Positions 1 through 64,000 of a stretch of 64,000 bases of DNA are shown here, piece after piece. The DNA is taken from NCBI RefSeq assembly GCF_026013645.1, contig NZ_CP110224.1, positions 2,976,001-3,040,000 on the forward strand. Reading direction: 5' to 3'. The stretch comes from Virgibacillus natechei. Its GTDB lineage: Bacteria > Bacillota > Bacilli > Bacillales > Amphibacillaceae. The position numbers and the translations under genes are program-made. The notes beneath the pieces were generated by a model that searched no databases, was not told the DNA's origin, and was given only the letters and a program-made list of their open reading frames with translations. Numbering within the stretch: the first letter of the stretch is position 1; each line of letters opens with the position of its first letter.

Positions 1-1554
1 GAGTTAGAAGAAAGATACGAAGCATCCATGTCTGTTTTTGAAGAAACACAGGCAAGTGACAGTCAAAATGTTGAGTTATATAGTGAAGCTATTAACACAT
101 TAGATCAAACGATTGAAAGCTTTAATGATATGACTCAGTTAGACATGTATCAGGAGCTCACTGCTGCCAGAGAAGAGATAATTAGTGAAATCGAGGATGG
201 TTGGCTACCTTCACTAGAAGAAGGTATAGATGGCAGCTTAGAATCACAAGACTTCGCTGGTGCTGAAAATCAGTTAAACGATATGCAAAGCTTACATCAA
301 ACATTCCCAGATCAAGTGACAGAAAATGTCCTGACTCAATATGAGGAGAAAGTAACAGAAGAACAAGAGGCCTTTGTTTATGTTCCTGAACAAGCATATC
401 AGTGGAATGAGATTATTACTGAAAATGATGAGGGTTCAATTGAAATTGAAGGAATTAGGGATACGGGTGATTCGATTGAGGTCATCATTTCCTTTCAAGG
501 TTACTATCATACGCTAAGTGATGACATCGCTTTATCTCTGGACGTTATCCTTTCTAATGGAGATACTTTAACTGGATCTGGTCATAATCCAAGGTTATTA
601 GAAGATAAAACGGTGAAAACATATAGTTATTCGCACTCTGATGACTATCAAATAGACGATATAGTCCGTTTCAATGCTGAACTTCCTTTTGTACAAGAGG
701 ACGCAATTCAGGTAGATTTTGATGGCGTAGATGAAACGGAAATGTACGAAATTCCAGGGGTGGAGTCGATTAAAGAATTGCATCGACCAGAATGGACCAT
801 TGAAACTGATGAATTCGAAGTGGTAATCGACAGGTTCAATGTAGATGATTACGATATTGAAATTAGTGGATTGGTTAAAACTACTGAAGACGTTGTCGTT
901 AATGACCTTTCGACAGCTTATTTACCATTTACTAAAGAAAGAAGCACTCTAGGCCGTGGTATATTTGGTTCTACACAAGAATCTGAACTATATGAGGGAA
1001 CAGATAAAGAGTTTGAATTAAACTATTCTTTTGATCAACCTATAACAGAATATCACGATTATATTGATTTGCATCTATATAATCAAGATGTTTTAGTTGA
1101 CCTTAAGAACGGTGAAATTTTCGATAAATCTGAACCAACATTTATAGAAGATCTAAATAAAAATACGAATACAACGATTGGCTATGATGGATCCGATCAA
1201 AAAGAATTAATTAACCAATCCGGAGATCGAGCAGCAGTTGATTCTATTATTCTAACAACTTCTAGAACTTCTAACATCTATCACTTATCCGAACGATTTG
1301 ATAAATTTACTACAACGGCACACGTTCATCAAGATCATAGTGGCCTGGATTACGGGACTACTGAGTTAACTATTTATGCTTTGGAAGGCGATGAGGAAGA
1401 AGAATTATATTCAACAACAATTGAAGAAGATCATGAAGCGACTGATATTGAAGTCGATGTCAGTGATGTGGTTGAGATAAAAATTGAAACTAGTCAGAAT
1501 CGCGGTTCTGAAGGTAGGCAACAAATTATTTTAGAAGAACCTATGGTAGAGTAA
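1..1554 (+). CDS. Acidic surface protein, 5'-truncated by window edge
   Basis: The frame is already open at base 1, nine codons before the first ATG at 28, so the true start lies outside the window. The visible 517 residues are very acidic and hydrophilic, with no membrane segment. The first 110 residues look helical. The rest looks beta-rich. The last 120 residues, from the 'DGSDQKELINQSGD' stretch, resemble the beta-sandwich of NPCBM-type carbohydrate-binding modules (inference from the alternating pattern and the closing 'VDVSDVVEIKIETS'). A perfect hairpin terminator follows 15 bases after the stop. An extracellular or cell-wall role is likely, but no enzymatic motif is visible. Confidence 0.6.
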   Translation, partial: ELEERYEASMSVFEETQASDSQNVELYSEAINTLDQTIESFNDMTQLDMYQELTAAREEIISEIEDGWLPSLEEGIDGSLESQDFAGAENQLNDMQSLHQTFPDQVTENVLTQYEEKVTEEQEAFVYVPEQAYQWNEIITENDEGSIEIEGIRDTGDSIEVIISFQGYYHTLSDDIALSLDVILSNGDTLTGSGHNPRLLEDKTVKTYSYSHSDDYQIDDIVRFNAELPFVQEDAIQVDFDGVDETEMYEIPGVESIKELHRPEWTIETDEFEVVIDRFNVDDYDIEISGLVKTTEDVVVNDLSTAYLPFTKERSTLGRGIFGSTQESELYEGTDKEFELNYSFDQPITEYHDYIDLHLYNQDVLVDLKNGEIFDKSEPTFIEDLNKNTNTTIGYDGSDQKELINQSGDRAAVDSIILTTSRTSNIYHLSERFDKFTTTAHVHQDHSGLDYGTTELTIYALEGDEEEELYSTTIEEDHEATDIEVDVSDVVEIKIETSQNRGSEGRQQIILEEPMVE

Positions 1555-1569
1555 AAGCTAATGAAGTTA

Positions 1570-1608
1570 AAACCGCTGAAATAGTTAAGCTATTTCAGCG
1601 GTTTTTTT
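1570..1608 (+). terminator. Rho-independent terminator
   Basis: A 15-bp perfect stem (arms 1570-1584 and 1590-1604) with a 5-base loop ends in a run of T. It lies directly after the stop at 1554 and ends the plus-strand surface protein gene. Confidence 0.9.
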
Positions 1609-1660
1609 GCTCGTATAATATTAGATGTAGAATTACCTTCTGAAGCAACGAGATCTAATC

Positions 1661-1691
1661 AGGAAGCATGAGAACCGTTCCCATGCTTCCT
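1661..1691 (-). terminator. Hairpin, probable terminator of the 580-residue membrane protein gene
   Basis: Perfect 10-bp inverted repeat AGGAAGCATG/CATGCTTCCT around an 11-base loop, just 3' of the minus-strand gene that stops at 1696. A related AAGCATG hairpin lies at 4612-4635, so this may be a dispersed small repeat reused as a terminator. Confidence 0.55.
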
Positions 1692-1695
1692 CTCC

Positions 1696-3438
1696 CTATT
1701 TATCCTCATTCGTTGTATATGCTAACTCTTTATTTTCTTGAGTTAGTTCAGATAACTTCTCCTTACCTGCAGCTACTTCGTTAATGGCATAAATAGATTG
1801 TATTGCGTTTCCATCTTTATTAGAGGCTGATGATGCGATTAATTCTCTTTCATCCAGGAATTCTCTCATTTGATCAACCAAATGATTCTTCAACTCATCT
1901 GCCTTGTTCATGCTAAGAATATACCGCGGACGGTCTAGCGTATTAACACCTGAACGAGCTTGTGTACTTGTTACAATCTCTGTAACGAGAAACCAGGAAC
2001 TATATGAAGTTCTGACTACTGTATTTTCGCTGCGAGTCGAGTCTGTTATCGCCATACCTACTGACAATTTAGATTCAGAATACGTTCCCTCTCCTTGAAA
2101 TTGGATAAGATGACTTCTAAATTGCATTTCTCCCCAGTACAAATGCGCAAAAGTCAGTAATGAATTCCCCGATACATACAATACAACAGGATAGAAAATG
2201 CCATTAAAGAGACTAATAGTACTTACATCTCCAGCACCATTTTGATTAATGAAGAACAAAAGCACAGCAGCTAATATAACAAAGCTATGGCCAACAATAG
2301 CCACGCCCAGCCGACTTTTTTCTAATAAAGGCGGATAAGAAACTTTCTCATAAATGGGCTGAATTTCTTGAATGGTATCACCACTAAAACTCCCTTTATC
2401 CATGCTACCTTCCATATTTAAGTTTGGATTTAACTCTCGATAAATCCGATTTGGAATTTCTTTATATCGTAAATCTGCCATTTCCATATCCAACGCTCTG
2501 AAAAAGTCTTTCGGATGAACGTTTTCTTGCCAATGCTCCCTGAACTCTGACACCTCTGTAACAGGATCAGCGACTTTTGTTCTAAAATGTGCAAGCGCTA
2601 AGCCCGCTGCACAAACAACAATAATGATAAAGAAAAAGCTAAAAAGAGCCAAAGTAGGATTAAAGGGTGCCTCCGGGAAGCTAAACCCTTGTCTCAGCAG
2701 CAATTCTGCAATAGCTGGTACCAATACAGCAAGTGCAATGACCCAGACCAGTTGGGAGTTCTTACCTGAACCTGAATTTTTATCCGTTGCCTTATTTACA
2801 GTTAAAGGATAGGCTGTCCACAATGCTAATAAAAAAACACATAATGCTATACCTAACCAATCGGAAAAAGAGGATTCTGTTAGTAATGTAAGTCCGACCG
2901 TTCCTGATAACAAAGCCATGAAATAAACAATTAAACCTATGATAGAATATCCGGTATTTTGAACTAATATATGTAAATAATTACGCATAGATAATGGCAA
3001 AAAAATAAATTTTGGATAAATACTATAAACCATACGATCAAACAATGTCACAGGTTCATGAAAAGTAAGGTTTTTCCTACCCATCATCATTTGTTCAATT
3101 TGTTGAGAATTATAATACACATCAGATTCCTTTGTATGCTTTTCACTACGAGCCATATTTTTAGATAGACTCGCAGGGACTCCCCTTCCAACATAAAATC
3201 TCGATATTTTTATTAGGCCTTTGGTTACAAAATGCACGCCACCTGTTAACAAAAGCAGGCTAACAGCTAAACTGAACCAACCAGCAGCTACTCCATTTTC
3301 AATTATTTGCTCCCGTAGATTAATGATGGATATGGCGCCAACTATCAATATAATGATCCCACTTATTAAATATAATAACCCTTCCTGTTTAAATGGATTT
3401 TTTATTTCTGGTGCATCTGACCCATAATGAAACGCCAA
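1696..3438 (-). CDS. Polytopic membrane protein of unknown function
   Basis: 580 residues with about eight hydrophobic segments, near residues 20-38, 51-70, 162-190, 195-213, 233-252, 263-290, 380-400 and 407-430. A long polar region follows each group, and the C-terminus (about 440-580) is soluble. Translation starts with TTG at 3438, chosen because GGGAGAGGG sits 5 bases upstream and no ATG is nearby. It is the last gene of a minus-strand series with two lipoproteins and a DUF4282 protein. I do not recognise the family. Transport or envelope stress roles are possible but unsupported. Confidence 0.7.
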   Translation of the reverse strand: MAFHYGSDAPEIKNPFKQEGLLYLISGIIILIVGAISIINLREQIIENGVAAGWFSLAVSLLLLTGGVHFVTKGLIKISRFYVGRGVPASLSKNMARSEKHTKESDVYYNSQQIEQMMMGRKNLTFHEPVTLFDRMVYSIYPKFIFLPLSMRNYLHILVQNTGYSIIGLIVYFMALLSGTVGLTLLTESSFSDWLGIALCVFLLALWTAYPLTVNKATDKNSGSGKNSQLVWVIALAVLVPAIAELLLRQGFSFPEAPFNPTLALFSFFFIIIVVCAAGLALAHFRTKVADPVTEVSEFREHWQENVHPKDFFRALDMEMADLRYKEIPNRIYRELNPNLNMEGSMDKGSFSGDTIQEIQPIYEKVSYPPLLEKSRLGVAIVGHSFVILAAVLLFFINQNGAGDVSTISLFNGIFYPVVLYVSGNSLLTFAHLYWGEMQFRSHLIQFQGEGTYSESKLSVGMAITDSTRSENTVVRTSYSSWFLVTEIVTSTQARSGVNTLDRPRYILSMNKADELKNHLVDQMREFLDERELIASSASNKDGNAIQSIYAINEVAAGKEKLSELTQENKELAYTTNEDK

Positions 3439-3626
3439 CTGTACCCTCTCCCTTTCAAAATATTTTCATAATAAAACCTATTAATTGAAATTTAATTCTA
3501 TAACCAATGAAGTTTTTCACTGGGGTACTAGCTAATCTTTATCATAGACAAATTATCCAGCCAATTTGAGAATAGCGCCATATTACTGGCGCTTTTTAAA
3601 TTAATTCTAATATGAATCGTTAAATT

Positions 3627-4238
3627 TTAATTTTCAACTGGCTTGATATCATCGCTTTCTATAGAAAATACTGCTTTTCCATCCGATACTTTTGTTTCTA
3701 ATTCAAAATAATGCGTATCTGAATCAGAATCCGTTATATCAAACACCGCAACTCCGGTTAACTCATCGTAAACCCAATCATCTATATTATTTAAATTCAT
3801 ATTTACAATAGGCTCATATTCATTCCCATTGGTATCTTTTAATGACATAAGACGTTGATATACTTCGAAGTTATCTTCTTTTTGATGTTTTGCTCTGATC
3901 TCGAGAGCTAGATATATTCCGTCTCCTTCAGCTTGAAAACCTACAACTTGTGAATAATCTATATACTGTGCACCTTCCACAATAACGATATATCCGTCAT
4001 TGAAATTTGCTCCTTCTCCTAACTCAAGCTCTACCTCTCCACTCTCTTCTACATCTATAAGAGTGGGCCCTTGTTCTTCAGGCTCTTCTGTTTCTTCAAT
4101 GTTACCCGAATCTGTATTTGTATCGACACCACTAGGACCTGCTTCAACCTCATCTTCTCCACCGCAAGCAGCCATTACTATCATTAGGGTGATTGCCATA
4201 AAAATTAACGTTAAATTCCTTTTTGTACCATTAAACAC
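3627..4238 (-). CDS. Lipoprotein with DUF4352-like domain
   Basis: Starts with GTG at 4238 preceded by AGAGG. The N-terminus is a lipoprotein signal: a short basic region, a hydrophobic core and lipobox VMAAC with Cys25. An acidic linker (about 26-70) leads into a beta-rich domain with the 'GDGIYLALEIRAKH' and 'MSLKDTNGNEYEP' patterns typical of telokin-like DUF4352 domains. This predicts an extracytoplasmic, membrane-anchored protein. The ligand is unknown. It lies between the DUF4282 gene and the large membrane protein gene on the same strand. Confidence 0.75.
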   Translation of the reverse strand: MFNGTKRNLTLIFMAITLMIVMAACGGEDEVEAGPSGVDTNTDSGNIEETEEPEEQGPTLIDVEESGEVELELGEGANFNDGYIVIVEGAQYIDYSQVVGFQAEGDGIYLALEIRAKHQKEDNFEVYQRLMSLKDTNGNEYEPIVNMNLNNIDDWVYDELTGVAVFDITDSDSDTHYFELETKVSDGKAVFSIESDDIKPVEN

Positions 4239-4293
4239 AAAAATACCTCTAAATTTTTATCCAATATAATATTTAAAATCTATTCAGTACGGA

Positions 4294-4554
4294 TCATCTA
4301 TCCAATTTATCAAGCTTTTGATTCATATCGTTCAACGACTCATGAATTTTAAAGATTACAATTAATAATTCACAATAAATACGTACCATAAGCGGTCCAA
4401 AAGCAATCAAAATAAGTCCGATAATTACTGAAAAACCACCATCAAACATCATTAACAATCCTGGTAACACAGATATAGCTACACCTAACCAAAATACAAT
4501 CTTAATAAGTGTTGGCGTTAACATTTTGTTGAAACTAATAAACTCTTCAAACAT
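4294..4554 (-). CDS. DUF4282 small membrane protein
   Basis: 86 residues. AAGGAG lies 7 bases before the ATG. Two adjacent hydrophobic segments (about 15-33 and 38-57) are followed by a short charged tail predicted as coiled coil ('IHESLNDMNQKLDKLDR'). This is the usual form of DUF4282 proteins, whose function is not established. It is in line with the lipoprotein genes on both sides, separated by short gaps, so it is probably cotranscribed. Confidence 0.75.
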   Translation of the reverse strand: MFEEFISFNKMLTPTLIKIVFWLGVAISVLPGLLMMFDGGFSVIIGLILIAFGPLMVRIYCELLIVIFKIHESLNDMNQKLDKLDR

Positions 4555-4611
4555 TTAAATTCTCCTTTACTATTATAATAGGTATAATAACTTTTAATTT
4601 TGCATTTAAGG

Positions 4612-4635
4612 AAGCATGGAGGTCACAGCATGCTT
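4612..4635 (-). terminator. Hairpin downstream of the 440-residue lipoprotein gene
   Basis: AAGCATG/CATGCTT stem around a 10-base loop lies between the lipoprotein stop (4684) and the DUF4282 start (4554). The T run is on the plus-strand side, so it is a weak terminator on the minus strand. Confidence 0.4.
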
Positions 4636-4683
4636 TTTATCCCTCTTCGGTCTAAAATACACCTCTATTGATTTGCATATTAC

Positions 4684-6006
4684 CTATTCCACCTTCTGTT
4701 CTGTTTCATATGTTCCAGAAAAAAAGGTTCCCATTCCACCAATCTTTGTACAACCGTTAGTGTCTACAACTTCAATCTGCCCGCCTTCTAACATCATTTC
4801 CAACTTACAATCGAACTCTTCATTATAGAATTCTGCCTCATTTCCCGAAACGGAAGCAGTTCCTTCTATAAAACTCGTACGATCTCTTGCCCGTACATCA
4901 AAATCAAAATCAAACGAATCATCCGTCACGTTGGAAATGTTCATGGTTCCTTCAAAAGGCTCCCCATTTCTGTACCAAGTGCCACTCCATTCTTCAGTAT
5001 CTGGGGATTCCTGAACTGATTCTTTTTCTTCGTTTTGTTGTGTCTCCGCTTCTTCAGCTTCTTCGGTTACCTGATCTGATTCCTTTTCCGAATTCTGTTC
5101 TGTCTCATCTTCCGGATCTTCTATCACAGGCATCTCCTCTTGCTGCTCCTCTTCAGTCCCGTTTGATTCTTCTATTTCATTTTCGTTATTACCCTCCTCA
5201 TCAGGATTGTTATATGTATCTCCTAAACTCATATTAATCGAACCATCTTTCACATTGTATGCACTGTGAAAGCCACTTTCATTCTTAATGATAATGAACC
5301 TTTCTCCGCCTATTTCTGTTTCATCTACAAGTTCCATCTCTTTAATTTCACCTGTTTCATAGTCTCGGAAAGCGTTCTGCAAATCATCAAATGTCAAATC
5401 TAGCGGTTCTTCATCCGGATCTATACGGTGATATTCATCTAACTTCCAATTCTCCCCTTCCATCTTAAAATGCCATTCATTTGTCCATCCATGATGAATT
5501 AGGGCTTCACTACCAAGCGTCATACTGGTTGCTTGAAAACGATCTTCCGACTGATCCATTATCTCAATGTTTATTTGCGTATCTGTTTCCATGAATACTC
5601 CATATGTATCACAACCACAGAAATAAGAACGTAACAAGTGCTCTACCTGTTGATCCAAGCCATTGTCGGTCATCAATTCAGTAAGGGATTCTCTTACTAT
5701 AGCAAAAGCAGCCTGAAATTCCTCACCCTCATTCTCTATATCCATTGACCATTCCTGCTGAGTCCATTCAAGATAATTCTCATCGTGAATTTGACTCATG
5801 ATTCTATGTATTTCCTTCACATTCTCTTCCATGATTTGTTGTACTTCTTCTACCTCTAACTCAGCTGTTTCTTCCTCCTGTTCTTCATGCGTACTTTCCT
5901 CGTCTTGATTTTCATTCTGAGCCTCATTTGCATCTACATCTTCATTGCATGCTGATAGTAGCAATACCAATAGAAACAATAGAAGCAAATTAGATTTTTT
6001 GAGCAT
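4684..6006 (-). CDS. Acidic lipoprotein of unknown function
   Basis: Start set at the ATG at 6006 because GGGGGAT lies 7 bases upstream. Two earlier in-frame ATGs at 6024 and 6021 overlap or precede that site. Lipobox LLSAC gives Cys20 as the lipidated residue. A strongly acidic Glu/Gln-rich linker (about 21-60) precedes a globular part (70-265). A second Glu-rich linker (about 265-330) precedes a 100-residue C-terminal beta domain containing 'GTWYRNGEPFEGTMNIS'. The modular form suggests a surface-exposed anchor with two domains. No homologous family is recognised. Confidence 0.7.
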   Translation of the reverse strand: MLKKSNLLLLFLLVLLLSACNEDVDANEAQNENQDEESTHEEQEEETAELEVEEVQQIMEENVKEIHRIMSQIHDENYLEWTQQEWSMDIENEGEEFQAAFAIVRESLTELMTDNGLDQQVEHLLRSYFCGCDTYGVFMETDTQINIEIMDQSEDRFQATSMTLGSEALIHHGWTNEWHFKMEGENWKLDEYHRIDPDEEPLDLTFDDLQNAFRDYETGEIKEMELVDETEIGGERFIIIKNESGFHSAYNVKDGSINMSLGDTYNNPDEEGNNENEIEESNGTEEEQQEEMPVIEDPEDETEQNSEKESDQVTEEAEEAETQQNEEKESVQESPDTEEWSGTWYRNGEPFEGTMNISNVTDDSFDFDFDVRARDRTSFIEGTASVSGNEAEFYNEEFDCKLEMMLEGGQIEVVDTNGCTKIGGMGTFFSGTYETEQKVE

Positions 6007-6198
6007 TTCTATCCCCCACATCAAATTTTTTAACGGGTATATAGTACCATATCAGGAAAAAAGATCCAATTAATTAACCTTATATTCATTAAAGTATGAT
6101 TACTTTGTACTCATAGATTTGTACTTCGTAATATATGCTTACCTGTTTGGCCTTCTTCACAAAGCATAGAAATCTAAATTAGATACGTTCAATAAATA

Positions 6199-6232
6199 AA
6201 GCACCTGTCCATTATCAAGTGGGCAGGTGCTT
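6199..6232. repeat. Intergenic hairpin in the 6.0-6.4 kb gap
   Basis: A 12-bp stem AAGCACCTGTCC/GGGCAGGTGCTT with one T-G pair and a 10-base loop, without a T run. It carries the CACCTGTCC core seen in the REP-like elements of the window. The rest of the 6025-6442 gap shows no gene on either strand apart from the REP copy at its end. Confidence 0.5.
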
Positions 6233-6407
6233 ACAATGTTAAGCACGCATAGGCAATTACTACCTTAACTAATTTTATTGGTTGTTCGTATTGCCTTTAT
6301 TCAGGAACATACTTCTTATGTTAATACTAGGGGGTTAGAGATTAGATATTTTTAGTATTCTTTATCACGGATCACGCACCGCCCCCCCTTGCTTCAAAAC
6401 TCTTCAT

Positions 6408-6441
6408 CCCCTGGGACAAGGAACCTGTCCCCATGTCCCCC
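6408..6441 (-). repeat. REP-like hairpin, family A
   Basis: Contains GGGACAAGGAACCTGTCCC, an imperfect palindrome, followed by a second GTCCCCC. It belongs to the same family as the copies near 25.8, 27.5, 28.3, 35.1, 35.6, 37.3 and 39.6 kb. It abuts the stop of the large helicase gene. Confidence 0.75.
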
Positions 6442-6442
6442 A

Positions 6443-9400
6443 CTATCCGCCTGGCTGTATTCCCATCTCATCTAATTTCTTCCACAATGGTTCAAGTGCT
6501 TTTTCCCGGTCTAGATAAAACTGACTGCCACGAATTCTCCAGAACGTCCATCCAACCCGTTCGAGCACACGTTGTCGTTCAATATCCTCTTCCCATTTAT
6601 CAAGGCCATGCCATCTGTCGCCATCACATTCGACAGCTAGGCGATTACGCATGCCTTCAACAACGAGGTCAATTCGTTTTCCTAACGTTCCTACTTTTAC
6701 CTGTGGAATAACTCTGTAGCCTCGGGCTTTAATCAGTCGGAAAACATCTTCTTCAAATTTCGAATCAAATTCATCCTGCACCTCATCGATTTCTTGCTGT
6801 ACGCGATATGGTTCTTTGCAATACTGTAATAGTCTGTACCGGGCACATTCGGGATTTAAGTCATTTAATTCGACAGAGTGAAATAACAACATTTGATCCC
6901 GTGCACGGCTTGCTGCAACATTAAATCGTTGGTAAGCGGATCGACCTGTCATCGGGCCAATTCGCATATTAGGTGCTGCAACGAGCGACATGAATATGAC
7001 ATCCCGTTCGTCTCCCTGGAAGGAGTAAGCATCTCCACAAATGATCTGTCTATTGATCATCTCTTCTTCACCGATTGCTTCGCGTAATTTATTCTCAATA
7101 ATATTCGCTTGATCATAGCCTTGGAGCGAAATAACACCAAATGTTTTGTTCGCATATTGTTCCTCTTTACAAAGGCGGGCAATTTCTTCAACGATTGCTT
7201 CTGCCTCTGGCTCATTGATTGCCTTTTTACTATCTTCTTTCCGATATCCGTCTGCTACACGAATGGCCTTCACCGGTGGATCCAGGGCTTCATTTCCAAG
7301 TGGGAGACGAAGTGGGTCAATCATGCCCCCATACATGAAGTCATTCGAAAATTGAATGATCTCAGGAACACAGCGGAAATGTTCTTTCAAAATAATTTTA
7401 CTGTCAAACACCCGGCTTGCCGTATCATAGAGACTGGTTTTCATCTCGAATTGTAATTTGTTTGGAATATTGTTGAGATAGCGATCAATTAAACCATGCG
7501 TTTCACCGATATCTGTTCCAACGCTTTCCGGACTAATCTGGTTATCGTCACCAACAATAACCGCCTTCTTCCCGCGTAGTAGGGCGCTCAGTGAGAACAG
7601 GTTACTTTGCGAACTTTCATCGACAATAACGACATCAAACTGATCTGCCGTTAAATCCAAATTCTCAATGACACTCTTGATTGGCATGATCCATACAGGG
7701 ATCGCTCCTCGGGCCGTTGCCATTTCTTTACTCGCTTCTTTCCTATAGACATTGGCATATTTACCAGTACCTTTTCCAACTCGTTGGATCGCCTTTAACC
7801 AGGCAAAAAGACTTCGTTTCTGTTCCTTTGTCGTTCTTTCAATTTGCGATTTCCATGTAGATGTTGCCACGAGTTGTTTAATTATTTTAGACTCGTTGTT
7901 GGTCTCCAGTTGTAGGTCTTCCTCTAGCTTTTCGATCGTTGATTTGCTTTCGATATCCTCAATCCATGTGGAAAGTTTCTTCCATTTCCAGGCAAGTCTT
8001 AAATCTTCAGGAGGATACATTGCCTCGCCTTGACCACCTTGCTCTTCCAATTGTTCCAACCAAAGGGGTGCCATTTTTTCAATCTTTTCATGTAATTCTT
8101 TGTATCGATGGAAGCTTTCGTTTAGTTCTTCCAATCGCTTCAATTCATTCCACGATTCTTTCCATAAAGCGACGTCTTTTTCGTGACAAGCTGTTAGTAA
8201 AGCATCAACTATTTCCATATTCCCCGATTTCGCATTTGCCTGGGCGAGGGTATCCGTTGTTGTATTGAAAATGGTATTCGCCTGTTTTAACTGCTGCTGA
8301 TAATAAATAGCCGTTAATCCATTCTTAAGTGTCGTAAACCATTCCATGGAGTCCCACTGCGGTTTCCTCGGAATAACAATTTCATCTCTTATCCCGTCTA
8401 ATTCATGGATAATATCCTTTTCCCATCGGACCATTTGCCCCATATCATCTAGTAATTGTTTTACTGTTGTCGTCATTCTTTTTTGGTTTTCATCAATCGT
8501 TGGCCCTTGATATTCATTCATCGTTCGATTCCATTTTAGGACAAGCTTCTGAATGAGAATGTTCCCATCCGTATATTTCAGTATTTTTTCTACATCCTGT
8601 TTATGACGGATTTCGAGTCCATTGATCTTACATTGTTCAAAGATGTAGCTGTACTTACGCCCTAAAATATTTTTAAACATCCAGCCGATCGATTTATTGT
8701 CTTCCAGCCGTTGTTTAATGACTTCCAGGTCTTCTTTAAGTATGGTATGGTTCACATTTTCAGGTATCACAATTTCTTCGGCAATGAGGTCGCTATCTAT
8801 TGCTTCTATTTGTCTGACTTCATCATACACATTTTTGTGAAAATCAGACCAATTATCTTGCCTCTCTGCGTCTCCTAATATTTCCTTAAGCAAAAGGGAA
8901 CGCCAGGTTTCCTCTTGAATCACAGCTAGTTTTCTCATTGATTTTTCAACCAGTTTTACTTTTTCTTCTATATTAAAATGGTACGTTAAGTCCTTAACAT
9001 CCCAATCCGAAATTACATTTTCATAAGGTTTGAGATCTTGTTCGGTAGATTTAACTTGAGATACTGCTTTTTCAAAAACATCTGGCTGCACAATATCACG
9101 CGTTGCTAATTGATTTTTTGATAATAATTTGCGGTCCTCACCCTTAATAATTCCGTGTAGCTTGAAGAATTCCTTCGTTTCATCCTCATGAAGCGGAAAG
9201 TCATCGTTTAATGTAATTCTATCTGGAATCCATCCATGCGTAGAATTTTCATTCAACCATTTCGAAGCTTCCAGTGGGGTATACGTTTCTGACTCGATCG
9301 TTATGGGTGTGTTTTCCGCTTCCGCTGTTTGATTAATCTCCGTATTTATTCGAGCAATATTTCGTTTCGTCTGATCCAGTTCCTTTTCCAGCCCTTGAAT

Positions 9401-10801
9401 ATTTTTCTCCAAGGTTTCAGGTTGCTGGCTATCTAGGTTTTCTGCAATAAATTTAATCGAATCCTCAATTTCTTTTACCGAGCGGGAATCGCCACCTAAA
9501 ACACTGACAACTAGCGCACGTATTTCCTCTGGTATCTTGTCACGGAGCACTTGCAATGCCCGCTCTTTTTCACTTGTAACCAATACGCGTTTCCCATGCG
9601 CCAATAAATGACTAATTAGATTGGCAATCGTATGGCTTTTCCCAGTTCCTGGTGGTCCCTGAACAAGTACACCATCGTTATTTGATAATTTTGTTGCGAT
9701 TAGCTTTTGTGCATTATTGGTTGGCAGTGGAAATAAAAGTTGTTCACCAACCCCTTGCCATTCTTTCTTTGTGGTACGACCTGATTCAGCTTCTGGTTCT
9801 GGTTGCGATTCCACTTCTCCATTAGCCGTTAATAGTTTAATTGAATTTGGAACGGGATATCCGTTTTCAACTTTTTCAATAGCAGTTTCTAATTCCTTTT
9901 GCCACAGACGATTGCCGCTTTTTCTTAGGAAAATAGCCGGTGTATAGGTAATCAATGGATTGTTGGTGATGCTTGGTTTCCCTGTTTGCTTTATGTACGA
10001 TCCATAGGGACTGATGGTGTGTGCGATTTCTTTAAAGAAAGGCTCCATGGAATCTACATTCCACGGATCTAGGTCCGCTTCCTTCACTTGCCCTTCCATT
10101 TCCATAATTCGCGACATATTCGGAACATCATTTGTTGGCAACATATCTGTTTCCAGTTCTGTTCCCTTGGTTGTTGGAATGAGGGCAAAAAGTCCTCTCT
10201 TCGGTTGAAATTGCAACTCTAATTTGGTAACGAGTACATGACGTTGTATCTTCTCACCATTTACCTGCCAATTCAACAATCCGTGTCCCCAAGCAATTTC
10301 AATATCATCCATTTCACGCTGCAATTGTTGGTGGGTCGCAAATAGCTGGTCATACACCTTCTGTATTTCTAATTTCGGCCTCATTTCCTTCGCCCAAGGT
10401 CTCCATTTCTCCTCCAGCCACTCCTCAAACTTGGAAACTCTCTCTTCATCGTCTGTAAATTTTTCAAAAATTTCTTGCCCATTATCCTGATCGATTCCTT
10501 TGTAAATCTGGACTACTTTAATAGGCTCTGTACTAGGTTTATCCCAATGCTTTACCCATTCACTGATTGCTACCGGTGGCGTGGGAGCGGATGTTATCTT
10601 TTGTTTATGTACTTCCAACCAAGCATCTTCTACTTCTCCCCCACCCCCAACATAGCATCCTTGTAAATTCGGGAAATCTTGTACCCACCAGACCTTCTCA
10701 TACTGCTGTACACTTAAAATCGTTTTCTCATTTAGATTTTTTACAGCAAGTAAATACTCAAAAATCTTGGCAACATCTGTCGTTTCTGCTACTTCGGACA
10801 T
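6443..10801 (-). CDS. Superfamily 1 helicase fused to DUF559-type nuclease
   Basis: 1452 residues starting at ATG 10801 with AGGAAGG upstream. Walker A GPPGTGKSHT is near residue 385 and Walker B VIVDESSQ near 1054, followed by GDDNQ, which is motif III-like. C-terminal SF1 motifs include 'FRCVPEIIQFSN' and 'NVAASRARDQ'. Residues 1337-1452 form a PD-(D/E)XK nuclease of the DUF559/MTES_1575 kind, with 'IDLVVEG', 'LAVECDGDRWH' and 'RQRVLERVGW'. The middle (about 450-1000) is a long helical, coiled-coil insertion. Upf1-like helicases fused to such nucleases are often found in phage-defence islands, and the neighbouring GmrSD-type gene fits that. A DNA-targeting defence role is inference. Confidence 0.85.
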   Translation of the reverse strand: MSEVAETTDVAKIFEYLLAVKNLNEKTILSVQQYEKVWWVQDFPNLQGCYVGGGGEVEDAWLEVHKQKITSAPTPPVAISEWVKHWDKPSTEPIKVVQIYKGIDQDNGQEIFEKFTDDEERVSKFEEWLEEKWRPWAKEMRPKLEIQKVYDQLFATHQQLQREMDDIEIAWGHGLLNWQVNGEKIQRHVLVTKLELQFQPKRGLFALIPTTKGTELETDMLPTNDVPNMSRIMEMEGQVKEADLDPWNVDSMEPFFKEIAHTISPYGSYIKQTGKPSITNNPLITYTPAIFLRKSGNRLWQKELETAIEKVENGYPVPNSIKLLTANGEVESQPEPEAESGRTTKKEWQGVGEQLLFPLPTNNAQKLIATKLSNNDGVLVQGPPGTGKSHTIANLISHLLAHGKRVLVTSEKERALQVLRDKIPEEIRALVVSVLGGDSRSVKEIEDSIKFIAENLDSQQPETLEKNIQGLEKELDQTKRNIARINTEINQTAEAENTPITIESETYTPLEASKWLNENSTHGWIPDRITLNDDFPLHEDETKEFFKLHGIIKGEDRKLLSKNQLATRDIVQPDVFEKAVSQVKSTEQDLKPYENVISDWDVKDLTYHFNIEEKVKLVEKSMRKLAVIQEETWRSLLLKEILGDAERQDNWSDFHKNVYDEVRQIEAIDSDLIAEEIVIPENVNHTILKEDLEVIKQRLEDNKSIGWMFKNILGRKYSYIFEQCKINGLEIRHKQDVEKILKYTDGNILIQKLVLKWNRTMNEYQGPTIDENQKRMTTTVKQLLDDMGQMVRWEKDIIHELDGIRDEIVIPRKPQWDSMEWFTTLKNGLTAIYYQQQLKQANTIFNTTTDTLAQANAKSGNMEIVDALLTACHEKDVALWKESWNELKRLEELNESFHRYKELHEKIEKMAPLWLEQLEEQGGQGEAMYPPEDLRLAWKWKKLSTWIEDIESKSTIEKLEEDLQLETNNESKIIKQLVATSTWKSQIERTTKEQKRSLFAWLKAIQRVGKGTGKYANVYRKEASKEMATARGAIPVWIMPIKSVIENLDLTADQFDVVIVDESSQSNLFSLSALLRGKKAVIVGDDNQISPESVGTDIGETHGLIDRYLNNIPNKLQFEMKTSLYDTASRVFDSKIILKEHFRCVPEIIQFSNDFMYGGMIDPLRLPLGNEALDPPVKAIRVADGYRKEDSKKAINEPEAEAIVEEIARLCKEEQYANKTFGVISLQGYDQANIIENKLREAIGEEEMINRQIICGDAYSFQGDERDVIFMSLVAAPNMRIGPMTGRSAYQRFNVAASRARDQMLLFHSVELNDLNPECARYRLLQYCKEPYRVQQEIDEVQDEFDSKFEEDVFRLIKARGYRVIPQVKVGTLGKRIDLVVEGMRNRLAVECDGDRWHGLDKWEEDIERQRVLERVGWTFWRIRGSQFYLDREKALEPLWKKLDEMGIQPGG

Positions 10802-11304
10802 ACAATCCCTTCCTTTTGTCTGTATTTCTATTGTATATGAAACCCTTTAGCTATTTTAAAATCGGACACTTTTATTTCTATATGTAATACCATCTAATTA
10901 GTACTTATTAGCTACGTAATATAGTTTAATTTTAGCATAGATGTAAGGTTATACCTATAATGGAATGTCGAATTTTGGATTAATAAAGTGAAGGATGGGG
11001 AAGGTTTCACCGTTTGGTAAAATAATTCACATGTAAGCAGAAGTAAAACTTCATTCAGTATGGGGGGCGAGCGAGTATCTACGCACAGCCCCAGGATGTA
11101 TCGTAGTTAGTCGATTGGCCCGTAAAACTGCAATAAAAATGGGGTGAGCAAGTATTATTGCCCACCCTCTTCTTTCAGGTTCTTATTTCATATTTTTCTG
11201 TTGGATAAAAGATAATTTCTTTCTAACAGTCATTGTGACAGACAAGGCTAACCCTAAATTAGCAATTCACTTTTAATTAATAGGCACCCCACCTACCATG
11301 ATCC
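10802..11304. other. Gene-free stretch with repeat and hairpin
   Basis: No coding region is convincing here. It holds the first 57-bp repeat copy (10925-10981) and a hairpin at 11142-11167 (GGGTGAGCAA/TTGCCCACCC, one mismatch). The hairpin could end transcription from the truncated restriction gene that stops at 11305. Confidence 0.5.
10925..10981 (+). repeat. 57-bp direct repeat, copy 1
   Basis: Matches 18227-18283 in the same orientation with two mismatches. The two copies enclose the restriction/IS21/HEPN block. Confidence 0.8.
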
Positions 11305-11932
11305 TCAAAATTCCTTAATCTTATCTACATTCCAAATTTGCTTAGCAATTTCCCCGTATAGCTTTTGTCTTTCCGTTAAATCATTATTATCAAACTCATC
11401 ATATGATTTAAAAGGTAAATCATTGTTGTTAGCGTATCTCAAGAATCCTGGGTTTTGCTGGTAACAATTCTTATGAAGAGATTTAGCTAAGTAATTTTGT
11501 CCGAAATACTGTTCAACCTTCTCAGCGTATTCTTTATCACCATAACTTTGATTAATACTTCTAGGCAGTAAAAGAAGTCCACCGATATGATTACGACGTT
11601 TTTGGAACTCTGTTTCATTATCAAATTCATTCATATAACGTTCGTATTTATTAGCCCAGATATGTTCAATCTGAAAGGGATTTTTCGATTCCTTTGTTAC
11701 ATACATTTCAAATTTTGAGTCGAATCCACTTTCTACTTCAATATGATGTGTAATGCGAGCAAGTAAATAATGAACGTATCTTTTATTTTGCTGATGCAGA
11801 TAAAAGGTTTCTATATTATCTAACTTGTTAATTTCATTTGCCTTGTCTTTAAATATTACCTTTAACTCGTTCAAGTCTTTGTCTCGGATTTCTTTAGTGT
11901 TTAATGCATAATAAAAGTACAGAGTATTGCAA
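11305..11932 (-). pseudogene. GmrSD-type restriction protein, C-terminal half (DUF1524)
   Basis: The frame is open from the IS21 junction; the first usable start inside is TTG at 11874. It encodes the DUF1524 HNH-like part: 'FQIEHIWANK' (putative catalytic His) and 'RRNHIGGLLLLPRSINQSYGD' are the family signature. Together with the DUF262 half at 14296-15546 it forms a GmrSD-type protein, a modification-dependent (type IV) restriction family. The two halves are separated by an IS21 element. After removal of the element and one target duplication the frames are offset by one base, so the gene was damaged by more than the insertion. Confidence 0.8.
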
Positions 11933-12038
11933 CCAAAATGTTAGAAGGTTGTACAAATAAAAAAGGCTTGCCAACCCTAACAAAATACCCTACCGTTAAT
12001 AGTGACTAAACAAATTAATGGTGGAGGTAAGTGAAAGG

Positions 12039-13517
12039 ATGCTAGCAATGCCTGAAGTTAATCATATCAAAAATTTACGTAATAATAAATCACTATCAAT
12101 TAATGAAATAGTAAAACGAACCGGTTTTGCTTGGAAAACCGTTAAGAAATACGCGGATGAAGATCAATTACCCGAGGAAAAAACACCATTTAAAAAGGGT
12201 ATGATGCATGAAGAAAAATGGGGAGAAATTGTATCTGACTGGCTAATGGAGGACCAAGCACTTAAAAAGAAATTGCGAAGGAATAATAAGAATATATTTA
12301 AACAATTACAGCAATTAAATTTCCCAGGTTCTTACCGAACCGTTTGTAACTTTATCGCTGAATGGAAAGACAAAATGTTAGATGAAACTGACACAGTAAA
12401 AGAGGAATATGACAGGTTAACACATCCCCCAGCGGAAGCACAGATAGACTTTGGAGTTACAGAAGTTGTACATGAAGGGAAAGTAAAAGATATCCATTGT
12501 CTGATTTTGAGTTTCCCCTTTAGTAATGGAGGCTTTGTAACACCATTGCCAGCAGAAAATCAAGAGTGCTTTTTGGAAGGTATTAAACTACTTTTTGCAC
12601 AAGTCGGCTTTGTTCCGAGGGAATTACGGTTAGATAATCTATCAGCAGCCGTTGTAAAGGCTAGAGGTCATGGTCAGGAAACCATTTTCACTGATGGTTT
12701 TCAACGATTTGCCAGTCACTATGGATTTGAGCCAATAGCCTGTAATCCAAGAAAGGGAAACGAAAAAGGGCATGTAGAAAATAAGGTTGGTTACGTTCGA
12801 TATAATTTCTTTACGCCGTCACCGGTTGTTCAGGATTTGACGCACTTGCGTGAGTTATTGTTCAAACATTGTCAGGATGATCATTTAAGAATGCATTATA
12901 AAAAGGGAATTTGTATCGCTGATCTCATAAAGGAAGAAAAGAAATATGGTCTCGCATTACCTGAGAAAGAGTATCCAGTATTTAATAAAACGCTGGTTTC
13001 GGCTAATAAATATGGTGAGGTAAGAATTGATGGAAAGGAAATCCACATACCGAATAGTTATCACTATACACAATTGTACGTAATTAAGTACTGGGATGAC
13101 TTTAAAGTGGTCTCTCCGCAAGGAGAAATGCTTTATAAGGGACCTAGACCATATATGAATCGATCTAGAGAAATTCCATGGCAATCCATTTTGAAAAATT
13201 GGATGAGGAAACCAAGATCAATTACCTATTCTAGATACTTCCCATATCTTCCAGGAAGAATCGCGCATCATTTGAATAGTGAATCAATGAAACTCAGAAA
13301 AGAACGTGCCGACTGGTTACAGAGTTTAATAATAAAATACAGTATGCAAGAAATAGATGAGCGTTTCTATGAATTGTTACCAGTAGATGATAAAGAAAAT
13401 GGAAATGAATCATTACATGATTCGATTGCACATCCGTATAATGTAAATTGGAGTATCTACGACTCCCTTCAACCTTTAAACCATTCGTTGAAAGGAGAGG
13501 AAGTAGAGAATGTCTAA
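12039..13517 (+). CDS. istA: IS21-family transposase IstA
   Basis: The N-terminus carries a helix-turn-helix ('SINEIVKRTGFAWKTVKKY'). The central integrase core has the DDE triad: Asp in 'AEAQIDFGV', Asp in 'LRLDNLSAAVVKARG', and Glu in 'NPRKGNEKGHVENKVGYVR'. The start at 12039 is favoured over the ATG at 12018 because GGAGG lies between them, about 11 bases upstream of 12039. An ATG at 12048 is also possible. The gene overlaps istB by 8 bases, the usual arrangement. It looks intact at nearly full family length. Confidence 0.9.
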   Translation: MLAMPEVNHIKNLRNNKSLSINEIVKRTGFAWKTVKKYADEDQLPEEKTPFKKGMMHEEKWGEIVSDWLMEDQALKKKLRRNNKNIFKQLQQLNFPGSYRTVCNFIAEWKDKMLDETDTVKEEYDRLTHPPAEAQIDFGVTEVVHEGKVKDIHCLILSFPFSNGGFVTPLPAENQECFLEGIKLLFAQVGFVPRELRLDNLSAAVVKARGHGQETIFTDGFQRFASHYGFEPIACNPRKGNEKGHVENKVGYVRYNFFTPSPVVQDLTHLRELLFKHCQDDHLRMHYKKGICIADLIKEEKKYGLALPEKEYPVFNKTLVSANKYGEVRIDGKEIHIPNSYHYTQLYVIKYWDDFKVVSPQGEMLYKGPRPYMNRSREIPWQSILKNWMRKPRSITYSRYFPYLPGRIAHHLNSESMKLRKERADWLQSLIIKYSMQEIDERFYELLPVDDKENGNESLHDSIAHPYNVNWSIYDSLQPLNHSLKGEEVENV

Positions 13518-14238
13518 TTTGATTAGAGAGAAATGCAAATCGTTACGTTTAGCATATGTTGCAGACATATATGAGCAGATTCCCTTCGAGAATCCTAAGC
13601 AGTATATCTCGGCTTTATTACAACAGGAATTAGAACATAGAGAGGTAGCTAAAGGAGAGCGTTTGATCAAAAAGGCGAAATTCATGAATGAAAAAGAATT
13701 AGAGGATTACCGGTGGAGTGAACATATTCGTTTCCCTCCACAATTGGATAGAGAAAGTCTCGAATCACTATATTTTATCGATAAAAAAGAGAATCTAATT
13801 TTAACAGGTGCACCTGGGACTGGAAAGTCTCATCTGGTTACAGCGCTTGGGCGGAAGGCATGTAGATCTGGATATGAAGTCCGTTTCTATCGAGTGGCTG
13901 ATTTGGTAGAACTACTTGAAAAATCTTGGAGAGAAGGGCGCTTTCAAGCCTTACGCAACAGGTTTAATAAAGTAGATATGGTTATTTTAGACGAGATGGG
14001 ATATGTTCCATTTAGTAAGGAAGGCGCTGAATTATTATTCCAATTGATATCTGATTGGTATGAGAGGTCTAGCCTTGTGATTACCTCCAATTTGGAATTT
14101 AGTCAATGGAATAGAATATTTGTAGACGCACGTTTAACAGCTGCATTAGTGGATCGAGTTATTCACCACGCACACATTTTGAGCTTTACTGGAGATAGTT
14201 ATCGCGTCACACATGCGCTTTCGAATCATCAATCATAA
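13510..14238 (+). CDS. istB: IS21-family helper ATPase IstB
   Basis: 242 residues of AAA+ IstB type. Walker A is GAPGTGKSH and Walker B is MVILDEMGYVPF, followed by the 'LVITSNLEFSQWNRIF' sensor region. It recruits and regulates IstA during target selection. It overlaps the istA end by 8 bases and has GGAGAGGAAG upstream. It is of family length and intact. Confidence 0.93.
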   Translation: MSNLIREKCKSLRLAYVADIYEQIPFENPKQYISALLQQELEHREVAKGERLIKKAKFMNEKELEDYRWSEHIRFPPQLDRESLESLYFIDKKENLILTGAPGTGKSHLVTALGRKACRSGYEVRFYRVADLVELLEKSWREGRFQALRNRFNKVDMVILDEMGYVPFSKEGAELLFQLISDWYERSSLVITSNLEFSQWNRIFVDARLTAALVDRVIHHAHILSFTGDSYRVTHALSNHQS

Positions 14239-14295
14239 TAAAATATGGGCTGGCAAAGTTCTAACCTTTTCATTGCAATCTTGTAACCTTTTAGG

Positions 14296-15546
14296 TTGCA
14301 AAACACATTTAGTTAGATTATACATTGTATATGCAAGTGATGAATAGTTTAACGTAGAAAATGAAATAGAACGGTTAACAATCAACATATCAATATAGTA
14401 GGATACTAAGTTAATTTTCTTGTTTACCATCTCTTGTGTGTCGGTCACTTTTAATGGTGATAGTAACAAATGGTACTGATGAGTAAAGTTATTATGGCTA
14501 TTGTAATAAACATATTCCAAACCCTTTGTATAAGTAGCAGCAGCATTTAAAATAGTTAGGTATTGCTTGGAATAAAAATCGAATTGCTTCGTAACGAATG
14601 CTTCAAAATCTTGACTGCTTTTTAAGGATAACATTTCTTTATTATCTCGAACCCATTTGTGATAAGCAGTAGCAACCTTCTCAAAATCTTTGTTTTCTTT
14701 ATCTTTCCCACTATTACGTATGCTTTGAGCATATTTGCCTCGAAACCAATGTTTGAAAAAGTCAACTTCCTCCCCTTTTCCTTGTTCAATTAGTTCCAAG
14801 ATCCTTCTTTTCCATAATTCATTTGCTTTCTCTTTTGCTCGCTGGTCCTTTACATTTGCTAATAAATAACCTTTCAACATATCAGTAGGACTGAGGCTTA
14901 ACCCTCTGTCGTTCATCGTCTCAAAAATCGTATAGGCGTCTTCATCATTGTCAGCTTCTATATGTACTAGCAGCACTTTATGTAGCATCCAATCTATAAA
15001 ATAGGGCAACACATTACCTTGCAAATCTTCCGGGAAATACTCCACTATATCATCATAACGTGCTCCTATGGTCTGAACAGACTCTGAATCACTTCTTTCA
15101 AAATCAAATGGTTGGTTGTTAAACAATGCTTCCATACAAGGAGTGCGCTCTTCTACATCTATGTTAAAAGACCTTTCTCCAAACTTTTCGGAAAAGATGA
15201 GTTCACTTATATTTACGTTTCTATCACTACTTTGCTTTTGTAAGTTATGGAGAAAAACTAAAATTAAAGAAATAGATGTCAAGCGCTGCTGACCATCAAT
15301 AATATATTTTTTACCTTGTCTGTTACTAATCACAATAGATCCCAGAAAATAGTTTTCATAATTTTCGACTTCACTTGGCTCATGTGTAGATTGGAAATTA
15401 TTAAGAAATTTCTTCGATAAATCCTCGAGTAATTCACGAATATTTTTAGTTTCCCAACGATATTCTCTTTGATAAAAACCGATTCCATATTTAGTATTGG
15501 TTAACGTTTCTTGAATACTTCTCGAACGAGCTTCTATTTCACTCAC
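14296..15546 (-). pseudogene. GmrSD-type restriction protein, N-terminal half (DUF262)
   Basis: Starts at ATG 15546 after a GGAGG-type site and carries a full DUF262 domain: 'GIGFYQREYRWETKNIREL', the nucleotide-binding motif IDGQQRLTS near residue 80, and 'FETMNDRGLSLSPTDMLKG'. A helical domain follows to about residue 415. The reading frame then enters the IS21 right end and stops at 14233. The DUF1524 nuclease part lies beyond the element at 11305-11932. The NTPase half may still be made, but the restriction enzyme should be inactive. Confidence 0.85.
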
Positions 15547-16230
15547 TTTTATTTCCTCCCCATAAAGGCATTTTTAAACATTACTTTTCACAATAATTAC
15601 CATTATATTATCATATCTATATATCTAGCTTATATCATTTTGTTCTTGAACCATCAATAGAATGGTCTGAATAAGTAACATGTAAATACCAAGTGTCAAT
15701 CCCCCACTATTTTAATGCAATAAAGTAGTGGGGGACTGACACTTCTTCTATGACTGTTCATCTTATCTAAATCTTTCATCTGCTAATTGTCTATCAATAA
15801 TCTCAGGTGGCTTAACGAACAAGTTCATTATGATCTAAATCCTCTTCCACCATCATGCAGGCGGATAATAGTCTATCTTCTACTTTCAGCATCGCCTATG
15901 TGCTCAAAACTCCGCAGATCCGGTTCCATCTATCCGTAATACTCAGACACGAAGTTCTCGATCCACTACCCTCCACCAACATCCGATTCTTCGTAAAAAC
16001 TTAAAAGTAAGGATTACTTCTTTTTAACAAACGATCATTAAAAATGATATTAGTTCTATACCATAACACATTAGATAAACTAGTAATTTTTGTAAGCAGT
16101 GGGGACTGACACCAGGTTTCGCTTGTGATTCATCTTTGCTAAGTATAAACGCATTTTCTTTTTAGTGTGCAGGATACTTTTTTTGAGAAGACAATGATAG
16201 ATTTTTTGAAGATAGCATGGAATTCTCTCT
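15547..16230. other. Gene-free stretch with REP-type hairpins
   Basis: No convincing coding region. It holds the long inverted repeat at 15691-15744 and a further GGGGACTGACACC motif at 16102-16114. The remainder is AT-rich and unassigned. Confidence 0.5.
15691..15744. repeat. Long inverted repeat, REP-type
   Basis: Arms of about 23 bases, AAGTGTCAATCCCCCACTA and its partner, with one A-C mismatch around a short loop. The core GGGGGACTGACAC is related to the GGGACAGGCACC core of other intergenic repeats here. Confidence 0.7.
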
Positions 16231-16671
16231 TTATATCGACTTGTCCCTTAGAAAGTTTTTGAAAGTGGCAGACGCCTCGATCCCTTTTAGAAATTCACTT
16301 AATCTATTATAAGCGGAAATTGGATCTATTTTTGAGGGGTTTTTTTCTGGTGGTTTTCCGTGAGCTACCCAATTTCTATACGTATATATTTGTTTAACCA
16401 TTCCTGCTAATTCTTTATTATTAGATCTACTAAATAAATCAATAATATCAGTGAAACGTCCATATTCGGCTTGCTTAATAGTATAATCCCTTAATTTTAA
16501 AATAACTTCATCTTCTATTTCTGGGGTCATTTGACTTTCCACTATTTCCTTCAAGTATAGTATTAACGTTTGTTCAAAAATAGAAACGAAGGAAACGATA
16601 GTCAGATCATTTAATTCGATTGTGGCAGTGTCCAATAGTTTATTGGTTTCTCCTAATTCTTTGGATATCAA
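16231..16671 (-). CDS. HEPN-domain protein, candidate RNase toxin
   Basis: 146 residues, mostly helical, with the HEPN signature R-x4-H in 'YRNWVAHGKPP' near residue 100. This motif is the catalytic site of HEPN ribonucleases in toxin-antitoxin, abortive-infection and CRISPR effectors. Its TTG start overlaps the TGA of the 39-residue ORF upstream (ATTGA), so translation is coupled. Alternatively a -1 slip near CTAAAAG would fuse the two into a product of about 185 residues. It is the last gene of a three-gene overlapping cassette. The ribonuclease role is inferred from the motif only. Confidence 0.75.
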   Translation of the reverse strand: MISKELGETNKLLDTATIELNDLTIVSFVSIFEQTLILYLKEIVESQMTPEIEDEVILKLRDYTIKQAEYGRFTDIIDLFSRSNNKELAGMVKQIYTYRNWVAHGKPPEKNPSKIDPISAYNRLSEFLKGIEASATFKNFLRDKSI

Positions 16672-16787
16672 TAAACTTTTAGCGGAACTACTTCGGGATT
16701 TTTATTAATTAGATATTTCATTGTCTTTTGGGTATCTAATGAAACTTTATACCATTCCATGACTGCATCTAACTCTTTCGTAATCAT
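16668..16787 (-). CDS. 39-residue ORF in HEPN cassette
   Basis: ATG at 16787 overlaps the stop of the upstream gene (ATGA), and its TGA overlaps the TTG start of the HEPN gene. The product begins 'MITKELDAVMEWYKVSLD' and is helical and charged. It may be a separate small protein or the N-terminus of the HEPN protein joined by frameshift, since the next frame continues open through the junction. Its overlap geometry is the main evidence for translation. Confidence 0.55.
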   Translation of the reverse strand: MITKELDAVMEWYKVSLDTQKTMKYLINKNPEVVPLKVY

Positions 16788-17224
16788 AATAAGTCCTCTA
16801 GTATCTTTTCAAAATTCTCTTTTGTAAAATCGGTGAATTTACCATGATCTGTTTCTTTTCTGTATACCCACTCCCGATCATCAAGATAAAGGACAATATA
16901 TTTAGCATAAGAAGATATGATATCAATTCTTCCTTTAGCCCCTATGATAAGACGCCCAATAGGTTGTATCTCTATTTCCTCTTTCTCAATTGCTAATACC
17001 AGTGATGGTGCATCATATAATCCCAGATGTTCTTCTTGTAACATTATACGCTTTTCCTTAATATCGATCATTCTATCTTCCTGGGCAGTATGAAGCCAAG
17101 CCTCGATTTGATTCATAAAAAGCTTTACTTGTTGTAACCAATCACTTTTAATATGATTCCAATTTACTTCATCCTGCTGATTTTCATCCTTCTTCTTTTT
17201 CAGAAAATCCGAAAAACCTGACAT
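16784..17224 (-). CDS. Partner protein of HEPN cassette, unknown family
   Basis: 146 residues. The start codon at 17224 is preceded by AGGAGG. The N-terminal 40 residues are lysine-rich and charged ('SDFLKKKKDENQQDE'). The middle is helical. The C-terminal 80 residues look like an alpha/beta domain ('PIGRLIIGAKGRIDIISSYAKYIVLYLDDREW'). It is the first gene of the cassette, overlapping the 39-residue ORF by 4 bases. Position suggests an antitoxin or regulatory partner of the HEPN protein, but no known antitoxin motif is visible. Confidence 0.7.
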   Translation of the reverse strand: MSGFSDFLKKKKDENQQDEVNWNHIKSDWLQQVKLFMNQIEAWLHTAQEDRMIDIKEKRIMLQEEHLGLYDAPSLVLAIEKEEIEIQPIGRLIIGAKGRIDIISSYAKYIVLYLDDREWVYRKETDHGKFTDFTKENFEKILEDLL

Positions 17225-18020
17225 ATAAATACCTCCTTCTTATTTTTGGGAATGCAACTGTTTGATTGTTTTTGTTTATGGTGAATTTAATTTTTACATA
17301 GAAATGAATGATGGGATATGTAGAAGGCTTTAAATCTAGATAGCTAGACCTACTTTTATTATAGTGCAACCTTCATGTAAAAGTGTGCCTTTCCTGAAAC
17401 AAAAGCCGAGATTGCAAACATACTTGAAACTTTGAAGCTACGGTTTAAATAATTATAACCGCTGGACAATTGTCCAAAAAACGCATGGAGTCGTGCAGAA
17501 ATCGTTGGTTTAATACTTTCCCATTCAAAAAGATTAGTAAGTATCGCAGTTGTTTGCAACATTTTTTTGGTTTATCTATTAATTGATTGATTTTAAATTT
17601 AGCTTCTACAATTGAAATCATAAAACCACTTCCGCCCGCTCCCAGCATTTAATACAAAGTATATCAATGATTTTTTGCTCTTCTTCATCTCTTACACGTG
17701 TACGAAGAAGTCTTTCTGATGGTTGATTTCTAATCACTGTTCGTTCTGCTTCGGGCTTGATTGTATCTATCCATTCTATGAGGTCATTCAAATTTATTTT
17801 CTTCAAATCATTCACCGCGAGATAATGTTATATGAAGATTTCATCGTCATGCTCAAGATTTACCTCTTAGGACATATATATGTTTATTAAGTAGTAATGC
17901 CTTTCATTACAATTATAATGAAAGGCATTACATAATACAATGTAAGACTTATTATTCAAAAAAAGAATGAAGACAACGTGAAGGATATTAATCAAAAATA
18001 TAGGGAAACGAGATCTACTC
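17225..18020. other. Stretch without a convincing gene
   Basis: Several short minus-strand frames exist. The longest plausible one is 17618-17815 (65 residues, beginning 'MNDLKKINLNDLIEWIDTI') with a weak GCGGTGA site. None has a family I recognise, and frames broken by stops at 17340-17650 look like decayed coding sequence. AT-rich inverted repeats occur near 17890-17940. Confidence 0.4.
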
Positions 18021-18092
18021 CTAATACCTCTCAATTCTTCAATAGTTCTTGTTAAATCTATTACTTCATCTTCATTGGTGTAAATATCCACT
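18021..18092 (-). pseudogene. Fragment of the Zn-ribbon nuclease gene 3' end
   Basis: The reading 'IYTNEDEVIDLTRTIEELRG' closely matches the C-terminus of the 433-residue nuclease at 22077-23378 ('YIQTNEEGIIDLKRTIEELKR'). The DNA is similar through the stop and a few bases beyond, with a one-base deletion. Only the last 24 codons are present, so this is a truncated paralogue or a duplicated end. Confidence 0.7.
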
Positions 18093-18226
18093 TTATTTCA
18101 GATTCACATTAGCACAGTAATAGAAGCTACAAGAATCAATGGAATTAACTTCCTCTAGTATTGCTCATTCTAGTTATTTCACTTTAGCGCTTAAAAGTGG
18201 TGGGGGACAGGCACCTGATCTTATAA

Positions 18227-18283
18227 TTTAATTTTAGCATAGATGTACGGTTATACCTATAACGGAATGTCGAATTTTGGATT
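18227..18283 (+). repeat. 57-bp direct repeat, copy 2
   Basis: Matches 10925-10981 with two mismatches in the same orientation. A GGGGGACAGGCACC REP-like core lies just upstream at 18202-18215. Confidence 0.8.
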
Positions 18284-18435
18284 GGCGGTGAGGTTGTACG
18301 TTTTTATAGGTTCCTAACCGTTAAAATCACATCTCTCCTCCAAAATCACCCAAATCCTACACTACTCCTTCAATTTCCTTGTATTTATCCGATAATAATA
18401 CTATACGTCTATTAGATTACTAAGGAGTGTCCCCA

Positions 18436-20958
18436 ATGACCGTGTTAGAAGATAAGCAGCTTAAACAAGTGCTAAATATCATGGAAACTTTGCTGGAAGC
18501 TACAGAGCATTTTTCTACGTTGATAAAGAAAAAGGAATTAAATCAGAGTGTATATATATTGAGTTCGATTGTTAATGGGTTCGAAGCAGTAGACCAGATT
18601 TTGGCTTCAACACAATCAACAAAAGGAAAAGCAGAAGGGGAAAAAATTGAGAGGAGTATCAATTTAATTACAAAGCAATTGGAACAAGGCAATTTCTTAA
18701 AGGTATCTGAAATCGTACAATTCTCGCTGATGCCTCAACTCCGAAAATGGAAGCAAACATTTGAAAGCAATAGAAATATTGAACAAAAGCAAAGTGTAAC
18801 AATAGGAGTCTATTTATGCCCTACTAACCCACGTAAAGCATACACTGAGGCAAGAATTAATGCATTAGTAAATGAAGCGGAACGGCAAGAGGTTAATTTA
18901 CTTTTCTTCTCCTCAGATGATGTCGATTTTGATAAGAAGCAGGTAACAGCAGATGTATTTGATAATGATGAATGGCAGCGAGTGACCGGCCCATTTCCTG
19001 ATGTCATCAATAATATAGGATCAAAGTCTCGCATGCAGTACTCTCGTACAGAAAGAAAGCTTAGAAGAGAAATTCCATTTACAAGCTTTTCCATTGGTAA
19101 TAAGCTTCATCTACCTAGAAAATTAGCTAAATCGGGAAAGTTTGCCGAGTTGTTAGTGGGATTTAAAATTGCTTCAGATGAAACAATTATTCATGACTTT
19201 TTAAACAAATACGGAACCGCTGTTTTCAAGCCTTTAAGAGGGAGGAAAGGAGAAAACATTTATTTTGTTAAGAAAAAAGGCAATCGCTATTCTTTTTTAG
19301 AGCATAAAAAGGAGCAAATTCTTAGCCGCGAAAAGTTCGAAAAATGGATTCGTGAGGTCATTTTAAGGAAAAAAAACAGCTATATGGTACAACGTTATAT
19401 TGAATGCCGTACAAAAGATGAAGAACCCTATGATATTCGAGCACATGTCCAAAAAGATGGGGAAGGAAAATGGCAGTTAACAAGAATATATCCACGTATC
19501 GGGCACAAAAAAAGTATTCTCAGTAACGTTAGTCAAGGCGGAAGAACAGAAGAACTCGGAACATTATTTGCTAATGAATTTGGAGATTCATCTAAGCAAT
19601 ATGAATCAGACATACGCAAGCTTTCCATGGATCTTACATGGCATGTTGACAAATTATATGGATTAGCATTGGATGAGCTAGGTCTTGACTTGGCAATTGA
19701 TAAAAATGGTCGTTTCTGGCTTCATGAAGTAAATACAGGCCCACAGTCCACTCATCATGAAGGGGACAGAGCGATAAACACAATAGCCTATGCTGAATAC
19801 ATTGCCAATAACGGGCTATTCTTTACAAATGAATTTGATAAAAAACTAAATGTAAAAGGACAATTTAATGCGCAAAACACTGATTTACCATGGGCTAATT
19901 TAGATGACTGCCTATGCATCAGTATGTTGGTAAATCAAAACGAAATTAATAACTTAACAATTGCTTGTGCTTACGTTGCCTACTATGAAAATAAACATTT
20001 TTATTATTTTTCACCAAAAGATATCGATTATGATGAGATGCTCATTAGAGGTTATTTTTATGAAAATAAGCAATGGGTGCCTAAAGTGGTTGAATATCCA
20101 GATGTTATTTATGATCGACTTCGATTAAGGGGAATAAAGGGGTATACGAAGGTATACGAGGAACTACAAGATATTCCGTTTACAAACGAATTTTATGGAA
20201 ATTCGATAAGTAAACTAGAAGTTTATGATAAACTGCAAGCGACAAAAGAACTTGACGATACCATTATCCCATATCAAAAAGTTCATCGGGTAAGGGACAT
20301 TTTTCATTATATTGAACATTATGGAGAAGTGATTCTTAAACCTGACGTCGGTTCTTTCGCAAAGGGTGTTCATTTTATATCAAAGTCTACAATTGATGAT
20401 TACTTTGTAGCGGAAGGTGAAAATGAGTCCCACTACAATGAAATGATGCTTACTCAATATCTAAGAGATTTGCTCAAAAAAGGAACCTTTATTGTACAAA
20501 AATATATAGAAACACGAACAAAAGAGGGGCAACCGTTTGATATTAGAGTACACATGATGAAAGACGGAAATGGTGAGTGGTCATCTGTAGAAAGCTACCC
20601 TAGAGTTGGTATCAATCATGCTGCTGTTTTAGTTGCCAGTAAAGGCGGTTATATGAGCAAACTGTCCGGTTTTTTAGAGAGAAACTATGGAAAGAAAAAT
20701 GTCGCGTATATTGAGCAGCTAATAGAGAGCTTATCTGAAAAAATCACTTACTCATTTGAAGGTCTATATGAAGAAAATTTAGGTGAAGTGGCTTTAGACT
20801 TGGCCATAGACAAAGAAATGCAACTGAGTCTTATTGAGGTTAATGTCAATAAGCCTGGCATTAATTACTATGAATTTGATGTAGCACAACATGCCATTCC
20901 GTACGCTATTTATTTGGCTGAAGAGCAAGAGGTTTTGAATAAGGTGGAGTATGATTAG
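18436..20958 (+). CDS. Tandem YheC/YheD-type ATP-grasp protein
   Basis: 840 residues from the ATG at 18436, chosen because AAGGAG ends 9 bases upstream; the GTG at 18427 touches that site. After a 120-residue helical N-terminus come two YheCD modules. Module 1 (about 125-460) has 'FKPLRGRKGENIYFV', 'MVQRYIECRTKDEEPYDIRAHVQKDG' and 'DLAIDKNGRFWLHEVNTGP'. Module 2 (about 500-835) repeats them: 'LKPDVGSFAKGVHFI', 'IVQKYIETRTKEGQPFDIRVHMMKDG' and 'DLAIDKEMQLSLIEVN'. YheC/D proteins are associated with the Bacillus spore coat. Most are single-module, so the tandem form is unusual. A carboxylate-amine ligase activity is expected from the fold, with unknown substrate. Confidence 0.88.
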   Translation: MTVLEDKQLKQVLNIMETLLEATEHFSTLIKKKELNQSVYILSSIVNGFEAVDQILASTQSTKGKAEGEKIERSINLITKQLEQGNFLKVSEIVQFSLMPQLRKWKQTFESNRNIEQKQSVTIGVYLCPTNPRKAYTEARINALVNEAERQEVNLLFFSSDDVDFDKKQVTADVFDNDEWQRVTGPFPDVINNIGSKSRMQYSRTERKLRREIPFTSFSIGNKLHLPRKLAKSGKFAELLVGFKIASDETIIHDFLNKYGTAVFKPLRGRKGENIYFVKKKGNRYSFLEHKKEQILSREKFEKWIREVILRKKNSYMVQRYIECRTKDEEPYDIRAHVQKDGEGKWQLTRIYPRIGHKKSILSNVSQGGRTEELGTLFANEFGDSSKQYESDIRKLSMDLTWHVDKLYGLALDELGLDLAIDKNGRFWLHEVNTGPQSTHHEGDRAINTIAYAEYIANNGLFFTNEFDKKLNVKGQFNAQNTDLPWANLDDCLCISMLVNQNEINNLTIACAYVAYYENKHFYYFSPKDIDYDEMLIRGYFYENKQWVPKVVEYPDVIYDRLRLRGIKGYTKVYEELQDIPFTNEFYGNSISKLEVYDKLQATKELDDTIIPYQKVHRVRDIFHYIEHYGEVILKPDVGSFAKGVHFISKSTIDDYFVAEGENESHYNEMMLTQYLRDLLKKGTFIVQKYIETRTKEGQPFDIRVHMMKDGNGEWSSVESYPRVGINHAAVLVASKGGYMSKLSGFLERNYGKKNVAYIEQLIESLSEKITYSFEGLYEENLGEVALDLAIDKEMQLSLIEVNVNKPGINYYEFDVAQHAIPYAIYLAEEQEVLNKVEYD

Positions 20959-21007
20959 TGAGGATTTTACAAATGACTTTCATCAATTAAAAATTAATTG
21001 ATTTGGT

Positions 21008-21039
21008 AAGAACCATCGGTAATGTGTCCGATGGTTCTT
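21008..21039. terminator. Bidirectional hairpin terminator
   Basis: Perfect 12-bp stem AAGAACCATCGG/CCGATGGTTCTT with an 8-base loop, between the YheCD gene and the remnant at 21043-21462. Confidence 0.85.
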
Positions 21040-21042
21040 ACA

Positions 21043-21462
21043 TCACATATTTGCTTTTAACCATGTAATTACCCGATCTTGATCAAGTTTCCCTCTACCA
21101 TTTTTTGTTCTGCTTATCCGGTGAAAATTCACCTTCTTGTCTTTTTTTATGTAGATTCTACCTTCTTTACCAAACGGAAACTCATTTATAGTAACTCCTG
21201 ATCGAGTCTCTACCGTATTGGGTCTTACTTTTGATATATGTAGATCATAGGAATAGTTTAAATTGACAATAGCAGCTTCTACTTTAAGACGATCTGAAGG
21301 AATGAGAGTAAAAAAATCACGAAAAAACGCAGGACTAAATACGCTTTCCTTATAGAGAATATTGAAGCGCGGTTCATATTCTTCTTCTAAGATTTTGAGT
21401 GCCTCGGCTGATATTTCAGCAGGCGCTCCTTGAAATTCTTTTTGAATAGCTAAGTCGACTTG
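21043..21462 (-). pseudogene. 5'-truncated gene remnant, unknown family
   Basis: A 139-codon open stretch on the minus strand ends at TGA 21043. It is closed at its 5' side by TAA just before 21462 and contains no usable start codon until its last residues. The product reads as a folded alpha/beta protein ('FFRDFFTLIPSDRLKVEAAIV', 'EGRIYIKKDKKVNF'). The lack of a start with a sensible sequence suggests a C-terminal remnant. Family not recognised. Confidence 0.5.
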
Positions 21463-21635
21463 TTAAAGCAAAGAGACAAACAAAGAAGAAAACGAAAGAA
21501 ATTTAATAAGAATCATTTGATTATTATTGCTTTTAGGCCGTGTGCTTACTAACAAGTATTTATGTGCTATGTCACTAGCTTTGTTTATATACACTGTTAA
21601 AGATACAATTAACTAAGAAAAGAGGTGTAATTATA

Positions 21636-21884
21636 ATGCAATTTACTGTAGAACTCTTAACGAAGGAAATTAGCCATCCCGTATATCCTTTCGAACTACA
21701 CATAAGATCTTCAAAAGATGAAAAGCCTATAAAAGGTGAATTTAATTTTCATACATGTACACTCAAGTATAACTTAAAGGAATGGGATAGAATAATTAAC
21801 AGATCTGCGCTTAATGGAGCTATAAGACGAGATATTACGGACTGCGTCAACCAGTATATTTGTACTGAAGCAAGAGTCCTCTAG
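21636..21884 (+). CDS. Small hypothetical protein, 82 residues
   Basis: AGAGGTG lies about 9 bases before the ATG. The product is soluble, beta-rich in the first 50 residues ('FELHIRSSKDEKPIKGEFNFHTC') and has three Cys. It stands alone between the remnant and the flagellin tail. No family recognised. Confidence 0.55.
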   Translation: MQFTVELLTKEISHPVYPFELHIRSSKDEKPIKGEFNFHTCTLKYNLKEWDRIINRSALNGAIRRDITDCVNQYICTEARVL

Positions 21885-21952
21885 CCAATACTAAAGATCT
21901 TTTCAAGTCTCTTAGCTATTCTTTTAGATGTGAATTTTCATAAAAATGTAAA

Positions 21953-21984
21953 CAGAAGTCACGATCAACCGACCGTGACTTCTG
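21953..21984 (-). terminator. Terminator after flagellin tail remnant
   Basis: Perfect 11-bp stem CAGAAGTCACG/CGTGACTTCTG. On the minus strand it follows the TAA of the flagellin tail at 21994 and leads into a T-rich stretch, as expected for the natural end of a flagellin gene. Confidence 0.75.
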
Positions 21985-21993
21985 TCATGTTTG

Positions 21994-22044
21994 TTATTGA
22001 AAGAGTTGCAATACTCCCTGATGCTGTTGATTCGCCTGTGTGGC
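21994..22044 (-). pseudogene. Flagellin C-terminal remnant
   Basis: Minus-strand frame reads 'IATQANQQHQGVLQLFQ' and stops at 21994. This is the conserved C-terminal end of Bacillus flagellins and resembles exon 3 of the flagellin gene at 24040. Nothing upstream continues the gene; the PD-(D/E)XK nuclease gene begins 33 bases away. Confidence 0.8.
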
Positions 22045-22076
22045 TATGGGTCTGACCAGGTCTGACACCAATAGCT

Positions 22077-23378
22077 CTAATACCTCTTCAATTCTTCAAT
22101 CGTTCTTTTTAAATCTATTATTCCCTCTTCATTGGTTTGAATATAGTCTTTTCGCTGAGCAATGGTCATTGTTTTACCGTTTCCTAACCTTGCTGGTTTC
22201 TGAAGTTTTAGGTTTTGTTCGTTCGATTCCCGCAATACTTCTTTCATGGCTGCTTGTCTTCGTGCCCGCTTATTAGCTTCACCTTCTATTTTTATTTTGA
22301 TACAGAGCTTATCCTGTTCCAGCTGCAAGTACCAGCCGTTTCTTAGCGAGCTACACCAGAAACCCCAGAATCCCTTCCTAGGATTGGATACTTTCCCCCA
22401 ACCTCCATCAATATGTTTTTGAACTTCCTGGTAAAATCCCTGCCATTGATTTGCGCCCCATGTCGTGATAGGCTTTTTTCTAAAAGCAGCAATGCTATCC
22501 TCCAGTTTTTGTAAATGACGATAATAATCAAGGAAGATCGGATTTTTTACACCATTTGCTTTTCCCCTTTTCAATACTTCAAGCATCATCCTTCGCTTAA
22601 ATGGAACATAGCATGCTTTTTCAACCGAACGGTAATGGCTCTGATCAGCTATTTTATAGTAGATCGGTAATTGAATTAGTTCTGGAAATGCCTTCTCCAC
22701 TGCTTTTCGGTAACGCACCAGCTGGTTAGAATGATTTTTGGTATTGGTTTTATCTTCAATCAACACGGCATATGTGTCATTGATAATAGCTAGAATATCA
22801 AGTTCTTTGAACTGACGCTTTATTTTTATAGACTTTATATCAGGAACAGGAATGTTATGTCTATTAAAAATGACAGCAAGAAAATCAATCGCTGCTTCAT
22901 GTAATGACCTGTCTAATGAACGATAAGGCTTCTCGCTCCAGGACATGAACCAACACAGGAATGCGTCTTGTGACAACTCACTTGTTGCAAACTCAAACAG
23001 GTTTGGTGTGTCAATATCAGCAACGCGGATGTCGCGGGCAATTTCAAGTAGTTTCTCGATATCATGATTGCCTGTATAGTCCTCCCAGTTCTCTAAAGCA
23101 GTCAACTCCTCCACATGCACTGGAGGGTGTAATAACGCTTCACCTACATCAAAAATTCTCCCTTCTTGATTTGGATATGCTAATAACAATCGGTCTTCAC
23201 CTTGTTGTGCAATTACTTCAGGGACAAGTTCAATACGCTTCATGTAGCCACACTTTTCCTCACATATTAGGGCAGGGTAAGCGTCAATTTCTATTCCACC
23301 ATCTTCTGTTTCGGTGATATCCTCCCAGGCATCCTCTATTAAATTAGCTCCGCAGTGTGGGCAGGTCTCTGTGTACAT
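22077..23378 (-). CDS. PD-(D/E)XK nuclease with N-terminal zinc ribbon
   Basis: 433 residues. A Cys pair 'CPHCGANL' at the N-terminus and 'CEEKCGYMKR' near residue 38 form a likely zinc ribbon. The nuclease core near residues 190-235 shows 'KELDILAIIND' and 'AVLIEDKTNTKNHSNQL', a D...E-x-K arrangement typical of PDDEXK_4-type proteins. The C-terminus is basic. It is followed by the smaller nuclease gene on the same strand (88 bases apart) and sits between two flagellin ends. A stand-alone defence or DNA-processing role is likely. A fragment of the same 3' end occurs at 18021-18092. Confidence 0.8.
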   Translation of the reverse strand: MYTETCPHCGANLIEDAWEDITETEDGGIEIDAYPALICEEKCGYMKRIELVPEVIAQQGEDRLLLAYPNQEGRIFDVGEALLHPPVHVEELTALENWEDYTGNHDIEKLLEIARDIRVADIDTPNLFEFATSELSQDAFLCWFMSWSEKPYRSLDRSLHEAAIDFLAVIFNRHNIPVPDIKSIKIKRQFKELDILAIINDTYAVLIEDKTNTKNHSNQLVRYRKAVEKAFPELIQLPIYYKIADQSHYRSVEKACYVPFKRRMMLEVLKRGKANGVKNPIFLDYYRHLQKLEDSIAAFRKKPITTWGANQWQGFYQEVQKHIDGGWGKVSNPRKGFWGFWCSSLRNGWYLQLEQDKLCIKIKIEGEANKRARRQAAMKEVLRESNEQNLKLQKPARLGNGKTMTIAQRKDYIQTNEEGIIDLKRTIEELKRY

Positions 23379-23466
23379 TTTTGGTTTCCTCCTTAGTAGT
23401 GTAGAGGTTTGAGTTGGGGGACTTATTAATTTTTTAGAGTCTTTTGGTTGTATACCCCATCCTTCT

Positions 23467-23958
23467 TTATTTAAAATATTGTAAGAGGCTATTAAAAGTA
23501 TATGTAAAGTTATTTATTTCGCTAGATTTGGTCATGTTACCAAAGTAAAATATATTATATGCTGCCAGTAAGGTCTTAACATCACTGGAATTACTGGATG
23601 TAACAAACATTCCAATTCTATGAAAATTTTGATTAACACCCCGCTCTGTATCAAAACAAACGCCTAACCATTCTCTCCCTATTTGTTTCGTTAGATTCTC
23701 CTTATTATAATTTTTGCATTCAATTGTTAACGGAATATCAAATCCTGTAACATTAAATCCTTTCCCTTTATTTCTAGCATCATTTGCTTGCTTACATTCA
23801 ATAATACTTATATCAATTTCATGGCCAACTGAAGAACGACCATTCACTTCGATACCTAAATGCAATTCCAATTTTCTACCTGATATTTTATTAGTTATTT
23901 TCTTTTTTCTAAAGCCATCACGAAGCGCTCGAATAACTTGCAAAATATCATCATCCAA
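23467..23958 (-). CDS. Restriction-endonuclease-like protein (Mrr-type fold)
   Basis: 163 residues. TTG start at 23958 with AAGGCGGTG upstream. The catalytic pattern of a PD-(D/E)XK fold is visible: 'VGHEIDISIIECKQA' followed by 'FDIPLTIECKNYNKENLTKQIGREW', giving E...D...E-x-K. A one-domain nuclease with no methyltransferase or specificity partner nearby. It reads toward the larger nuclease gene and starts 32 bases after the flagellin terminator. Confidence 0.75.
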   Translation of the reverse strand: MDDDILQVIRALRDGFRKKKITNKISGRKLELHLGIEVNGRSSVGHEIDISIIECKQANDARNKGKGFNVTGFDIPLTIECKNYNKENLTKQIGREWLGVCFDTERGVNQNFHRIGMFVTSSNSSDVKTLLAAYNIFYFGNMTKSSEINNFTYTFNSLLQYFK

Positions 23959-23990
23959 TTGTTTTCACCGCCTTAAATAGTTTTAAATGA

Positions 23991-24023
23991 AAAGGCTCCG
24001 GAATATGTTGATCCGAAGCCTTT
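23991..24023 (-). terminator. Flagellin terminator
   Basis: Stem AAAGGCTCCGGA/TCCGAAGCCTTT with one mismatch lies 17 bases past the TAA of flagellin exon 3. Its presence directly after exon 3 supports 24040 as the genuine end of the flagellin gene. Confidence 0.8.
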
Positions 24024-24039
24024 AATAAAATTGAAAAAT

Positions 24040-25655
24040 TTATTGCAATAACTGCAATACTCCCTGTGGTTGTTGGTTGGCTTGCTTTGCCGCTACATCT
24101 TTCAATCGTAGAATAGACTATATCTTCACCCTTCAACTTCAAAGGGGCTGGGCACTTCGAATGATGCTTTCATCACCCTACGAATCTCATTGCCATAGTA
24201 TTCACGTTAGGCAGTGCATTCTAGTCGTTGAACCTTCACCAGGCTTTCGCCACAGGTGCTTGGCTGCTGATTGTCCATTGTTTCATTGTTTTGTTTTTCA
24301 AACCTTCACGTCTGCCGTTTCCAGCTACGTTGTGGTACAAAACACTTTAGGATGTTCCAGCAATTCACCCAGTTATTCTCTAACCCGTTACCAGATTAGA
24401 CGCCCTTCCCATCAAATTACTGCAGAAGTTGTAAAACTCCTTGAGGCATTTGTTGGGATTGAGCTAACATTGATTGTGATGCTTGTGAAAGGATATTGTT
24501 CTTCGTGAACTCCATCATTTCTGCCGCCATCGTGCGGCCATTTGCTTTAACAAATGACTAGACTATATCTTCACCCTCTATACTCTAGTAGGGGCCGGGC
24601 ACTTCGGATTCAGAGGTCCAAGCTGTTCCTCTTTCACCTACGAATTTCATCACCATGGCATGTGCGTTAGGTGGTTTATTCTAGTCGTTGAACCTTCGCC
24701 AGGCTTTCGCCACAGGCGCTTGGTTGCTGATTGCCCAATCCTTCTTCTTTTTAATTCCTTCACGCTTGCCATTTCCAGCTACGTTGTGGAGAAGAAAGCT
24801 CTAAGGGGTTTCCAGCAATTCACCCGGTCGTACTCACTAACCGTTACCAGTTAGGACGACTGTGACTTTTACTGCTTATGCAGCAGCTAAGTCATAATCA
24901 ACGTCACGAATACGAGATTCTGCAGCAGTTAAGTTTTCTGCAGAAGCTCCAAGGTTGTTAATTGTGTGATCTAGACGGTTTTGTGTAGCACCTAGATTAG
25001 AACGCTGGCTTGATACAGTGGTGATTGCATCATCGATTAAGCCAAGTGCATTATCGAATGCACCTTCTTCTTCAGCAAAATTAGTTACATCAATTGAGCC
25101 TTCATCTCCACTATACAATTCTAAACCTTCAGCTGACATATCACCAATATTAACTCTTAATTGTTGTTCTTCGTTTGCACCAATTTGGAATACGAGTTCA
25201 GTTTGACCTTCTCCAAAGTCACCTGTTAACAAATCTTTTCCGTTAAACTGAGTACGGTCAGAGATACCTTGGCTATCATCTGTTCCACCTAACTCTTCAA
25301 CTAAGGCATCAATTTCATCTTGAATGGCTTGTAAGTCATCCGAATCTTGTGTACCATCGTTACCTGCCTGAACTGTCAATTCACGTACTCTTTGGAGAAT
25401 TGAATGTGTCTCATTCAATGCACCTTCAGCAGTTTGGATTAGAGAAATACCGTCTTGCGCATTCTTAGATGCCATTTCCAATCCATTAATCTGTCCACGC
25501 ATTTTTTCAGAGATTGCTAGACCAGCAGCATCGTCCCCGGCCTTGTTAATTCCAAGTCCTGAAGAAAGTTTTTCTAGAGATCCTTGTACCGCATTGTTGT
25601 TGCTTTCCATTTGTCGATGTGTGTTTAACGCCGAAATATTACTGTTAATAATCAT
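24040..25655 (-). CDS. hag: Flagellin, split by two group I introns
   Basis: Structural protein of the flagellar filament. Exon 1 is 25655-24897 (253 codons, standard N-terminal D0/D1 beginning 'MIINSNISALNTHRQMESN'). Exon 2 is 24530-24424. Exon 3 is 24106-24040. The joined length is 933 bases, 310 codons plus stop, with frame kept. The first junction restores the canonical 'RDVD' plus 'MAAEMMEFTKNNIL'. Unspliced, exon 1 runs six codons into the intron and stops, losing the C-terminal D0 helix. After removal of intron 1 alone, translation reads '..PQGVLQLLQ' and stops at 24417-24419 inside intron 2, giving 290 residues. Removing both adds 'KDVAAKQANQQPQGVLQLLQ'. GGAGG lies at 25666-25670. Boundaries are inferred from frame, terminal G, P1 and P10 pairing. 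Confidence 0.85.
24107..24423 (-). ncRNA. Group I intron 2 in flagellin
   Basis: 317 bases, no internal protein. The P7 strands are GACUA (inside CGACUAGA, 24221-24227) and UAGUC (24116-24120). The conserved AAGAUAUAGUC and AAUCAGCAGCCAAGC blocks are present and match intron 1. P1 pairs exon-end CUUCU (24428-24424) with GGAAG (24409-24405), including the expected U-G at the splice site. P10 pairs 3'-exon AUUGAA with UUUGAU (24416-24411). The last intron base is G. The stop codon of the intron-1-spliced reading lies in the P1 loop. Confidence 0.85.
24531..24896 (-). ncRNA. Group I intron 1 in flagellin
   Basis: 366 bases, no internal protein. It shares long conserved blocks with intron 2: GGTAACGG, GGTGAATTGCTGGAA, CAATCAGCA.CCAAGC, TGTGGCGAAAGCCTGG, GGTTCAACGACTAGA and GGTGAAGATATAGTC. 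P7 strands are at 24681-24687 and 24561-24565. The 3' end is G. The 5' site after GTTGAT restores the canonical flagellin reading; P1 there is short (UGAU with GUCA), so the exact 5' site is less certain than for intron 2. Group I introns in flagellin genes are known in thermophilic Bacillaceae (Geobacillus). Confidence 0.88.
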
Positions 25656-25764
25656 AATTTCCTTACCTCCATGTTTTGTATTCTAGCAAGTCACATCCAT
25701 TTGGCTTGCATGCATTCCTCATGTTATGGCCATAACATTTCTTCATCATGATGATGTACTACTT

Positions 25765-25791
25765 ATATCGGCACGATTAAAGAAAGGTTAA
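25765..25791 (-). promoter_or_regulatory. Sigma-D-type flagellin promoter
   Basis: The -10 element GCCGATAT is a perfect match to the sigma-D consensus (25765-25772). It is preceded by 15 bases and TTAA (25788-25791), one base from the TAAA -35 element. It lies about 110 bases upstream of the flagellin start. Confidence 0.85.
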
Positions 25792-25828
25792 ATGTTTTTT
25801 CGAAAAATATATGTAACACTAAAAAACT

Positions 25829-25920
25829 CGGGGGACGGAAGGACAGGTTCATTGTCCCCTTTACAGAAGCAATAAGTAAAAATGGCAATTGTACGTTTGA
25901 TCATAGATCTAATAAAACCA
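25829..25920 (+). repeat. REP-like element, family A with tail
   Basis: The core GGACAGGTTCATTGTCCC is preceded by GGGGGACGGA. It is followed by a conserved tail of about 55 bases (ACAGAAGCAATAAG, then AATGGCAATTGTACG) that recurs after the copies at 28278 and 35061. Confidence 0.8.
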
Positions 25921-26021
25921 AAGCATGTCTTTTTCTAAGTCCTCGGAGTCTGTGAGATTATCCCCTTATAGTAGACACACTGAAAATGAGGGTGTTACGT
26001 TGCCTATAGGAGTGATGAATC

Positions 26022-26369
26022 GTGACTAAACAAAAACGGTATTCCAAAGAATTTAAAAATAAAGTAGTTCAATATTACAATGATAACCCTGGACTCGGTT
26101 ATCTTAGCCTGGCGAGATTCTTTGATATTTCTTCTGATGAGAGCGTTAGACGTTGGGTGAAAGAAAAGCAATCAAGAGGTGATGAAGCCTTTACACCTAT
26201 ACCTAAAAACACGAATACCAAAAAGAAGAACACAAAAAGAAAAACGAACGAAATCTCTACAGATCGGTGGGAAGATCCGCAGGAAAGCAATGAACGAATT
26301 GCTTTCTTAGAAGCGGAGAATGCTTATTTAAAAAAGTTAATTGCCTTAAGGAAGGGGGATTCCGATTAA
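26022..26369 (+). CDS. IS3-family OrfA, DNA-binding
   Basis: 115 residues. An N-terminal helix-turn-helix of the HTH_28/transposase 8 kind ('YSKEFKNKVVQYY', 'LARFFDISSDESVRRWVKE') is followed by a basic linker and a leucine-zipper-like helix ('NERIAFLEAENAYLKKLIAL') used for multimerisation. The stop overlaps the orfB frame just before an A6G run. Confidence 0.88.
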   Translation: MTKQKRYSKEFKNKVVQYYNDNPGLGYLSLARFFDISSDESVRRWVKEKQSRGDEAFTPIPKNTNTKKKNTKRKTNEISTDRWEDPQESNERIAFLEAENAYLKKLIALRKGDSD

Positions 26370-27235
26370 AAAAGAATCAACGTTATGAGATCATTGAAGA
26401 ACTAACATCCACTTTCAGTGTTACAGGCCTTTGTATCATCGCTTCTGTATCAAGAAGTGGTTTTTATAAATGGCGGAACAGGCAAAACCAATCTCTTACG
26501 AGGAAACAGAAGGAAGATGAACATATAAAAGATTTAATCGTTCATTTTGATCATTTATTTAATCACACATACGGCTATCCACGATTAACGGAAGAAATAA
26601 ATGATATTCATTTTAAAAAAGTGAATCATAAACGTGTCTATCGATTACAAAAACAACTAGGAATTCAAGCTCAAATATTTAAGAAAAAGGTACGGTATAA
26701 GCATGAAGGATATAAAGCCCAGAATGTATTAAATCGGGATTTCCGAGCGAAGAAGCCATTTGAGAAATGGGTAACGGATATCACATATTTATCAACAGGT
26801 ATCACACGATTGTATCTTTCAACCATTTTAGACCTTTGTACAAAAGAAGTCGTGAGCTATCATGTCAGTGAACATAATGATAATGACCTTGTGGTCCAAA
26901 CCCTTAACAAAGCTTTAGAAAAAGGTAGTGTAGATGGAACGATGATTCATAGTGACCAGGGACATCAATATACGTCTCACGCCTACACAAACCTTCTAGA
27001 AGAAAACGATATGGTTAAGAGCATGTCACGAAAAGCTAACTGTTGGGATAACGCCCCAATTGAGAGTTTTTTTGGACGTTTGAAGGAAGAATCTATGCGC
27101 ATACATAAACCAAAAACAAAACAAGAAATACGCCGGGTAATTGATGATTATATGGATCTCTATAATCACCGCCGGCGCCAGAAGAAATTAGGCGGTCAAG
27201 CACCTATCAACTATAAACATACAATAGCAGCTTGA
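26366..27235 (+). CDS. IS3-family OrfB, DDE integrase core
   Basis: Open in the -1 frame relative to orfA from before the orfA stop to 27235. No good internal start precedes ATG 26621, so it is probably made as an OrfAB fusion by -1 frameshifting. The orfA TAA lies at the first bases of the A6G run, so a slip must occur at or before it. The product has the 'YGYPRL' HTH_21 region and rve core: Asp in 'WVTDITYLS', Asp in 'IHSDQGHQYTS', and Glu in 'CWDNAPIESFFGRLKEE'. It appears intact. Confidence 0.88.
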   Translation, partial: LKKNQRYEIIEELTSTFSVTGLCIIASVSRSGFYKWRNRQNQSLTRKQKEDEHIKDLIVHFDHLFNHTYGYPRLTEEINDIHFKKVNHKRVYRLQKQLGIQAQIFKKKVRYKHEGYKAQNVLNRDFRAKKPFEKWVTDITYLSTGITRLYLSTILDLCTKEVVSYHVSEHNDNDLVVQTLNKALEKGSVDGTMIHSDQGHQYTSHAYTNLLEENDMVKSMSRKANCWDNAPIESFFGRLKEESMRIHKPKTKQEIRRVIDDYMDLYNHRRRQKKLGGQAPINYKHTIAA

Positions 27236-27467
27236 CCCTCGCCTATTAGTGTCTACTTGACAGGGGTATGCTTACTGACCCTCGCTGCTCTAGTTATTTA
27301 TCATTCAGTACGATCACTTATGAATATCAAAAAAACAAAGACCAACCGCATGAGCGTACTATCCTCCCCCCTCCTTTAAGATAAACGTATCCTTGTATTC
27401 GGAACTGGAGATTCGTTCGAGAAGCCTTCCACCCTTCCGTTTCTTTTGCAAGATTTCGTATGCTATA

Positions 27468-27543
27468 CTACGCCCCACAGCACTTCTTATATTTTTTCCC
27501 ACTGCCACATGGACATGGGTCATTGCGACCGACCTTTTGACGG
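27468..27543 (-). pseudogene. SEC-C zinc motif tail remnant
   Basis: The minus-strand frame ends with '[19 protein letters not shown]' plus Ala and TAG, the SEC-C motif found at the C-terminus of SecA and of many SEC-C proteins. Upstream, the frame runs straight into a REP-like core, so the rest of the gene is missing. The gap from 27269 to 27816 otherwise shows only this and the REP copy. Confidence 0.8.
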
Positions 27544-27571
27544 GGGGACGGAGGGACAGGTTCATTGTCCC
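27540..27571 (+). repeat. REP-like hairpin, family A
   Basis: GGGGGGACGGA followed by GGGACAGGTTCATTGTCCC and a shortened tail (ATACAGAAGCAATAAG). Confidence 0.8.
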
Positions 27572-27816
27572 AATACAGAAGCAATAAGGAAGTCCTCGGG
27601 TTCAAATCCTCGCTGCTCTACAGCGTTATCAACTCCAAAAGCACTTTCTTTTTAGATTATATTTTGATTTATTATCGATCTCCGCCTTTCTTTAAGCAGG
27701 TTTAAGCAGGGTGGAATTCTATCATCTTTCTAGGAAATACGAGATTTCTATCATTCGACAATACCCATAGCCCAAACGATTTAAATGAGGTATAATAGTT
27801 GAAAGGAGGTGAGAAG

Positions 27817-28149
27817 ATGACCCAGGATGAACTTAACCATATAGATAAACGTTTTGATAGGTTAGAAGGAATGATTGGCCAGTTAATTAATACTGTAGAC
27901 ACAATAATGGAGGAACAGACCTCTATGAAAAGTGATATTACTTCTGTGAAAGATGAACAAGCTACTATGAAAAGTGATCTCACTTCTATGAAAGATGAGC
28001 AAGCTACTATGAAAAGTGAAAGTGAAACACGACACGCGGAAGTCATGGAGCTATTAAATGCATATAAAGCAGACAATGACCTTCTATGGGATAGAACCAC
28101 CAAAAATGAGCGGGAGATTGGGATTGTAAAAAAGCTATACGGATTTTAA
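27817..28149 (+). CDS. Coiled-coil protein with 14-residue repeats
   Basis: 110 residues from ATG 27817. GGAGGTG lies 7 bases upstream; the TTG at 27799 is on the wrong side of it. A TATAAT at 27791-27796 may be the -10 element. Residues about 40-80 hold near-perfect repeats of the type 'TSMKSD.TS.KDEQA', a heptad-like pattern for a parallel coiled coil. No signal peptide or membrane segment. Function not recognised; phage-derived and chemotaxis-linked proteins of this form exist. Confidence 0.7.
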   Translation: MTQDELNHIDKRFDRLEGMIGQLINTVDTIMEEQTSMKSDITSVKDEQATMKSDLTSMKDEQATMKSESETRHAEVMELLNAYKADNDLLWDRTTKNEREIGIVKKLYGF

Positions 28150-28277
28150 TGATTCGCTAAACTAAAATCTTCCTTCCTTTTATTCTACTATTTCCTTTCA
28201 CAGATAACTTCACAGATTTTTTCAAATTAATTTTATCCCCGTTATTATGCCTCTGATTAATCAGTTCGCTACTATAA

Positions 28278-28374
28278 CGGGGGGACGTAGGGACAGGTTC
28301 ATTGTCCCCCATTACAGCAGCAATAAGTGAAAATGGCAATTGTACTTTTGCTCATAGATGTAATAAAATCCTAC
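28278..28374 (+). repeat. REP-like element, family A with tail
   Basis: GGGGGGACGTA followed by the GGGACAGGTTCATTGTCCC core and the conserved tail to about 28374, closely matching the copy at 25829-25920. Confidence 0.8.
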
Positions 28375-28436
28375 CCATCCATATTTCTGAGAAATCAGAA
28401 ACATCATAACAAAATCATGTTCAGACAGCAAAAATA

Positions 28437-28461
28437 AGCTGAGTGCTTCATAAACTCAGCT
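28437..28461. terminator. Hairpin terminator
   Basis: Perfect 8-bp stem AGCTGAGT/ACTCAGCT with a 9-base loop, between the coiled-coil gene and the VanZ remnant, usable on either strand. Confidence 0.5.
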
Positions 28462-28482
28462 AGCCCACCTATTTTGATGTTT

Positions 28483-28650
28483 CTATCGACCTTCCACATG
28501 ACCTTTCCTCCGTAAATGATCAAGACCTACCGCAACAACAATCCCTATTACATTTGCGCATATATCGTATATATCTGTATCACTGCCAAAGAAAACCTGT
28601 AACCGACTATAATAATAGGTACCAAAATGAAGTATCAATCTTATTTACGG
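28483..28650 (-). pseudogene. VanZ-like membrane protein remnant
   Basis: The minus-strand frame reads 'LHFGTYYYSRLQVFFGSD' then 'TDIYDICANVIGIVVAVGLD' and ends at TAG 28483. The early HFG and the late D-x2-D-x3-N-x2-G pattern are both found in VanZ-family proteins but normally lie much farther apart, so an internal deletion is likely. No start codon with a ribosome site is visible. Confidence 0.5.
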
Positions 28651-28939
28651 AAGTTTGCCTTCGATTCTCCAACTTCAAATACAGACTTCGATATCATTAG
28701 TCTCAAGCCTTTTAAAGGCTGGGCTATTACCTCGACTTCTTTATCTTTTCTGAAGGATGCATCCGACTAATAAAATACTTTTCATCAACCAATACTCAGC
28801 AAGCCTGTTTTTCTCCAACTTTGAATTGGTACCTTAAATCGATCGTGATAATTAGGTGAGTTCTAAATTGTTTTCCCACAAGTGAATTGTTCTGGTATCT
28901 GGAACACCATAAAAAACACCAGCCTTAAATCCTAAAACC

Positions 28940-30373
28940 CTATCTGTTAGCAGTCTGGTATTTTTGCTTTGGACTTGTGGGTTTATCTGGTATGGTTAAT
29001 TTTATTAAACCACCTTTAATTAAAGGATTTATAACATTCGCTCTAAAATACCTCTTACTCTTAATCCCCAGAAATTCCTGAATTTCACTTCGGCTTTTAG
29101 GGTTTTGGCAGAACTCTAAAATTTCTTTAGTTCTATCGTCTTGGTCACTAACTTGATCACCAGCTTGGTCACCAGCTTGGTCACTATTCCTAGGGATCAA
29201 AGGAATAATCGTTTTGAAAACATCACCTTCAATAAAAGCGGGATCCGCTCCAGAATAGACTTTATTGTATTTATAAATATTTCTAACACCGGAACCAAGC
29301 TCATCCACCCTGCCTATCTCTTTAAAAAACTTGGCAATTGTTGGATTTTTAGGGAAAGGCGAAAAGTTAGCTGGGTCAATGATTCCATTGCCATGTGGTT
29401 TATTGCTATTCTCAACAAATACTCTTTCTTTTTCAATAACAAGCTTTGCGGGGAAAGGGTTTGAAAACTCACGGTGAACAAGTATATTCGATACTACTTC
29501 CCTGAAAATAGTGTCCCTTAGACTTACCCTCTGGTCTTTTTCTAAATAAAATTTGTCATTAAGATGTTTGGCGATAAACTGCATGAGTCTTTCATAACTA
29601 TCAACCAAATTCGTTCTGATATCATCTCTGTCATCATACCGGTCAATATCATCCCTTCGTAAAATTGCATCCGTTCTATAATGTGGGAGGGCCGATATAA
29701 TTAAATCATCTTTCCCAAGAAGTAATATGGCTGCTAAGGTAATTCCTTCCTTACCACTTTGTAAATCCTTTAAATAGAGCCCTGCGCTCTTTAGAAGTTC
29801 CAGATCATCCATCAACTTCCACGGATGATTTGTTCTTTGGTTCTCTGCTAACTTTCTAACTTTTATAAAAAGATCGCTTTTCAAATCCGATAACTCTGCA
29901 AAAGGAAAAATGCGGTTTTCTGAATAGGTTCCCTGCTTCCTCATATACATTGCTGAAACTTGATTCGTATTATCAGTAATATCTAAATCCCCATCTTCGT
30001 TTCGATCAAATATTTTACCATTACACCGATGAACTTGTGAGCTTTCTGGGACAAAGATATAAAGTATACGTTTTTTCCCAATTTTAATTTCTTCAACTGA
30101 TAAATAGAAAGTCGGGCTAATCTTTTGGGGGTTGTTCATGGATGTCACAAAGTCTTTTTTCACCTTTTCAATTGCATCTTCATTGACTCCTGTAATTTTC
30201 CCATCATCGGCAACACCAAGAAAAAGATGTCCGCCATTCCGATTTAGAAATGCACAAACCGATTCAAAAACATCCTTATTTAATTTTTCACTACTTTGTT
30301 TAAACTCCGTAATTATGCTTTCGCCATCGCGTAGAAAGTTTTGTAACTTCTTCATTGTCATGTACATCAACAT
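28940..30373 (-). CDS. AlbA_2 (Schlafen-like) regulator with ATP-binding domain
   Basis: 477 residues. Residues 10-135 form an AlbA_2 domain ('ESIITEFKQS', 'AFLNRNGGHLFLGVADDGKITGV'). Residues about 270-400 are an HATPase_c_4-type region ('FREVVSNILVHREFSNPFPAKLVIE', 'RVDELGSGVRNIYKY'). A short 'DQAGDQAGDQVSDQ' linker precedes a C-terminal winged helix (about 425-465). Such proteins are annotated as RecG-like or transcriptional regulators, and the family is abundant in defence and mobile regions. The start is uncertain: four in-frame ATGs lie within 19 bases after a weak GGGATG site. Confidence 0.8.
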   Translation of the reverse strand: MLMYMTMKKLQNFLRDGESIITEFKQSSEKLNKDVFESVCAFLNRNGGHLFLGVADDGKITGVNEDAIEKVKKDFVTSMNNPQKISPTFYLSVEEIKIGKKRILYIFVPESSQVHRCNGKIFDRNEDGDLDITDNTNQVSAMYMRKQGTYSENRIFPFAELSDLKSDLFIKVRKLAENQRTNHPWKLMDDLELLKSAGLYLKDLQSGKEGITLAAILLLGKDDLIISALPHYRTDAILRRDDIDRYDDRDDIRTNLVDSYERLMQFIAKHLNDKFYLEKDQRVSLRDTIFREVVSNILVHREFSNPFPAKLVIEKERVFVENSNKPHGNGIIDPANFSPFPKNPTIAKFFKEIGRVDELGSGVRNIYKYNKVYSGADPAFIEGDVFKTIIPLIPRNSDQAGDQAGDQVSDQDDRTKEILEFCQNPKSRSEIQEFLGIKSKRYFRANVINPLIKGGLIKLTIPDKPTSPKQKYQTANR

Positions 30374-30674
30374 CCCACTTTAGTTTCTAAATGCGCACAC
30401 CTGTCCCAATCATTATTATGCATTTTAAGCCATTTATATTCAATTAAACCCCTTATTCGCATTATAGTACTTACAACTATACATCCTTATCGTATTTAAT
30501 TCGATCAAACATATTAAAACCCTTTATTTTTTCATTCTAATACCCTTATATCTATTCAGTTCCGATGTTGTCGACTCAAAATAAGATTACTCACGAGTTG
30601 AATATAGAAAGAAAAGTTCCAACGATTATCGCATAGATACCAGATACAAGCAGGACAATGCTGTCTATGAAAAT
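30374..30674. other. Gene-free stretch
   Basis: AT-rich with no credible gene or hairpin seen on either strand. Confidence 0.4.
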
Positions 30675-31250
<576 letters not shown>

Positions 31251-31326
31251 GTTCTTTCCCTCCAATGGGTTACGTATATTTATATCCTAATAAATCATTG
31301 AACGAATGGCGTAGATCCCGATTACA

Positions 31327-31728
31327 TCATCTACTCGGAAGATTCAGTTGCCAGGAAACACCAAACCGATCATTTAACCAACCAAACTTCTTGCTGAACC
31401 CATAGTCATCTAGCGGCATGAGTGCTTGTCCATCCATCAGGAGCTTTTCATAAAGATTGTTGATCTCCGCTTCCGAATCACACGTGATAAAGATGGAAAA
31501 CGAAGGGGTAAAGGTAAACTCATGCTTCACATTACTGTCCATACACATGAATTCTTGCCCCTTTAAAGAAAATATCGCATGCATCACGGTACCTTCATCC
31601 CCAGCTTCATTTGCTCCGTAACGAGTTATGCTTGTAATACCCGAATCCTCCGTAAGTGATAGGTAATAATTCATCGCTTCTTCTGCCTTACCATCTTCAA
31701 ACATTAAAAATGGGGTAACCTTTTCCAT
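31327..31728 (-). CDS. PhnB-like VOC family protein
   Basis: 133 residues of the PhnB/3-demethylubiquinone-like VOC fold: 'TPFLMFEDGKAEEAMNYYLSL', 'HAIFSLKGQEFMCMDS', 'FTPSFSIFITCDSEAEINNLYEKL' and 'GWLNDRFGVSWQLN'. The fold makes paired beta-alpha-beta units, often dimeric metalloenzymes or binding proteins. The substrate cannot be read from sequence. It is preceded by an AGAAGGGAT-type site. Confidence 0.88.
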   Translation of the reverse strand: MEKVTPFLMFEDGKAEEAMNYYLSLTEDSGITSITRYGANEAGDEGTVMHAIFSLKGQEFMCMDSNVKHEFTFTPSFSIFITCDSEAEINNLYEKLLMDGQALMPLDDYGFSKKFGWLNDRFGVSWQLNLPSR

Positions 31729-31822
31729 GATAGATCAATCCCTTCTCCTGTTTTTCTTAAGTCTAACACATGTGACTGCTAAAATATGCTGCTTGGCATT
31801 ATAGGTGCCTGTACCTGTGTCC

Positions 31823-33523
31823 TTAATCCACTTCCTCTATAGTTTCGCCATCTACATGCACTCGATACCATTGTGGTGTCCTGCTTGTTGTTGCTTTTGT
31901 ATAATACAAATACTCATCAATGATATACATGATAGAAACTTCCCCATCGTCTAATTTATCGTTTTCACCCGTATCGACATTATACCTATACAGACTGCTG
32001 TCATCCTCTACATTTCGATAAAAAATAAGATTGTCATCTGCGTTAAATCCATAGCTCGCTGTCTCTGTCAATTGTTCGGTTTGCCCATTATCCAAGCTGA
32101 ACCGATAGATATAATCATCATCCGCACTTTCATAATAAAGCCAGCCGTCTGAAACAAAGAAAAACCTTGCATGAACCCCTCCAAACATAACAGGCTCCGC
32201 TTCTGTATCACCGAGATTGAGATCAAGATACGAGATGTTTCCAGGGTATTCCGTTTGGAAAATTAAATACCCTTGGGATACGGTGAATTGAAAGGCATTA
32301 TCCAGTAACTGCTCACGGTCCGTTAAATCTGTGCGCATCCGATAGACGGCTTTTTCCGCATCTGGTTCATACGTAACGGGTATAAAGTATATCCAGTCAT
32401 CAACGACAATTAAGTTTTCAGTGTATGTTTCGGTGATTTGTTCCCGCTCTGATCCGTCCGTTTTCATCCTGTAGGCTTTACTATCCTCCATTCTATCGAT
32501 GAAAAAAAGCCAATCACCTATCACATTGATGTGGGATACATCATTTTCGAGTAGCTGTTCTCTCTCACTGCCATCCTCTTTTTGCTTATGTAAACCTTTC
32601 CCTCTATTGGAAAAATAAATCCATTCATCATCCGTTGCCCAATGCCCGTCATACATTAAATTAGCACTGGAATTACCAAGCTCTTCGTCCATAACTTCCG
32701 GAACATGTTCCTCTCTTTCCTTTTCCCGCTCTTCCTCCATGATTTCCATGTGTTCCTGGAAAGTCACAGCTGATTCTATTTCTTCCTCCGGGATAGGAAC
32801 ATCATCCAATTCATTGTAATTGGAAAAGGACATTTCAATCGTTTCAGATAATTCAGTAGGATTACCCGAATCAGCATAATCATAATTCAACACATAGTCC
32901 AGATTCATTTCTTTCACATGGAAATCTTCTTGATCCACGGTGAGGCTAACATGTAAATCGATTATGTCACTGCGATCCAAATAAAGGTCGCTTATAGATT
33001 GTTCCATTGGGTCTGTTATGACAAAATAAGGGTATAATGAAGAAAAAAATGCTTGCTCCTCTTCCTGTTCGATCATATATTCATAGGTGTAATCATCCTC
33101 ATCATCGCTAACCTTTAATTGATCAAACCTGGAATGAAGTGCTTCTAATCCATCCAGTAAATGGTCAGGCTCCTCATCGTTCTCTGATTTAAATAAGAAG
33201 TCTGGTGCTGTAAAATCTTCATAATAAACCATATCCTCTATGTAATACGACTTCATTTCTCTCCGTTGTCCCATCACTTCCATGTCTCTTTGAATAGAAG
33301 CGCGGAATGGGGTGACAAGTCTTTCCCCTTGAATATCGAATACAGCTTCATTATCAAATCCATCTATCTGTTCCGATGTAATCTCAAAAGAATAACTCTC
33401 CACCTCGCTCATTTCTTCCATGGTTCGCTCCAATATCTCCTCATGTGTGAGGTCTTCCTGTATAGTTGTACATCCCATAAGGAATAGGATTGTTGCCATG
33501 ATCGTCCACGATTTTAATTTCAT
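31823..33523 (-). CDS. Lipoprotein with DUF5050-type propeller
   Basis: 566 residues. Lipobox LMGC gives Cys18. The N-terminal half (about 20-250) resembles LppX/DUF6612-type lipoproteins, with the 'EEMSEVESYSFEITSEQ' opening. An acidic linker (about 255-285) follows. The C-terminal 280 residues hold repeats of the kind 'DEWIYFSNRGKGLHKQKEDGSEREQL' at about 45-residue spacing, the DUF5050 beta-propeller repeat. It is anchored on the outer membrane face; a sensing or binding role is likely. A REP-type motif (GGTGCCTGTACC) lies just after the stop at 31803. Confidence 0.82.
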   Translation of the reverse strand: MKLKSWTIMATILFLMGCTTIQEDLTHEEILERTMEEMSEVESYSFEITSEQIDGFDNEAVFDIQGERLVTPFRASIQRDMEVMGQRREMKSYYIEDMVYYEDFTAPDFLFKSENDEEPDHLLDGLEALHSRFDQLKVSDDEDDYTYEYMIEQEEEQAFFSSLYPYFVITDPMEQSISDLYLDRSDIIDLHVSLTVDQEDFHVKEMNLDYVLNYDYADSGNPTELSETIEMSFSNYNELDDVPIPEEEIESAVTFQEHMEIMEEEREKEREEHVPEVMDEELGNSSANLMYDGHWATDDEWIYFSNRGKGLHKQKEDGSEREQLLENDVSHINVIGDWLFFIDRMEDSKAYRMKTDGSEREQITETYTENLIVVDDWIYFIPVTYEPDAEKAVYRMRTDLTDREQLLDNAFQFTVSQGYLIFQTEYPGNISYLDLNLGDTEAEPVMFGGVHARFFFVSDGWLYYESADDDYIYRFSLDNGQTEQLTETASYGFNADDNLIFYRNVEDDSSLYRYNVDTGENDKLDDGEVSIMYIIDEYLYYTKATTSRTPQWYRVHVDGETIEEVD

Positions 33524-33891
33524 TCCATTCCCCTTTCAGCTTTTACGTTAGCATGAAAACATTTTAACATAAATTTGGAGGTAGAGGTGCCTGTCACTTC
33601 CCGGTTTTTAGCGTTTTTTGTCGAAATGTTAGAGGTACTTGCTATTACCTCCATGTCGGTCTAATTCTACTTATTAGCAATGATGCTTTTTACTCAACAG
33701 AAGATGAAAGAACTAGCCTCTTTCCTTGATAGAACACCAAAAAATAAAAGCTTTCCTGAACTAATATGCAAATGGTTTCGCACACTCGTTCAGGAAAGTC
33801 TAAGAATTTATATTCGATGGGAATAACCCCTTGTTAAAAGAATTGCTATTTGAATCAATTGTTATGACACACTTTTATAACTCCTTTTTCA
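33524..33891. other. Intergenic stretch with repeat and inverted repeat
   Basis: It holds a family-B REP-like copy (33585-33640) and a perfect 11-bp inverted repeat CTTTCCTGAAC/GTTCAGGAAAG between about 33752 and 33800 around a 22-base loop. No gene. Confidence 0.5.
33585..33640 (-). repeat. REP-like element, family B
   Basis: GGTGCCTGTCACTTCCCGG followed by TTTTTGTCGAA. This is the reverse complement of the TTCGACAAAAA...GTGACAGGCACC elements at 37.3, 38.5, 39.9 and 46.1 kb. Confidence 0.75.
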
Positions 33892-34962
33892 TTAAAAGCG
33901 GATTATCTTTTTAATTTTTACCGATCGATCGAGCGGCATTTCAATTCGATTCGACTTGTACCTATCTTCGAGAACAGGGTAAAATGGCACTTTATCATTT
34001 GTATCGATAACTTTTGCATGAATCCCAGTTGTTAGTTCTACGATGGCATTCAAGGGAAAAATATCTAACATTCTAAAAAAGGTGTAAAAGTAATAATCTT
34101 CTACCATTTTACATTCTTTCAGTAGTATTGTCTCCGCAACTGTAGAGCCATATGCATGACGATAGGGACGTGCCATCATTAACGCAGAATACACGTCTAC
34201 TATAGCTAATGCCTTTATCTCTTCTTTGATTTCGGCATTTTTAAGTCCTTCTGGGTACCCACTTCCCTCAACCCGTTCGTGGTGAGATTTTGCTAAATTA
34301 GCCACGTATTCGGGGAAATCTTGTTGCTTTAAAATTTTATATCCATAAATAGTATGATTTTTTACTGTTTCGTATTCTTGCTGGCTTAATTTAGATGATT
34401 TGTCCAAAATGCTTTTCGGTATTTCTAATTTCCCCACATCATGCAGTAAACATCCAATTGCAAACTGCTCAATATCATCAATTTTTAATTTTTTAGCGAA
34501 TAATGTGCCTAATATAAAGACGTCAAATGAATGTTGATAGGTATTATAATCCCAGTCTTTTAATTTTTCTAGTAATTTATAAATCTTTCCAGTAGACATA
34601 AATTTTATAAATAGACCCTCTAACCATTGGTAATCAACGGCGTCATTCAGGGCAAACCCATAACGATATTCCTGGCCTATCTTTAGCAAGTTATTAAAGA
34701 AATCATTTTTAATTTCCGATACACTGGGTACAGAATCAGGAGAGTTGTTCACAACGTTTGTTTCTTGCTCATTTTCGTCACTTACATGATGTTCATCCTG
34801 AGCACTACGAATGTCAACAGATGGAATATCCCATTGTCTTAATTTTGAAATTACTGCTTTGGTTAAAGAAGTCCCACTTTTTAAAACTAGCGTTCCCCCT
34901 CTAAAGAGGTCATTTTTTAATACGTCCCCTTCTTGTAAGTCCTTGACATTAACAACAGTCAT
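33892..34962 (-). CDS. HD-GYP domain phosphodiesterase
   Basis: 356 residues. The N-terminal 130 residues are a variable region. The HD-GYP domain (about 130-300) has 'QHSFDVFILGTLFAKKL', the metal-binding HDVGKLEIPKSIL, 'NHTIYGYKIL', and 'HHERVEGSGYPEGL' with the GYP signature, then 'IVDVYSALMMARPYR'. Such enzymes hydrolyse cyclic di-GMP. The C-terminal 60 residues match the 'VELTTGIHAKVIDTN' extension common in Bacillus HD-GYP proteins. No membrane segment, so it is cytoplasmic. It is monocistronic. Confidence 0.92.
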   Translation of the reverse strand: MTVVNVKDLQEGDVLKNDLFRGGTLVLKSGTSLTKAVISKLRQWDIPSVDIRSAQDEHHVSDENEQETNVVNNSPDSVPSVSEIKNDFFNNLLKIGQEYRYGFALNDAVDYQWLEGLFIKFMSTGKIYKLLEKLKDWDYNTYQHSFDVFILGTLFAKKLKIDDIEQFAIGCLLHDVGKLEIPKSILDKSSKLSQQEYETVKNHTIYGYKILKQQDFPEYVANLAKSHHERVEGSGYPEGLKNAEIKEEIKALAIVDVYSALMMARPYRHAYGSTVAETILLKECKMVEDYYFYTFFRMLDIFPLNAIVELTTGIHAKVIDTNDKVPFYPVLEDRYKSNRIEMPLDRSVKIKKIIRF

Positions 34963-35060
34963 GCTTCACACCCCCATTGATTTTTTGAATATAAATTGTC
35001 TGATTATGTCTATAATACCATTAAAGCGGACTACTATATAGGGGTATTTTACTATTCGAG

Positions 35061-35130
35061 CGGGGGACATAGGGACAGGTTCATTGTCCCATTACAGCAG
35101 CGATAAGTGAAGATAGAATTGCACGTTTGA
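35061..35130 (+). repeat. REP-like element, family A with tail
   Basis: GGGGGACATA followed by the GGGACAGGTTCATTGTCCC core and the ATTACAGCAGCGATAAGTGA tail. It ends just before the small membrane protein gene. Confidence 0.8.
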
Positions 35131-35145
35131 TCATAGATGTTGAAA

Positions 35146-35493
35146 TTAAAAGAACAATGGAATGTATAGAAAAACACCTAGTATAATCATTGTAATAAGG
35201 AGCAAAATACTTTTCCAGCGTTTTCTTCTCCAGAACAATAGTGAAACGATGATGCTCTGCACAAATATGAACGTTGCCCCTATGATGACCATCCAAATAG
35301 AGCCGATGAAGGTTCCTAACACATTGATGAGGATCCCAACAGGCATTAAAGCGAGCCCAATTATCGCGGTAGGGCTACTTTTAATTCGTTCTAAAATTTT
35401 TTTACGTTCCGACTCGGAATATTCATCGTATTCAACGAGCGCAAACCATCCGGTGAGTATAACAATCGCACCTAATACCGACATCGATCCCAT
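35146..35493 (-). CDS. Small membrane protein, 115 residues
   Basis: AAGGAGG lies 8 bases before the ATG. Four hydrophobic segments, near 5-20, 43-60, 64-84 and 93-112, are separated by a charged loop ('EYDEYSESERKKILERIK'). No family recognised. It is flanked on both sides by REP-like elements (35061 and 35573). Confidence 0.7.
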   Translation of the reverse strand: MGSMSVLGAIVILTGWFALVEYDEYSESERKKILERIKSSPTAIIGLALMPVGILINVLGTFIGSIWMVIIGATFIFVQSIIVSLLFWRRKRWKSILLLITMIILGVFLYIPLFF

Positions 35494-35896
35494 GTAAAAA
35501 ACCTCCTTTTTCCATTATTTTAACCAACCCCTGATCAAATGAAACGTCATCTGCTTATAGTCATTCGGAAAATGGGACGTAGGGACATGGGACGTAGGGG
35601 ACGTAGGGACAGGTTCATTGTCCCCCCCATTACTACAGCAGCGATAAATGAAGATAGCCTTACACTTTTGATCTACAACCCCAATATTTAGCCATCATAC
35701 TCCTCTTCAAAAAAGTAAACACCAGATCCCAACCAACTCACAGTACTGGGGTTTATGTGTTTACAAATTAGTCTATAAACTCTTTTAGTCAATACTTTTT
35801 ACCGTTACTCGTTACTCTTATCCCGATACTTTCAAATACTTCAATCCGTTTTTCAGCTCTTAAAACGAGGCTGCAAAAGAGCCACCCCCGCGCTTT
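35494..35896. other. Intergenic stretch with REP copy
   Basis: It contains the compound family-A element at 35573-35660 and T-rich sequence upstream of the rbsK end. No gene is visible. Confidence 0.5.
35573..35660 (+). repeat. Compound REP-like element, family A
   Basis: Three successive GGGACRTAGG units precede the GGGACAGGTTCATTGTCCC core. The element is followed by the CAGCAGCGATAAATGAAGAT tail. It is the most expanded copy in the window. Confidence 0.8.
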
Positions 35897-36775
35897 CTAC
35901 CTAATAAACTTCTCCACCTCTCGGCTTGTAGGCATGCCTCCCTGTGCCCCAACTTTTGTCACGGAAAGTGCCGCTGCCGCATTCGCAAATTGAACCGCTT
36001 CATCGATAGGCAGTCCACTTCCAAGACACGCGGCGAGTGCTCCGTTAAATGTATCACCCGCCCCGGTTGTGTCTTTTACCTCTACATGAAAGCCCTGCAC
36101 AAACTGATCGGCTCCATCATCATAAAACGCCACCCCTTCATCACCTTTTGTAATAATTAACTTTTCCCGTATCGAATCAAAGAGCGAATCATTTTTCATC
36201 GCCTCCACTTCAATTTCATTTGGTGTAAAAAATGCACTTTCCGTTAATATATCATCTGGCAATGACTGATAGGGTGCAGGGTTTACGACAACTGGAACAT
36301 CATATTCCCCGGCGATTTTCAGCGTACGAGCGACCGTCTCCATCGGTATCTCTAACTGCATTAATACCACATCACTGTGTTTAATCAGTTCGTGGTGCTT
36401 GTCTACTAATTCTGGCAATACATGGTTATTTGCACCTGCTGCAACAATGATGCGATTATCATTTTCAGACAAAATAATAGTTGCGATCCCGGTTGCTGCC
36501 TCGTGCGTCATTGTGATTCCTTCCGCGTTAATTCCTTCACCTTTAAGATGGTCTAACAGTGTGACACCAAATGCATCATCACCAACAGCACCAATCATGT
36601 TCACATTCGCTCCAACCCTTGCTGCCGCTACAGCTTGATTGGCACCTTTTCCTCCAGGATATGTAGCGAAAGGACCCCCGAGAATTGTTTCCCCTTGTTC
36701 CGGCATTTTCTCTGTAGAAATCGTTAAATCCATATTAATACTTCCAACGACACAAACGGTAGATTCTTTTTTCAT
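35897..36775 (-). CDS. rbsK: Ribokinase
   Basis: 292 residues, start ATG 36775 with GAGAGG 7 bases upstream; the TTG at 36790 precedes this site. A PfkB-family kinase with 'GSINMDL' at the N-terminus, the substrate lid 'PGGKGANQAVAAARVGANV', and the C-terminal signature 'DTTGAGDTFNGALAACL' carrying the catalytic Asp. It phosphorylates D-ribose. The absence of rbsD/ABC ribose transport genes nearby is notable; here it stands alone with a strong terminator on its upstream side. Confidence 0.92.
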   Translation of the reverse strand: MKKESTVCVVGSINMDLTISTEKMPEQGETILGGPFATYPGGKGANQAVAAARVGANVNMIGAVGDDAFGVTLLDHLKGEGINAEGITMTHEAATGIATIILSENDNRIIVAAGANNHVLPELVDKHHELIKHSDVVLMQLEIPMETVARTLKIAGEYDVPVVVNPAPYQSLPDDILTESAFFTPNEIEVEAMKNDSLFDSIREKLIITKGDEGVAFYDDGADQFVQGFHVEVKDTTGAGDTFNGALAACLGSGLPIDEAVQFANAAAALSVTKVGAQGGMPTSREVEKFIR

Positions 36776-36931
36776 GCTATTACCTCTCAAAAAATAGTAT
36801 CGTATTTCTCGTTGTTCTTGTTTTTTTGGATAACCGTATATGTAAAAAGAAAACGATCACACTACCTATTTTATCATATTTGGGAAGGATGGGGACGGTT
36901 CTTTAAGGGGACAATCGGAAGTTTTGCGATA

Positions 36932-36980
36932 AAAAGGACCACCCGAACATTGATGTCGTTCATGTTCAGGTGGTCCTTTT
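36932..36980. terminator. Strong bidirectional hairpin
   Basis: Arms of 19 bases (36932-36950 and 36962-36980) match except for one position and end in A/T runs on both sides, so it can end transcription from either direction. Confidence 0.75.
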
Positions 36981-37272
36981 GCTCGCTCCCTTAGGTTTTG
37001 CAACATACTCTCTCTATGTAAATATTAACCAACCTAATTTTTAACGTCCTTCATTATCCCCGAATAAATCATCCAAAAAACGAGGAATAACAGACATAAG
37101 CAGAAAAAAGAAGCAAAAATAGATTAGACTTTATGGAAATTTCATCGTGCACAGCTTGATGAATAGCTAAGTACGGGAAGGTCTTAAATAGAGGTTCCAG
37201 CCTAATTATTTTGTAGACAAAATCTAAAATTGCAGTGGAGTTGATTTTGGAGAGGTTCATTAGAATAGACAC

Positions 37273-37304
37273 CGCTGGGACAAGGAACCTGTCCCTGCGT
37301 CCCT
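37273..37304 (-). repeat. REP-like hairpin, family A
   Basis: GGGACAAGGAACCTGTCCC followed by TGCGTCCC, in the same form as the copy at 6408-6441. Confidence 0.75.
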
Positions 37305-37307
37305 AGT

Positions 37308-37353
37308 TGCTATTACTCTAGCATTCTTCGACAAAAACCGGGAAGTGACAGGC
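37308..37353 (+). repeat. REP-like element, family B, left of deacetylase gene
   Basis: TGCTATTACTCTAGCATTC, then TTCGACAAAAACCGGGAAG, then TGACAGGCACCC. An essentially identical copy lies at 38470-38522, so the two bracket the deacetylase gene. Confidence 0.85.
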
Positions 37354-37479
37354 ACCCAGAACTTTAAAATTTTTTACGTTCCGGCTTACTACATATTAAT
37401 TAGTCTGCCTAGCCGTAAAATGGACAGATCTTGCTCGATAAAATCAAACACGTATCCAAGAAGTGACAGGAAACAGAAT

Positions 37480-38301
37480 TTACTCCAGGTCTTGGTCGGC
37501 TAACTGTACGAATTCAAATCCTGATGCTTTTAATTTTTCCACCGCAGCACGTACACCTTGAGCGGTACCACTACTGGGCTGGTTCATGTGCAATAGTGCA
37601 ATGGATCCCGCCTCCGCATTGAGTAAAGCTTGTTCGACTTGTGTAGCAGAAAAGGTCGCTCCCGCATCTCCTAAAATATCAAAGTTGACAACTTCATATC
37701 CCAGCGCATTTGCAAGTTCCACAGCGACTTCATCGTAAAACGCCGTACCTGACCGAAAGAGCTTCATATCACGCCCCGTAATTTCCTTTACAGTTTCATG
37801 GTTATCCATAATCTCAGCAAACACTTCTTCAGCTGAAGCTGTACCCGGAATGTCCCAAGCTTCGCTGCCGTCAACAGAAAGCGGAGCGTGTGTTGTCCCG
37901 TGATTTTCGATTTGAAAAAGTGGATCGTCTACCAATTCCAAAAAAATCTCCTTATTTGCTGATATCCACCGTTGATTCACGAATAATGTTGCTGGAACTT
38001 CTGCTTCGCGTAAAAATTCAATCAACGCTTCATCATATCCATTTCCTAAATCGCCTCCACATGCGTCAAATGTCAAAGCGATCTCGTTCTCTTCCGTGAT
38101 GAAGCGATTCTTTACTCCAGTAACATTCTCTCCCCACTCACTCGGCTCCCGATCAAACTTCGCTAAATCTAACTCCGGCTCAGAGACTTCTTTAAAATTC
38201 ACATTCCTCACTTTTTCATTCATGTTATCCGGTTCCGAAATATTACCTTCACCACAAGCTGCAAGAAACAAAAAACTTATAAACACAAAAATATACTTCA
38301 T
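37480..38301 (-). CDS. Polysaccharide deacetylase lipoprotein (NodB fold)
   Basis: 273 residues. Lipobox LAAC gives Cys16. The NodB-like domain has motif 1 'IALTFDACGG' (catalytic Asp and metal-site Asp positions), motif 2 'ENHGTTHAPLS' (H-x4-H metal ligands) and 'LFRSGTAFYDE' near motif 3. The final 'SIALLHMNQP' corresponds to motif 5. It acts outside the membrane on a glycan such as peptidoglycan. The family often acts on N-acetylmuramic or N-acetylglucosamine residues; the substrate is not determinable here. Confidence 0.88.
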   Translation of the reverse strand: MKYIFVFISFLFLAACGEGNISEPDNMNEKVRNVNFKEVSEPELDLAKFDREPSEWGENVTGVKNRFITEENEIALTFDACGGDLGNGYDEALIEFLREAEVPATLFVNQRWISANKEIFLELVDDPLFQIENHGTTHAPLSVDGSEAWDIPGTASAEEVFAEIMDNHETVKEITGRDMKLFRSGTAFYDEVAVELANALGYEVVNFDILGDAGATFSATQVEQALLNAEAGSIALLHMNQPSSGTAQGVRAAVEKLKASGFEFVQLADQDLE

Positions 38302-38757
38302 TTGAATAACCCCATATCATTGCATTTGTTATAAAAAAATATTGTGGTTGCCGTCCTAATGATTGCTTTCATTGTTAAGAATAAAAATTACAACTACGGG
38401 AAGTATTTTGCAAGAAGCGCAACAACCAACCAACCTCACAATATTCCAGTTGCTATTTCATTTTATCATATGCTATTACTCTAGCATTCTTCGACAAAAA
38501 CCGGGAAGTGACAGGCACCCAGAGTGATCACTTTTATATTAAAACAAATAATTATACGATAACAAAACCACCATTGTCAACCATAAAATTGCATTTTTTT
38601 AGATTATATGATATTCTTAAATTAGAATAGTTTTGAAACAGTTTTCGATAATCGTGCGCAACTTCTTCCAGACAGTTTGAGTGCGGTTTTTTAATTTGAA
38701 AACTATTTTTGTTGTCAAAGTCAACATCTAAATATTTTATCTAAGGAGCGTGGGTTA
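38302..38757. other. Intergenic stretch with family-B repeat
   Basis: It contains the second family-B copy (38470-38522). The rest is AT-rich, presumably with promoters for the plus-strand gene at 38758. No gene seen. Confidence 0.45.
38470..38522 (+). repeat. REP-like element, family B, right of deacetylase gene
   Basis: Direct copy of 37308-37353 with extended identity on the left side. Confidence 0.85.
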
Positions 38758-39597
38758 GTGAATTTAATTAATGAAGAAATAACTCATAAAGTCTTTGGTG
38801 AAGGAAATATCGTGGATCAGGATGCATCTTTCATTACTATTGAATTTAATAATGATACTAAAAAATTTGTTTACCCTAATGCTTTTGGGAAATTTATCAC
38901 ACTAAATGACCAGAACACTGCAAAATCTTTGAAGAAAATCCTTTCGAAAAGAGAAATAGAAGAAGAAGCCCTTGAAAGAAAACGTCAAGAAGAAAAAGAG
39001 CAGCAGGCGCTTGAACGTCGGCATAGGGAAAAACTGAAGAACAATAGAATTCATGAAAGCTCACAAATTGTTTTCTGGCTGGACGAAGAAGAGCAACAAA
39101 ATGTATTTACCGACTGGCAAGTATTTACTGGCAAGGTCCAAAGCGGAAAAAGTAAAGGTCAGCCAAACAGAGCAACTCGGGTGAGTACGAACAGCGCAGG
39201 TCTTCTGACTGCAAGAGAGCCGGATCAAGCCGAAACAGAAAGACGGATTCTCGGCCTCTACATGGTAAATGAAACGTTTGCCGGCAATCTTAGCGATGAT
39301 GGAATGATCCCATCCCATGCAGCGTTTAGAATCGAGCTCACGGATCAAGAAGCGGAGAAAATGCTCTTCTGGAATTATTATATCAATAAGAGCTACCCTA
39401 ATCGAACGAAATGGAATTCTGGTAAATATCGTTATTTTGATAATGTTTGGACTGCTCAAATCTTAAAAGATATCATTGCATTAAAAACGGATGAAGCGCA
39501 AATCAAAGAATCTAAAAAGTTTCTGGAATACTTCTGTCAAATGAATGCCCTTGACATGAATAACATCCCAGAAGCGAACGGAGCTCTAAAACAATAA
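38758..39597 (+). CDS. Conserved hypothetical protein with coiled-coil middle
   Basis: 279 residues, GTG start with AAGGAG about 10 bases upstream. The N-terminus reads 'EITHKVFGEGNIVDQDASFITIEFN', resembling the small beta-barrel opening found in several helicase-associated and AAA proteins ('HKxFGxG'). Residues 60-105 are a charged coiled coil rich in Glu, Arg and Lys. The C-terminal 170 residues form a globular domain of unknown family with 'AAFRIELTDQEAEKMLFWNYYINKS'. Possibly a regulatory or nucleic-acid-related protein; no catalytic motif. Confidence 0.7.
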   Translation: MNLINEEITHKVFGEGNIVDQDASFITIEFNNDTKKFVYPNAFGKFITLNDQNTAKSLKKILSKREIEEEALERKRQEEKEQQALERRHREKLKNNRIHESSQIVFWLDEEEQQNVFTDWQVFTGKVQSGKSKGQPNRATRVSTNSAGLLTAREPDQAETERRILGLYMVNETFAGNLSDDGMIPSHAAFRIELTDQEAEKMLFWNYYINKSYPNRTKWNSGKYRYFDNVWTAQILKDIIALKTDEAQIKESKKFLEYFCQMNALDMNNIPEANGALKQ

Positions 39598-39635
39598 AAA
39601 TGAGATGATATATTCAGGTGGTGACCCCCATGGGT

Positions 39636-39662
39636 GGGACGTAGGGACAGGTTCATTGTCCC
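39636..39662 (+). repeat. REP-like hairpin, family A
   Basis: GGGACGTA followed by the GGGACAGGTTCATTGTCCC core. It stands at the left of a composite repeat region of 39.6-39.9 kb. Confidence 0.8.
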
Positions 39663-39796
39663 ATTACAGACTGCCATAAACTGGGTGGTCTTTTTTTCAG
39701 GACATGCAGCCGTTTGTTCCGCGCACAGGCATCCGCTTCCCGCGCTTGTAATGATGTGTTCCACTATCAGAGCATCTCATCCCGCGTTCGCTGGTG

Positions 39797-39910
39797 TTTG
39801 TTCCGCGCGCAGGCCGACTAGTCCAGCGTTCAGAACATTTCATTCAGCGGCTGCGTACCAAGCATACTCATTCGACAAAAACCGCCAAAATTCGGGTGGT
39901 GACAGGCACC
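39797..39910 (+). repeat. 114-bp direct repeat, left of the Rieske/betB block
   Basis: Identical to 46012-46125 except for one base. It ends in the family-B core GTGACAGGCACC. The sequence before it (39699-39796) carries a partial duplication of the same TTTGTTCCGCGC unit. No gene in 39598-40026. Confidence 0.9.
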
Positions 39911-40026
39911 AAATCAATGAGAAACGTAAGTGTCAAATAATCCCCACCTTTATATAGGCCGGGATTATATTCTGCACCTCGGTTCAACGGACGATCATAC
40001 TGCCGCACCATTTATACCTGCAATCA

Positions 40027-41241
40027 CTAAACTTTTTTCAAAGCTATACCCTCATCCGCCAAAGCCTCCACATCTATCACTCTTTGCCGCTGTACCATCC
40101 GTCTTACAGGCAAAGCATTTTTCGGTTGGTTGGAAAGGAACGCGGCCCTAACGATATTCTGATCATCCAGATAGAAAACCGTAAATGCATTCGATTCTAT
40201 CGACCCTCGTAAAACAGTTTTGGCCCATCTTTTTGCATGCCCGAAATATTGGAACCGGGTACTGTATTGATCTGACCAAAAGTACGGGGTGTACGTATAA
40301 GGTGTGGATTGCGGATGTATTATGTTCCACGAGACTGTCTTGGCATGGTTTACGGCATGATCCCAATGTTCAATATGAATGGGCGCGCCCTGGTATGGCC
40401 ATGACGTACAATCCCCTACCGCATAAATATCAGAGATCGATGTCTCGCCATATTCATTAACAGCATAACCCCCTTCTGCCTCTAATTGCGGATGGGCCAC
40501 CCCCGTATTCGGTGTCACTCCCACACCTATCATGACAGCCTGGCACGGAATGCGCCTGCCTCCTGCTGTTACTACTTCTTCGACTTTCGCCTCCCCGTTA
40601 AACTGCGTGACAGCGTCCTCTGTAATCACTTCAACACCGTTACGTCGATGCAAATCCAGAAAAGACGCTGATACTTGCCTCCCAAAAATATTTTCCATCG
40701 GGGAAGCGGATCTTTCCACAATCGTAACGTCGATTCCCATCTCGCTCATAGAGGAGGCAAGTTCGGCTCCGATAAAACCAGCACCAATAATAACGGCCTG
40801 CTCCACATCTTGCATATAGTTTTTAATGGCTAGCGCATCATCCATCCTTCGTAAATAAAAAATACCTTCCAGATCATCTCCCGGTATGGACAATGTTCGT
40901 AAGCTTGATCCAGTCGCAAGTATCAGTTTATCCCATTCATAGGAAGGACCATTTTTCGTATCGAGGGTTTTACGGTCGGGATCGATTCCTGTCACCTCAA
41001 CACCTAGATTCAAGTCAATATCTAATTTTTCATAAATGGCAGGTTCACGCAATAAAATACCTGCATCATCGGTCTCCCCCTTCATCCACTCCTTTGACAA
41101 AGGCGGACGGTCATAAGGCATCTGTCTGTCGCTGTCCATCAGCACAATCCGCCCTTGATAACCTTCTTTTCGCAAGCTTTCAGCGGCATTTACCCCTGCA
41201 ATTCCAGCTCCGATAATTATCGTTATATCTCTATCAGACAA
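40027..41241 (-). CDS. FAD-dependent ferredoxin reductase (Rieske-type system)
   Basis: About 404 residues. TTG at 41241 is favoured because AAGGGAG ends 8 bases upstream and it starts just past the stop of the preceding gene; ATG 41259 is the alternative. FAD-binding 'ITIIIGAGIAGVNAAESLRKEG', NAD-binding 'AVIIGAGFIGAELASSMSEMG' and the second FAD motif 'ISDIYAVGDCTSW' are all present. This is the pattern of rubredoxin/putidaredoxin-type reductases that pass electrons from NAD(P)H to a ferredoxin. It adjoins a Rieske ferredoxin gene, its likely electron acceptor. Confidence 0.9.
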   Translation of the reverse strand: MSDRDITIIIGAGIAGVNAAESLRKEGYQGRIVLMDSDRQMPYDRPPLSKEWMKGETDDAGILLREPAIYEKLDIDLNLGVEVTGIDPDRKTLDTKNGPSYEWDKLILATGSSLRTLSIPGDDLEGIFYLRRMDDALAIKNYMQDVEQAVIIGAGFIGAELASSMSEMGIDVTIVERSASPMENIFGRQVSASFLDLHRRNGVEVITEDAVTQFNGEAKVEEVVTAGGRRIPCQAVMIGVGVTPNTGVAHPQLEAEGGYAVNEYGETSISDIYAVGDCTSWPYQGAPIHIEHWDHAVNHAKTVSWNIIHPQSTPYTYTPYFWSDQYSTRFQYFGHAKRWAKTVLRGSIESNAFTVFYLDDQNIVRAAFLSNQPKNALPVRRMVQRQRVIDVEALADEGIALKKV

Positions 41242-41245
41242 GCCA

Positions 41246-41596
41246 TCAGCTCCCTTCATAGTTGACCCACACGGATCCGTCGTACTCGATAGCTTTATAG
41301 ACACGGAGCGGTTTATCTGCCGGACCTTCCAGCACGGAACCGTCACGGATATCGAAACAGGCAAAGTGCAACGGACACGTTAGACAGTTTCCATCCAACT
41401 CACCGTCGACCAGCTCGGAATAGGCATGTGTACATATCCCCTCAACAGCATAAACCTTCCCTTCTCCCCGGCCGACCACGATCGTCTCTTCACCTGTTTT
41501 ACATTCAATCAAATCATCTTCTTCAAGCTCTGAACTTGAGCACACATAAATATAAGCGTCGTCTAAAACGGGATTCTCCCCCTCTGAATGTTGCAT
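41246..41596 (-). CDS. Rieske-type [2Fe-2S] ferredoxin 1
   Basis: 116 residues from ATG 41596 (AGAGGGTG 6 bases upstream). The cluster motif is C-T-H ('GICTHAYSEL') and C-P-L-H ('NCLTCPLHFACFDI'), the C-x-H ... C-x2-H Rieske signature. The small size marks it as a soluble ferredoxin rather than an oxygenase alpha subunit. It is probably the partner of the reductase encoded 4 bases downstream. Confidence 0.9.
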   Translation of the reverse strand: MQHSEGENPVLDDAYIYVCSSSELEEDDLIECKTGEETIVVGRGEGKVYAVEGICTHAYSELVDGELDGNCLTCPLHFACFDIRDGSVLEGPADKPLRVYKAIEYDGSVWVNYEGS

Positions 41597-41656
41597 TGTT
41601 ATCACCCTCTGAGTTTCATTCTTTATTTCACTTGTTTGCCAAAAAATGTATTTACG

Positions 41657-43120
41657 TTAAAACCAGTTAACTGGCTCAGGCTTCAAATTTTGGAAAATAT
41701 GCTTGGTTTCCTGATATTCCTCCAGCCCCGTTTTGCCAAGTTCACGGCCGATTCCGGACTGTTTATAGCCGCCCCATGGTGCTTGCGGGAAGTACAGGTT
41801 CACATCGTTAATCCAGACCGTGCCCATTCGCATTTTCCTTACGCAGCGCTCGGCTTTGGCAATGTCATTTGTGAAAACACCGCCGGATAGCCCATAAATA
41901 GAATCGTTAGCAAGACGGACGGCCTCTTCTTCGGTTGTAAATTTTTCCACCGTAATAACCGGACCGAAGCCTTCATCCTGCACAACACGCATCTCCGTCG
42001 TGCAATTGGTCAATACAGTCGGTAGGTAGAAAAATCCATTTTGCAGCTCCGGATCGTCAGGACGACCGCCGCCGACTGCGACCGTTGCACCTTCCTGCTT
42101 GCCGGTTTCAACATAATTACTCACTTTATTTAACTGTTCCTCTGAAATCAGCGGCCCCATTTGGGTTGATTTATCAAACCCGCTGCCAAGCTTGATTTTC
42201 TTCACACGATCGACAAGCGCATTGATAAAATCATCATGAATGCTTTCTTCCACAATCAGGCGGGTGCCAGCTGAACAGATTTGTCCAGCATGGAAAAATA
42301 CTGCGTTCATCGCCTGATCAACAGCTGTATCAAATGCCGCATCGGCAAAGACAATATTCGGATTTTTCCCGCCAAGTTCCAGTGCCAGAATTTTCACATT
42401 GGAACTGGCTGCCTGCATAATCTTCTTGCCGGTTTCAATCCCGCCTGTAAATGAAATCAGATCGACATCGTCATTCGCTGATAGTTCCGCCCCAACTCTA
42501 GCGCCGGACCCGAGCACCAAGTTGACAACACCAGGTGGAACGCCAGCTTCTTCCATTAATTCGAAAATTTTCACCGACGTAAGTGGCGTAATTTCACTTG
42601 GCTTCATGACAAGTGTGTTACCCGCCGCCAGAGCTGGAGCCAATTTCCATGACGCCTGGAGCAATGGGTAGTTCCATGGTGTTATCTGGCCGCAGACGCC
42701 GACAGGTTCATGGACCACCCTGCTGGTTGAATTTGGAATAGGGGAATCGATCATCTCGCCGCCGTCCTTGTCGGCCATTTCAGCAAAGTAACGAAAAACA
42801 CCTGCAATATCATCCATATCTCCGCGACTTTCCTCTACTGTTTTACCCGTGTCGAGTGATTCAAGCTCCGCCAACTCCGCGTGGTCACGCTCGATCAAAT
42901 CGGCAATACCATGAACAATCTTACCACGCCTTATTGCGGGGATTGAAGGCCACTCCGCTTGGTCAAAAGCCTCCCGAGCAGCCGCAATCGCTAATTTCAC
43001 GTCTACCTCATTGCCTTCCGTCGCCGTTGCAATGACTTCTTGATTGTAAGGATTTATAATATCCCTTGTTTCTTTGGAACTAGCTTCCATCCATTCGCCG
43101 TTAATAAACATCTTTTTCAT
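41657..43120 (-). CDS. betB: Betaine aldehyde dehydrogenase family protein 1
   Basis: 487 residues of full family length. Catalytic Cys lies in 'FFHAGQICSAGTR' near residue 285 and the general base Glu in 'LALELGGKNPN'. The NAD-binding 'SFTGGIETGKKIM' and 'TPWNYPLLQASWKLAPAL' segments are typical of BetB/GbsA enzymes, which oxidise betaine aldehyde to glycine betaine. A close paralogue lies at 52686-54158. Its place in a Rieske/amidohydrolase operon suggests that this copy may act on a different aldehyde. Confidence 0.88.
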   Translation of the reverse strand: MKKMFINGEWMEASSKETRDIINPYNQEVIATATEGNEVDVKLAIAAAREAFDQAEWPSIPAIRRGKIVHGIADLIERDHAELAELESLDTGKTVEESRGDMDDIAGVFRYFAEMADKDGGEMIDSPIPNSTSRVVHEPVGVCGQITPWNYPLLQASWKLAPALAAGNTLVMKPSEITPLTSVKIFELMEEAGVPPGVVNLVLGSGARVGAELSANDDVDLISFTGGIETGKKIMQAASSNVKILALELGGKNPNIVFADAAFDTAVDQAMNAVFFHAGQICSAGTRLIVEESIHDDFINALVDRVKKIKLGSGFDKSTQMGPLISEEQLNKVSNYVETGKQEGATVAVGGGRPDDPELQNGFFYLPTVLTNCTTEMRVVQDEGFGPVITVEKFTTEEEAVRLANDSIYGLSGGVFTNDIAKAERCVRKMRMGTVWINDVNLYFPQAPWGGYKQSGIGRELGKTGLEEYQETKHIFQNLKPEPVNWF

Positions 43121-43148
43121 ACGTTCACCTCACGCATCCTTCAGCTAC

Positions 43149-43505
43149 TTATTTATATACAACCACCTGATCGTCCTCAATCGCGACTTGGAAACTGCGT
43201 AATTTTTTGTCAGGTTCCGCCAGCATAACACCATCATTTTTAATGTCATATTCGAGCGCATGCCACGGGCAACGGAGGATTTCACCATCTTTAATATATT
43301 CATAGTTGCCATGAATATCTGTACGTTTTGTATCACCACATAAGATACCTTCTGAAAGCGGGGCGCCCTGGTGCAGACATCGATTGGCAAATGCGTAAAA
43401 TTCACCGTCTTTCGTGCGACAAACAACGATCGGGATCTTCCCTAATGTAGCACTTCTCATCTTACCGGGATGAATATCTTCTTTTTCACACACAACTTCT
43501 CTCAT
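43149..43505 (-). CDS. Rieske-type [2Fe-2S] ferredoxin 2
   Basis: 118 residues. Rieske signature 'NRCLHQGAPLSEG' and 'LRCPWHALEYDI'. About 60 residues separate the two ligand pairs because of an insertion ('GDTKRTDIHGNYEYIKDG'), longer than usual. Its ATG overlaps the amidohydrolase stop (TAATG), showing translational coupling. It is likely an electron carrier in the same pathway as ferredoxin 1. Confidence 0.9.
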   Translation of the reverse strand: MREVVCEKEDIHPGKMRSATLGKIPIVVCRTKDGEFYAFANRCLHQGAPLSEGILCGDTKRTDIHGNYEYIKDGEILRCPWHALEYDIKNDGVMLAEPDKKLRSFQVAIEDDQVVVYK

Positions 43506-44587
43506 TATTTCACACTCCCTGCTGGTTGCGGCAATTTAGGGTAGGCAGCTCGCGCATTTTCGGAATAAATTTTTTCCTCCAACGCCTCGTCTAATTTAGG
43601 AAGCGCCTCTAGTGGGGAATCATAATCCCAATGTGGATAATCTGTTGCAAAACAAATCATATCCTCCGACCCCATTTGATCCACAAATTGCATAAATTCT
43701 TTCTGGCTTAATTCTTCAACGGGTTGGGTTGTAAAACGGACATGTTCCTGAATGATGCGACTGGGCATCCGTTTCACCCAAGGAATTTCGTGGCGAAGTT
43801 CCTTATACTGTTGATCCATCTTTTTCATTAGATGCGGGACATGCGTGAATCCACCCTCAATCATAATTAGGTGCAAGCCAGGGAATTTATCAAATACACC
43901 GTTAAACACCATGTTGGAGACTTGAATCATATGCGCCGTTGGCAACATCGTATGCCACTCGATAAAATAACGCGGCCAGCCCCCGAAATGAGTAGGTGGC
44001 TCATTATGGTGCATACCAATTGATAAATTGTGGCGCTCCGCTGCTTCGTAAATTGGATGATAGTACGGATCCCCCCACGAGCGGGTGTCAATTGGCAGCA
44101 ATATTTGCACCATTTTAGGATGGGACCCGACCCGTTCTATCTCACGAACCGCTTGTTGTGGCTCCTGTGCCGCAATATGAACGGAACCATATAAACGGCT
44201 ATCCTTTTCCAGCCAGTTTTCAATTTGCCAATCGTTATAGGCGCTCGCTAAAGCAGTCGCCATTTCATACCAGCCGTGCATGGACGACGGAGATGGGTCT
44301 AAGGCGCCGCTTAAAATGCCGTATTCATGCCCTTCCGCATCAAGTAGTTGTTTTTGCATAAAGCCGAGATCCGTTCCTGCCGCTCCCCCGTCCGGTGTTA
44401 CAGCATCTGCGCGGTCTACACCAGCCACCGTTGGCTGCGTATACGGCATATGTTTTTCCTGCACCCAGTGGTTATCTTCTATATATCGTCTCCATGGATT
44501 ATCCAAGTAAGGAAGAAGATCCGAATAAGTTACCCGTTCATGGATATCTGTGTCGATGATACGACGTTGTTTCCGCCTCTTCGGCAT
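43505..44587 (-). CDS. Amidohydrolase of the ACMSD-like (amidohydrolase 2) family
   Basis: 360 residues from ATG 44587, with AGGAG 8 bases upstream; the upstream in-frame ATGs have no site. A metal-dependent TIM-barrel hydrolase: 'RRIIDTDIHERV' (first metal motif as D-x-H), 'SIGMHHNEPP' (central His), 'IMIEGGFTHVPHLMKKMD', and the final 'CFATDYPHWDYDSP' (catalytic Asp). The family includes decarboxylases and hydrolases of cyclic or carboxylated compounds. It is the first gene of the minus-strand operon that continues into the ferredoxin and betB. The substrate is unknown. Confidence 0.85.
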   Translation of the reverse strand: MPKRRKQRRIIDTDIHERVTYSDLLPYLDNPWRRYIEDNHWVQEKHMPYTQPTVAGVDRADAVTPDGGAAGTDLGFMQKQLLDAEGHEYGILSGALDPSPSSMHGWYEMATALASAYNDWQIENWLEKDSRLYGSVHIAAQEPQQAVREIERVGSHPKMVQILLPIDTRSWGDPYYHPIYEAAERHNLSIGMHHNEPPTHFGGWPRYFIEWHTMLPTAHMIQVSNMVFNGVFDKFPGLHLIMIEGGFTHVPHLMKKMDQQYKELRHEIPWVKRMPSRIIQEHVRFTTQPVEELSQKEFMQFVDQMGSEDMICFATDYPHWDYDSPLEALPKLDEALEEKIYSENARAAYPKLPQPAGSVK

Positions 44588-44704
44588 AAAATCACTCCTA
44601 TATTTATTCAGTAAAAAATCAATAAATTGAATTGGTATATCCATGCGCATGGATTAATTACAGTCTACAAAAGCCGCTGATGACTGACAAACCCGATTTC
44701 ATCA

Positions 44705-44754
44705 ACTGAGTGACTTCAGTGAAGCTCAGTGCGCTTCAGTGCACTTCAGTGAAC
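44705..44754 (+). promoter_or_regulatory. 10-bp-periodic operator-like array, proximal
   Basis: Units CTTCAGTG, GCTCAGTG, CTTCAGTG and CTTCAGTG start at 44714, 44724, 44734 and 44744, exactly 10 bases apart, with a related ACTGAGTG before them. It lies upstream of the amidohydrolase operon in the divergent promoter region. The regular one-turn spacing suggests cooperative protein binding on one face of DNA. Confidence 0.7.
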
Positions 44755-44880
44755 AAATTACTCCAAAATTGCACATGAAAATAATTCCCCAAATCGATAT
44801 GATAGGTTTACAGCGAAAAATATAATGAAAAATCTAAAAACAAACACAATACATAATAAATCAGATCGGTTCGCATTTCT

Positions 44881-44910
44881 TTCACTGAACCTCACTGAGC
44901 TTCACTGAGC
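44881..44910 (-). promoter_or_regulatory. 10-bp-periodic operator-like array, distal, inverted
   Basis: Three units of 10 bases, TTCACTGAAC, CTCACTGAGC and TTCACTGAGC, are the reverse-complement form of the proximal array. The 44588-45055 region otherwise shows no gene. Confidence 0.7.
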
Positions 44911-45055
44911 AAGCACGATGCACGAGATCGACCGAGAATGCCGGTAATCGACTTTGCATTTTCCTTTTTTCTGATTTATCCTACTTGTTGTTCAACAAAT
45001 TGTGGTACCACATGTAATCAGAGAAAACCATTTACAGAAAGGATGATATAACACC

Positions 45056-45952
45056 ATGATTTCATTATCAAAAAAATGGGGTATCCTCGTAAGTATTAGT
45101 ATTGTATTACTATTGGTGGGATGCCAAGAAGAAACCAGTGGTAACGCTGCAGAAGAAACGAATGATGCAGCTGAAATTGAGGAAATTGTCGGAATTGAGC
45201 CAGGATCAGGGACGATGAATATCGCCGAAGAGACAATGGAAGAATACGACTTAAGTGTTGAACTGACCCCAAGTTCGGAAGCAGCCATGCTATCGGAATT
45301 GGAACGTGCGATAGAAAGCCAAGAACCGATTGTTGTCACGCTTTGGCAACCACACTGGTCGTTTAGAGAACATGACTTGAAATTTTTAGAGGATCCAAAA
45401 GAAACACTTGGTGCATCCGAAAATATACATACGATGGTCAGAGAAGGCCTTGAGGATGAACAGATTTCAGCTTACCAATTATTGGACAACTTTTACTGGG
45501 AAATAGAAGACATGAATAAGGTTATGTCAAACTTTAGAGACGATGATGTTGAACCGCGTGAAGCAGCCGCGGAATGGATCGAAAACAATCGGGATGAAGT
45601 TGACGCTTGGATTGAAGATATCGAAGCCGTTGAAGATGAGACAATCGAGCTGGCCTACGTTAATTGGGATACAGAAACCGCATCAACGAATGTCGTTGCG
45701 CTTGTTCTTGAAGAATTGGGCTACGATGTCGAGTTGACGATGGTTGATATGGGTGTCGCATTTCAAGCCCTCTCCAGTGGCGATGTTGATGGTATGTTAA
45801 TTGCCTGGCTCCCTGTGGGCGCAGCTTCCTATTATGAAGAGTATCAAGACGAAATCGTCGACTTGGGCCCGAATTTGGAGGGCGCACAACAAGGCTTTGT
45901 TGTACCAGAATATATGGATATTGACAGTATTGAAGATTTACCGACTAATTAA
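45056..45952 (+). CDS. Glycine-betaine-type binding lipoprotein, lobes in swapped order
   Basis: 298 residues. Lipobox LVGC gives Cys23. It is an OpuAC/ProX-type substrate-binding protein. The segment 'VGIEPGSGTMNIAEETMEEYDL' with 'EPIVVTLWQPHWSF' comes first (about 45-170), and the segment 'IELAYVNWDTETASTNV' with 'VDGMLIAWLPVGAASYYEEY' follows (about 195-298). The paralogue at 55422-56327 has these in the opposite order. The aromatic residues W-Q-P-H-W and V-N-W fit cation-pi binding of a quaternary amine. No permease or ATPase gene is adjacent, so it must work with components elsewhere. Confidence 0.88.
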   Translation: MISLSKKWGILVSISIVLLLVGCQEETSGNAAEETNDAAEIEEIVGIEPGSGTMNIAEETMEEYDLSVELTPSSEAAMLSELERAIESQEPIVVTLWQPHWSFREHDLKFLEDPKETLGASENIHTMVREGLEDEQISAYQLLDNFYWEIEDMNKVMSNFRDDDVEPREAAAEWIENNRDEVDAWIEDIEAVEDETIELAYVNWDTETASTNVVALVLEELGYDVELTMVDMGVAFQALSSGDVDGMLIAWLPVGAASYYEEYQDEIVDLGPNLEGAQQGFVVPEYMDIDSIEDLPTN

Positions 45953-45961
45953 GGTGTTATA

Positions 45962-45992
45962 AAAGACTACCCATTTAAGATGGGTAGTCTTT
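45962..45992 (+). terminator. Rho-independent terminator
   Basis: 12-bp perfect stem AAAGACTACCCA/TGGGTAGTCTTT with a 7-base loop, directly after the binding-protein stop at 45952. Confidence 0.85.
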
Positions 45993-46011
45993 ATTTTAGG
46001 ACATGCAGCCA

Positions 46012-46125
46012 TTTGTTCCGCGCGCAGGCCGACTAGTCCAGCGTTCAGAACATTTCATTCAGCGGCTGCGTACCAAGCATACTCATTCGACAAAAACCGC
46101 CAAAACTCGGGTGGTGACAGGCACC
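46012..46125 (+). repeat. 114-bp direct repeat, right of the Rieske/betB block
   Basis: One-base difference from 39797-39910, same orientation. It runs up to the end of the SAM hydrolase-family gene. Confidence 0.9.
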
Positions 46126-46128
46126 CAA

Positions 46129-46971
46129 TCACCCCGCCTTCCGAATAATAATCCGCCAATTAGCTCCAGTTTCGATATGATATGCTTTTGCAAAGGAACC
46201 TTGGTTAATGGCTACACCCAAATTATCTAATGAATTAACATATAATAACGGTTCACCAAGGTGGCTATCAGCAAAGGAACGTCCATATGTCATACTATTT
46301 TTGTATACTTGCCTTCGATTATTTGCAATGGTAACTTCAAACGAATCACCATATTCTATAATAGCTTCATTAAATAATTCTCTGCTTATATTTGTCCATA
46401 AATTACCAAATTGAACATCCAATATATCGATATTGCCATAGATAACGCCACCTTCCATAAAAGCCTCGGGTTTGGTTAATGCAATAATATCACCCGCATC
46501 GATGGAAGGCCCCACTTTTTCAAAGGTAATGACACCTGAAGCCAATCGTGCTCCTGTATATGCATAAACATCACGGCCATGAAATGTATATGATTCGCCT
46601 GATCTCGGCAACCGGTTCATTTTCTCATCAATTACCCTTGCTTCCTTAATGCCGATCGATTCTTTAATATGGGTAAGTGTCCCGTTATCGGGTGTTACAA
46701 TATATTGATTATCAACGGTCCTCGCGACAACGCTTCGTCTTGAACTTCCAACCCCTGGATCGACCACGGAAATAAATACAGTTTCTTCTGGCCAATAGGC
46801 TATTGTCTGATAAAGCCGGTAAGATGCCTCCCAGATATTATATTGCGGGATGTCATGTGTAAGATCGAATATTCGAAGCGATGATTCCACAGAAATAGCC
46901 ACCCCATACATTGCACTAACCGCACCGTCACTAGTCCCAAAATCTGTTTGAATTACTAAATTCCTACTCAT
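46129..46971 (-). CDS. SAM hydrolase / SAM hydroxide adenosyltransferase family
   Basis: 280 residues from ATG 46971 (AGGAGGG 7 bases upstream). The DUF62 family signature is complete: 'IQTDFGTSDGAVSAMYG' with the conserved Asp, 'IFDLTHDIPQYNI', 'VFISVVDPGVGSSRRSV', 'YIVTPDNGTLTHI' and 'FHGRDVYAYTGARLASG'. Members cleave S-adenosylmethionine to adenosine and methionine with water or hydroxide; fluorinase and chlorinase are relatives. A methionine-type T-box leader lies upstream on the same strand (47121-47460), linking expression to uncharged methionyl-tRNA. Confidence 0.9.
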   Translation of the reverse strand: MSRNLVIQTDFGTSDGAVSAMYGVAISVESSLRIFDLTHDIPQYNIWEASYRLYQTIAYWPEETVFISVVDPGVGSSRRSVVARTVDNQYIVTPDNGTLTHIKESIGIKEARVIDEKMNRLPRSGESYTFHGRDVYAYTGARLASGVITFEKVGPSIDAGDIIALTKPEAFMEGGVIYGNIDILDVQFGNLWTNISRELFNEAIIEYGDSFEVTIANNRRQVYKNSMTYGRSFADSHLGEPLLYVNSLDNLGVAINQGSFAKAYHIETGANWRIIIRKAG

Positions 46972-47120
46972 GTAAACCCTCCTAATTTTTGTGTAGCTTA
47001 TCATTCGTTGATGAGGCTGGTTTTATGAATCATTAGAAAACTTGGTGTCACCAAGCCTTTAGGTGACAACCTTAGTTGCACTTATGCAGTAAGAAAGTAG
47101 TTATACTTTCTTAACTGCCT

Positions 47121-47460
47121 AAAAAACAAAAAAACCACGCCATATCGAAATAATATCGATAAGGACGTGGTTGGATTAACGTGGTACCACCTTATTTCAC
47201 CATATACTCACATATATGGTCTCATCAAGTACGAAAGCATTAAACTTTTATACTTTGGTATTGATAACGAGTACCAAATCTCGTCGGAACCTACTAATAT
47301 CGATCGATACTTTCAGCACGAAGCTCAGAGGCCATTGTTCAGATTCATACCTTCGCTTCTTTTCAGCTACCGAAGCTCTCTGTGGAAAAAATATGTGAAT
47401 CTTACTTTTCCTCGTCAACGCTTGTAATAAATGACGTTCAAATGAATGTATTTGTGAATT
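47121..47460 (-). promoter_or_regulatory. T-box riboswitch, methionine specifier (AUG)
   Basis: The minus-strand leader contains the T-box sequence AAGGTGGTACCAC (47181-47194) just before a terminator hairpin (about 47134-47171) with a 7-T run. Stem I shows GACGAGGAAAAGTAA at its base. The specifier segment GAACA-AUG-GCCUCUGAG puts AUG at 47333-47335 in the place held by the specifier codon in known T-boxes (for example the UAC of Bacillus tyrS in GAAGA-UAC-ACCUUUGAG). It controls the SAM hydrolase-family gene at 46129-46971. Confidence 0.88.
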
Positions 47461-47466
47461 GATGTT

Positions 47467-47495
47467 ATTATACGTAATAGGAGCATAAAAAGCAA
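47467..47495 (-). promoter_or_regulatory. Sigma-A promoter of the T-box leader
   Basis: TTGCTT (47490-47495), a 17-base spacer and TATAAT (47467-47472) on the minus strand, placing the start of transcription near 47460, right at the T-box leader. Confidence 0.85.
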
Positions 47496-47567
47496 ATGGT
47501 ATAAAGTGCCCGCATCCAAATCAGTTGTAACAACTGTAACTCCTTATTTTACTAATAAAAGCCCGCA

Positions 47568-48305
47568 CTACTTAAATATCCGCCCAAGCTCCACAGAAAG
47601 TCCTTCGAAAAGAAATGATTTTGCAGTCTCGGGTGGTTTGCACATGACAGTTTGTTTGATTTCGCGGTCCCGAAACTGATAAATGATTACTTTCTTTTCA
47701 GATGGATCTACAATCCAATACTCGCCGACGCCACATTCCATATAAAGGTCCAGCTTCTTGACCAGATCCTTGCCTTGTGTACATTCTGATAAGATTTCAA
47801 CCACAAGAGATGGAACCCCCGTATAATAGTCCTGGTCGTTCAGATGATCATCCAAATCGCAAATGATCATTAAATCGGGTTGCACAACATTGGTATTATC
47901 TTGGTTTGGCCGCTTGAGATGAATATCATAGGGTGCTGTAAACGGCGTGCATGAACTGCCTTGAAAATGATTAAAGAAGTTACCAAACAACATGCCAGCA
48001 GCGTATTGATGTCCTGTCCTGGGCGAGGCAAGTAAATAAATCTTTCCGTCAATATATTCATACCGGTTCTCTTCATTGCGCGTTAATTCCTGAAATTCCT
48101 CATACGTCGCCTTTTTTGGTTTCGTATGATAAGGCATAGGCATTTCCTTCACGATACTTTCCTGCAATGTTGCCTCAGTGTTTCCCTTTATCTGTTGCAA
48201 TTTCGCAATCTCGATACCGTTTTTGGTGACGATGACTTCCTCTTTTGCCGCAAACAGCAAATATTTTCCAAAGTTATTCTGCAATTCGGTTGAACTGACG
48301 ATCAT
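47568..48305 (-). CDS. Phd-like antitoxin domain fused to Uma2-type nuclease
   Basis: 245 residues from ATG 48305 with GGCAGGTG upstream; the earlier ATG at 48404 has no site. Residues 1-45 ('STELQNNFGKYLLFAAKEEVIVTKNGIEIAKL') form a Phd/YefM-type antitoxin domain. Residues 65-245 are a Uma2 family PD-(D/E)XK domain: 'ENRYEYIDGKIYLLASP', 'VVQPDLMIICD', 'GVPSLVVEILSECTQGKDLVKKLDLY' and 'CGVGEYWIVDPSEKKVIIY'. Uma2 proteins are widespread and of poorly understood role. An antitoxin-like DNA-binding part in front is unusual and suggests autoregulation or DNA targeting. Confidence 0.82.
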   Translation of the reverse strand: MIVSSTELQNNFGKYLLFAAKEEVIVTKNGIEIAKLQQIKGNTEATLQESIVKEMPMPYHTKPKKATYEEFQELTRNEENRYEYIDGKIYLLASPRTGHQYAAGMLFGNFFNHFQGSSCTPFTAPYDIHLKRPNQDNTNVVQPDLMIICDLDDHLNDQDYYTGVPSLVVEILSECTQGKDLVKKLDLYMECGVGEYWIVDPSEKKVIIYQFRDREIKQTVMCKPPETAKSFLFEGLSVELGRIFK

Positions 48306-48475
48306 ATTTCTGCACCTGCCATCAGAGATATTAGCTAAATTAGCTAAGATAATTATAGCTGAATGACACGGTTTAGGCAACGTTTTCATTTCCCGTCTCA
48401 GCAAAATATTTAAACCAGCTTCGGGCTATATCATATATCGATAGTTAGTTTAGTTATTTTGTAACTAGATTCAGA

Positions 48476-48760
48476 ACAAAAGCGCAAGCGCCCGTTTAGC
48501 AACGTACAAACTGCGCCCGCGCATCGCGGGTGGTTCAACGTTGCCACGTAAAGTGGCGGTTTTAGTTGAACTTCCACTGCCGCAATGAGATAAAGGAAAC
48601 ACGACGAACGAAGGGAGTCGATGTTGACTTTCACCACAAGGGTATAAGTGCGACTAAGCCTCTGGCAGAGCCAATCGGCAAGTCTTCTTTATCGTAGTGG
48701 AGGAGTGTGAAGTTTGATAGTTGCTGGGCGCTGGAGCTGGACGTGGATATTTCGGCAAAT
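48476..48760. repeat. Bacillaceae-type intergenic repeat of about 280 bp
   Basis: It begins near AAAGCGCAAGCGCCCG and ends near GGGCGCTGGAGCTGGACGTGG. These paired GC-rich ends are common in intergenic repeats of Bacillaceae. The interior is GC-richer than the surroundings and contains short inverted repeats (GCGCCCGCGCATCGCGGGTG). A 68-residue frame inside is not credible as a gene. The gap 48306-49121 otherwise shows nothing but a weak TGTCTGACCC REP motif near 48962. Confidence 0.65.
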
Positions 48761-49121
48761 AAGTTATCCACAGCTTCTAAAATCTATAGTTTCCTGTGCA
48801 ACAAGAAAAATAGCTGCGGTCGGTCAGTAGTTGTAGCCGCAGCAACTATTACAAAAGAGATCCAATGTGATGACTCCCTCTAGAGTGTTCATTTTTTTAT
48901 TTAGCAGAAACTGTCCATTTTAGTTTAGCAACTATACATAGAAACAGGAGAGGATTACGACCTGTCTGACCCAATACCGCATGTTTTCATGCCATAAATT
49001 GGGTAATCCATACGTTTAACCTACACAAATAAAAATGATAAAATTACATCCATGAAGAAGCTTCGGTCGAATTTATGGTTATACTGGTAAGAAAAGCTAT
49101 GGAAAAAGGAGCAAATGATTA

Positions 49122-49358
49122 ATGGAAAAGAACAGATTAAAAGCGCAAATGATCGAAACGGTGGAGAACCAAATTGAGATAAATGATCCTAAGTCTACAA
49201 ATGACACATTCAACAGGTTAAAGAAAGCAGGTTATGCAGAAGTCAAAGCCAAAGAAATGATTGCGTCAGTGTTGTTTGAAGAGATGGCTTACATTTTGAA
49301 AAATAAGGTTCCCTTTGATGAAAAAAGGTATACGGAGAAGTTGAATGATTTGAATTAG
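49122..49358 (+). CDS. Small hypothetical protein, 78 residues
   Basis: AAAGGAG lies about 10 bases before the ATG. A soluble, helical, charged protein opening 'MEKNRLKAQMIETVENQIE' and containing 'RLKKAGYAEVKAKEMIASVLFEEM'. It resembles the DUF1841-like small helical proteins only loosely. It stands alone; its function is not recognised. Confidence 0.6.
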   Translation: MEKNRLKAQMIETVENQIEINDPKSTNDTFNRLKKAGYAEVKAKEMIASVLFEEMAYILKNKVPFDEKRYTEKLNDLN

Positions 49359-49716
49359 TAAACGAAACAGTCTAAAGTATGCAAGTTATTATCAGCTGTG
49401 AGGAGTGATTATCTTTTCGGTATGTAGCCAGAAGAAACCGTACCATTTCAAATGAGTTTTAGGAAGCATAGGGACGGTTATTTTCACATGCTGAATATAT
49501 ATTCACACAACTTATTTTATCATACATTTTTATTTTGGAACGCAACAATTTTCTCTGATTTCAATCGCGCATTCAAGGAATCAAATGCTGTTACCACAAT
49601 ATAATTAAACATCATACAACTACAATACTCCATAAATTGCTCCACTATCATTTGCTCGAGTTCTTCACACTGATATTCTTCCTTTATAACAATACTGTTA
49701 TAAAGATTTATTTCTA

Positions 49717-50043
49717 ATGAAGAATCAAAGTAGACTTGCTATATCGCCTGAAATGTACATACAAAATACTACAATTGAGGAAATATATAGCCTGTTTACA
49801 TTTGACCGAGAACTAAGAAACTTATTTTTAAAGTATCTACTAATCTTCGAAAACAGTATGAAGTCTAAAGTTTCTTATCGATTTAGCGAAAAATTTAAAG
49901 AGCCTCATGCTTATCTTCTCTGGAACAGTTACTCCAGTTCAAACTTAAACCAGGTACTAAATCTTATTGCTATAATATCAAATAAAATCAAACATAAGTC
50001 TTCCGATAAAAATAACAATTCTATTAAACATTATGGGATTTGA
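49717..50043 (+). pseudogene. Abi-family (Abi_2) fragment
   Basis: The frame reads 'ATTIEEIYSLFTFDRELRNL'-like sequence (seen as 'TTIEEIYSLFTFDRELRNLF') followed by 'LLIFENSMKSKVSYRFSEKF', the central core of AbiD/F-type abortive-infection proteins. The family N-terminus and C-terminal half are missing, and the frame ends early after 'NNSIKHYGI'. No good ribosome site precedes the ATG. The stretch 49359-49716 before it shows no gene. Confidence 0.65.
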
Positions 50044-50307
50044 TGTAAATTGGAATACTTATTTTTAAACAAAAAACATCTGCCCTCATTGCCTAGCAAT
50101 ATAGTGCGTTTCTTAAATGTGGCTATATTTATCTGTAGTTAACTGAGCGGGTGACCAACTCCATAGATGTTGAAAAGGAGAGGCTTTGCGCGAGTTGATC
50201 ACCTCCAAAGCTCTTCCAATAAAAATCGACATTATCACTCCCGTTAAATATACATGAAAAGATACCCCTTACCTAACGTCTGAAACCATCAACCTAAACA
50301 CCCCTAC

Positions 50308-50635
50308 TCATCCCTTTCTCATTCTTCTGCTTTTTTCATTAACCTTCAATTGAAAAACATCTGGTCTTGAATAATGTCCCACTACATAAAAATCAAAGTT
50401 TCTTTCGGCAATCTTATCAAGGTCCAAATCAGCATAAATGATTTTTTCCTTTCCAAATACGGGCTCTGCCAGATAATCGCCAAGCGAATCAACAATGCAG
50501 CTACCACCCCTGGTTAACTCATCTGGTAAAATAGCAAATTTATCACTTTCAGTTATTTCATCTGGGTACATATTTTACGTCGAATATTCATTACATGAAA
50601 GAACAAAACCTGACCCTAAAATTCCAGAAAGAAAT
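50308..50635 (-). pseudogene. Nitrilase C-terminal remnant with internal stop
   Basis: The minus-strand reading 'GSGFVLSCNEYST' is followed by an in-frame TAA (50575-50577). It continues as 'NMYPDEITESDKFAILPDEL', 'GGSCIVDSLGDYLAEPVFGK' and 'DFYVVGHYSRPDVFQLKVN', the C-terminal third of aliphatic nitrilases. The frame upstream of 50635 is unrelated and runs into a terminator. The N-terminus and catalytic Cys region are absent. Confidence 0.82.
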
Positions 50636-50765
50636 CTAGATACAAAATAGGCTATCTCGCCTATACTACGTTCTTCTTTCGCTAGAAGCGAGGCACGATC
50701 AATCGTATTAAGTAATTCTTTTGTTTTTACATGAAATGCTGTTTTACTTTGCTCTGTATTTACAA

Positions 50766-50803
50766 AAAAGTCCCTTGAGTGCCTAAACACTCAAGGGGCT
50801 TTT
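50766..50803 (-). terminator. Terminator of betA
   Basis: AAAAGTCCCTTGAGTG/CACTCAAGGGGCTTTT hairpin with a 6-base loop, leading into a T run on the minus strand after the betA stop at 50917. Confidence 0.85.
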
Positions 50804-50916
50804 GATCCTTTTATGAAAAAATAAGGGCTTCAACATTTAAACACAAACCTGCTAAAAAAGCTCCCGTATCACATCGTTTCAACGTCTATTTCTACGCTGC
50901 TGTGGTGTGAATTTTT

Positions 50917-52599
50917 TCAAGCATGTACGGCTTCTTCCTTAGACTTATCTTTTTCATGACGGTAGAAGTCCACTTTTTCAGGTGCAAGGGCTTCACGTCC
51001 AATTATTAAATCGGCGGCTTTTTCCGCTAACATCAGCACCGGTGCGTGGATATTGCCGTTCGTAATGTAAGGCATCGCAGACGCATCGACTACGCGTAGA
51101 TTAGCAACGCCGTGAACCTTCATGGTGTCTGGATCAACGACGGCCATGGGATCCGAATCCGGCCCCATTTTTGCTGTACAGCATGGATGAAGCGCTGTTT
51201 CCGCATCGCGCTTTACCCAATCCAGTATCTCTTCATCCGTTTCCACAGAAGGACCTGGAGAGATTTCTCCGGCGTTATAAGCGGACAGAGATGGTTTCGA
51301 AATGATCTCTCTTGTTCGACGTACAGCCTCTACCCATTCCCGGCGATCCTGCTCGGTCGATAGATAGTTATATACCATGCTTGGATGTTCCGCTGGATTT
51401 TTAGAGCGTATTTTAAGCGATCCGCGAGAGTCGGAATACATAGGACCCACATGCACTTGGAATCCGTGCGCTGTTTTGGCCTTTTTCCCATCATACCGTA
51501 CGGCTAGCGGCAGGAAATGATACATTATGTTCGGGTAATCCACATCATCATTCGACCGAATAAATCCGCCACCTTCGAAATGACTGCTGGCAGCGGGGCC
51601 TTTCCGTCCAAGTATCCACTGTAAGCCAATCCAAGGCATTTTTAACTTGTTTAAGCTAGGCTGCTCGGAAACAGGTAGTGGACAGGCATGTTGAATATAA
51701 GCCTCAAGATGGTCTTGCAGATTTTCTCCGACTCCCGGAAGATCCATTACGGGGTCTATGCCTAGTGAACGGAGGTGTTCTGCGTCGCCGATACCGGAAA
51801 GCTGAAGCAATTGTGGGGTATTAATCGCCCCTCCCGCAAGAATGACTTCCCCTGCAGCTACAACATGTTCTTTCTTATGCCGCGTGAAGGTGACACCAGT
51901 CGCTTTTTTGCCAGACATGTTCACACCGGTGACAAATGCCTGCGTCAAAACAGTCAGATTTTCCCGCTTCATGGCCGGGCGCAAATAGGCACGGGAAGCG
52001 GATACGCGTCTTCCATTATAGATATGCCTGTCGAATGGCCCGAACCCTTCTTGCTGATAACTGTTCACATCCGATGTTCGTGGATAACCCGCTTGTTCCG
52101 CCGCTTCAAAAAAAGCGCCGAATAACGGATTCACAGCTGGTCCACGGGTTAATGTAATCGGTCCGTCATGACCACGAAGATCATCATTTGGGGAGTCCAC
52201 CGCATTTTCCAGGCGCTTGAAGTACGGCAGACAATGCGCAAAGTCCCATTTTTCCATCCCTGGGTCCGCCCCCCAGCGTTCATAATCCATTGGGTTGCCA
52301 CGTTGATAAATCATGCCATTAATCGAGCTCGAACCACCCAGCACCTTCCCTCTAGCGTGACCGACACGGCGCCCATCCATATACGGTTCAGGGTCCGTTT
52401 TATAAATCCAGTCATACAAGGGGTTCCCTGCTGGAAACATCAATGCGGCTGGCATCTGGATAAACAGATCCCATGGATAATCACTTCGTCCGGCTTCTAA
52501 AACCAAAACACTTTTTGAACCATCCGCACTCAATCGGTTTCCCAGAATGGATCCCGCACTGCCACTTCCCACAATGATATAATCATAAGATTGATTCAT
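50917..52599 (-). CDS. betA: Choline dehydrogenase (GMC oxidoreductase)
   Basis: 560 residues from ATG 52599 with AAGGAGG 8 bases upstream. FAD-binding '[20 protein letters not shown]' at the N-terminus, the GMC signature '[22 protein letters not shown]', '[22 protein letters not shown]', and the C-terminal '[14 protein letters not shown]' with the catalytic His region. It oxidises choline to betaine aldehyde, and the next gene upstream in the operon, betB, completes glycine betaine synthesis. Bacillus subtilis uses the alcohol dehydrogenase GbsB instead, so this operon has the BetA type. Confidence 0.92.
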
Positions 52600-52685
52600 T
52601 TCTAATTCCTCCTTCAAACACTTCTTATCAGCATTACGTGTAAAATACTGCTGAATAATCATCCGTTGTACGTTCTATACCTTAT

Positions 52686-54158
52686 TTAGCCAAACCAATT
52701 CACTGGTCCCGGCTTGAGATTTTGATAAATATGTTTCGTTTCGGTGTATTCCTCCAGGCCGACTTTACCGAGCTCACGGCCGATACCAGACTGTTTATAA
52801 CCGCCCCACGGTGCCTGAGGGAAATAAAAATTAACCTCGTTAATCCAAACCGTACCCATTCGCATTTTTTTCACGCAGCGTTCAGCTTTGCCAATGTCAT
52901 TGGTAAAAACACCGCCAGAGAGACCATAAATAGAGTCATTCGCCAGTTTTACCGCTTCATCTTCACTGGAAAATGTTTCCACGGTGATGACCGGGCCGAA
53001 CCCTTCTTCTTGCACCACATCCATATCGGTCGTGCAGTCGGTCAAAACAGTCGGCAGGTAGAAAAATCCGTCATTCAATTCTGGATCGTCCGGACGCTCG
53101 CCTCCTACCGCGACGGTTGCCCCTTCTTTTCGTCCTGTTTCCACGTAACGCCTCACTTTGTTTAAATGTTCCGCTGAAATTAAAGGTCCCATTTGGGTTG
53201 TTTCATCAAATCCGTCTCCAAGCTTAATTTTGCGGACGCGCTCCACCAGTTCTTTGACTAACGCATCATGAATACTTTCTTCCACGATCAGCCGCGTACC
53301 TGCTGAACAGACTTGGCCGGCATGAAAGAAAACGGCATTCATCGCCTGATCGACAGCGGTCTCGAAATCGGCATCCGCGAATACGATATTGGGATTTTTG
53401 CCACCGAGTTCAAGGGCGATGTTTTTCATATTGGAACTGGCTGCCTGCATAATACGTTTGCCAGTTTCAATGCCGCCTGTAAACGATATCAGATCCACAT
53501 CCTGATGAGCAGAAAGTTCGGCACCTACCGTATTTCCCGAACCGAGCACTAAGTTAACAACACCCCGTGGAACACCTGCCTCTTCCATTAATTCGAATAC
53601 CTTAACCGATGAAAGCGGCGTGATTTCACTCGGTTTCATAATGAGCGTATTCCCGGCAACAAGCGCTGGCGCTAATTTCCATGATGCCTGCAGGAGCGGA
53701 TAGTTCCATGGTGTAATCTGACCGCATACCCCAACAGGTTCACGAACAACCCTGCTTGTGGCATTGGCAATCGGCGGATCCAGTGTTTCAGCCCCATCTT
53801 TATCCGCTAATTCCGCGTAATAACGGAAAACAGCTGTAATATCATCCATATCGCCACGGCTTTCTTCCAGTGTTTTCCCCGTATCAAGCGATTCAAGCTC
53901 TGCTAATTCCGCTTTGTCCCGCTGGATAAAATCAGCTATTGTTTGAACAATTTTGCCTCGATCGGTTGCAGGCGTCTGCGGCCACGGTCCATGGTCAAAT
54001 GCATGACGTGCTGCAGCTATAGCTTCTTGCATATCTGCTACCTGTCCTTCAGTTGCTTTGGCAATGACCGCTTGATTATAGGGATTGATAATGTCTCGGG
54101 TCTGTCCACTCCGGGCCTCGACCCATTCTCCATTGATAAACATTTTGCTTCTATACAA
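52686..54158 (-). CDS. betB: Betaine aldehyde dehydrogenase
   Basis: 490 residues. The start is TTG at 54158 with AAGGGAG 9 bases upstream; ATG 54143 is possible. Catalytic Cys in 'FFHAGQVCSAGTR' and Glu in 'IALELGGKNPN'. Very similar along the whole length to the copy at 41657-43120. It is first in an operon with betA and divergent from gbsR, which identifies it as the NAD-dependent enzyme that makes glycine betaine as an osmoprotectant. The promoter region carries a putative GbsR operator. Confidence 0.92.
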   Translation of the reverse strand: MYRSKMFINGEWVEARSGQTRDIINPYNQAVIAKATEGQVADMQEAIAAARHAFDHGPWPQTPATDRGKIVQTIADFIQRDKAELAELESLDTGKTLEESRGDMDDITAVFRYYAELADKDGAETLDPPIANATSRVVREPVGVCGQITPWNYPLLQASWKLAPALVAGNTLIMKPSEITPLSSVKVFELMEEAGVPRGVVNLVLGSGNTVGAELSAHQDVDLISFTGGIETGKRIMQAASSNMKNIALELGGKNPNIVFADADFETAVDQAMNAVFFHAGQVCSAGTRLIVEESIHDALVKELVERVRKIKLGDGFDETTQMGPLISAEHLNKVRRYVETGRKEGATVAVGGERPDDPELNDGFFYLPTVLTDCTTDMDVVQEEGFGPVITVETFSSEDEAVKLANDSIYGLSGGVFTNDIGKAERCVKKMRMGTVWINEVNFYFPQAPWGGYKQSGIGRELGKVGLEEYTETKHIYQNLKPGPVNWFG

Positions 54159-54185
54159 TAGTAATTTCTCCCTTATGTTAATTAT

Positions 54186-54212
54186 ATTAAATACGTTTTA
54201 AATAAACTTAAC
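54186..54212 (-). promoter_or_regulatory. Putative GbsR operator 1
   Basis: 27 bases beginning ATTAAATACGTTTTAAA. It matches 55287-55313 at 22 of 27 positions, and its first half recurs inverted at 54304-54315 (AAACGTATTTAA). It lies between betB and gbsR. Confidence 0.65.
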
Positions 54213-54289
54213 AAACTTAATTTAGCATGCTTTTTTAAATTTGTAAACCCATTGACATTATCACCTTGTAAGTTATAGTAAAACTATAT

Positions 54290-54316
54290 ATTAAAGTTAT
54301 CTGAAACGTATTTAAT
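54290..54316 (+). promoter_or_regulatory. Putative GbsR operator 2, inverted
   Basis: It contains AAACGTATTTAA, the exact reverse complement of TTAAATACGTTT at 54187-54198. It lies 42 bases before the gbsR start and could serve autoregulation. Confidence 0.6.
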
Positions 54317-54357
54317 TCTTAAAATAAAATAATTATTAAAGAAAGTAGGTTATCCAT

Positions 54358-54933
54358 ATGGAACACAACCCTAAAATCTTGAATCAGGCGTCTGCCGCGG
54401 AAAAAATCAACCAAGCCGAAAACAATATGATCAATACCATTGCCGAAACGATGGACCTTTATGGGGTGACATCCTCAGTCGGGCGTTTATATGCTACATT
54501 ATATTTTCAGCACGAACCGATGACCCTGGATGGAATGAAAGATAAACTCGGGATGAGCAAACCAAGCATGAGTACCTCCGTACGAAAACTCCAAGACATC
54601 GACATTGTCCAGAAAGTATGGCAAAAAGGCACAAGAAAGGATTATTTTGTTGCCGAGAAGGATTATTTTCAATACTTTAAGAAATTTTTCTGCAAAAAAT
54701 GGGAACGTGAAACCAACATGTTTCTTGGCAGCATTGATTACGCACAAAAACAGTTGGCTGAAGTATTGGACCAATCCGATATTGAGGAGCACTTGCAACA
54801 AAAAGCCCAATTAGATTACGATCAATTGGAAGAAGCCAGAAAATATTACCATTGGTTGCAGCGACTGATCCGATCCATTGAGTCAAATGAAATCTATGAC
54901 TACCTTCCGAAAGAAATGCCAGACGACGTATAA
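54358..54933 (+). CDS. gbsR: GbsR-family choline-responsive repressor
   Basis: 191 residues. MarR-like winged helix (about 30-105): 'YGVTSSVGRLYATLYFQHEPMTLDGM', 'LGMSKPSMSTSVRKLQDIDIVQKVW' and 'GTRKDYFVAEKDYFQYF'. A helical C-terminus follows. In Bacillus, GbsR represses choline uptake and oxidation genes and is released by choline. The divergent position next to betB and the shared operator-like sequences here support that role for betBA and the downstream binding protein. Confidence 0.92.
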   Translation: MEHNPKILNQASAAEKINQAENNMINTIAETMDLYGVTSSVGRLYATLYFQHEPMTLDGMKDKLGMSKPSMSTSVRKLQDIDIVQKVWQKGTRKDYFVAEKDYFQYFKKFFCKKWERETNMFLGSIDYAQKQLAEVLDQSDIEEHLQQKAQLDYDQLEEARKYYHWLQRLIRSIESNEIYDYLPKEMPDDV

Positions 54934-55060
54934 AGTGAAACTCACGTTCAGTGGAGTTTTCAACGCAAAGGACGTGCTAATGCAGGCGTTATCCCAGGAC
55001 GAGACGGTTTTAAGCCTGCCTTCCCCCCACTGCATGCTAGTTGAACAGAATCAGAAATTT

Positions 55061-55133
55061 ACGGGCTGTTTATGCCCCCACCACCTGAGTTTTTAGTTTT
55101 CTCGGGCTTAAAGGTGGGGGTATTACAGCCCGT
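55061..55133. terminator. Long interrupted hairpin after gbsR
   Basis: Arms ACGGGCTGT and GCCCCCACC pair with GGTGGGGG and ACAGCCCGT around a 30-base central part. There is no T run after it, so it could be a processed or regulatory hairpin rather than a classic terminator. Confidence 0.5.
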
Positions 55134-55241
55134 TCATACGTTATAAAAACCTCATCCTACTTTTTTTATATGATTATCACGGTCATGCCTCGGCGACAGA
55201 TCATGTTCGGACGCATTTTTTCCATAAAATGATTGCAGGGC

Positions 55242-55313
55242 TTGACATATAATTAGCTTTTGTTACGATACAACTATGTTAATTTTATTAAATATATTCT
55301 AAACAAAGTTAAC
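55242..55313 (+). promoter_or_regulatory. Promoter and GbsR-like operator of binding protein 2
   Basis: TTGACA (55242-55247), 16-base spacer, TACGAT (55264-55269). The following 27 bases (55287-55313) match the sequence in front of betB at 22 of 27 positions and end in TTAAC. The gene starts 109 bases further on. Confidence 0.65.
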
Positions 55314-55421
55314 GATGAGGAGTGAGATTTATGACGTACGGATGACGCAAACAGGGTTAAGGCAGCACGATAGTTACTCAGATGGTTAATCCTATTACAT
55401 GTAGAAAGGTGGATACATACG

Positions 55422-56327
55422 ATGAATTTTAATAAAAAAGGTACTTTTATTATTCTATTACTAAGTTTGATCATGTTACTGGCAGCATGCAGTAACCCCG
55501 GTGAATCAAGCGATGCAACTACAGACGAAAATAATGCAGGTACGGACAATGACGATCCCATCACCATTGGACAGATTAATTGGCCGGAAAATATTGCAGT
55601 GACAAATATGTGGAAAGTTATCCTGGAAGATGAGGGTTATAACGTAGACTTAACCCTTGCTGATATGGGAGTGCAGATGGCTTCTGTTGCTGATGGCAGC
55701 CTGGATGTTTCGCCAGAAGTTTGGTTACCCGTACAAGACAAATCGTATTATGAAGAATATAAAGACCAAGCTGAATTTGCAGAAGACCCTTGGTACGATA
55801 ACGGTATTGTTGGATTAGCGGTTCCGGAGTATATGGATGACATCAATAGCATTGAAGATTTGAATGACAACAAAGATAAATTTAATGGCGAGATTATAGG
55901 ATTTGAACCCGGAGCAGGAACAATGGAAGTCACACATGATGTGATCAATGACTATGATCTTGATCTTGAACTAGTCGAGAGTAGTGAAGCCGCCATGATT
56001 CAAACCATTCGCGCAGCGGTGGATAACGAAGAACCGATTGTGGCCCCACTATGGCAACCGCATTATATATTTTCCGAAGTCGATATGAAGTTTTTGGACG
56101 ATCCACAAAACACATATGGAGAAACGGAAGAAATATTTATGGCCACCCGTGATGGATTTGAGTCGGACTATGAAGATGTCTATAAATGGATGACTAACTG
56201 GGAATTAAATGATGATGAACTAGGAAGCTTAATGCTTGACGTACAGGAAGAAGAAGAAAACCCCATAGAAGGTGCAAAAAAATGGGTGGAAGAGAATCAA
56301 GATGTCATTGACGAGTGGAAGGAATAA
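55422..56327 (+). CDS. Glycine betaine/choline-type binding lipoprotein
   Basis: 301 residues. Lipobox LAAC gives Cys23, and AAGGTGG lies upstream. An OpuAC/ProX-type protein in standard lobe order: 'ITIGQINWPENIAVTNMW' and 'SLDVSPEVWLPVQDKSYYEEY' first, then 'EIIGFEPGAGTMEVTHDVINDYDL' and 'PIVAPLWQPHYIFSEVDMKFLDDP'. The Trp residues probably form the aromatic cage for a quaternary amine. Its position after gbsR suggests choline as a ligand. No ABC permease or ATPase gene is beside it. Confidence 0.88.
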   Translation: MNFNKKGTFIILLLSLIMLLAACSNPGESSDATTDENNAGTDNDDPITIGQINWPENIAVTNMWKVILEDEGYNVDLTLADMGVQMASVADGSLDVSPEVWLPVQDKSYYEEYKDQAEFAEDPWYDNGIVGLAVPEYMDDINSIEDLNDNKDKFNGEIIGFEPGAGTMEVTHDVINDYDLDLELVESSEAAMIQTIRAAVDNEEPIVAPLWQPHYIFSEVDMKFLDDPQNTYGETEEIFMATRDGFESDYEDVYKWMTNWELNDDELGSLMLDVQEEEENPIEGAKKWVEENQDVIDEWKE

Positions 56328-56456
56328 CGAGCAACGGACAGAAGACAGTGATCGTCTGCCTTTTCTCCTCTCTCTCTATCTATCATGATGAAGCAGACAG
56401 CTAACCTTTTTGGTAATCTGTTTGCTAAATAATTGCAGCAAAATGGGAAAAATATT

Positions 56457-56486
56457 AGCCCCTCTATTCACGATAGAGGGGCTTTT
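56457..56486 (+). terminator. Terminator downstream of binding protein 2
   Basis: AGCCCCTCTA/TAGAGGGGCT stem with a 7-base loop and TTTT, 130 bases after the stop. The gap 56328-56826 shows no gene. Confidence 0.8.
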
Positions 56487-56826
56487 ACATGCATACACGA
56501 GGTCAGGGGTAAGCACTTTGAGGAAAGGAAATTTCTGAAAGATGAAAAGCCTATAAAATGGAATCACCCGCTCCGCAAATCAATAATCACACCTAATTAA
56601 TTACAGATACCCTATAATATGTAGCCACATAACCACTAGTATAATAATTTAGCAGCTACATTATTTCAGGAAGGATAGGGATGGAGTGGCACTGGATTAA
56701 TTTGATAATTTGAAACATTCAGCAGCGTCTGTAGGTATATGAATCAGAAAAAAAGATAAGTCCAAAGATGCTTTATAAAATTCATTGACTTCGTACAAAA
56801 AGTGACTCGCCTAAACAGAGAACAAC

Positions 56827-57147
56827 TTAAATAAGGTCTTGATATTTTCTTCTTCTGTACAAAACGCGCATAACGACAATATGTTTTGCGTCTTCATTGA
56901 TCAAATGAAAAACAGTGTAGTTCTCAACGACGAGCTTACGGTAACCTTTATTTTTTAAAATTTCATCCCTTACGAAGCTACAGGAAAACGGGAAATTATT
57001 TAGTCTCATAACATTCGATTCTATTTTTTCCATAAGGTTATCAGCTGCCTCTTCATTATAAAGGTCATTAGCAATATAACCATAAATTTCATCTAAATCT
57101 TCATATGCCTTTGGGGTGATTTTAATTTTATAGCTATTTTCTTCCAT
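56827..57147 (-). CDS. ParE/RelE-family toxin
   Basis: 106 residues. The fold pattern is 'YKIKITPKAYEDLDEIYGYI', 'ADNLMEKIESNVMRLNNFPF', 'GYRKLVVENYTVFHLINEDAKHIVVMRVLYRRRKY', the typical ParE/YoeB-like toxin. It overlaps the antitoxin gene by 14 bases, so the two are translated as a pair. ParE members poison gyrase and RelE members cut mRNA on the ribosome; this one is closest in form to ParE/RelE plasmid-stabilisation proteins, and the target cannot be decided. Confidence 0.9.
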   Translation of the reverse strand: MEENSYKIKITPKAYEDLDEIYGYIANDLYNEEAADNLMEKIESNVMRLNNFPFSCSFVRDEILKNKGYRKLVVENYTVFHLINEDAKHIVVMRVLYRRRKYQDLI

Positions 57148-57409
57148 GTTTCTTCTTTAGATTCTTAAAGACTTCTTCTCCCTCTAAAAGTTCTTCTCCA
57201 TTTTTAATTTGTGCTTCTGCCTCGGCTAGTTTTTGGTATAATTCCAGTTCCCCTAAAGAACTTTCGTAAGTTTCCATACTCATAACAACCAAATCTCCAT
57301 AACCATCCTTCGTGATAAAAACTGGTTCCTTGGTTTGGTGACACAGCTCAGAAATATCCGTTGTATTTCTCAAATCCTTTATCGGACGAATTTCAGGCAA
57401 ACATACCAT
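57134..57409 (-). CDS. Phd/YefM-family antitoxin
   Basis: 91 residues. 'EIRPIKDLRNTTDISELCHQTKEPVFITKDGYGDLVVMSMETYE' is the Phd/YefM DNA-binding and dimerisation domain. The C-terminal 40 residues are a charged helix that should bind the toxin. Placed upstream of and overlapping the toxin gene, as usual for autoregulated type II toxin-antitoxin operons. AGAGGGAG precedes the start. Confidence 0.9.
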   Translation of the reverse strand: MVCLPEIRPIKDLRNTTDISELCHQTKEPVFITKDGYGDLVVMSMETYESSLGELELYQKLAEAEAQIKNGEELLEGEEVFKNLKKKHGRK

Positions 57410-57608
57410 CTCCCTCTTCCGTTATTATGACTTATTTATAGCATTATTATGTTAAAATAACAATCACAGTAATCACCCTTATATCAATCTGACTACCCCC
57501 ATCCCCAAGCTCTACACATCCTCCTGCCACTCACTATATGTCATCTATCACAAAATTTTCTTTTTCTATTGATAAAACTTCACTTTCATCGAAAATAAAT
57601 ATTCACTT

Positions 57609-57800
57609 TTAATTTCTTTCTACCATGCTAGCTAAAGGACCTTTATCCGGCTGGTATTTCTCATAGGCATTCCACATTGCAACTAGACCTTCTGTGTAAA
57701 AATCCTGATGTGGATCTCTGATATTTAATCGATGAATATAATAATGAATCCTGCGCTCATTCTGCTTGAAAATTTCTTCGAATGTTACGTTGTCTTTACC
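57609..57800 (-). pseudogene. Sigma-70-family factor fragment 1
   Basis: The minus strand reads 'VTFEEIFKQNERRIHYYIHR', 'LNIRDPHQDFYTEGLVAMWN', 'AYEKYQPDKGPLASMVERN' and stops at 57609. This is the region-2 start of sigma-O-like or extracytoplasmic sigma factors. It ends where region 2 would continue, so the gene is truncated. The rest of 57410-58134 has no gene. Confidence 0.7.
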
Positions 57801-58134
57801 CTTTTATAAAATCCCCCTCGTCTAAAAAGCACTGCTGCTTCATAGAATATCTCTTTTTAATTACTATCGTATCGGAGGTTATTTGATGGCATGAACCTGA
57901 TAATTTCTCATGCGACCTTCTGGGAGTTCTTACAATAGTAATATATTTATGTTATAGAGCAATTGTTTGTAAAAGTAAATAATTATACGCTATCAACCTA
58001 CTAGGTATGCATAAAATACAGTGTCTGACCCCAGAATCCTCTCTATTGAAATAAAAATGTACTATCTACTATTACCTTTGTCCACTCTCTTTTTTCTTAA
58101 TTGCGTATGCTGAATATGAAAGGAGAGGTAAGCT

Positions 58135-58341
58135 ATGTGCTATCACAACCAATGTAAAAAGAGACACGAAGAACATTGTAAATGTTGCTGTCACATGAAG
58201 AAAGCGCATCATCATGATTGGTGTAAAGAAAGTAATAACCGATATCATGACAAATGCCAGGAAAATCGTTACGATAGTCAATGCAGAAAATCTAAACACT
58301 CTAAGAAGCAATTCTGTCATTGTTGTAACAGATATTACTAA
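58135..58341 (+). CDS. Cys/His-rich miniprotein
   Basis: 68 residues with 12 Cys and 10 His ('CKCCCHMKKAHHHDWC' near the start, 'CHCCNRYY' at the end). GGAGAGG lies 7 bases before the ATG, and a strong terminator follows 2 bases after the stop, so the gene is real. The opposite-strand frame 58072-58320 is a shadow. Composition suggests metal binding or a cross-linked spore coat protein, since small Cys/His-rich coat proteins are common in Bacillaceae. No fixed family recognised. Confidence 0.75.
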   Translation: MCYHNQCKKRHEEHCKCCCHMKKAHHHDWCKESNNRYHDKCQENRYDSQCRKSKHSKKQFCHCCNRYY

Positions 58342-58343
58342 AA

Positions 58344-58373
58344 ATAAGCCCTCACATTAAAGTGGGGGCTTAT
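58344..58373 (+). terminator. Terminator of the Cys/His-rich gene
   Basis: ATAAGCCCTC/GGGGGCTTAT stem with one G-T pair directly after the stop codon region. Confidence 0.8.
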
Positions 58374-58440
58374 GATTTGTATTCTTCCACGGCTTTTCCT
58401 CAAAATTTATATCCACAGCATTCTCACCATACATATAGCT

Positions 58441-58509
58441 TTCTATAAACGTACAATAGCAGCTTGACCCTCGCCTATTAGTGTCTACTTGACAGAGGTA
58501 TGCTTACTT
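58441..58509 (+). mobile_element. Right-end remnant of the IS3-family element
   Basis: About 65 bases match the 3' end of orfB and the right terminus of the element at 25961-27268, including the last codons ('IAA' and stop) and the following CTCGCCTATTAGTGTCTACT. No other part of the element is present. Confidence 0.85.
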
Positions 58510-58514
58510 ACCCC

Positions 58515-58606
58515 AATAGCACGCTTTGTCTGATTGGTATTTCTCATAAGCACTCCACATCGCGACCAGACCTTATGTGTAAAATTCTTGATGTGGATCT
58601 CTCGTG
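58515..58606 (-). pseudogene. Sigma-70-family factor fragment 2
   Basis: The minus strand reads 'RDPHQEFYT', a stop, then 'GLVAMWSAYEKYQSDKA', nearly the same as fragment 1 but with an in-frame stop and no downstream continuation. It directly adjoins the IS remnant. Nothing else is seen in 58374-58703. Confidence 0.7.
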
Positions 58607-58703
58607 TCATAGTATTTTCGATCTGGTCGTATCATAGTGTGTTATAAAACATGTCGGTTAAAAAAATTTGAATGAAACAATGATGTACGCTTAATTTGAT
58701 AAA

Positions 58704-60203
58704 TCAAGATTTAACATTGTTATGTTCCAGAGCAAGGTAATGGGAACTAGATTTCTGTACCTTTTCCAGAAGCTGGATGTTTTCTGCCAAGGACTCCTCA
58801 AAAGAAGGTATCATTTCTTTTATTTTGGGCTTCCATGTTTCTATATGTTCTGGGAAATTCTCGCGTAAGACGTCTAACATAATAGCCACAGAAGTAGAGG
58901 CACCCGGAGATTCGCCTAATAATGCCACGATAGAATGATCCTCGGATTGAACAATTTCCGTGCCGAATTGGATATATCCTCGGCCTGAATGATTCGTATC
59001 TTTAATGATCTGTACACGCTTTCCAGCAACTACAAGATCCCAATCTTCGTCCTTTGCATCAGGTACATATTTTCGTAACGCTTGCATCCGGTCCTCTTTT
59101 TTCATTAGCATCTGTTGAATGGAATATTTAACCAAAGGGATATTTTTTATACCAGCAGCCAACATCGTTAACACGTTATTTGGCTTAATAGAATTTAAAA
59201 GATCTAAATTAGAACCATTCTTCAGAAACTTAGGTCCTATAGCAGCAAACGGTCCAAATAATAGGCTGTCCTTATCACCATGATATCGTCTATCAAGGTG
59301 TGGTACAGTCATGGGAGGCGTACCAGGAGGCTCTTTTCCATAAACCTTAGCTTCATGTTGTTCAACTATTTCTGGATTGCTACAAACCAAAAATGCACCA
59401 CTGATTGGAAAGCCACCAATCTGTTTGCTTTCCGGAATCTTTGTTTTTTGTAATAGAGGAATTGCGTTTCCACCAGCTCCAAGAAAGACAAAATCTGCTA
59501 TATGAGACTCAAGCGTATTGTTTTTAAAATTACGAACTATTACTTCCCATTTACCGTCATTTTGACGATGAAATTTAGTAACAGTTGAATTGTAATGAAT
59601 TTCTATATTATCTTCTTTCTCTAAATTATTCGCTAGTTTTCGAGTAAGCTCACCAAAATTGACATCGGTTCCCGAATCTACTTTTGTTCCTGCAATAGGC
59701 GTTTCTGACGTGCGCCCCGCCGTCACTAGAGGAACCCACTTTTCTAATTCCCCGGGGGACTCGGTAAATTCCATTTCTTTAAACATTGGAAGGTATGATA
59801 ATGCTTCAAATCGCCTACGTAAAAAATCTACGTTGTCTTCCCCCTGCACAAAACTTATATGAGGTAATGCACGGATAAATGCTTGAGGGTTTTGAATTTT
59901 CTTCTCTTTTACTAAATAAGACCAAAATTGCTTGGAAATTTCAAATTTTTCATTTATCTCTACTGCTTTACTAGAATCGATAGAGCCGTCTTCTTTTTCA
60001 ACTGTATAATTTAACTCACATAATGCTGCATGTCCAGTTCCAGCATTATTCCATTCGTTTGTACTTTCCTTACCAGCACCATCCAGCTTTTCAAACAGTT
60101 TAATATTCCAATTTGGCTCTAATTTTTGTAAAAATGTTCCTAAGGTAGTACTCATCACACCAGCGCCTATTAGAATAACATCCTTTTTTTTCTGCTCGTT
60201 CAT
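58704..60203 (-). CDS. mqo: Malate:quinone oxidoreductase
   Basis: 499 residues, full length. N-terminal FAD motif 'KDVILIGAGVMSTTLGTFLQ', followed by 'LDGAGKESTNEWNNAGTGHAALCELNYT', 'GTDVNFGELTRKLANNL', 'VPHLDRRYHGDKDSLLFGPFA' and 'LLGESPGASTSVAIMLDVL', all hallmarks of Mqo. It is a peripheral membrane FAD enzyme that oxidises malate to oxaloacetate and feeds electrons to menaquinone. It is transcribed with the FadR-family regulator just upstream (21-base gap). Confidence 0.93.
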   Translation of the reverse strand: MNEQKKKDVILIGAGVMSTTLGTFLQKLEPNWNIKLFEKLDGAGKESTNEWNNAGTGHAALCELNYTVEKEDGSIDSSKAVEINEKFEISKQFWSYLVKEKKIQNPQAFIRALPHISFVQGEDNVDFLRRRFEALSYLPMFKEMEFTESPGELEKWVPLVTAGRTSETPIAGTKVDSGTDVNFGELTRKLANNLEKEDNIEIHYNSTVTKFHRQNDGKWEVIVRNFKNNTLESHIADFVFLGAGGNAIPLLQKTKIPESKQIGGFPISGAFLVCSNPEIVEQHEAKVYGKEPPGTPPMTVPHLDRRYHGDKDSLLFGPFAAIGPKFLKNGSNLDLLNSIKPNNVLTMLAAGIKNIPLVKYSIQQMLMKKEDRMQALRKYVPDAKDEDWDLVVAGKRVQIIKDTNHSGRGYIQFGTEIVQSEDHSIVALLGESPGASTSVAIMLDVLRENFPEHIETWKPKIKEMIPSFEESLAENIQLLEKVQKSSSHYLALEHNNVKS

Positions 60204-60224
60204 TGTCTAACTCCTTTCTATCCC

Positions 60225-60950
60225 TTAATCCTCTTGTTCTTCGATCTGTTTAAACAGCAACTCTTCCACGTTTGCTAAATGATCATACATATACTTATCC
60301 GCATTATCCGACTGCCTTGATTTGATTGCTTCATAGATTAATTGGTGCTCCGTAAAGAGCTTATCCGCCCCTCCCTCGGAATACAATAATAACCGACGTG
60401 TTTCTCTGATTGTCTCCGTCATGATTTCCGACACACTTCCCATCAGGTAAATTAGCATCTGATTATGGGTGGCCTTGGCAATCGCCAGGTGGAAGCCGAG
60501 ATCAGCCTTTTCCGCCAACTCTTCATTTCCTTTGGTATCTTTCATCTCTTCCAGCGACTTTTCAATCTCTAGTAGATCTTCCTCCTGGTGATTCGCAGCA
60601 GCAAGACTAGCTGTTCCCACTTCGAGTATTTTACGAACCTGGTAAAGTTCCTTCACGTCTTCCAGCTTCATTAAAAAGGCAGAAGTTACGGGAAGTGTGA
60701 ATTTAGAGGCATCAAATTCCTTCACATATGTTCCTTCGCCCTGCCGCATTTCCACAAGTCCCATAGTCCGAAGTCCACTGAGCGCTTCCCTGATCGCCGA
60801 GCGGCCGACATCGAAGTTCTTTGCTAGCTGTTCCACTGACTCTAGTTTATCCCCTGGGCTCAATTGACCGCTCTTGATCATGTCTATCAGGTTATCTGCA
60901 ACCTCTTCATAAATTTTTTTCGTTCGAATAGGTTTATATTTATAGTCCAT
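60225..60950 (-). CDS. FadR/LutR-type GntR family regulator
   Basis: 241 residues from ATG 60950; GAGGAG ends 8 bases upstream, and earlier starts at 60980 and 60959 overlap or precede this site. The N-terminal GntR winged helix has 'VADNLIDMIKSGQLSPGDKL' and 'LAKNFDVGRSAIREALSGLRTMGLVEMRQGEGTYV'. The C-terminal FCD domain binds the effector. LutR proteins respond to L-lactate. It sits between mqo and a broken lactate permease gene, and a palindrome upstream of the latter (61690-61722) fits a FadR-family operator. Confidence 0.88.
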   Translation of the reverse strand: MDYKYKPIRTKKIYEEVADNLIDMIKSGQLSPGDKLESVEQLAKNFDVGRSAIREALSGLRTMGLVEMRQGEGTYVKEFDASKFTLPVTSAFLMKLEDVKELYQVRKILEVGTASLAAANHQEEDLLEIEKSLEEMKDTKGNEELAEKADLGFHLAIAKATHNQMLIYLMGSVSEIMTETIRETRRLLLYSEGGADKLFTEHQLIYEAIKSRQSDNADKYMYDHLANVEELLFKQIEEQED

Positions 60951-61034
60951 GCTTTTCATCTCCTCGTCATCAGAAACCATTTTACTGGAAATAACTAGGG
61001 TTGAAAAGATAACCCACCAAGCATTGGATCATTC

Positions 61035-61632
61035 TTAAAGAAGATTCATCAGAATGAAGCCACCAATCCCGGCAAGTACTCCATAAAGCAAAGCAGGCCC
61101 CAATGTTTTCCGGATCACATTTCCTTCTTCTCCCTCTATCCCGACAACTGCACTTGCTGCCACGACATTATGGACACAAATCATGTTTCCTGCACCAGCC
61201 CTGACAAGTTGGGAAGCCAGAACAATGTTCACATTCATCCCAGTCGCCTCCGCGATATTATACTGTACGGGAGAAAAGGTGAGCGTAGATACCGTTGCAC
61301 TGCCGGTGATAAACGATCCCAGCTCACCGAGGAACGGTGCCACGAAAATCCACACTTTGAAATCCTTCGTTAATACGATCCACTGCCCCTGTGTTTCTGA
61401 GTGTATTCAGTAAAATTAGTGCTCCAAACAAGATTAATAGAATCGTTAGTGTCTTATGTACGCCTTGGAAAATCGAGGATACTACAACCTGACCTTCCAT
61501 CCCCCAAACAGTAATCGCTAACAAAATAACGATAACAGAACTTATGGACATCCCTTTAATCGCCGGCATTCGTAATAATACCAGTAGGATAAAGGGAGCA
61601 ATAACGGCACTAAGTGCCACTAGCATCAACAT
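61035..61632 (-). pseudogene. lctP: L-lactate permease, internally deleted
   Basis: Two overlapping frames. The first (61632-61324) carries a partial permease N-terminal region ('LMLVALSAVIAPFILLVLLRM', 'LFGALILLNTLRNTGAVDRINEGF'). The second (61355-61035) carries the C-terminal region ('FVAPFLGELGSFITGSATVS', 'SQLVRAGAGNMICVHNVVAA'). Intact LctP proteins are about 540 residues; here some 350 residues are missing and the halves are out of frame. The operator/promoter upstream looks undamaged. Confidence 0.88.
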
Positions 61633-61689
61633 CTAATCTCCCCTTTTGTCTTTTTCGATCATTCCCTTCAAACAGTTCAAATCACTTCT

Positions 61690-61745
61690 ATGTAATAAGG
61701 TCATCAGATGACCTTATTACATATATTAGACACTTCCATTGTCAA
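61690..61745 (-). promoter_or_regulatory. Promoter with overlapping FadR-type operator
   Basis: A perfect 33-base palindrome (61690-61722): 16-base arms around a single A, core GGTCATCAGATGACC. On the minus strand TTGACA (61740-61745), an 18-base spacer and TGTAAT (61716-61721) place the -10 element inside the palindrome. The arrangement fits repression of the lactate permease gene by the adjacent FadR-family regulator. The remaining part of 61633-62233 shows only a weak 64-codon frame (61989-62183). Confidence 0.85.
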
Positions 61746-61988
61746 TTGCAAGCCCTTTCTTATATCTCATTAAAGATATTAGGTTATAGAGTGTCTTCTG
61801 TACCTGCTTAAACGCGTGATGAAAACTGTTTATCACACCCGTACAATTGCAGGTTGCAGCTTGGAGATTGTTAACAGGAAAGCAATTCTTTTTTTATACC
61901 AATTGCCTTCCAAAATCGTGAATAAAAAACTTCCCTTAATAACGTACAAATCACCTTGCACACTATTTCAGGAAGTATAGAATTACTA

Positions 61989-62183
61989 TTAAACTTCTGT
62001 CTCTATTTGAGTAGCAACTCTTGATTTTATTTCATTCTCAATTGGTGTTAATAAGTCAACTTCGGTCTCTGAAGAAGATAAAGAAACAACTAACGAATAC
62101 CTTATCCTACTATCCCATTTCTTAAAAGAATGGCGTTCTCTCCACCATCCAATTACCGAATAGATTCCAATTGCTCTTCTCAT
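61989..62183 (-). CDS. Doubtful small ORF, 64 residues
   Basis: ATG at 62183 with GAGAAG only 3 bases upstream, which is too close for a good site. The product is basic at the start ('MRRAIGIYSVIGWWRERHSF') and acidic at the end. No family recognised. It may be a remnant. Confidence 0.25.
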   Translation of the reverse strand: MRRAIGIYSVIGWWRERHSFKKWDSRIRYSLVVSLSSSETEVDLLTPIENEIKSRVATQIETEV

Positions 62184-62233
62184 TATCTTCTCTGCATTGT
62201 TAAATCAAAATAATAGATCCCACCAACACTAGC

Positions 62234-63727
62234 TTAGTCATAAATTCCTTTTAAATTAGGATACAACTTCAAATACTGTTGATAGGTTCCTTCATAAACC
62301 TCATGTTTTACCATATCAGGCTCATACATCTCAGCTTCTACAGGTACTAAAAATTGTTTAGAAAAGTCATTATAACTTTCAGACCACCCAAGACTTACAA
62401 AGGCAGAAGAAGAGATACCTAATGCGGGCATATATTCACTGTCTATTGGCACTCTTACTGGGCGACCTATAACATCTGCTAATATCTGACACCAAGCGGA
62501 GCTTTTTGAACCCCCTCCAATTAATGTTAGTAGACCTTCACTCCCTTGATTTGTGATTAGATCAATTAACTGCTTGTATGAATAACATATCCCTTCTATA
62601 ACAGCTCTAGCCATATCACTTTTCTTCGTTTTTGGTCCGATTCCCCAGAATGCACCTTTTGCATCCGTATCACTAACTGGACACCTCTCCCCATTTAAAT
62701 AAGGAAGAAATAATAAACCGTTGCTACCAGCCGGAATGGTTTCTACTAATGCGTCGAATTCCTCGTACTTATTATCCGTCCCCTCATTTGCAAACGTCTC
62801 CACAGCCCATTTATGCACATTTCCTGCATTCAGTACTGGTGCAATGCTGATATTCAAACTTTCCGGGAGATGGGCCAAATTAAAAATAGTATTGATCCCT
62901 TTGTTTTGCTTATTACTATCCTGTACAATAGCTGCCCATCCGGTAGTCCCAATATAAAAATAGGTGTCTCCATGATTAACCGCTGCTGCCCCCATAGTGG
63001 AGGCACCTGCATCTCCACTTCCACACAAAACAGGTGTAGACTCTAATAATCCAGTTTCTTCCGCAGCTGCTTTTGAGACATAACCGACTATTTCTTCTGA
63101 ACTGTATACCTTAGGTAATTGGTTTCCGCTCAATCCGAATGTTTCTAAGATTTCTGGAATCCAATCTCGAGTATTTAAGCTCATCATTCCTGTCGTTGTA
63201 GCAGTTGTTGGATCCGTAACAAAAGCATTTGTCAATTTGTAAACAGCATAATCCTTCGAACTAAAAACAAAGCATTGTGTCTCATCAAAGACCTCTACAT
63301 TGTTTTCTTTTAACCAAAGCAACTTAGCTAGAGGGGTTGATGAACGAATTGTATTTCCAGTTTTATCGTGAATAGTCGGCAGCTTTTTCATGATATACGC
63401 TGCCTCTTGCTCAGAACGGGTATCTGAATATAGGATGGCTCTTTGATTTGGGTACGTTGATGAAATTGAAATAACATCTTCCATTTGGCCAGAAAATGTA
63501 AGGGTAACAATTTGTTTTGGATTTAATTTTAATTCCGACCACCATTTTTGGGTAATCTCCTTAACCCCTTGCCACCAATCAGTAGGGCTTTGTTCAATTT
63601 CTCCATTTTCGCCATAATAGGTATCTAATAATATACTATACTCACCTATAATAGTAGCCTGATTGTTCACTAAAACCCCTTTAATAGCCGTCGTGCCTAT
63701 ATCAAAAGCACCAACATATTCCTCCAT
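62234..63727 (-). CDS. FGGY-family carbohydrate kinase, xylulokinase-like
   Basis: 497 residues from ATG 63727, 10 bases after GGAGG. FGGY N-terminal domain with 'VGAFDIGTTAIKGVLVN' (phosphate-binding loop), 'LTFSGQMEDVISI', and the catalytic Asp in 'VLCGSGDAGASTMGAAAV'. The C-terminal domain has 'GLLFLPYLNGERCPVSD' and 'LLTLIGGGSKSSAWCQILAD', the FGGY_2 signature. The family phosphorylates xylulose, gluconate, ribulose or related sugars; xylulose is the closest guess. The small gene at 63730-63984 lies just upstream and is probably cotranscribed. Confidence 0.85.
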   Translation of the reverse strand: MEEYVGAFDIGTTAIKGVLVNNQATIIGEYSILLDTYYGENGEIEQSPTDWWQGVKEITQKWWSELKLNPKQIVTLTFSGQMEDVISISSTYPNQRAILYSDTRSEQEAAYIMKKLPTIHDKTGNTIRSSTPLAKLLWLKENNVEVFDETQCFVFSSKDYAVYKLTNAFVTDPTTATTTGMMSLNTRDWIPEILETFGLSGNQLPKVYSSEEIVGYVSKAAAEETGLLESTPVLCGSGDAGASTMGAAAVNHGDTYFYIGTTGWAAIVQDSNKQNKGINTIFNLAHLPESLNISIAPVLNAGNVHKWAVETFANEGTDNKYEEFDALVETIPAGSNGLLFLPYLNGERCPVSDTDAKGAFWGIGPKTKKSDMARAVIEGICYSYKQLIDLITNQGSEGLLTLIGGGSKSSAWCQILADVIGRPVRVPIDSEYMPALGISSSAFVSLGWSESYNDFSKQFLVPVEAEMYEPDMVKHEVYEGTYQQYLKLYPNLKGIYD

Positions 63728-63729
63728 AA

Positions 63730-63984
63730 TCACTCCACCTCCCCAATTTTTGCAGTTGTTAATTCTTGAATGAAACTCACTAGATCCTCATTCCTCCCTT
63801 TCTCTACAATACCACCAATTTTGCTTCCTACAACCATACCGTCATAATCTGATAAATAAACCTGCTTAGCTAAACTTCCAACTGATCGTACAACACCTAA
63901 ATGCACACCATTTAACACATGAAAATCTAATGCATACCCTTCTTTCCATTCACCTGTTAATTCAATTGGACTTATCCATTTCAT
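63730..63984 (-). CDS. Small protein upstream of FGGY kinase
   Basis: 84 residues from ATG 63984, with GAGAG 8 bases upstream; the TTG at 63999 precedes this site. The product has 'PIELTGEWKEGYALDFHVL', then a beta-rich part ('KQVYLSDYDGMVVGSKIGG') and ends two bases before the kinase start region. The family is not recognised. Only 16 bases remain before the window edge, so upstream operon members are unseen. Confidence 0.55.
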   Translation of the reverse strand: MKWISPIELTGEWKEGYALDFHVLNGVHLGVVRSVGSLAKQVYLSDYDGMVVGSKIGGIVEKGRNEDLVSFIQELTTAKIGEVE

Positions 63985-64000
63985 TATTAGTTCTCTCAAT

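Follow-up and report, generated by a model that had tools for sequence, protein, structure and literature searches.

The window, that is, the whole stretch of 64,000 nucleotides analysed here, carries on its minus strand (25655-24040) a flagellin gene interrupted by two group I introns (Rfam RF00028). Exon 1 (24897-25655; M1 to ...SRIRDVD) was delimited using Pfam matches on the ORF at 24876-25655, which include Flagellin_N and the first 52 of the 86 Flagellin_C positions, together with the points at which matches to relatives break. Intron 1 (24531-24896, minus strand) lies between DVD and MAAEMM, with an RF00028 match at 24862-24539 (66.4 bits). In the family-wide search, matches to relatives without this intron are interrupted between query positions 63-64 and 431, which places intron 1 at 24896-24531 and joins DVD to MAAEMM. 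It is followed by exon 2 (24462-24530, minus strand), which has 23 codons (MAAEMMEFTKNNILSQASQSMLA), and by intron 2 (24085-24461, minus strand), which is 377 nucleotides long and separates MLA from QAN. The catalytic core of intron 2 matches RF00028 at 24436-24093 with 71.4 bits (gathering score 50) and covers the entire model (1-253 of 253). The exact intron ends are taken from relatives and, for intron 2, also from intronless genes, since the Rfam model matches do not fix them. Both introns are placed between codons (24896-24085, minus strand), and skipping of exon 2 would keep the frame; exon skipping has been reported for tandem group I introns elsewhere (PMC10136302, in excerpt).

The gene can be read to two different ends. 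Exon 3 (24040-24084, minus strand) is read when intron 2 is spliced and consists of 14 codons, QANQQPQGVLQLLQ, and a TAA stop. When the intron is retained, the frame runs directly into its 5' end and reads another 14 codons, QSQQMPQGVLQLLQ, and a TAA stop (24417-24461, minus strand). We refer to this second stretch as the mimic. The spliced gene ends with NNILSQASQSMLA followed by QANQQPQGVLQLLQ, and the retained form with NNILSQASQSMLA followed by QSQQMPQGVLQLLQ, adding 14 residues either way. C-terminal peptides of the two predicted protein forms would end in SMLAQSQQMPQGVLQLLQ and SMLAQANQQPQGVLQLLQ. An earlier note on this DNA had read the frame, with intron 1 removed, as ending at 24417-24419 (TAA) with ...MPQGVLQLLQ, had located this stop inside the P1 loop of intron 2 and had recognised a second copy of the terminal motif in exon 3, and our analysis confirmed all three observations. 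P1 of intron 2 occupies 24402-24464 (minus strand), with its 3' strand at 24411-24402, and both the mimic and its stop lie within the helix and loop. Exon 3 is followed by a hairpin and then a T-rich stretch (23990-24023, minus strand), which resemble a terminator. A terminator had been proposed in this position: the hairpin (24023-23990) is visible by eye, but the terminator scan listed no minus-strand site, including at this hairpin.

Comparison with related flagellin genes indicates that intron 2 most probably extends from 24461 to 24085 (minus strand), between ...SQSMLA and QANQQPQGVLQLLQ. The commonest tails among 83 intronless flagellin genes, QANQQPQGVLQLLQ (19 genes) and QANQQPQGVLQLLR (18 genes), correspond to the product of joining exon 2 to exon 3. 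The Ala codon immediately 5' of the splice site is GCT in all 103 intron-bearing genes compared but in only 46 of the 83 intronless genes (Fisher p 3.6e-16), and among all 109 rows of the first survey GCC occurs once and GCT in the other 108. Such fixation is expected if the U of this codon must pair with a G of the guide. At the other end of the intron, all 107 introns for which exon 3 was located by its protein sequence alone have a G as their last base.

The pairing of P1 agrees with these boundaries. In the window, GCUC/GGGC and UCCCA/UGGGA form the base of the folded P1 (z -3.18; 2 of 200 shuffles were as good). The exon GCU and the adjoining C pair with GGGC, leaving a U.G pair at the splice site, while UCCCA, which belongs to the mimic, pairs with UGGGA. 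The first codons of the mimic therefore double as the 5' strand of P1. Across 104 introns, P1 strands pair better with their own partners (-10.96 kcal/mol) than with swapped ones (-8.56 kcal/mol; 0 of 200 shuffles) or with shuffled guides (-8.12 kcal/mol; 0 of 100); in 7 of the 104 rows of the strand-swap test a looser pattern was used to delimit the guide strand. With its core, a P1 containing the U.G pair and a terminal G, intron 2 has the features of a group I intron and is predicted to be self-splicing.

The earlier note had placed the splice sites elsewhere, with the 5' site at CUUCU paired to the guide GGAAG and the 3' site before ATTGAAAG, so that about 20 residues would be added after the first C-terminal motif. 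The 5-bp pairing CUUCU/GGAAG does exist in the window, the junction of CTACG to ATTGAAAG is in frame, and the stretch that it would add contains no stop in any of 107 introns. However, the pairing that starts at the junction of GCU and CAA is stronger (-15.2 kcal/mol in the window, against -4.9 kcal/mol) and fits its own guide, and CUUCU and GGAAG occur together in only 5 of 104 introns. In addition, the base before the ATTGAAAG junction is G in only 74 of 107 introns, compared with 107 of 107 before CAAGCC, and the changes within the stretch that would be added are not concentrated at third positions (0.25, 0.41 and 0.35). We consider splicing at these sites extremely unlikely. Instead of an extension, two 14-residue ends of equal length are exchanged, and the spliced product has an ordinary flagellin end. 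We also entertained the idea that exon 3 is an add-on or the remains of a decayed second flagellin, and rejected it, exon 3 being a normal flagellin end.

The mimic is not peculiar to the window. A first survey drew on named loci and on searches across the family (159 genomes) and the order (397 genomes); the family-wide query contained the mimic, and the order-wide and named-locus queries did not. Its 203 core matches were sorted according to whether they lie at the position of intron 1 (site A) or of intron 2 (site B), and 14 duplicates, 73 site-A-like matches (not de-duplicated) and 7 others were set aside. Among the others, L121 lies in a damaged gene that shows a mimic-like tail, L123 (two matches) is apparently damaged, L171 combines a site-B-like 3' end with a different 5' part, L135 and L212 are apparent site-A variants, and L002 is not in a flagellin gene. 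The last of these belongs to the genome of the window itself (G000:C1:2060521-2060663) and is a partial group I core match. The window also contains two Bacillaceae-1 RNAs (48581-48516 and 55030-54964; 39.4 and 38.8 bits) and a T-box leader (47427-47158; 120.1 bits).

In the first survey, 105 of the 109 distinct introns fetched at the intron 2 site carry an in-frame 14-codon mimic with its stop, a frequency that excludes chance. A class-wide search (398 genomes) added 36 further distinct introns, 34 with the mimic. These counts refer to fetched loci, which are fewer than all matches, and loci matching through exon 3 were preferred, so that decayed introns are under-sampled. Site-B rows were picked by an upstream ATG-(Leu)-GCN pattern, and introns with other exon ends may be missed; three (L261, L262 and L263) were detected solely with a relaxed pattern. 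Within a single bacterial class, at least 28 family codes include carriers of the mimic (24 codes, with f32 represented by a mimic-less intron only, plus f48, f49, f54, f62 and f77), and named carriers include Oceanobacillus, Paraliobacillus and Aquibacillus. Exon 3 is 14 codons long in 107 of 109 rows. Two individual records deserve comment. In Oceanobacillus piezotolerans (L045, from 5975 on) the core match of the site-B intron ends at model position 182 and no exon 3 was detected; apparently this intron is truncated or interrupted. A record named Pseudomonas sp. ISL-84 (L071) contains a Bacillus-type flagellin with both introns, and its name may be wrong.

Six of the 145 introns lack the mimic. 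Two of these are in broken host genes (L105 and L115). The other four are in genes that look whole near the site: L150, L232 (where the frame ends in QLLVA), L243 (QFEQVA) and the second copy in L014 (QFEQIAA), whose first copy, on the same contig, does have the mimic. The mimic is therefore not indispensable.

Both ends appear to evolve as protein. In 96 unique mimics, pooled pairwise pN/pS is 0.23 overall, 0.148 for codons 6-14 and 0.064 for codons 9-13, whereas in the other frames it is 0.99 (+1) and 3.65 (+2). Exon 3 gives 0.144 (69 unique sequences) and exon 2 gives 0.40. All of these values are descriptive, as they pool related, non-independent pairs. In codons 6-14 of the mimic, 63% of the diversity falls at third positions (permutation p 5e-5). 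The first five codons are less protein-like (pN/pS 0.40), and this looser constraint fits their probable second job as a strand of P1.

One could suppose that the mimic is simply a by-product, either of the RNA structure in the P1 loop or of repeated copying from flagellin genes, and that the peptide has no role. Its first codons do pair in P1, but codons 6-14 vary mostly at third positions and do so in one frame only. Nor was there any signal of gene conversion between the mimic and exon 3: third-position identity is 0.433 with a mimic's own exon 3 and 0.436 with shuffled partners, and in each of 104 rows the nearest other mimic is closer to the mimic than its own exon 3 is. The agreement in residues between the two ends thus does not stem from recent copying, and a by-product of either kind is very unlikely.

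This agreement is extensive. The last residue is the same in the mimic and in exon 3 in 132 of 137 introns (R/R 105, Q/Q 21, G/G 6), and so is position 8 in 130 of 137 (G/G 111, A/A 14, S/S 5). Common descent may explain part of it. When only well-supported branches of the intron-core tree are considered, there are four independent pairs for the last residue (mean 3.7 concordant, median sign-test p 0.125), four for position 8 (mean 2.4, median p 0.5) and seven for the whole tail (mean 5.3, median p 0.06), with no discordant pairs. With so few independent changes, this is suggestive, but not proof, that the mimic follows the residues of its host. The C-terminus of flagellin matters for assembly. 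The tail in a solved flagella chain (8jmv) is of the same kind as the flagellin ends described here.

If the mimic is a complete protein end, the splicing of intron 2 might have been lost, with the mimic as the sole C-terminus made and exon 3 as a relic. A genus-mate of the window's strain (L097) illustrates the attraction of this idea. Of the two introns its gene contains only intron 2, and the unspliced reading frame is a 360-residue flagellin that ends in the mimic; Flagellin_C matches to the last model position both with the mimic (103.5 bits) and when spliced to exon 3 (105.7 bits), so that the retained frame alone is a complete flagellin. A relic, however, would not be expected to look like exon 3, with its low pN/pS and near-constant length, and the terminal G, P1 and the Rfam core are all kept. 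The four mimic-less introns in whole-looking genes, moreover, retain exon 3. Loss of splicing is accordingly highly improbable.

Intron 1 provides an internal control. It lies 23 codons upstream of intron 2 and also has an in-frame stop, after YDLAAA, but it contains no copy of its downstream exon and no mimic. Among the 73 site-A-like matches (not de-duplicated), 72 have a tail of 5 or 6 residues before the stop and one, in the damaged L115, has 8. A stop inside P1 is therefore ordinary, and what is special to the last site is the replacement protein end. As the frame that enters intron 1 in the window matches Flagellin_C only to position 52 of 86, a whole flagellin requires intron 1 to be spliced. 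Bacterial group I introns are described as having an in-frame stop in their 5' part, which should keep ribosomes off the core (PMC3073962 and PMC3984707, in excerpt). Intron 1, which stops after 5 or 6 codons, is like them. The last flagellin site is unlike them: there, the stop is delayed by a 14-codon copy of the end that the intron displaces.

We propose that intron 2 carries the protein end it displaces, so that retained and spliced messages would both give full-length flagellin, and that this probably serves as a fail-safe. If a ribosome arrives before the ribozyme has folded and cut, it would cross the 5' splice site and finish with ...MLA followed by QSQQMPQGVLQLLQ, giving a complete flagellin. 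Splicing ahead of translation would join exon 3 instead, and the protein would finish with ...MLA followed by QANQQPQGVLQLLQ. The two ends do not differ in length and each leaves the C-terminal helical region complete, so that the unspliced message would still give flagellin. A ribosome on the mimic would open P1 and compete with splicing, but would stop before reaching the core. Because the early codons of the mimic form a strand of P1 and the guide lies a few bases past the stop, a ribosome in this position and a formed P1 should be mutually exclusive. The boundaries of intron 2, the frame and stop of the mimic, P1 and the protein-like constraint on both ends are supported by sequence comparison. 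We infer that the spliced and the retained mRNA are each produced and translated, that filaments take up both proteins and that the mimic has been kept because splicing in this mRNA is incomplete.

The same arrangement could serve as a regulated switch between isoforms, in which temperature, growth state or ribosome load would shift the ratio of spliced to retained message, and the properties of filaments or of their assembly would depend on the C-terminus used. The ends are both conserved yet slightly different, and the mimic has features of its own. For example, Ser is present at position 2 of the mimic in 77 of 105 cases and in exon 3 in none of 107 apart from one. Temperature-dependent splicing has also been reported for flagellin introns of thermophilic Bacillus, as told in PMC4853749 (in excerpt). 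On the other hand, the ends differ by few and mild residues, the tracking of host residues by the mimic points to sameness, and its special first codons are accounted for by pairing in P1. A switch is thus rather unlikely, and the close likeness of the two ends favours a fail-safe role instead. It is similarly doubtful that a race between ribosome and ribozyme at P1 picks the C-terminus in such a way that the composition of the filament reports temperature or translation load. The core suggestion of the earlier note, that splicing of intron 2 chooses between two flagellin C-termini, stands and is strengthened by the conservation of this arrangement across well over a hundred of the introns fetched, but its splice sites and its contrast of a short with an extended end did not hold.

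Whether such introns are mobile is a separate matter. In the window, no minus-strand ORF of at least 40 residues lies wholly inside intron 2, which consequently has no endonuclease ORF. A related intron at the same site (L267) contains a 242-residue ORF (1204-1932) that matches LAGLIDADG_2 (1.4e-19), and its flagellin frame ends in the mimic with Flagellin_C matched to the last position. The mimic-bearing type of intron can therefore carry a homing enzyme. Downstream of the flagellin gene in the window are two minus-strand ORFs. That at 22077-23378 encodes 433 residues with a match to PDDEXK_4 (5.3e-7) and has relatives in 11 of 156 family genomes; that at 23467-23958 encodes 163 residues with no Pfam match and, among the 156 family genomes, is found only in the window's own. 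Both were considered as the homing enzyme of the intron and set aside, although they may be linked to it. The two ORFs sit between exon 3 and an orphan flagellin-like C-terminus, RPIATQANQQHQGVLQLFQ with its stop (22053-21994, minus strand), about 2 kb downstream, where the rest of a flagellin is absent. This orphan tail is possibly a remnant of a second flagellin copy.

If the proposal is correct, a self-splicing intron has made its own splicing dispensable by bringing the protein end that it displaces. This is relevant to the persistence of introns in protein-coding genes in which ribosome and ribozyme compete, and offers a simple gene in which this competition can be tested. There is also a practical consequence for annotation: gene finders will call the mimic as the end of the flagellin, as a plain ORF listing already does for L097 and L140.

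The flagellin genes of Geobacillus stearothermophilus and of thermophilic Bacillus are known to contain group I introns (Hayakawa and Ishizuka 2009, 2012; via excerpts of PMC3984707 and PMC4853749). In the excerpts of papers that we covered, we found no description of a duplicate flagellin C-terminus, and one may already be in print. The surface layer gene of Clostridium tetani (PMC3919590, in excerpt) is comparable in that a self-splicing intron in the gene for a bacterial surface protein allows more than one product. In that case, however, a group II intron undergoes several splice reactions, whereas here a group I intron would be either spliced out or retained. Among known systems, the closest are mitochondrial mobile ORFs that bring their own C-terminus, as described, in the parts of PMC3630166 seen, for atp6 of Allomyces macrogynus and for atp6, atp9, cox2 and nad3 of Glomus. 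As in the flagellin gene, the element lies near the 3' end of its host gene and supplies an in-frame replacement C-terminus, with the native end downstream. The mitochondrial elements are endonuclease ORFs for which these excerpts describe no ribozyme that removes the element, whereas intron 2 is a ribozyme without such an ORF. According to the same excerpts, the native ends of atp6 and cox2 were not found in mRNA; in the flagellin gene, the ribozyme is predicted to be able to rejoin the native end, and both ends are under protein-like constraint.
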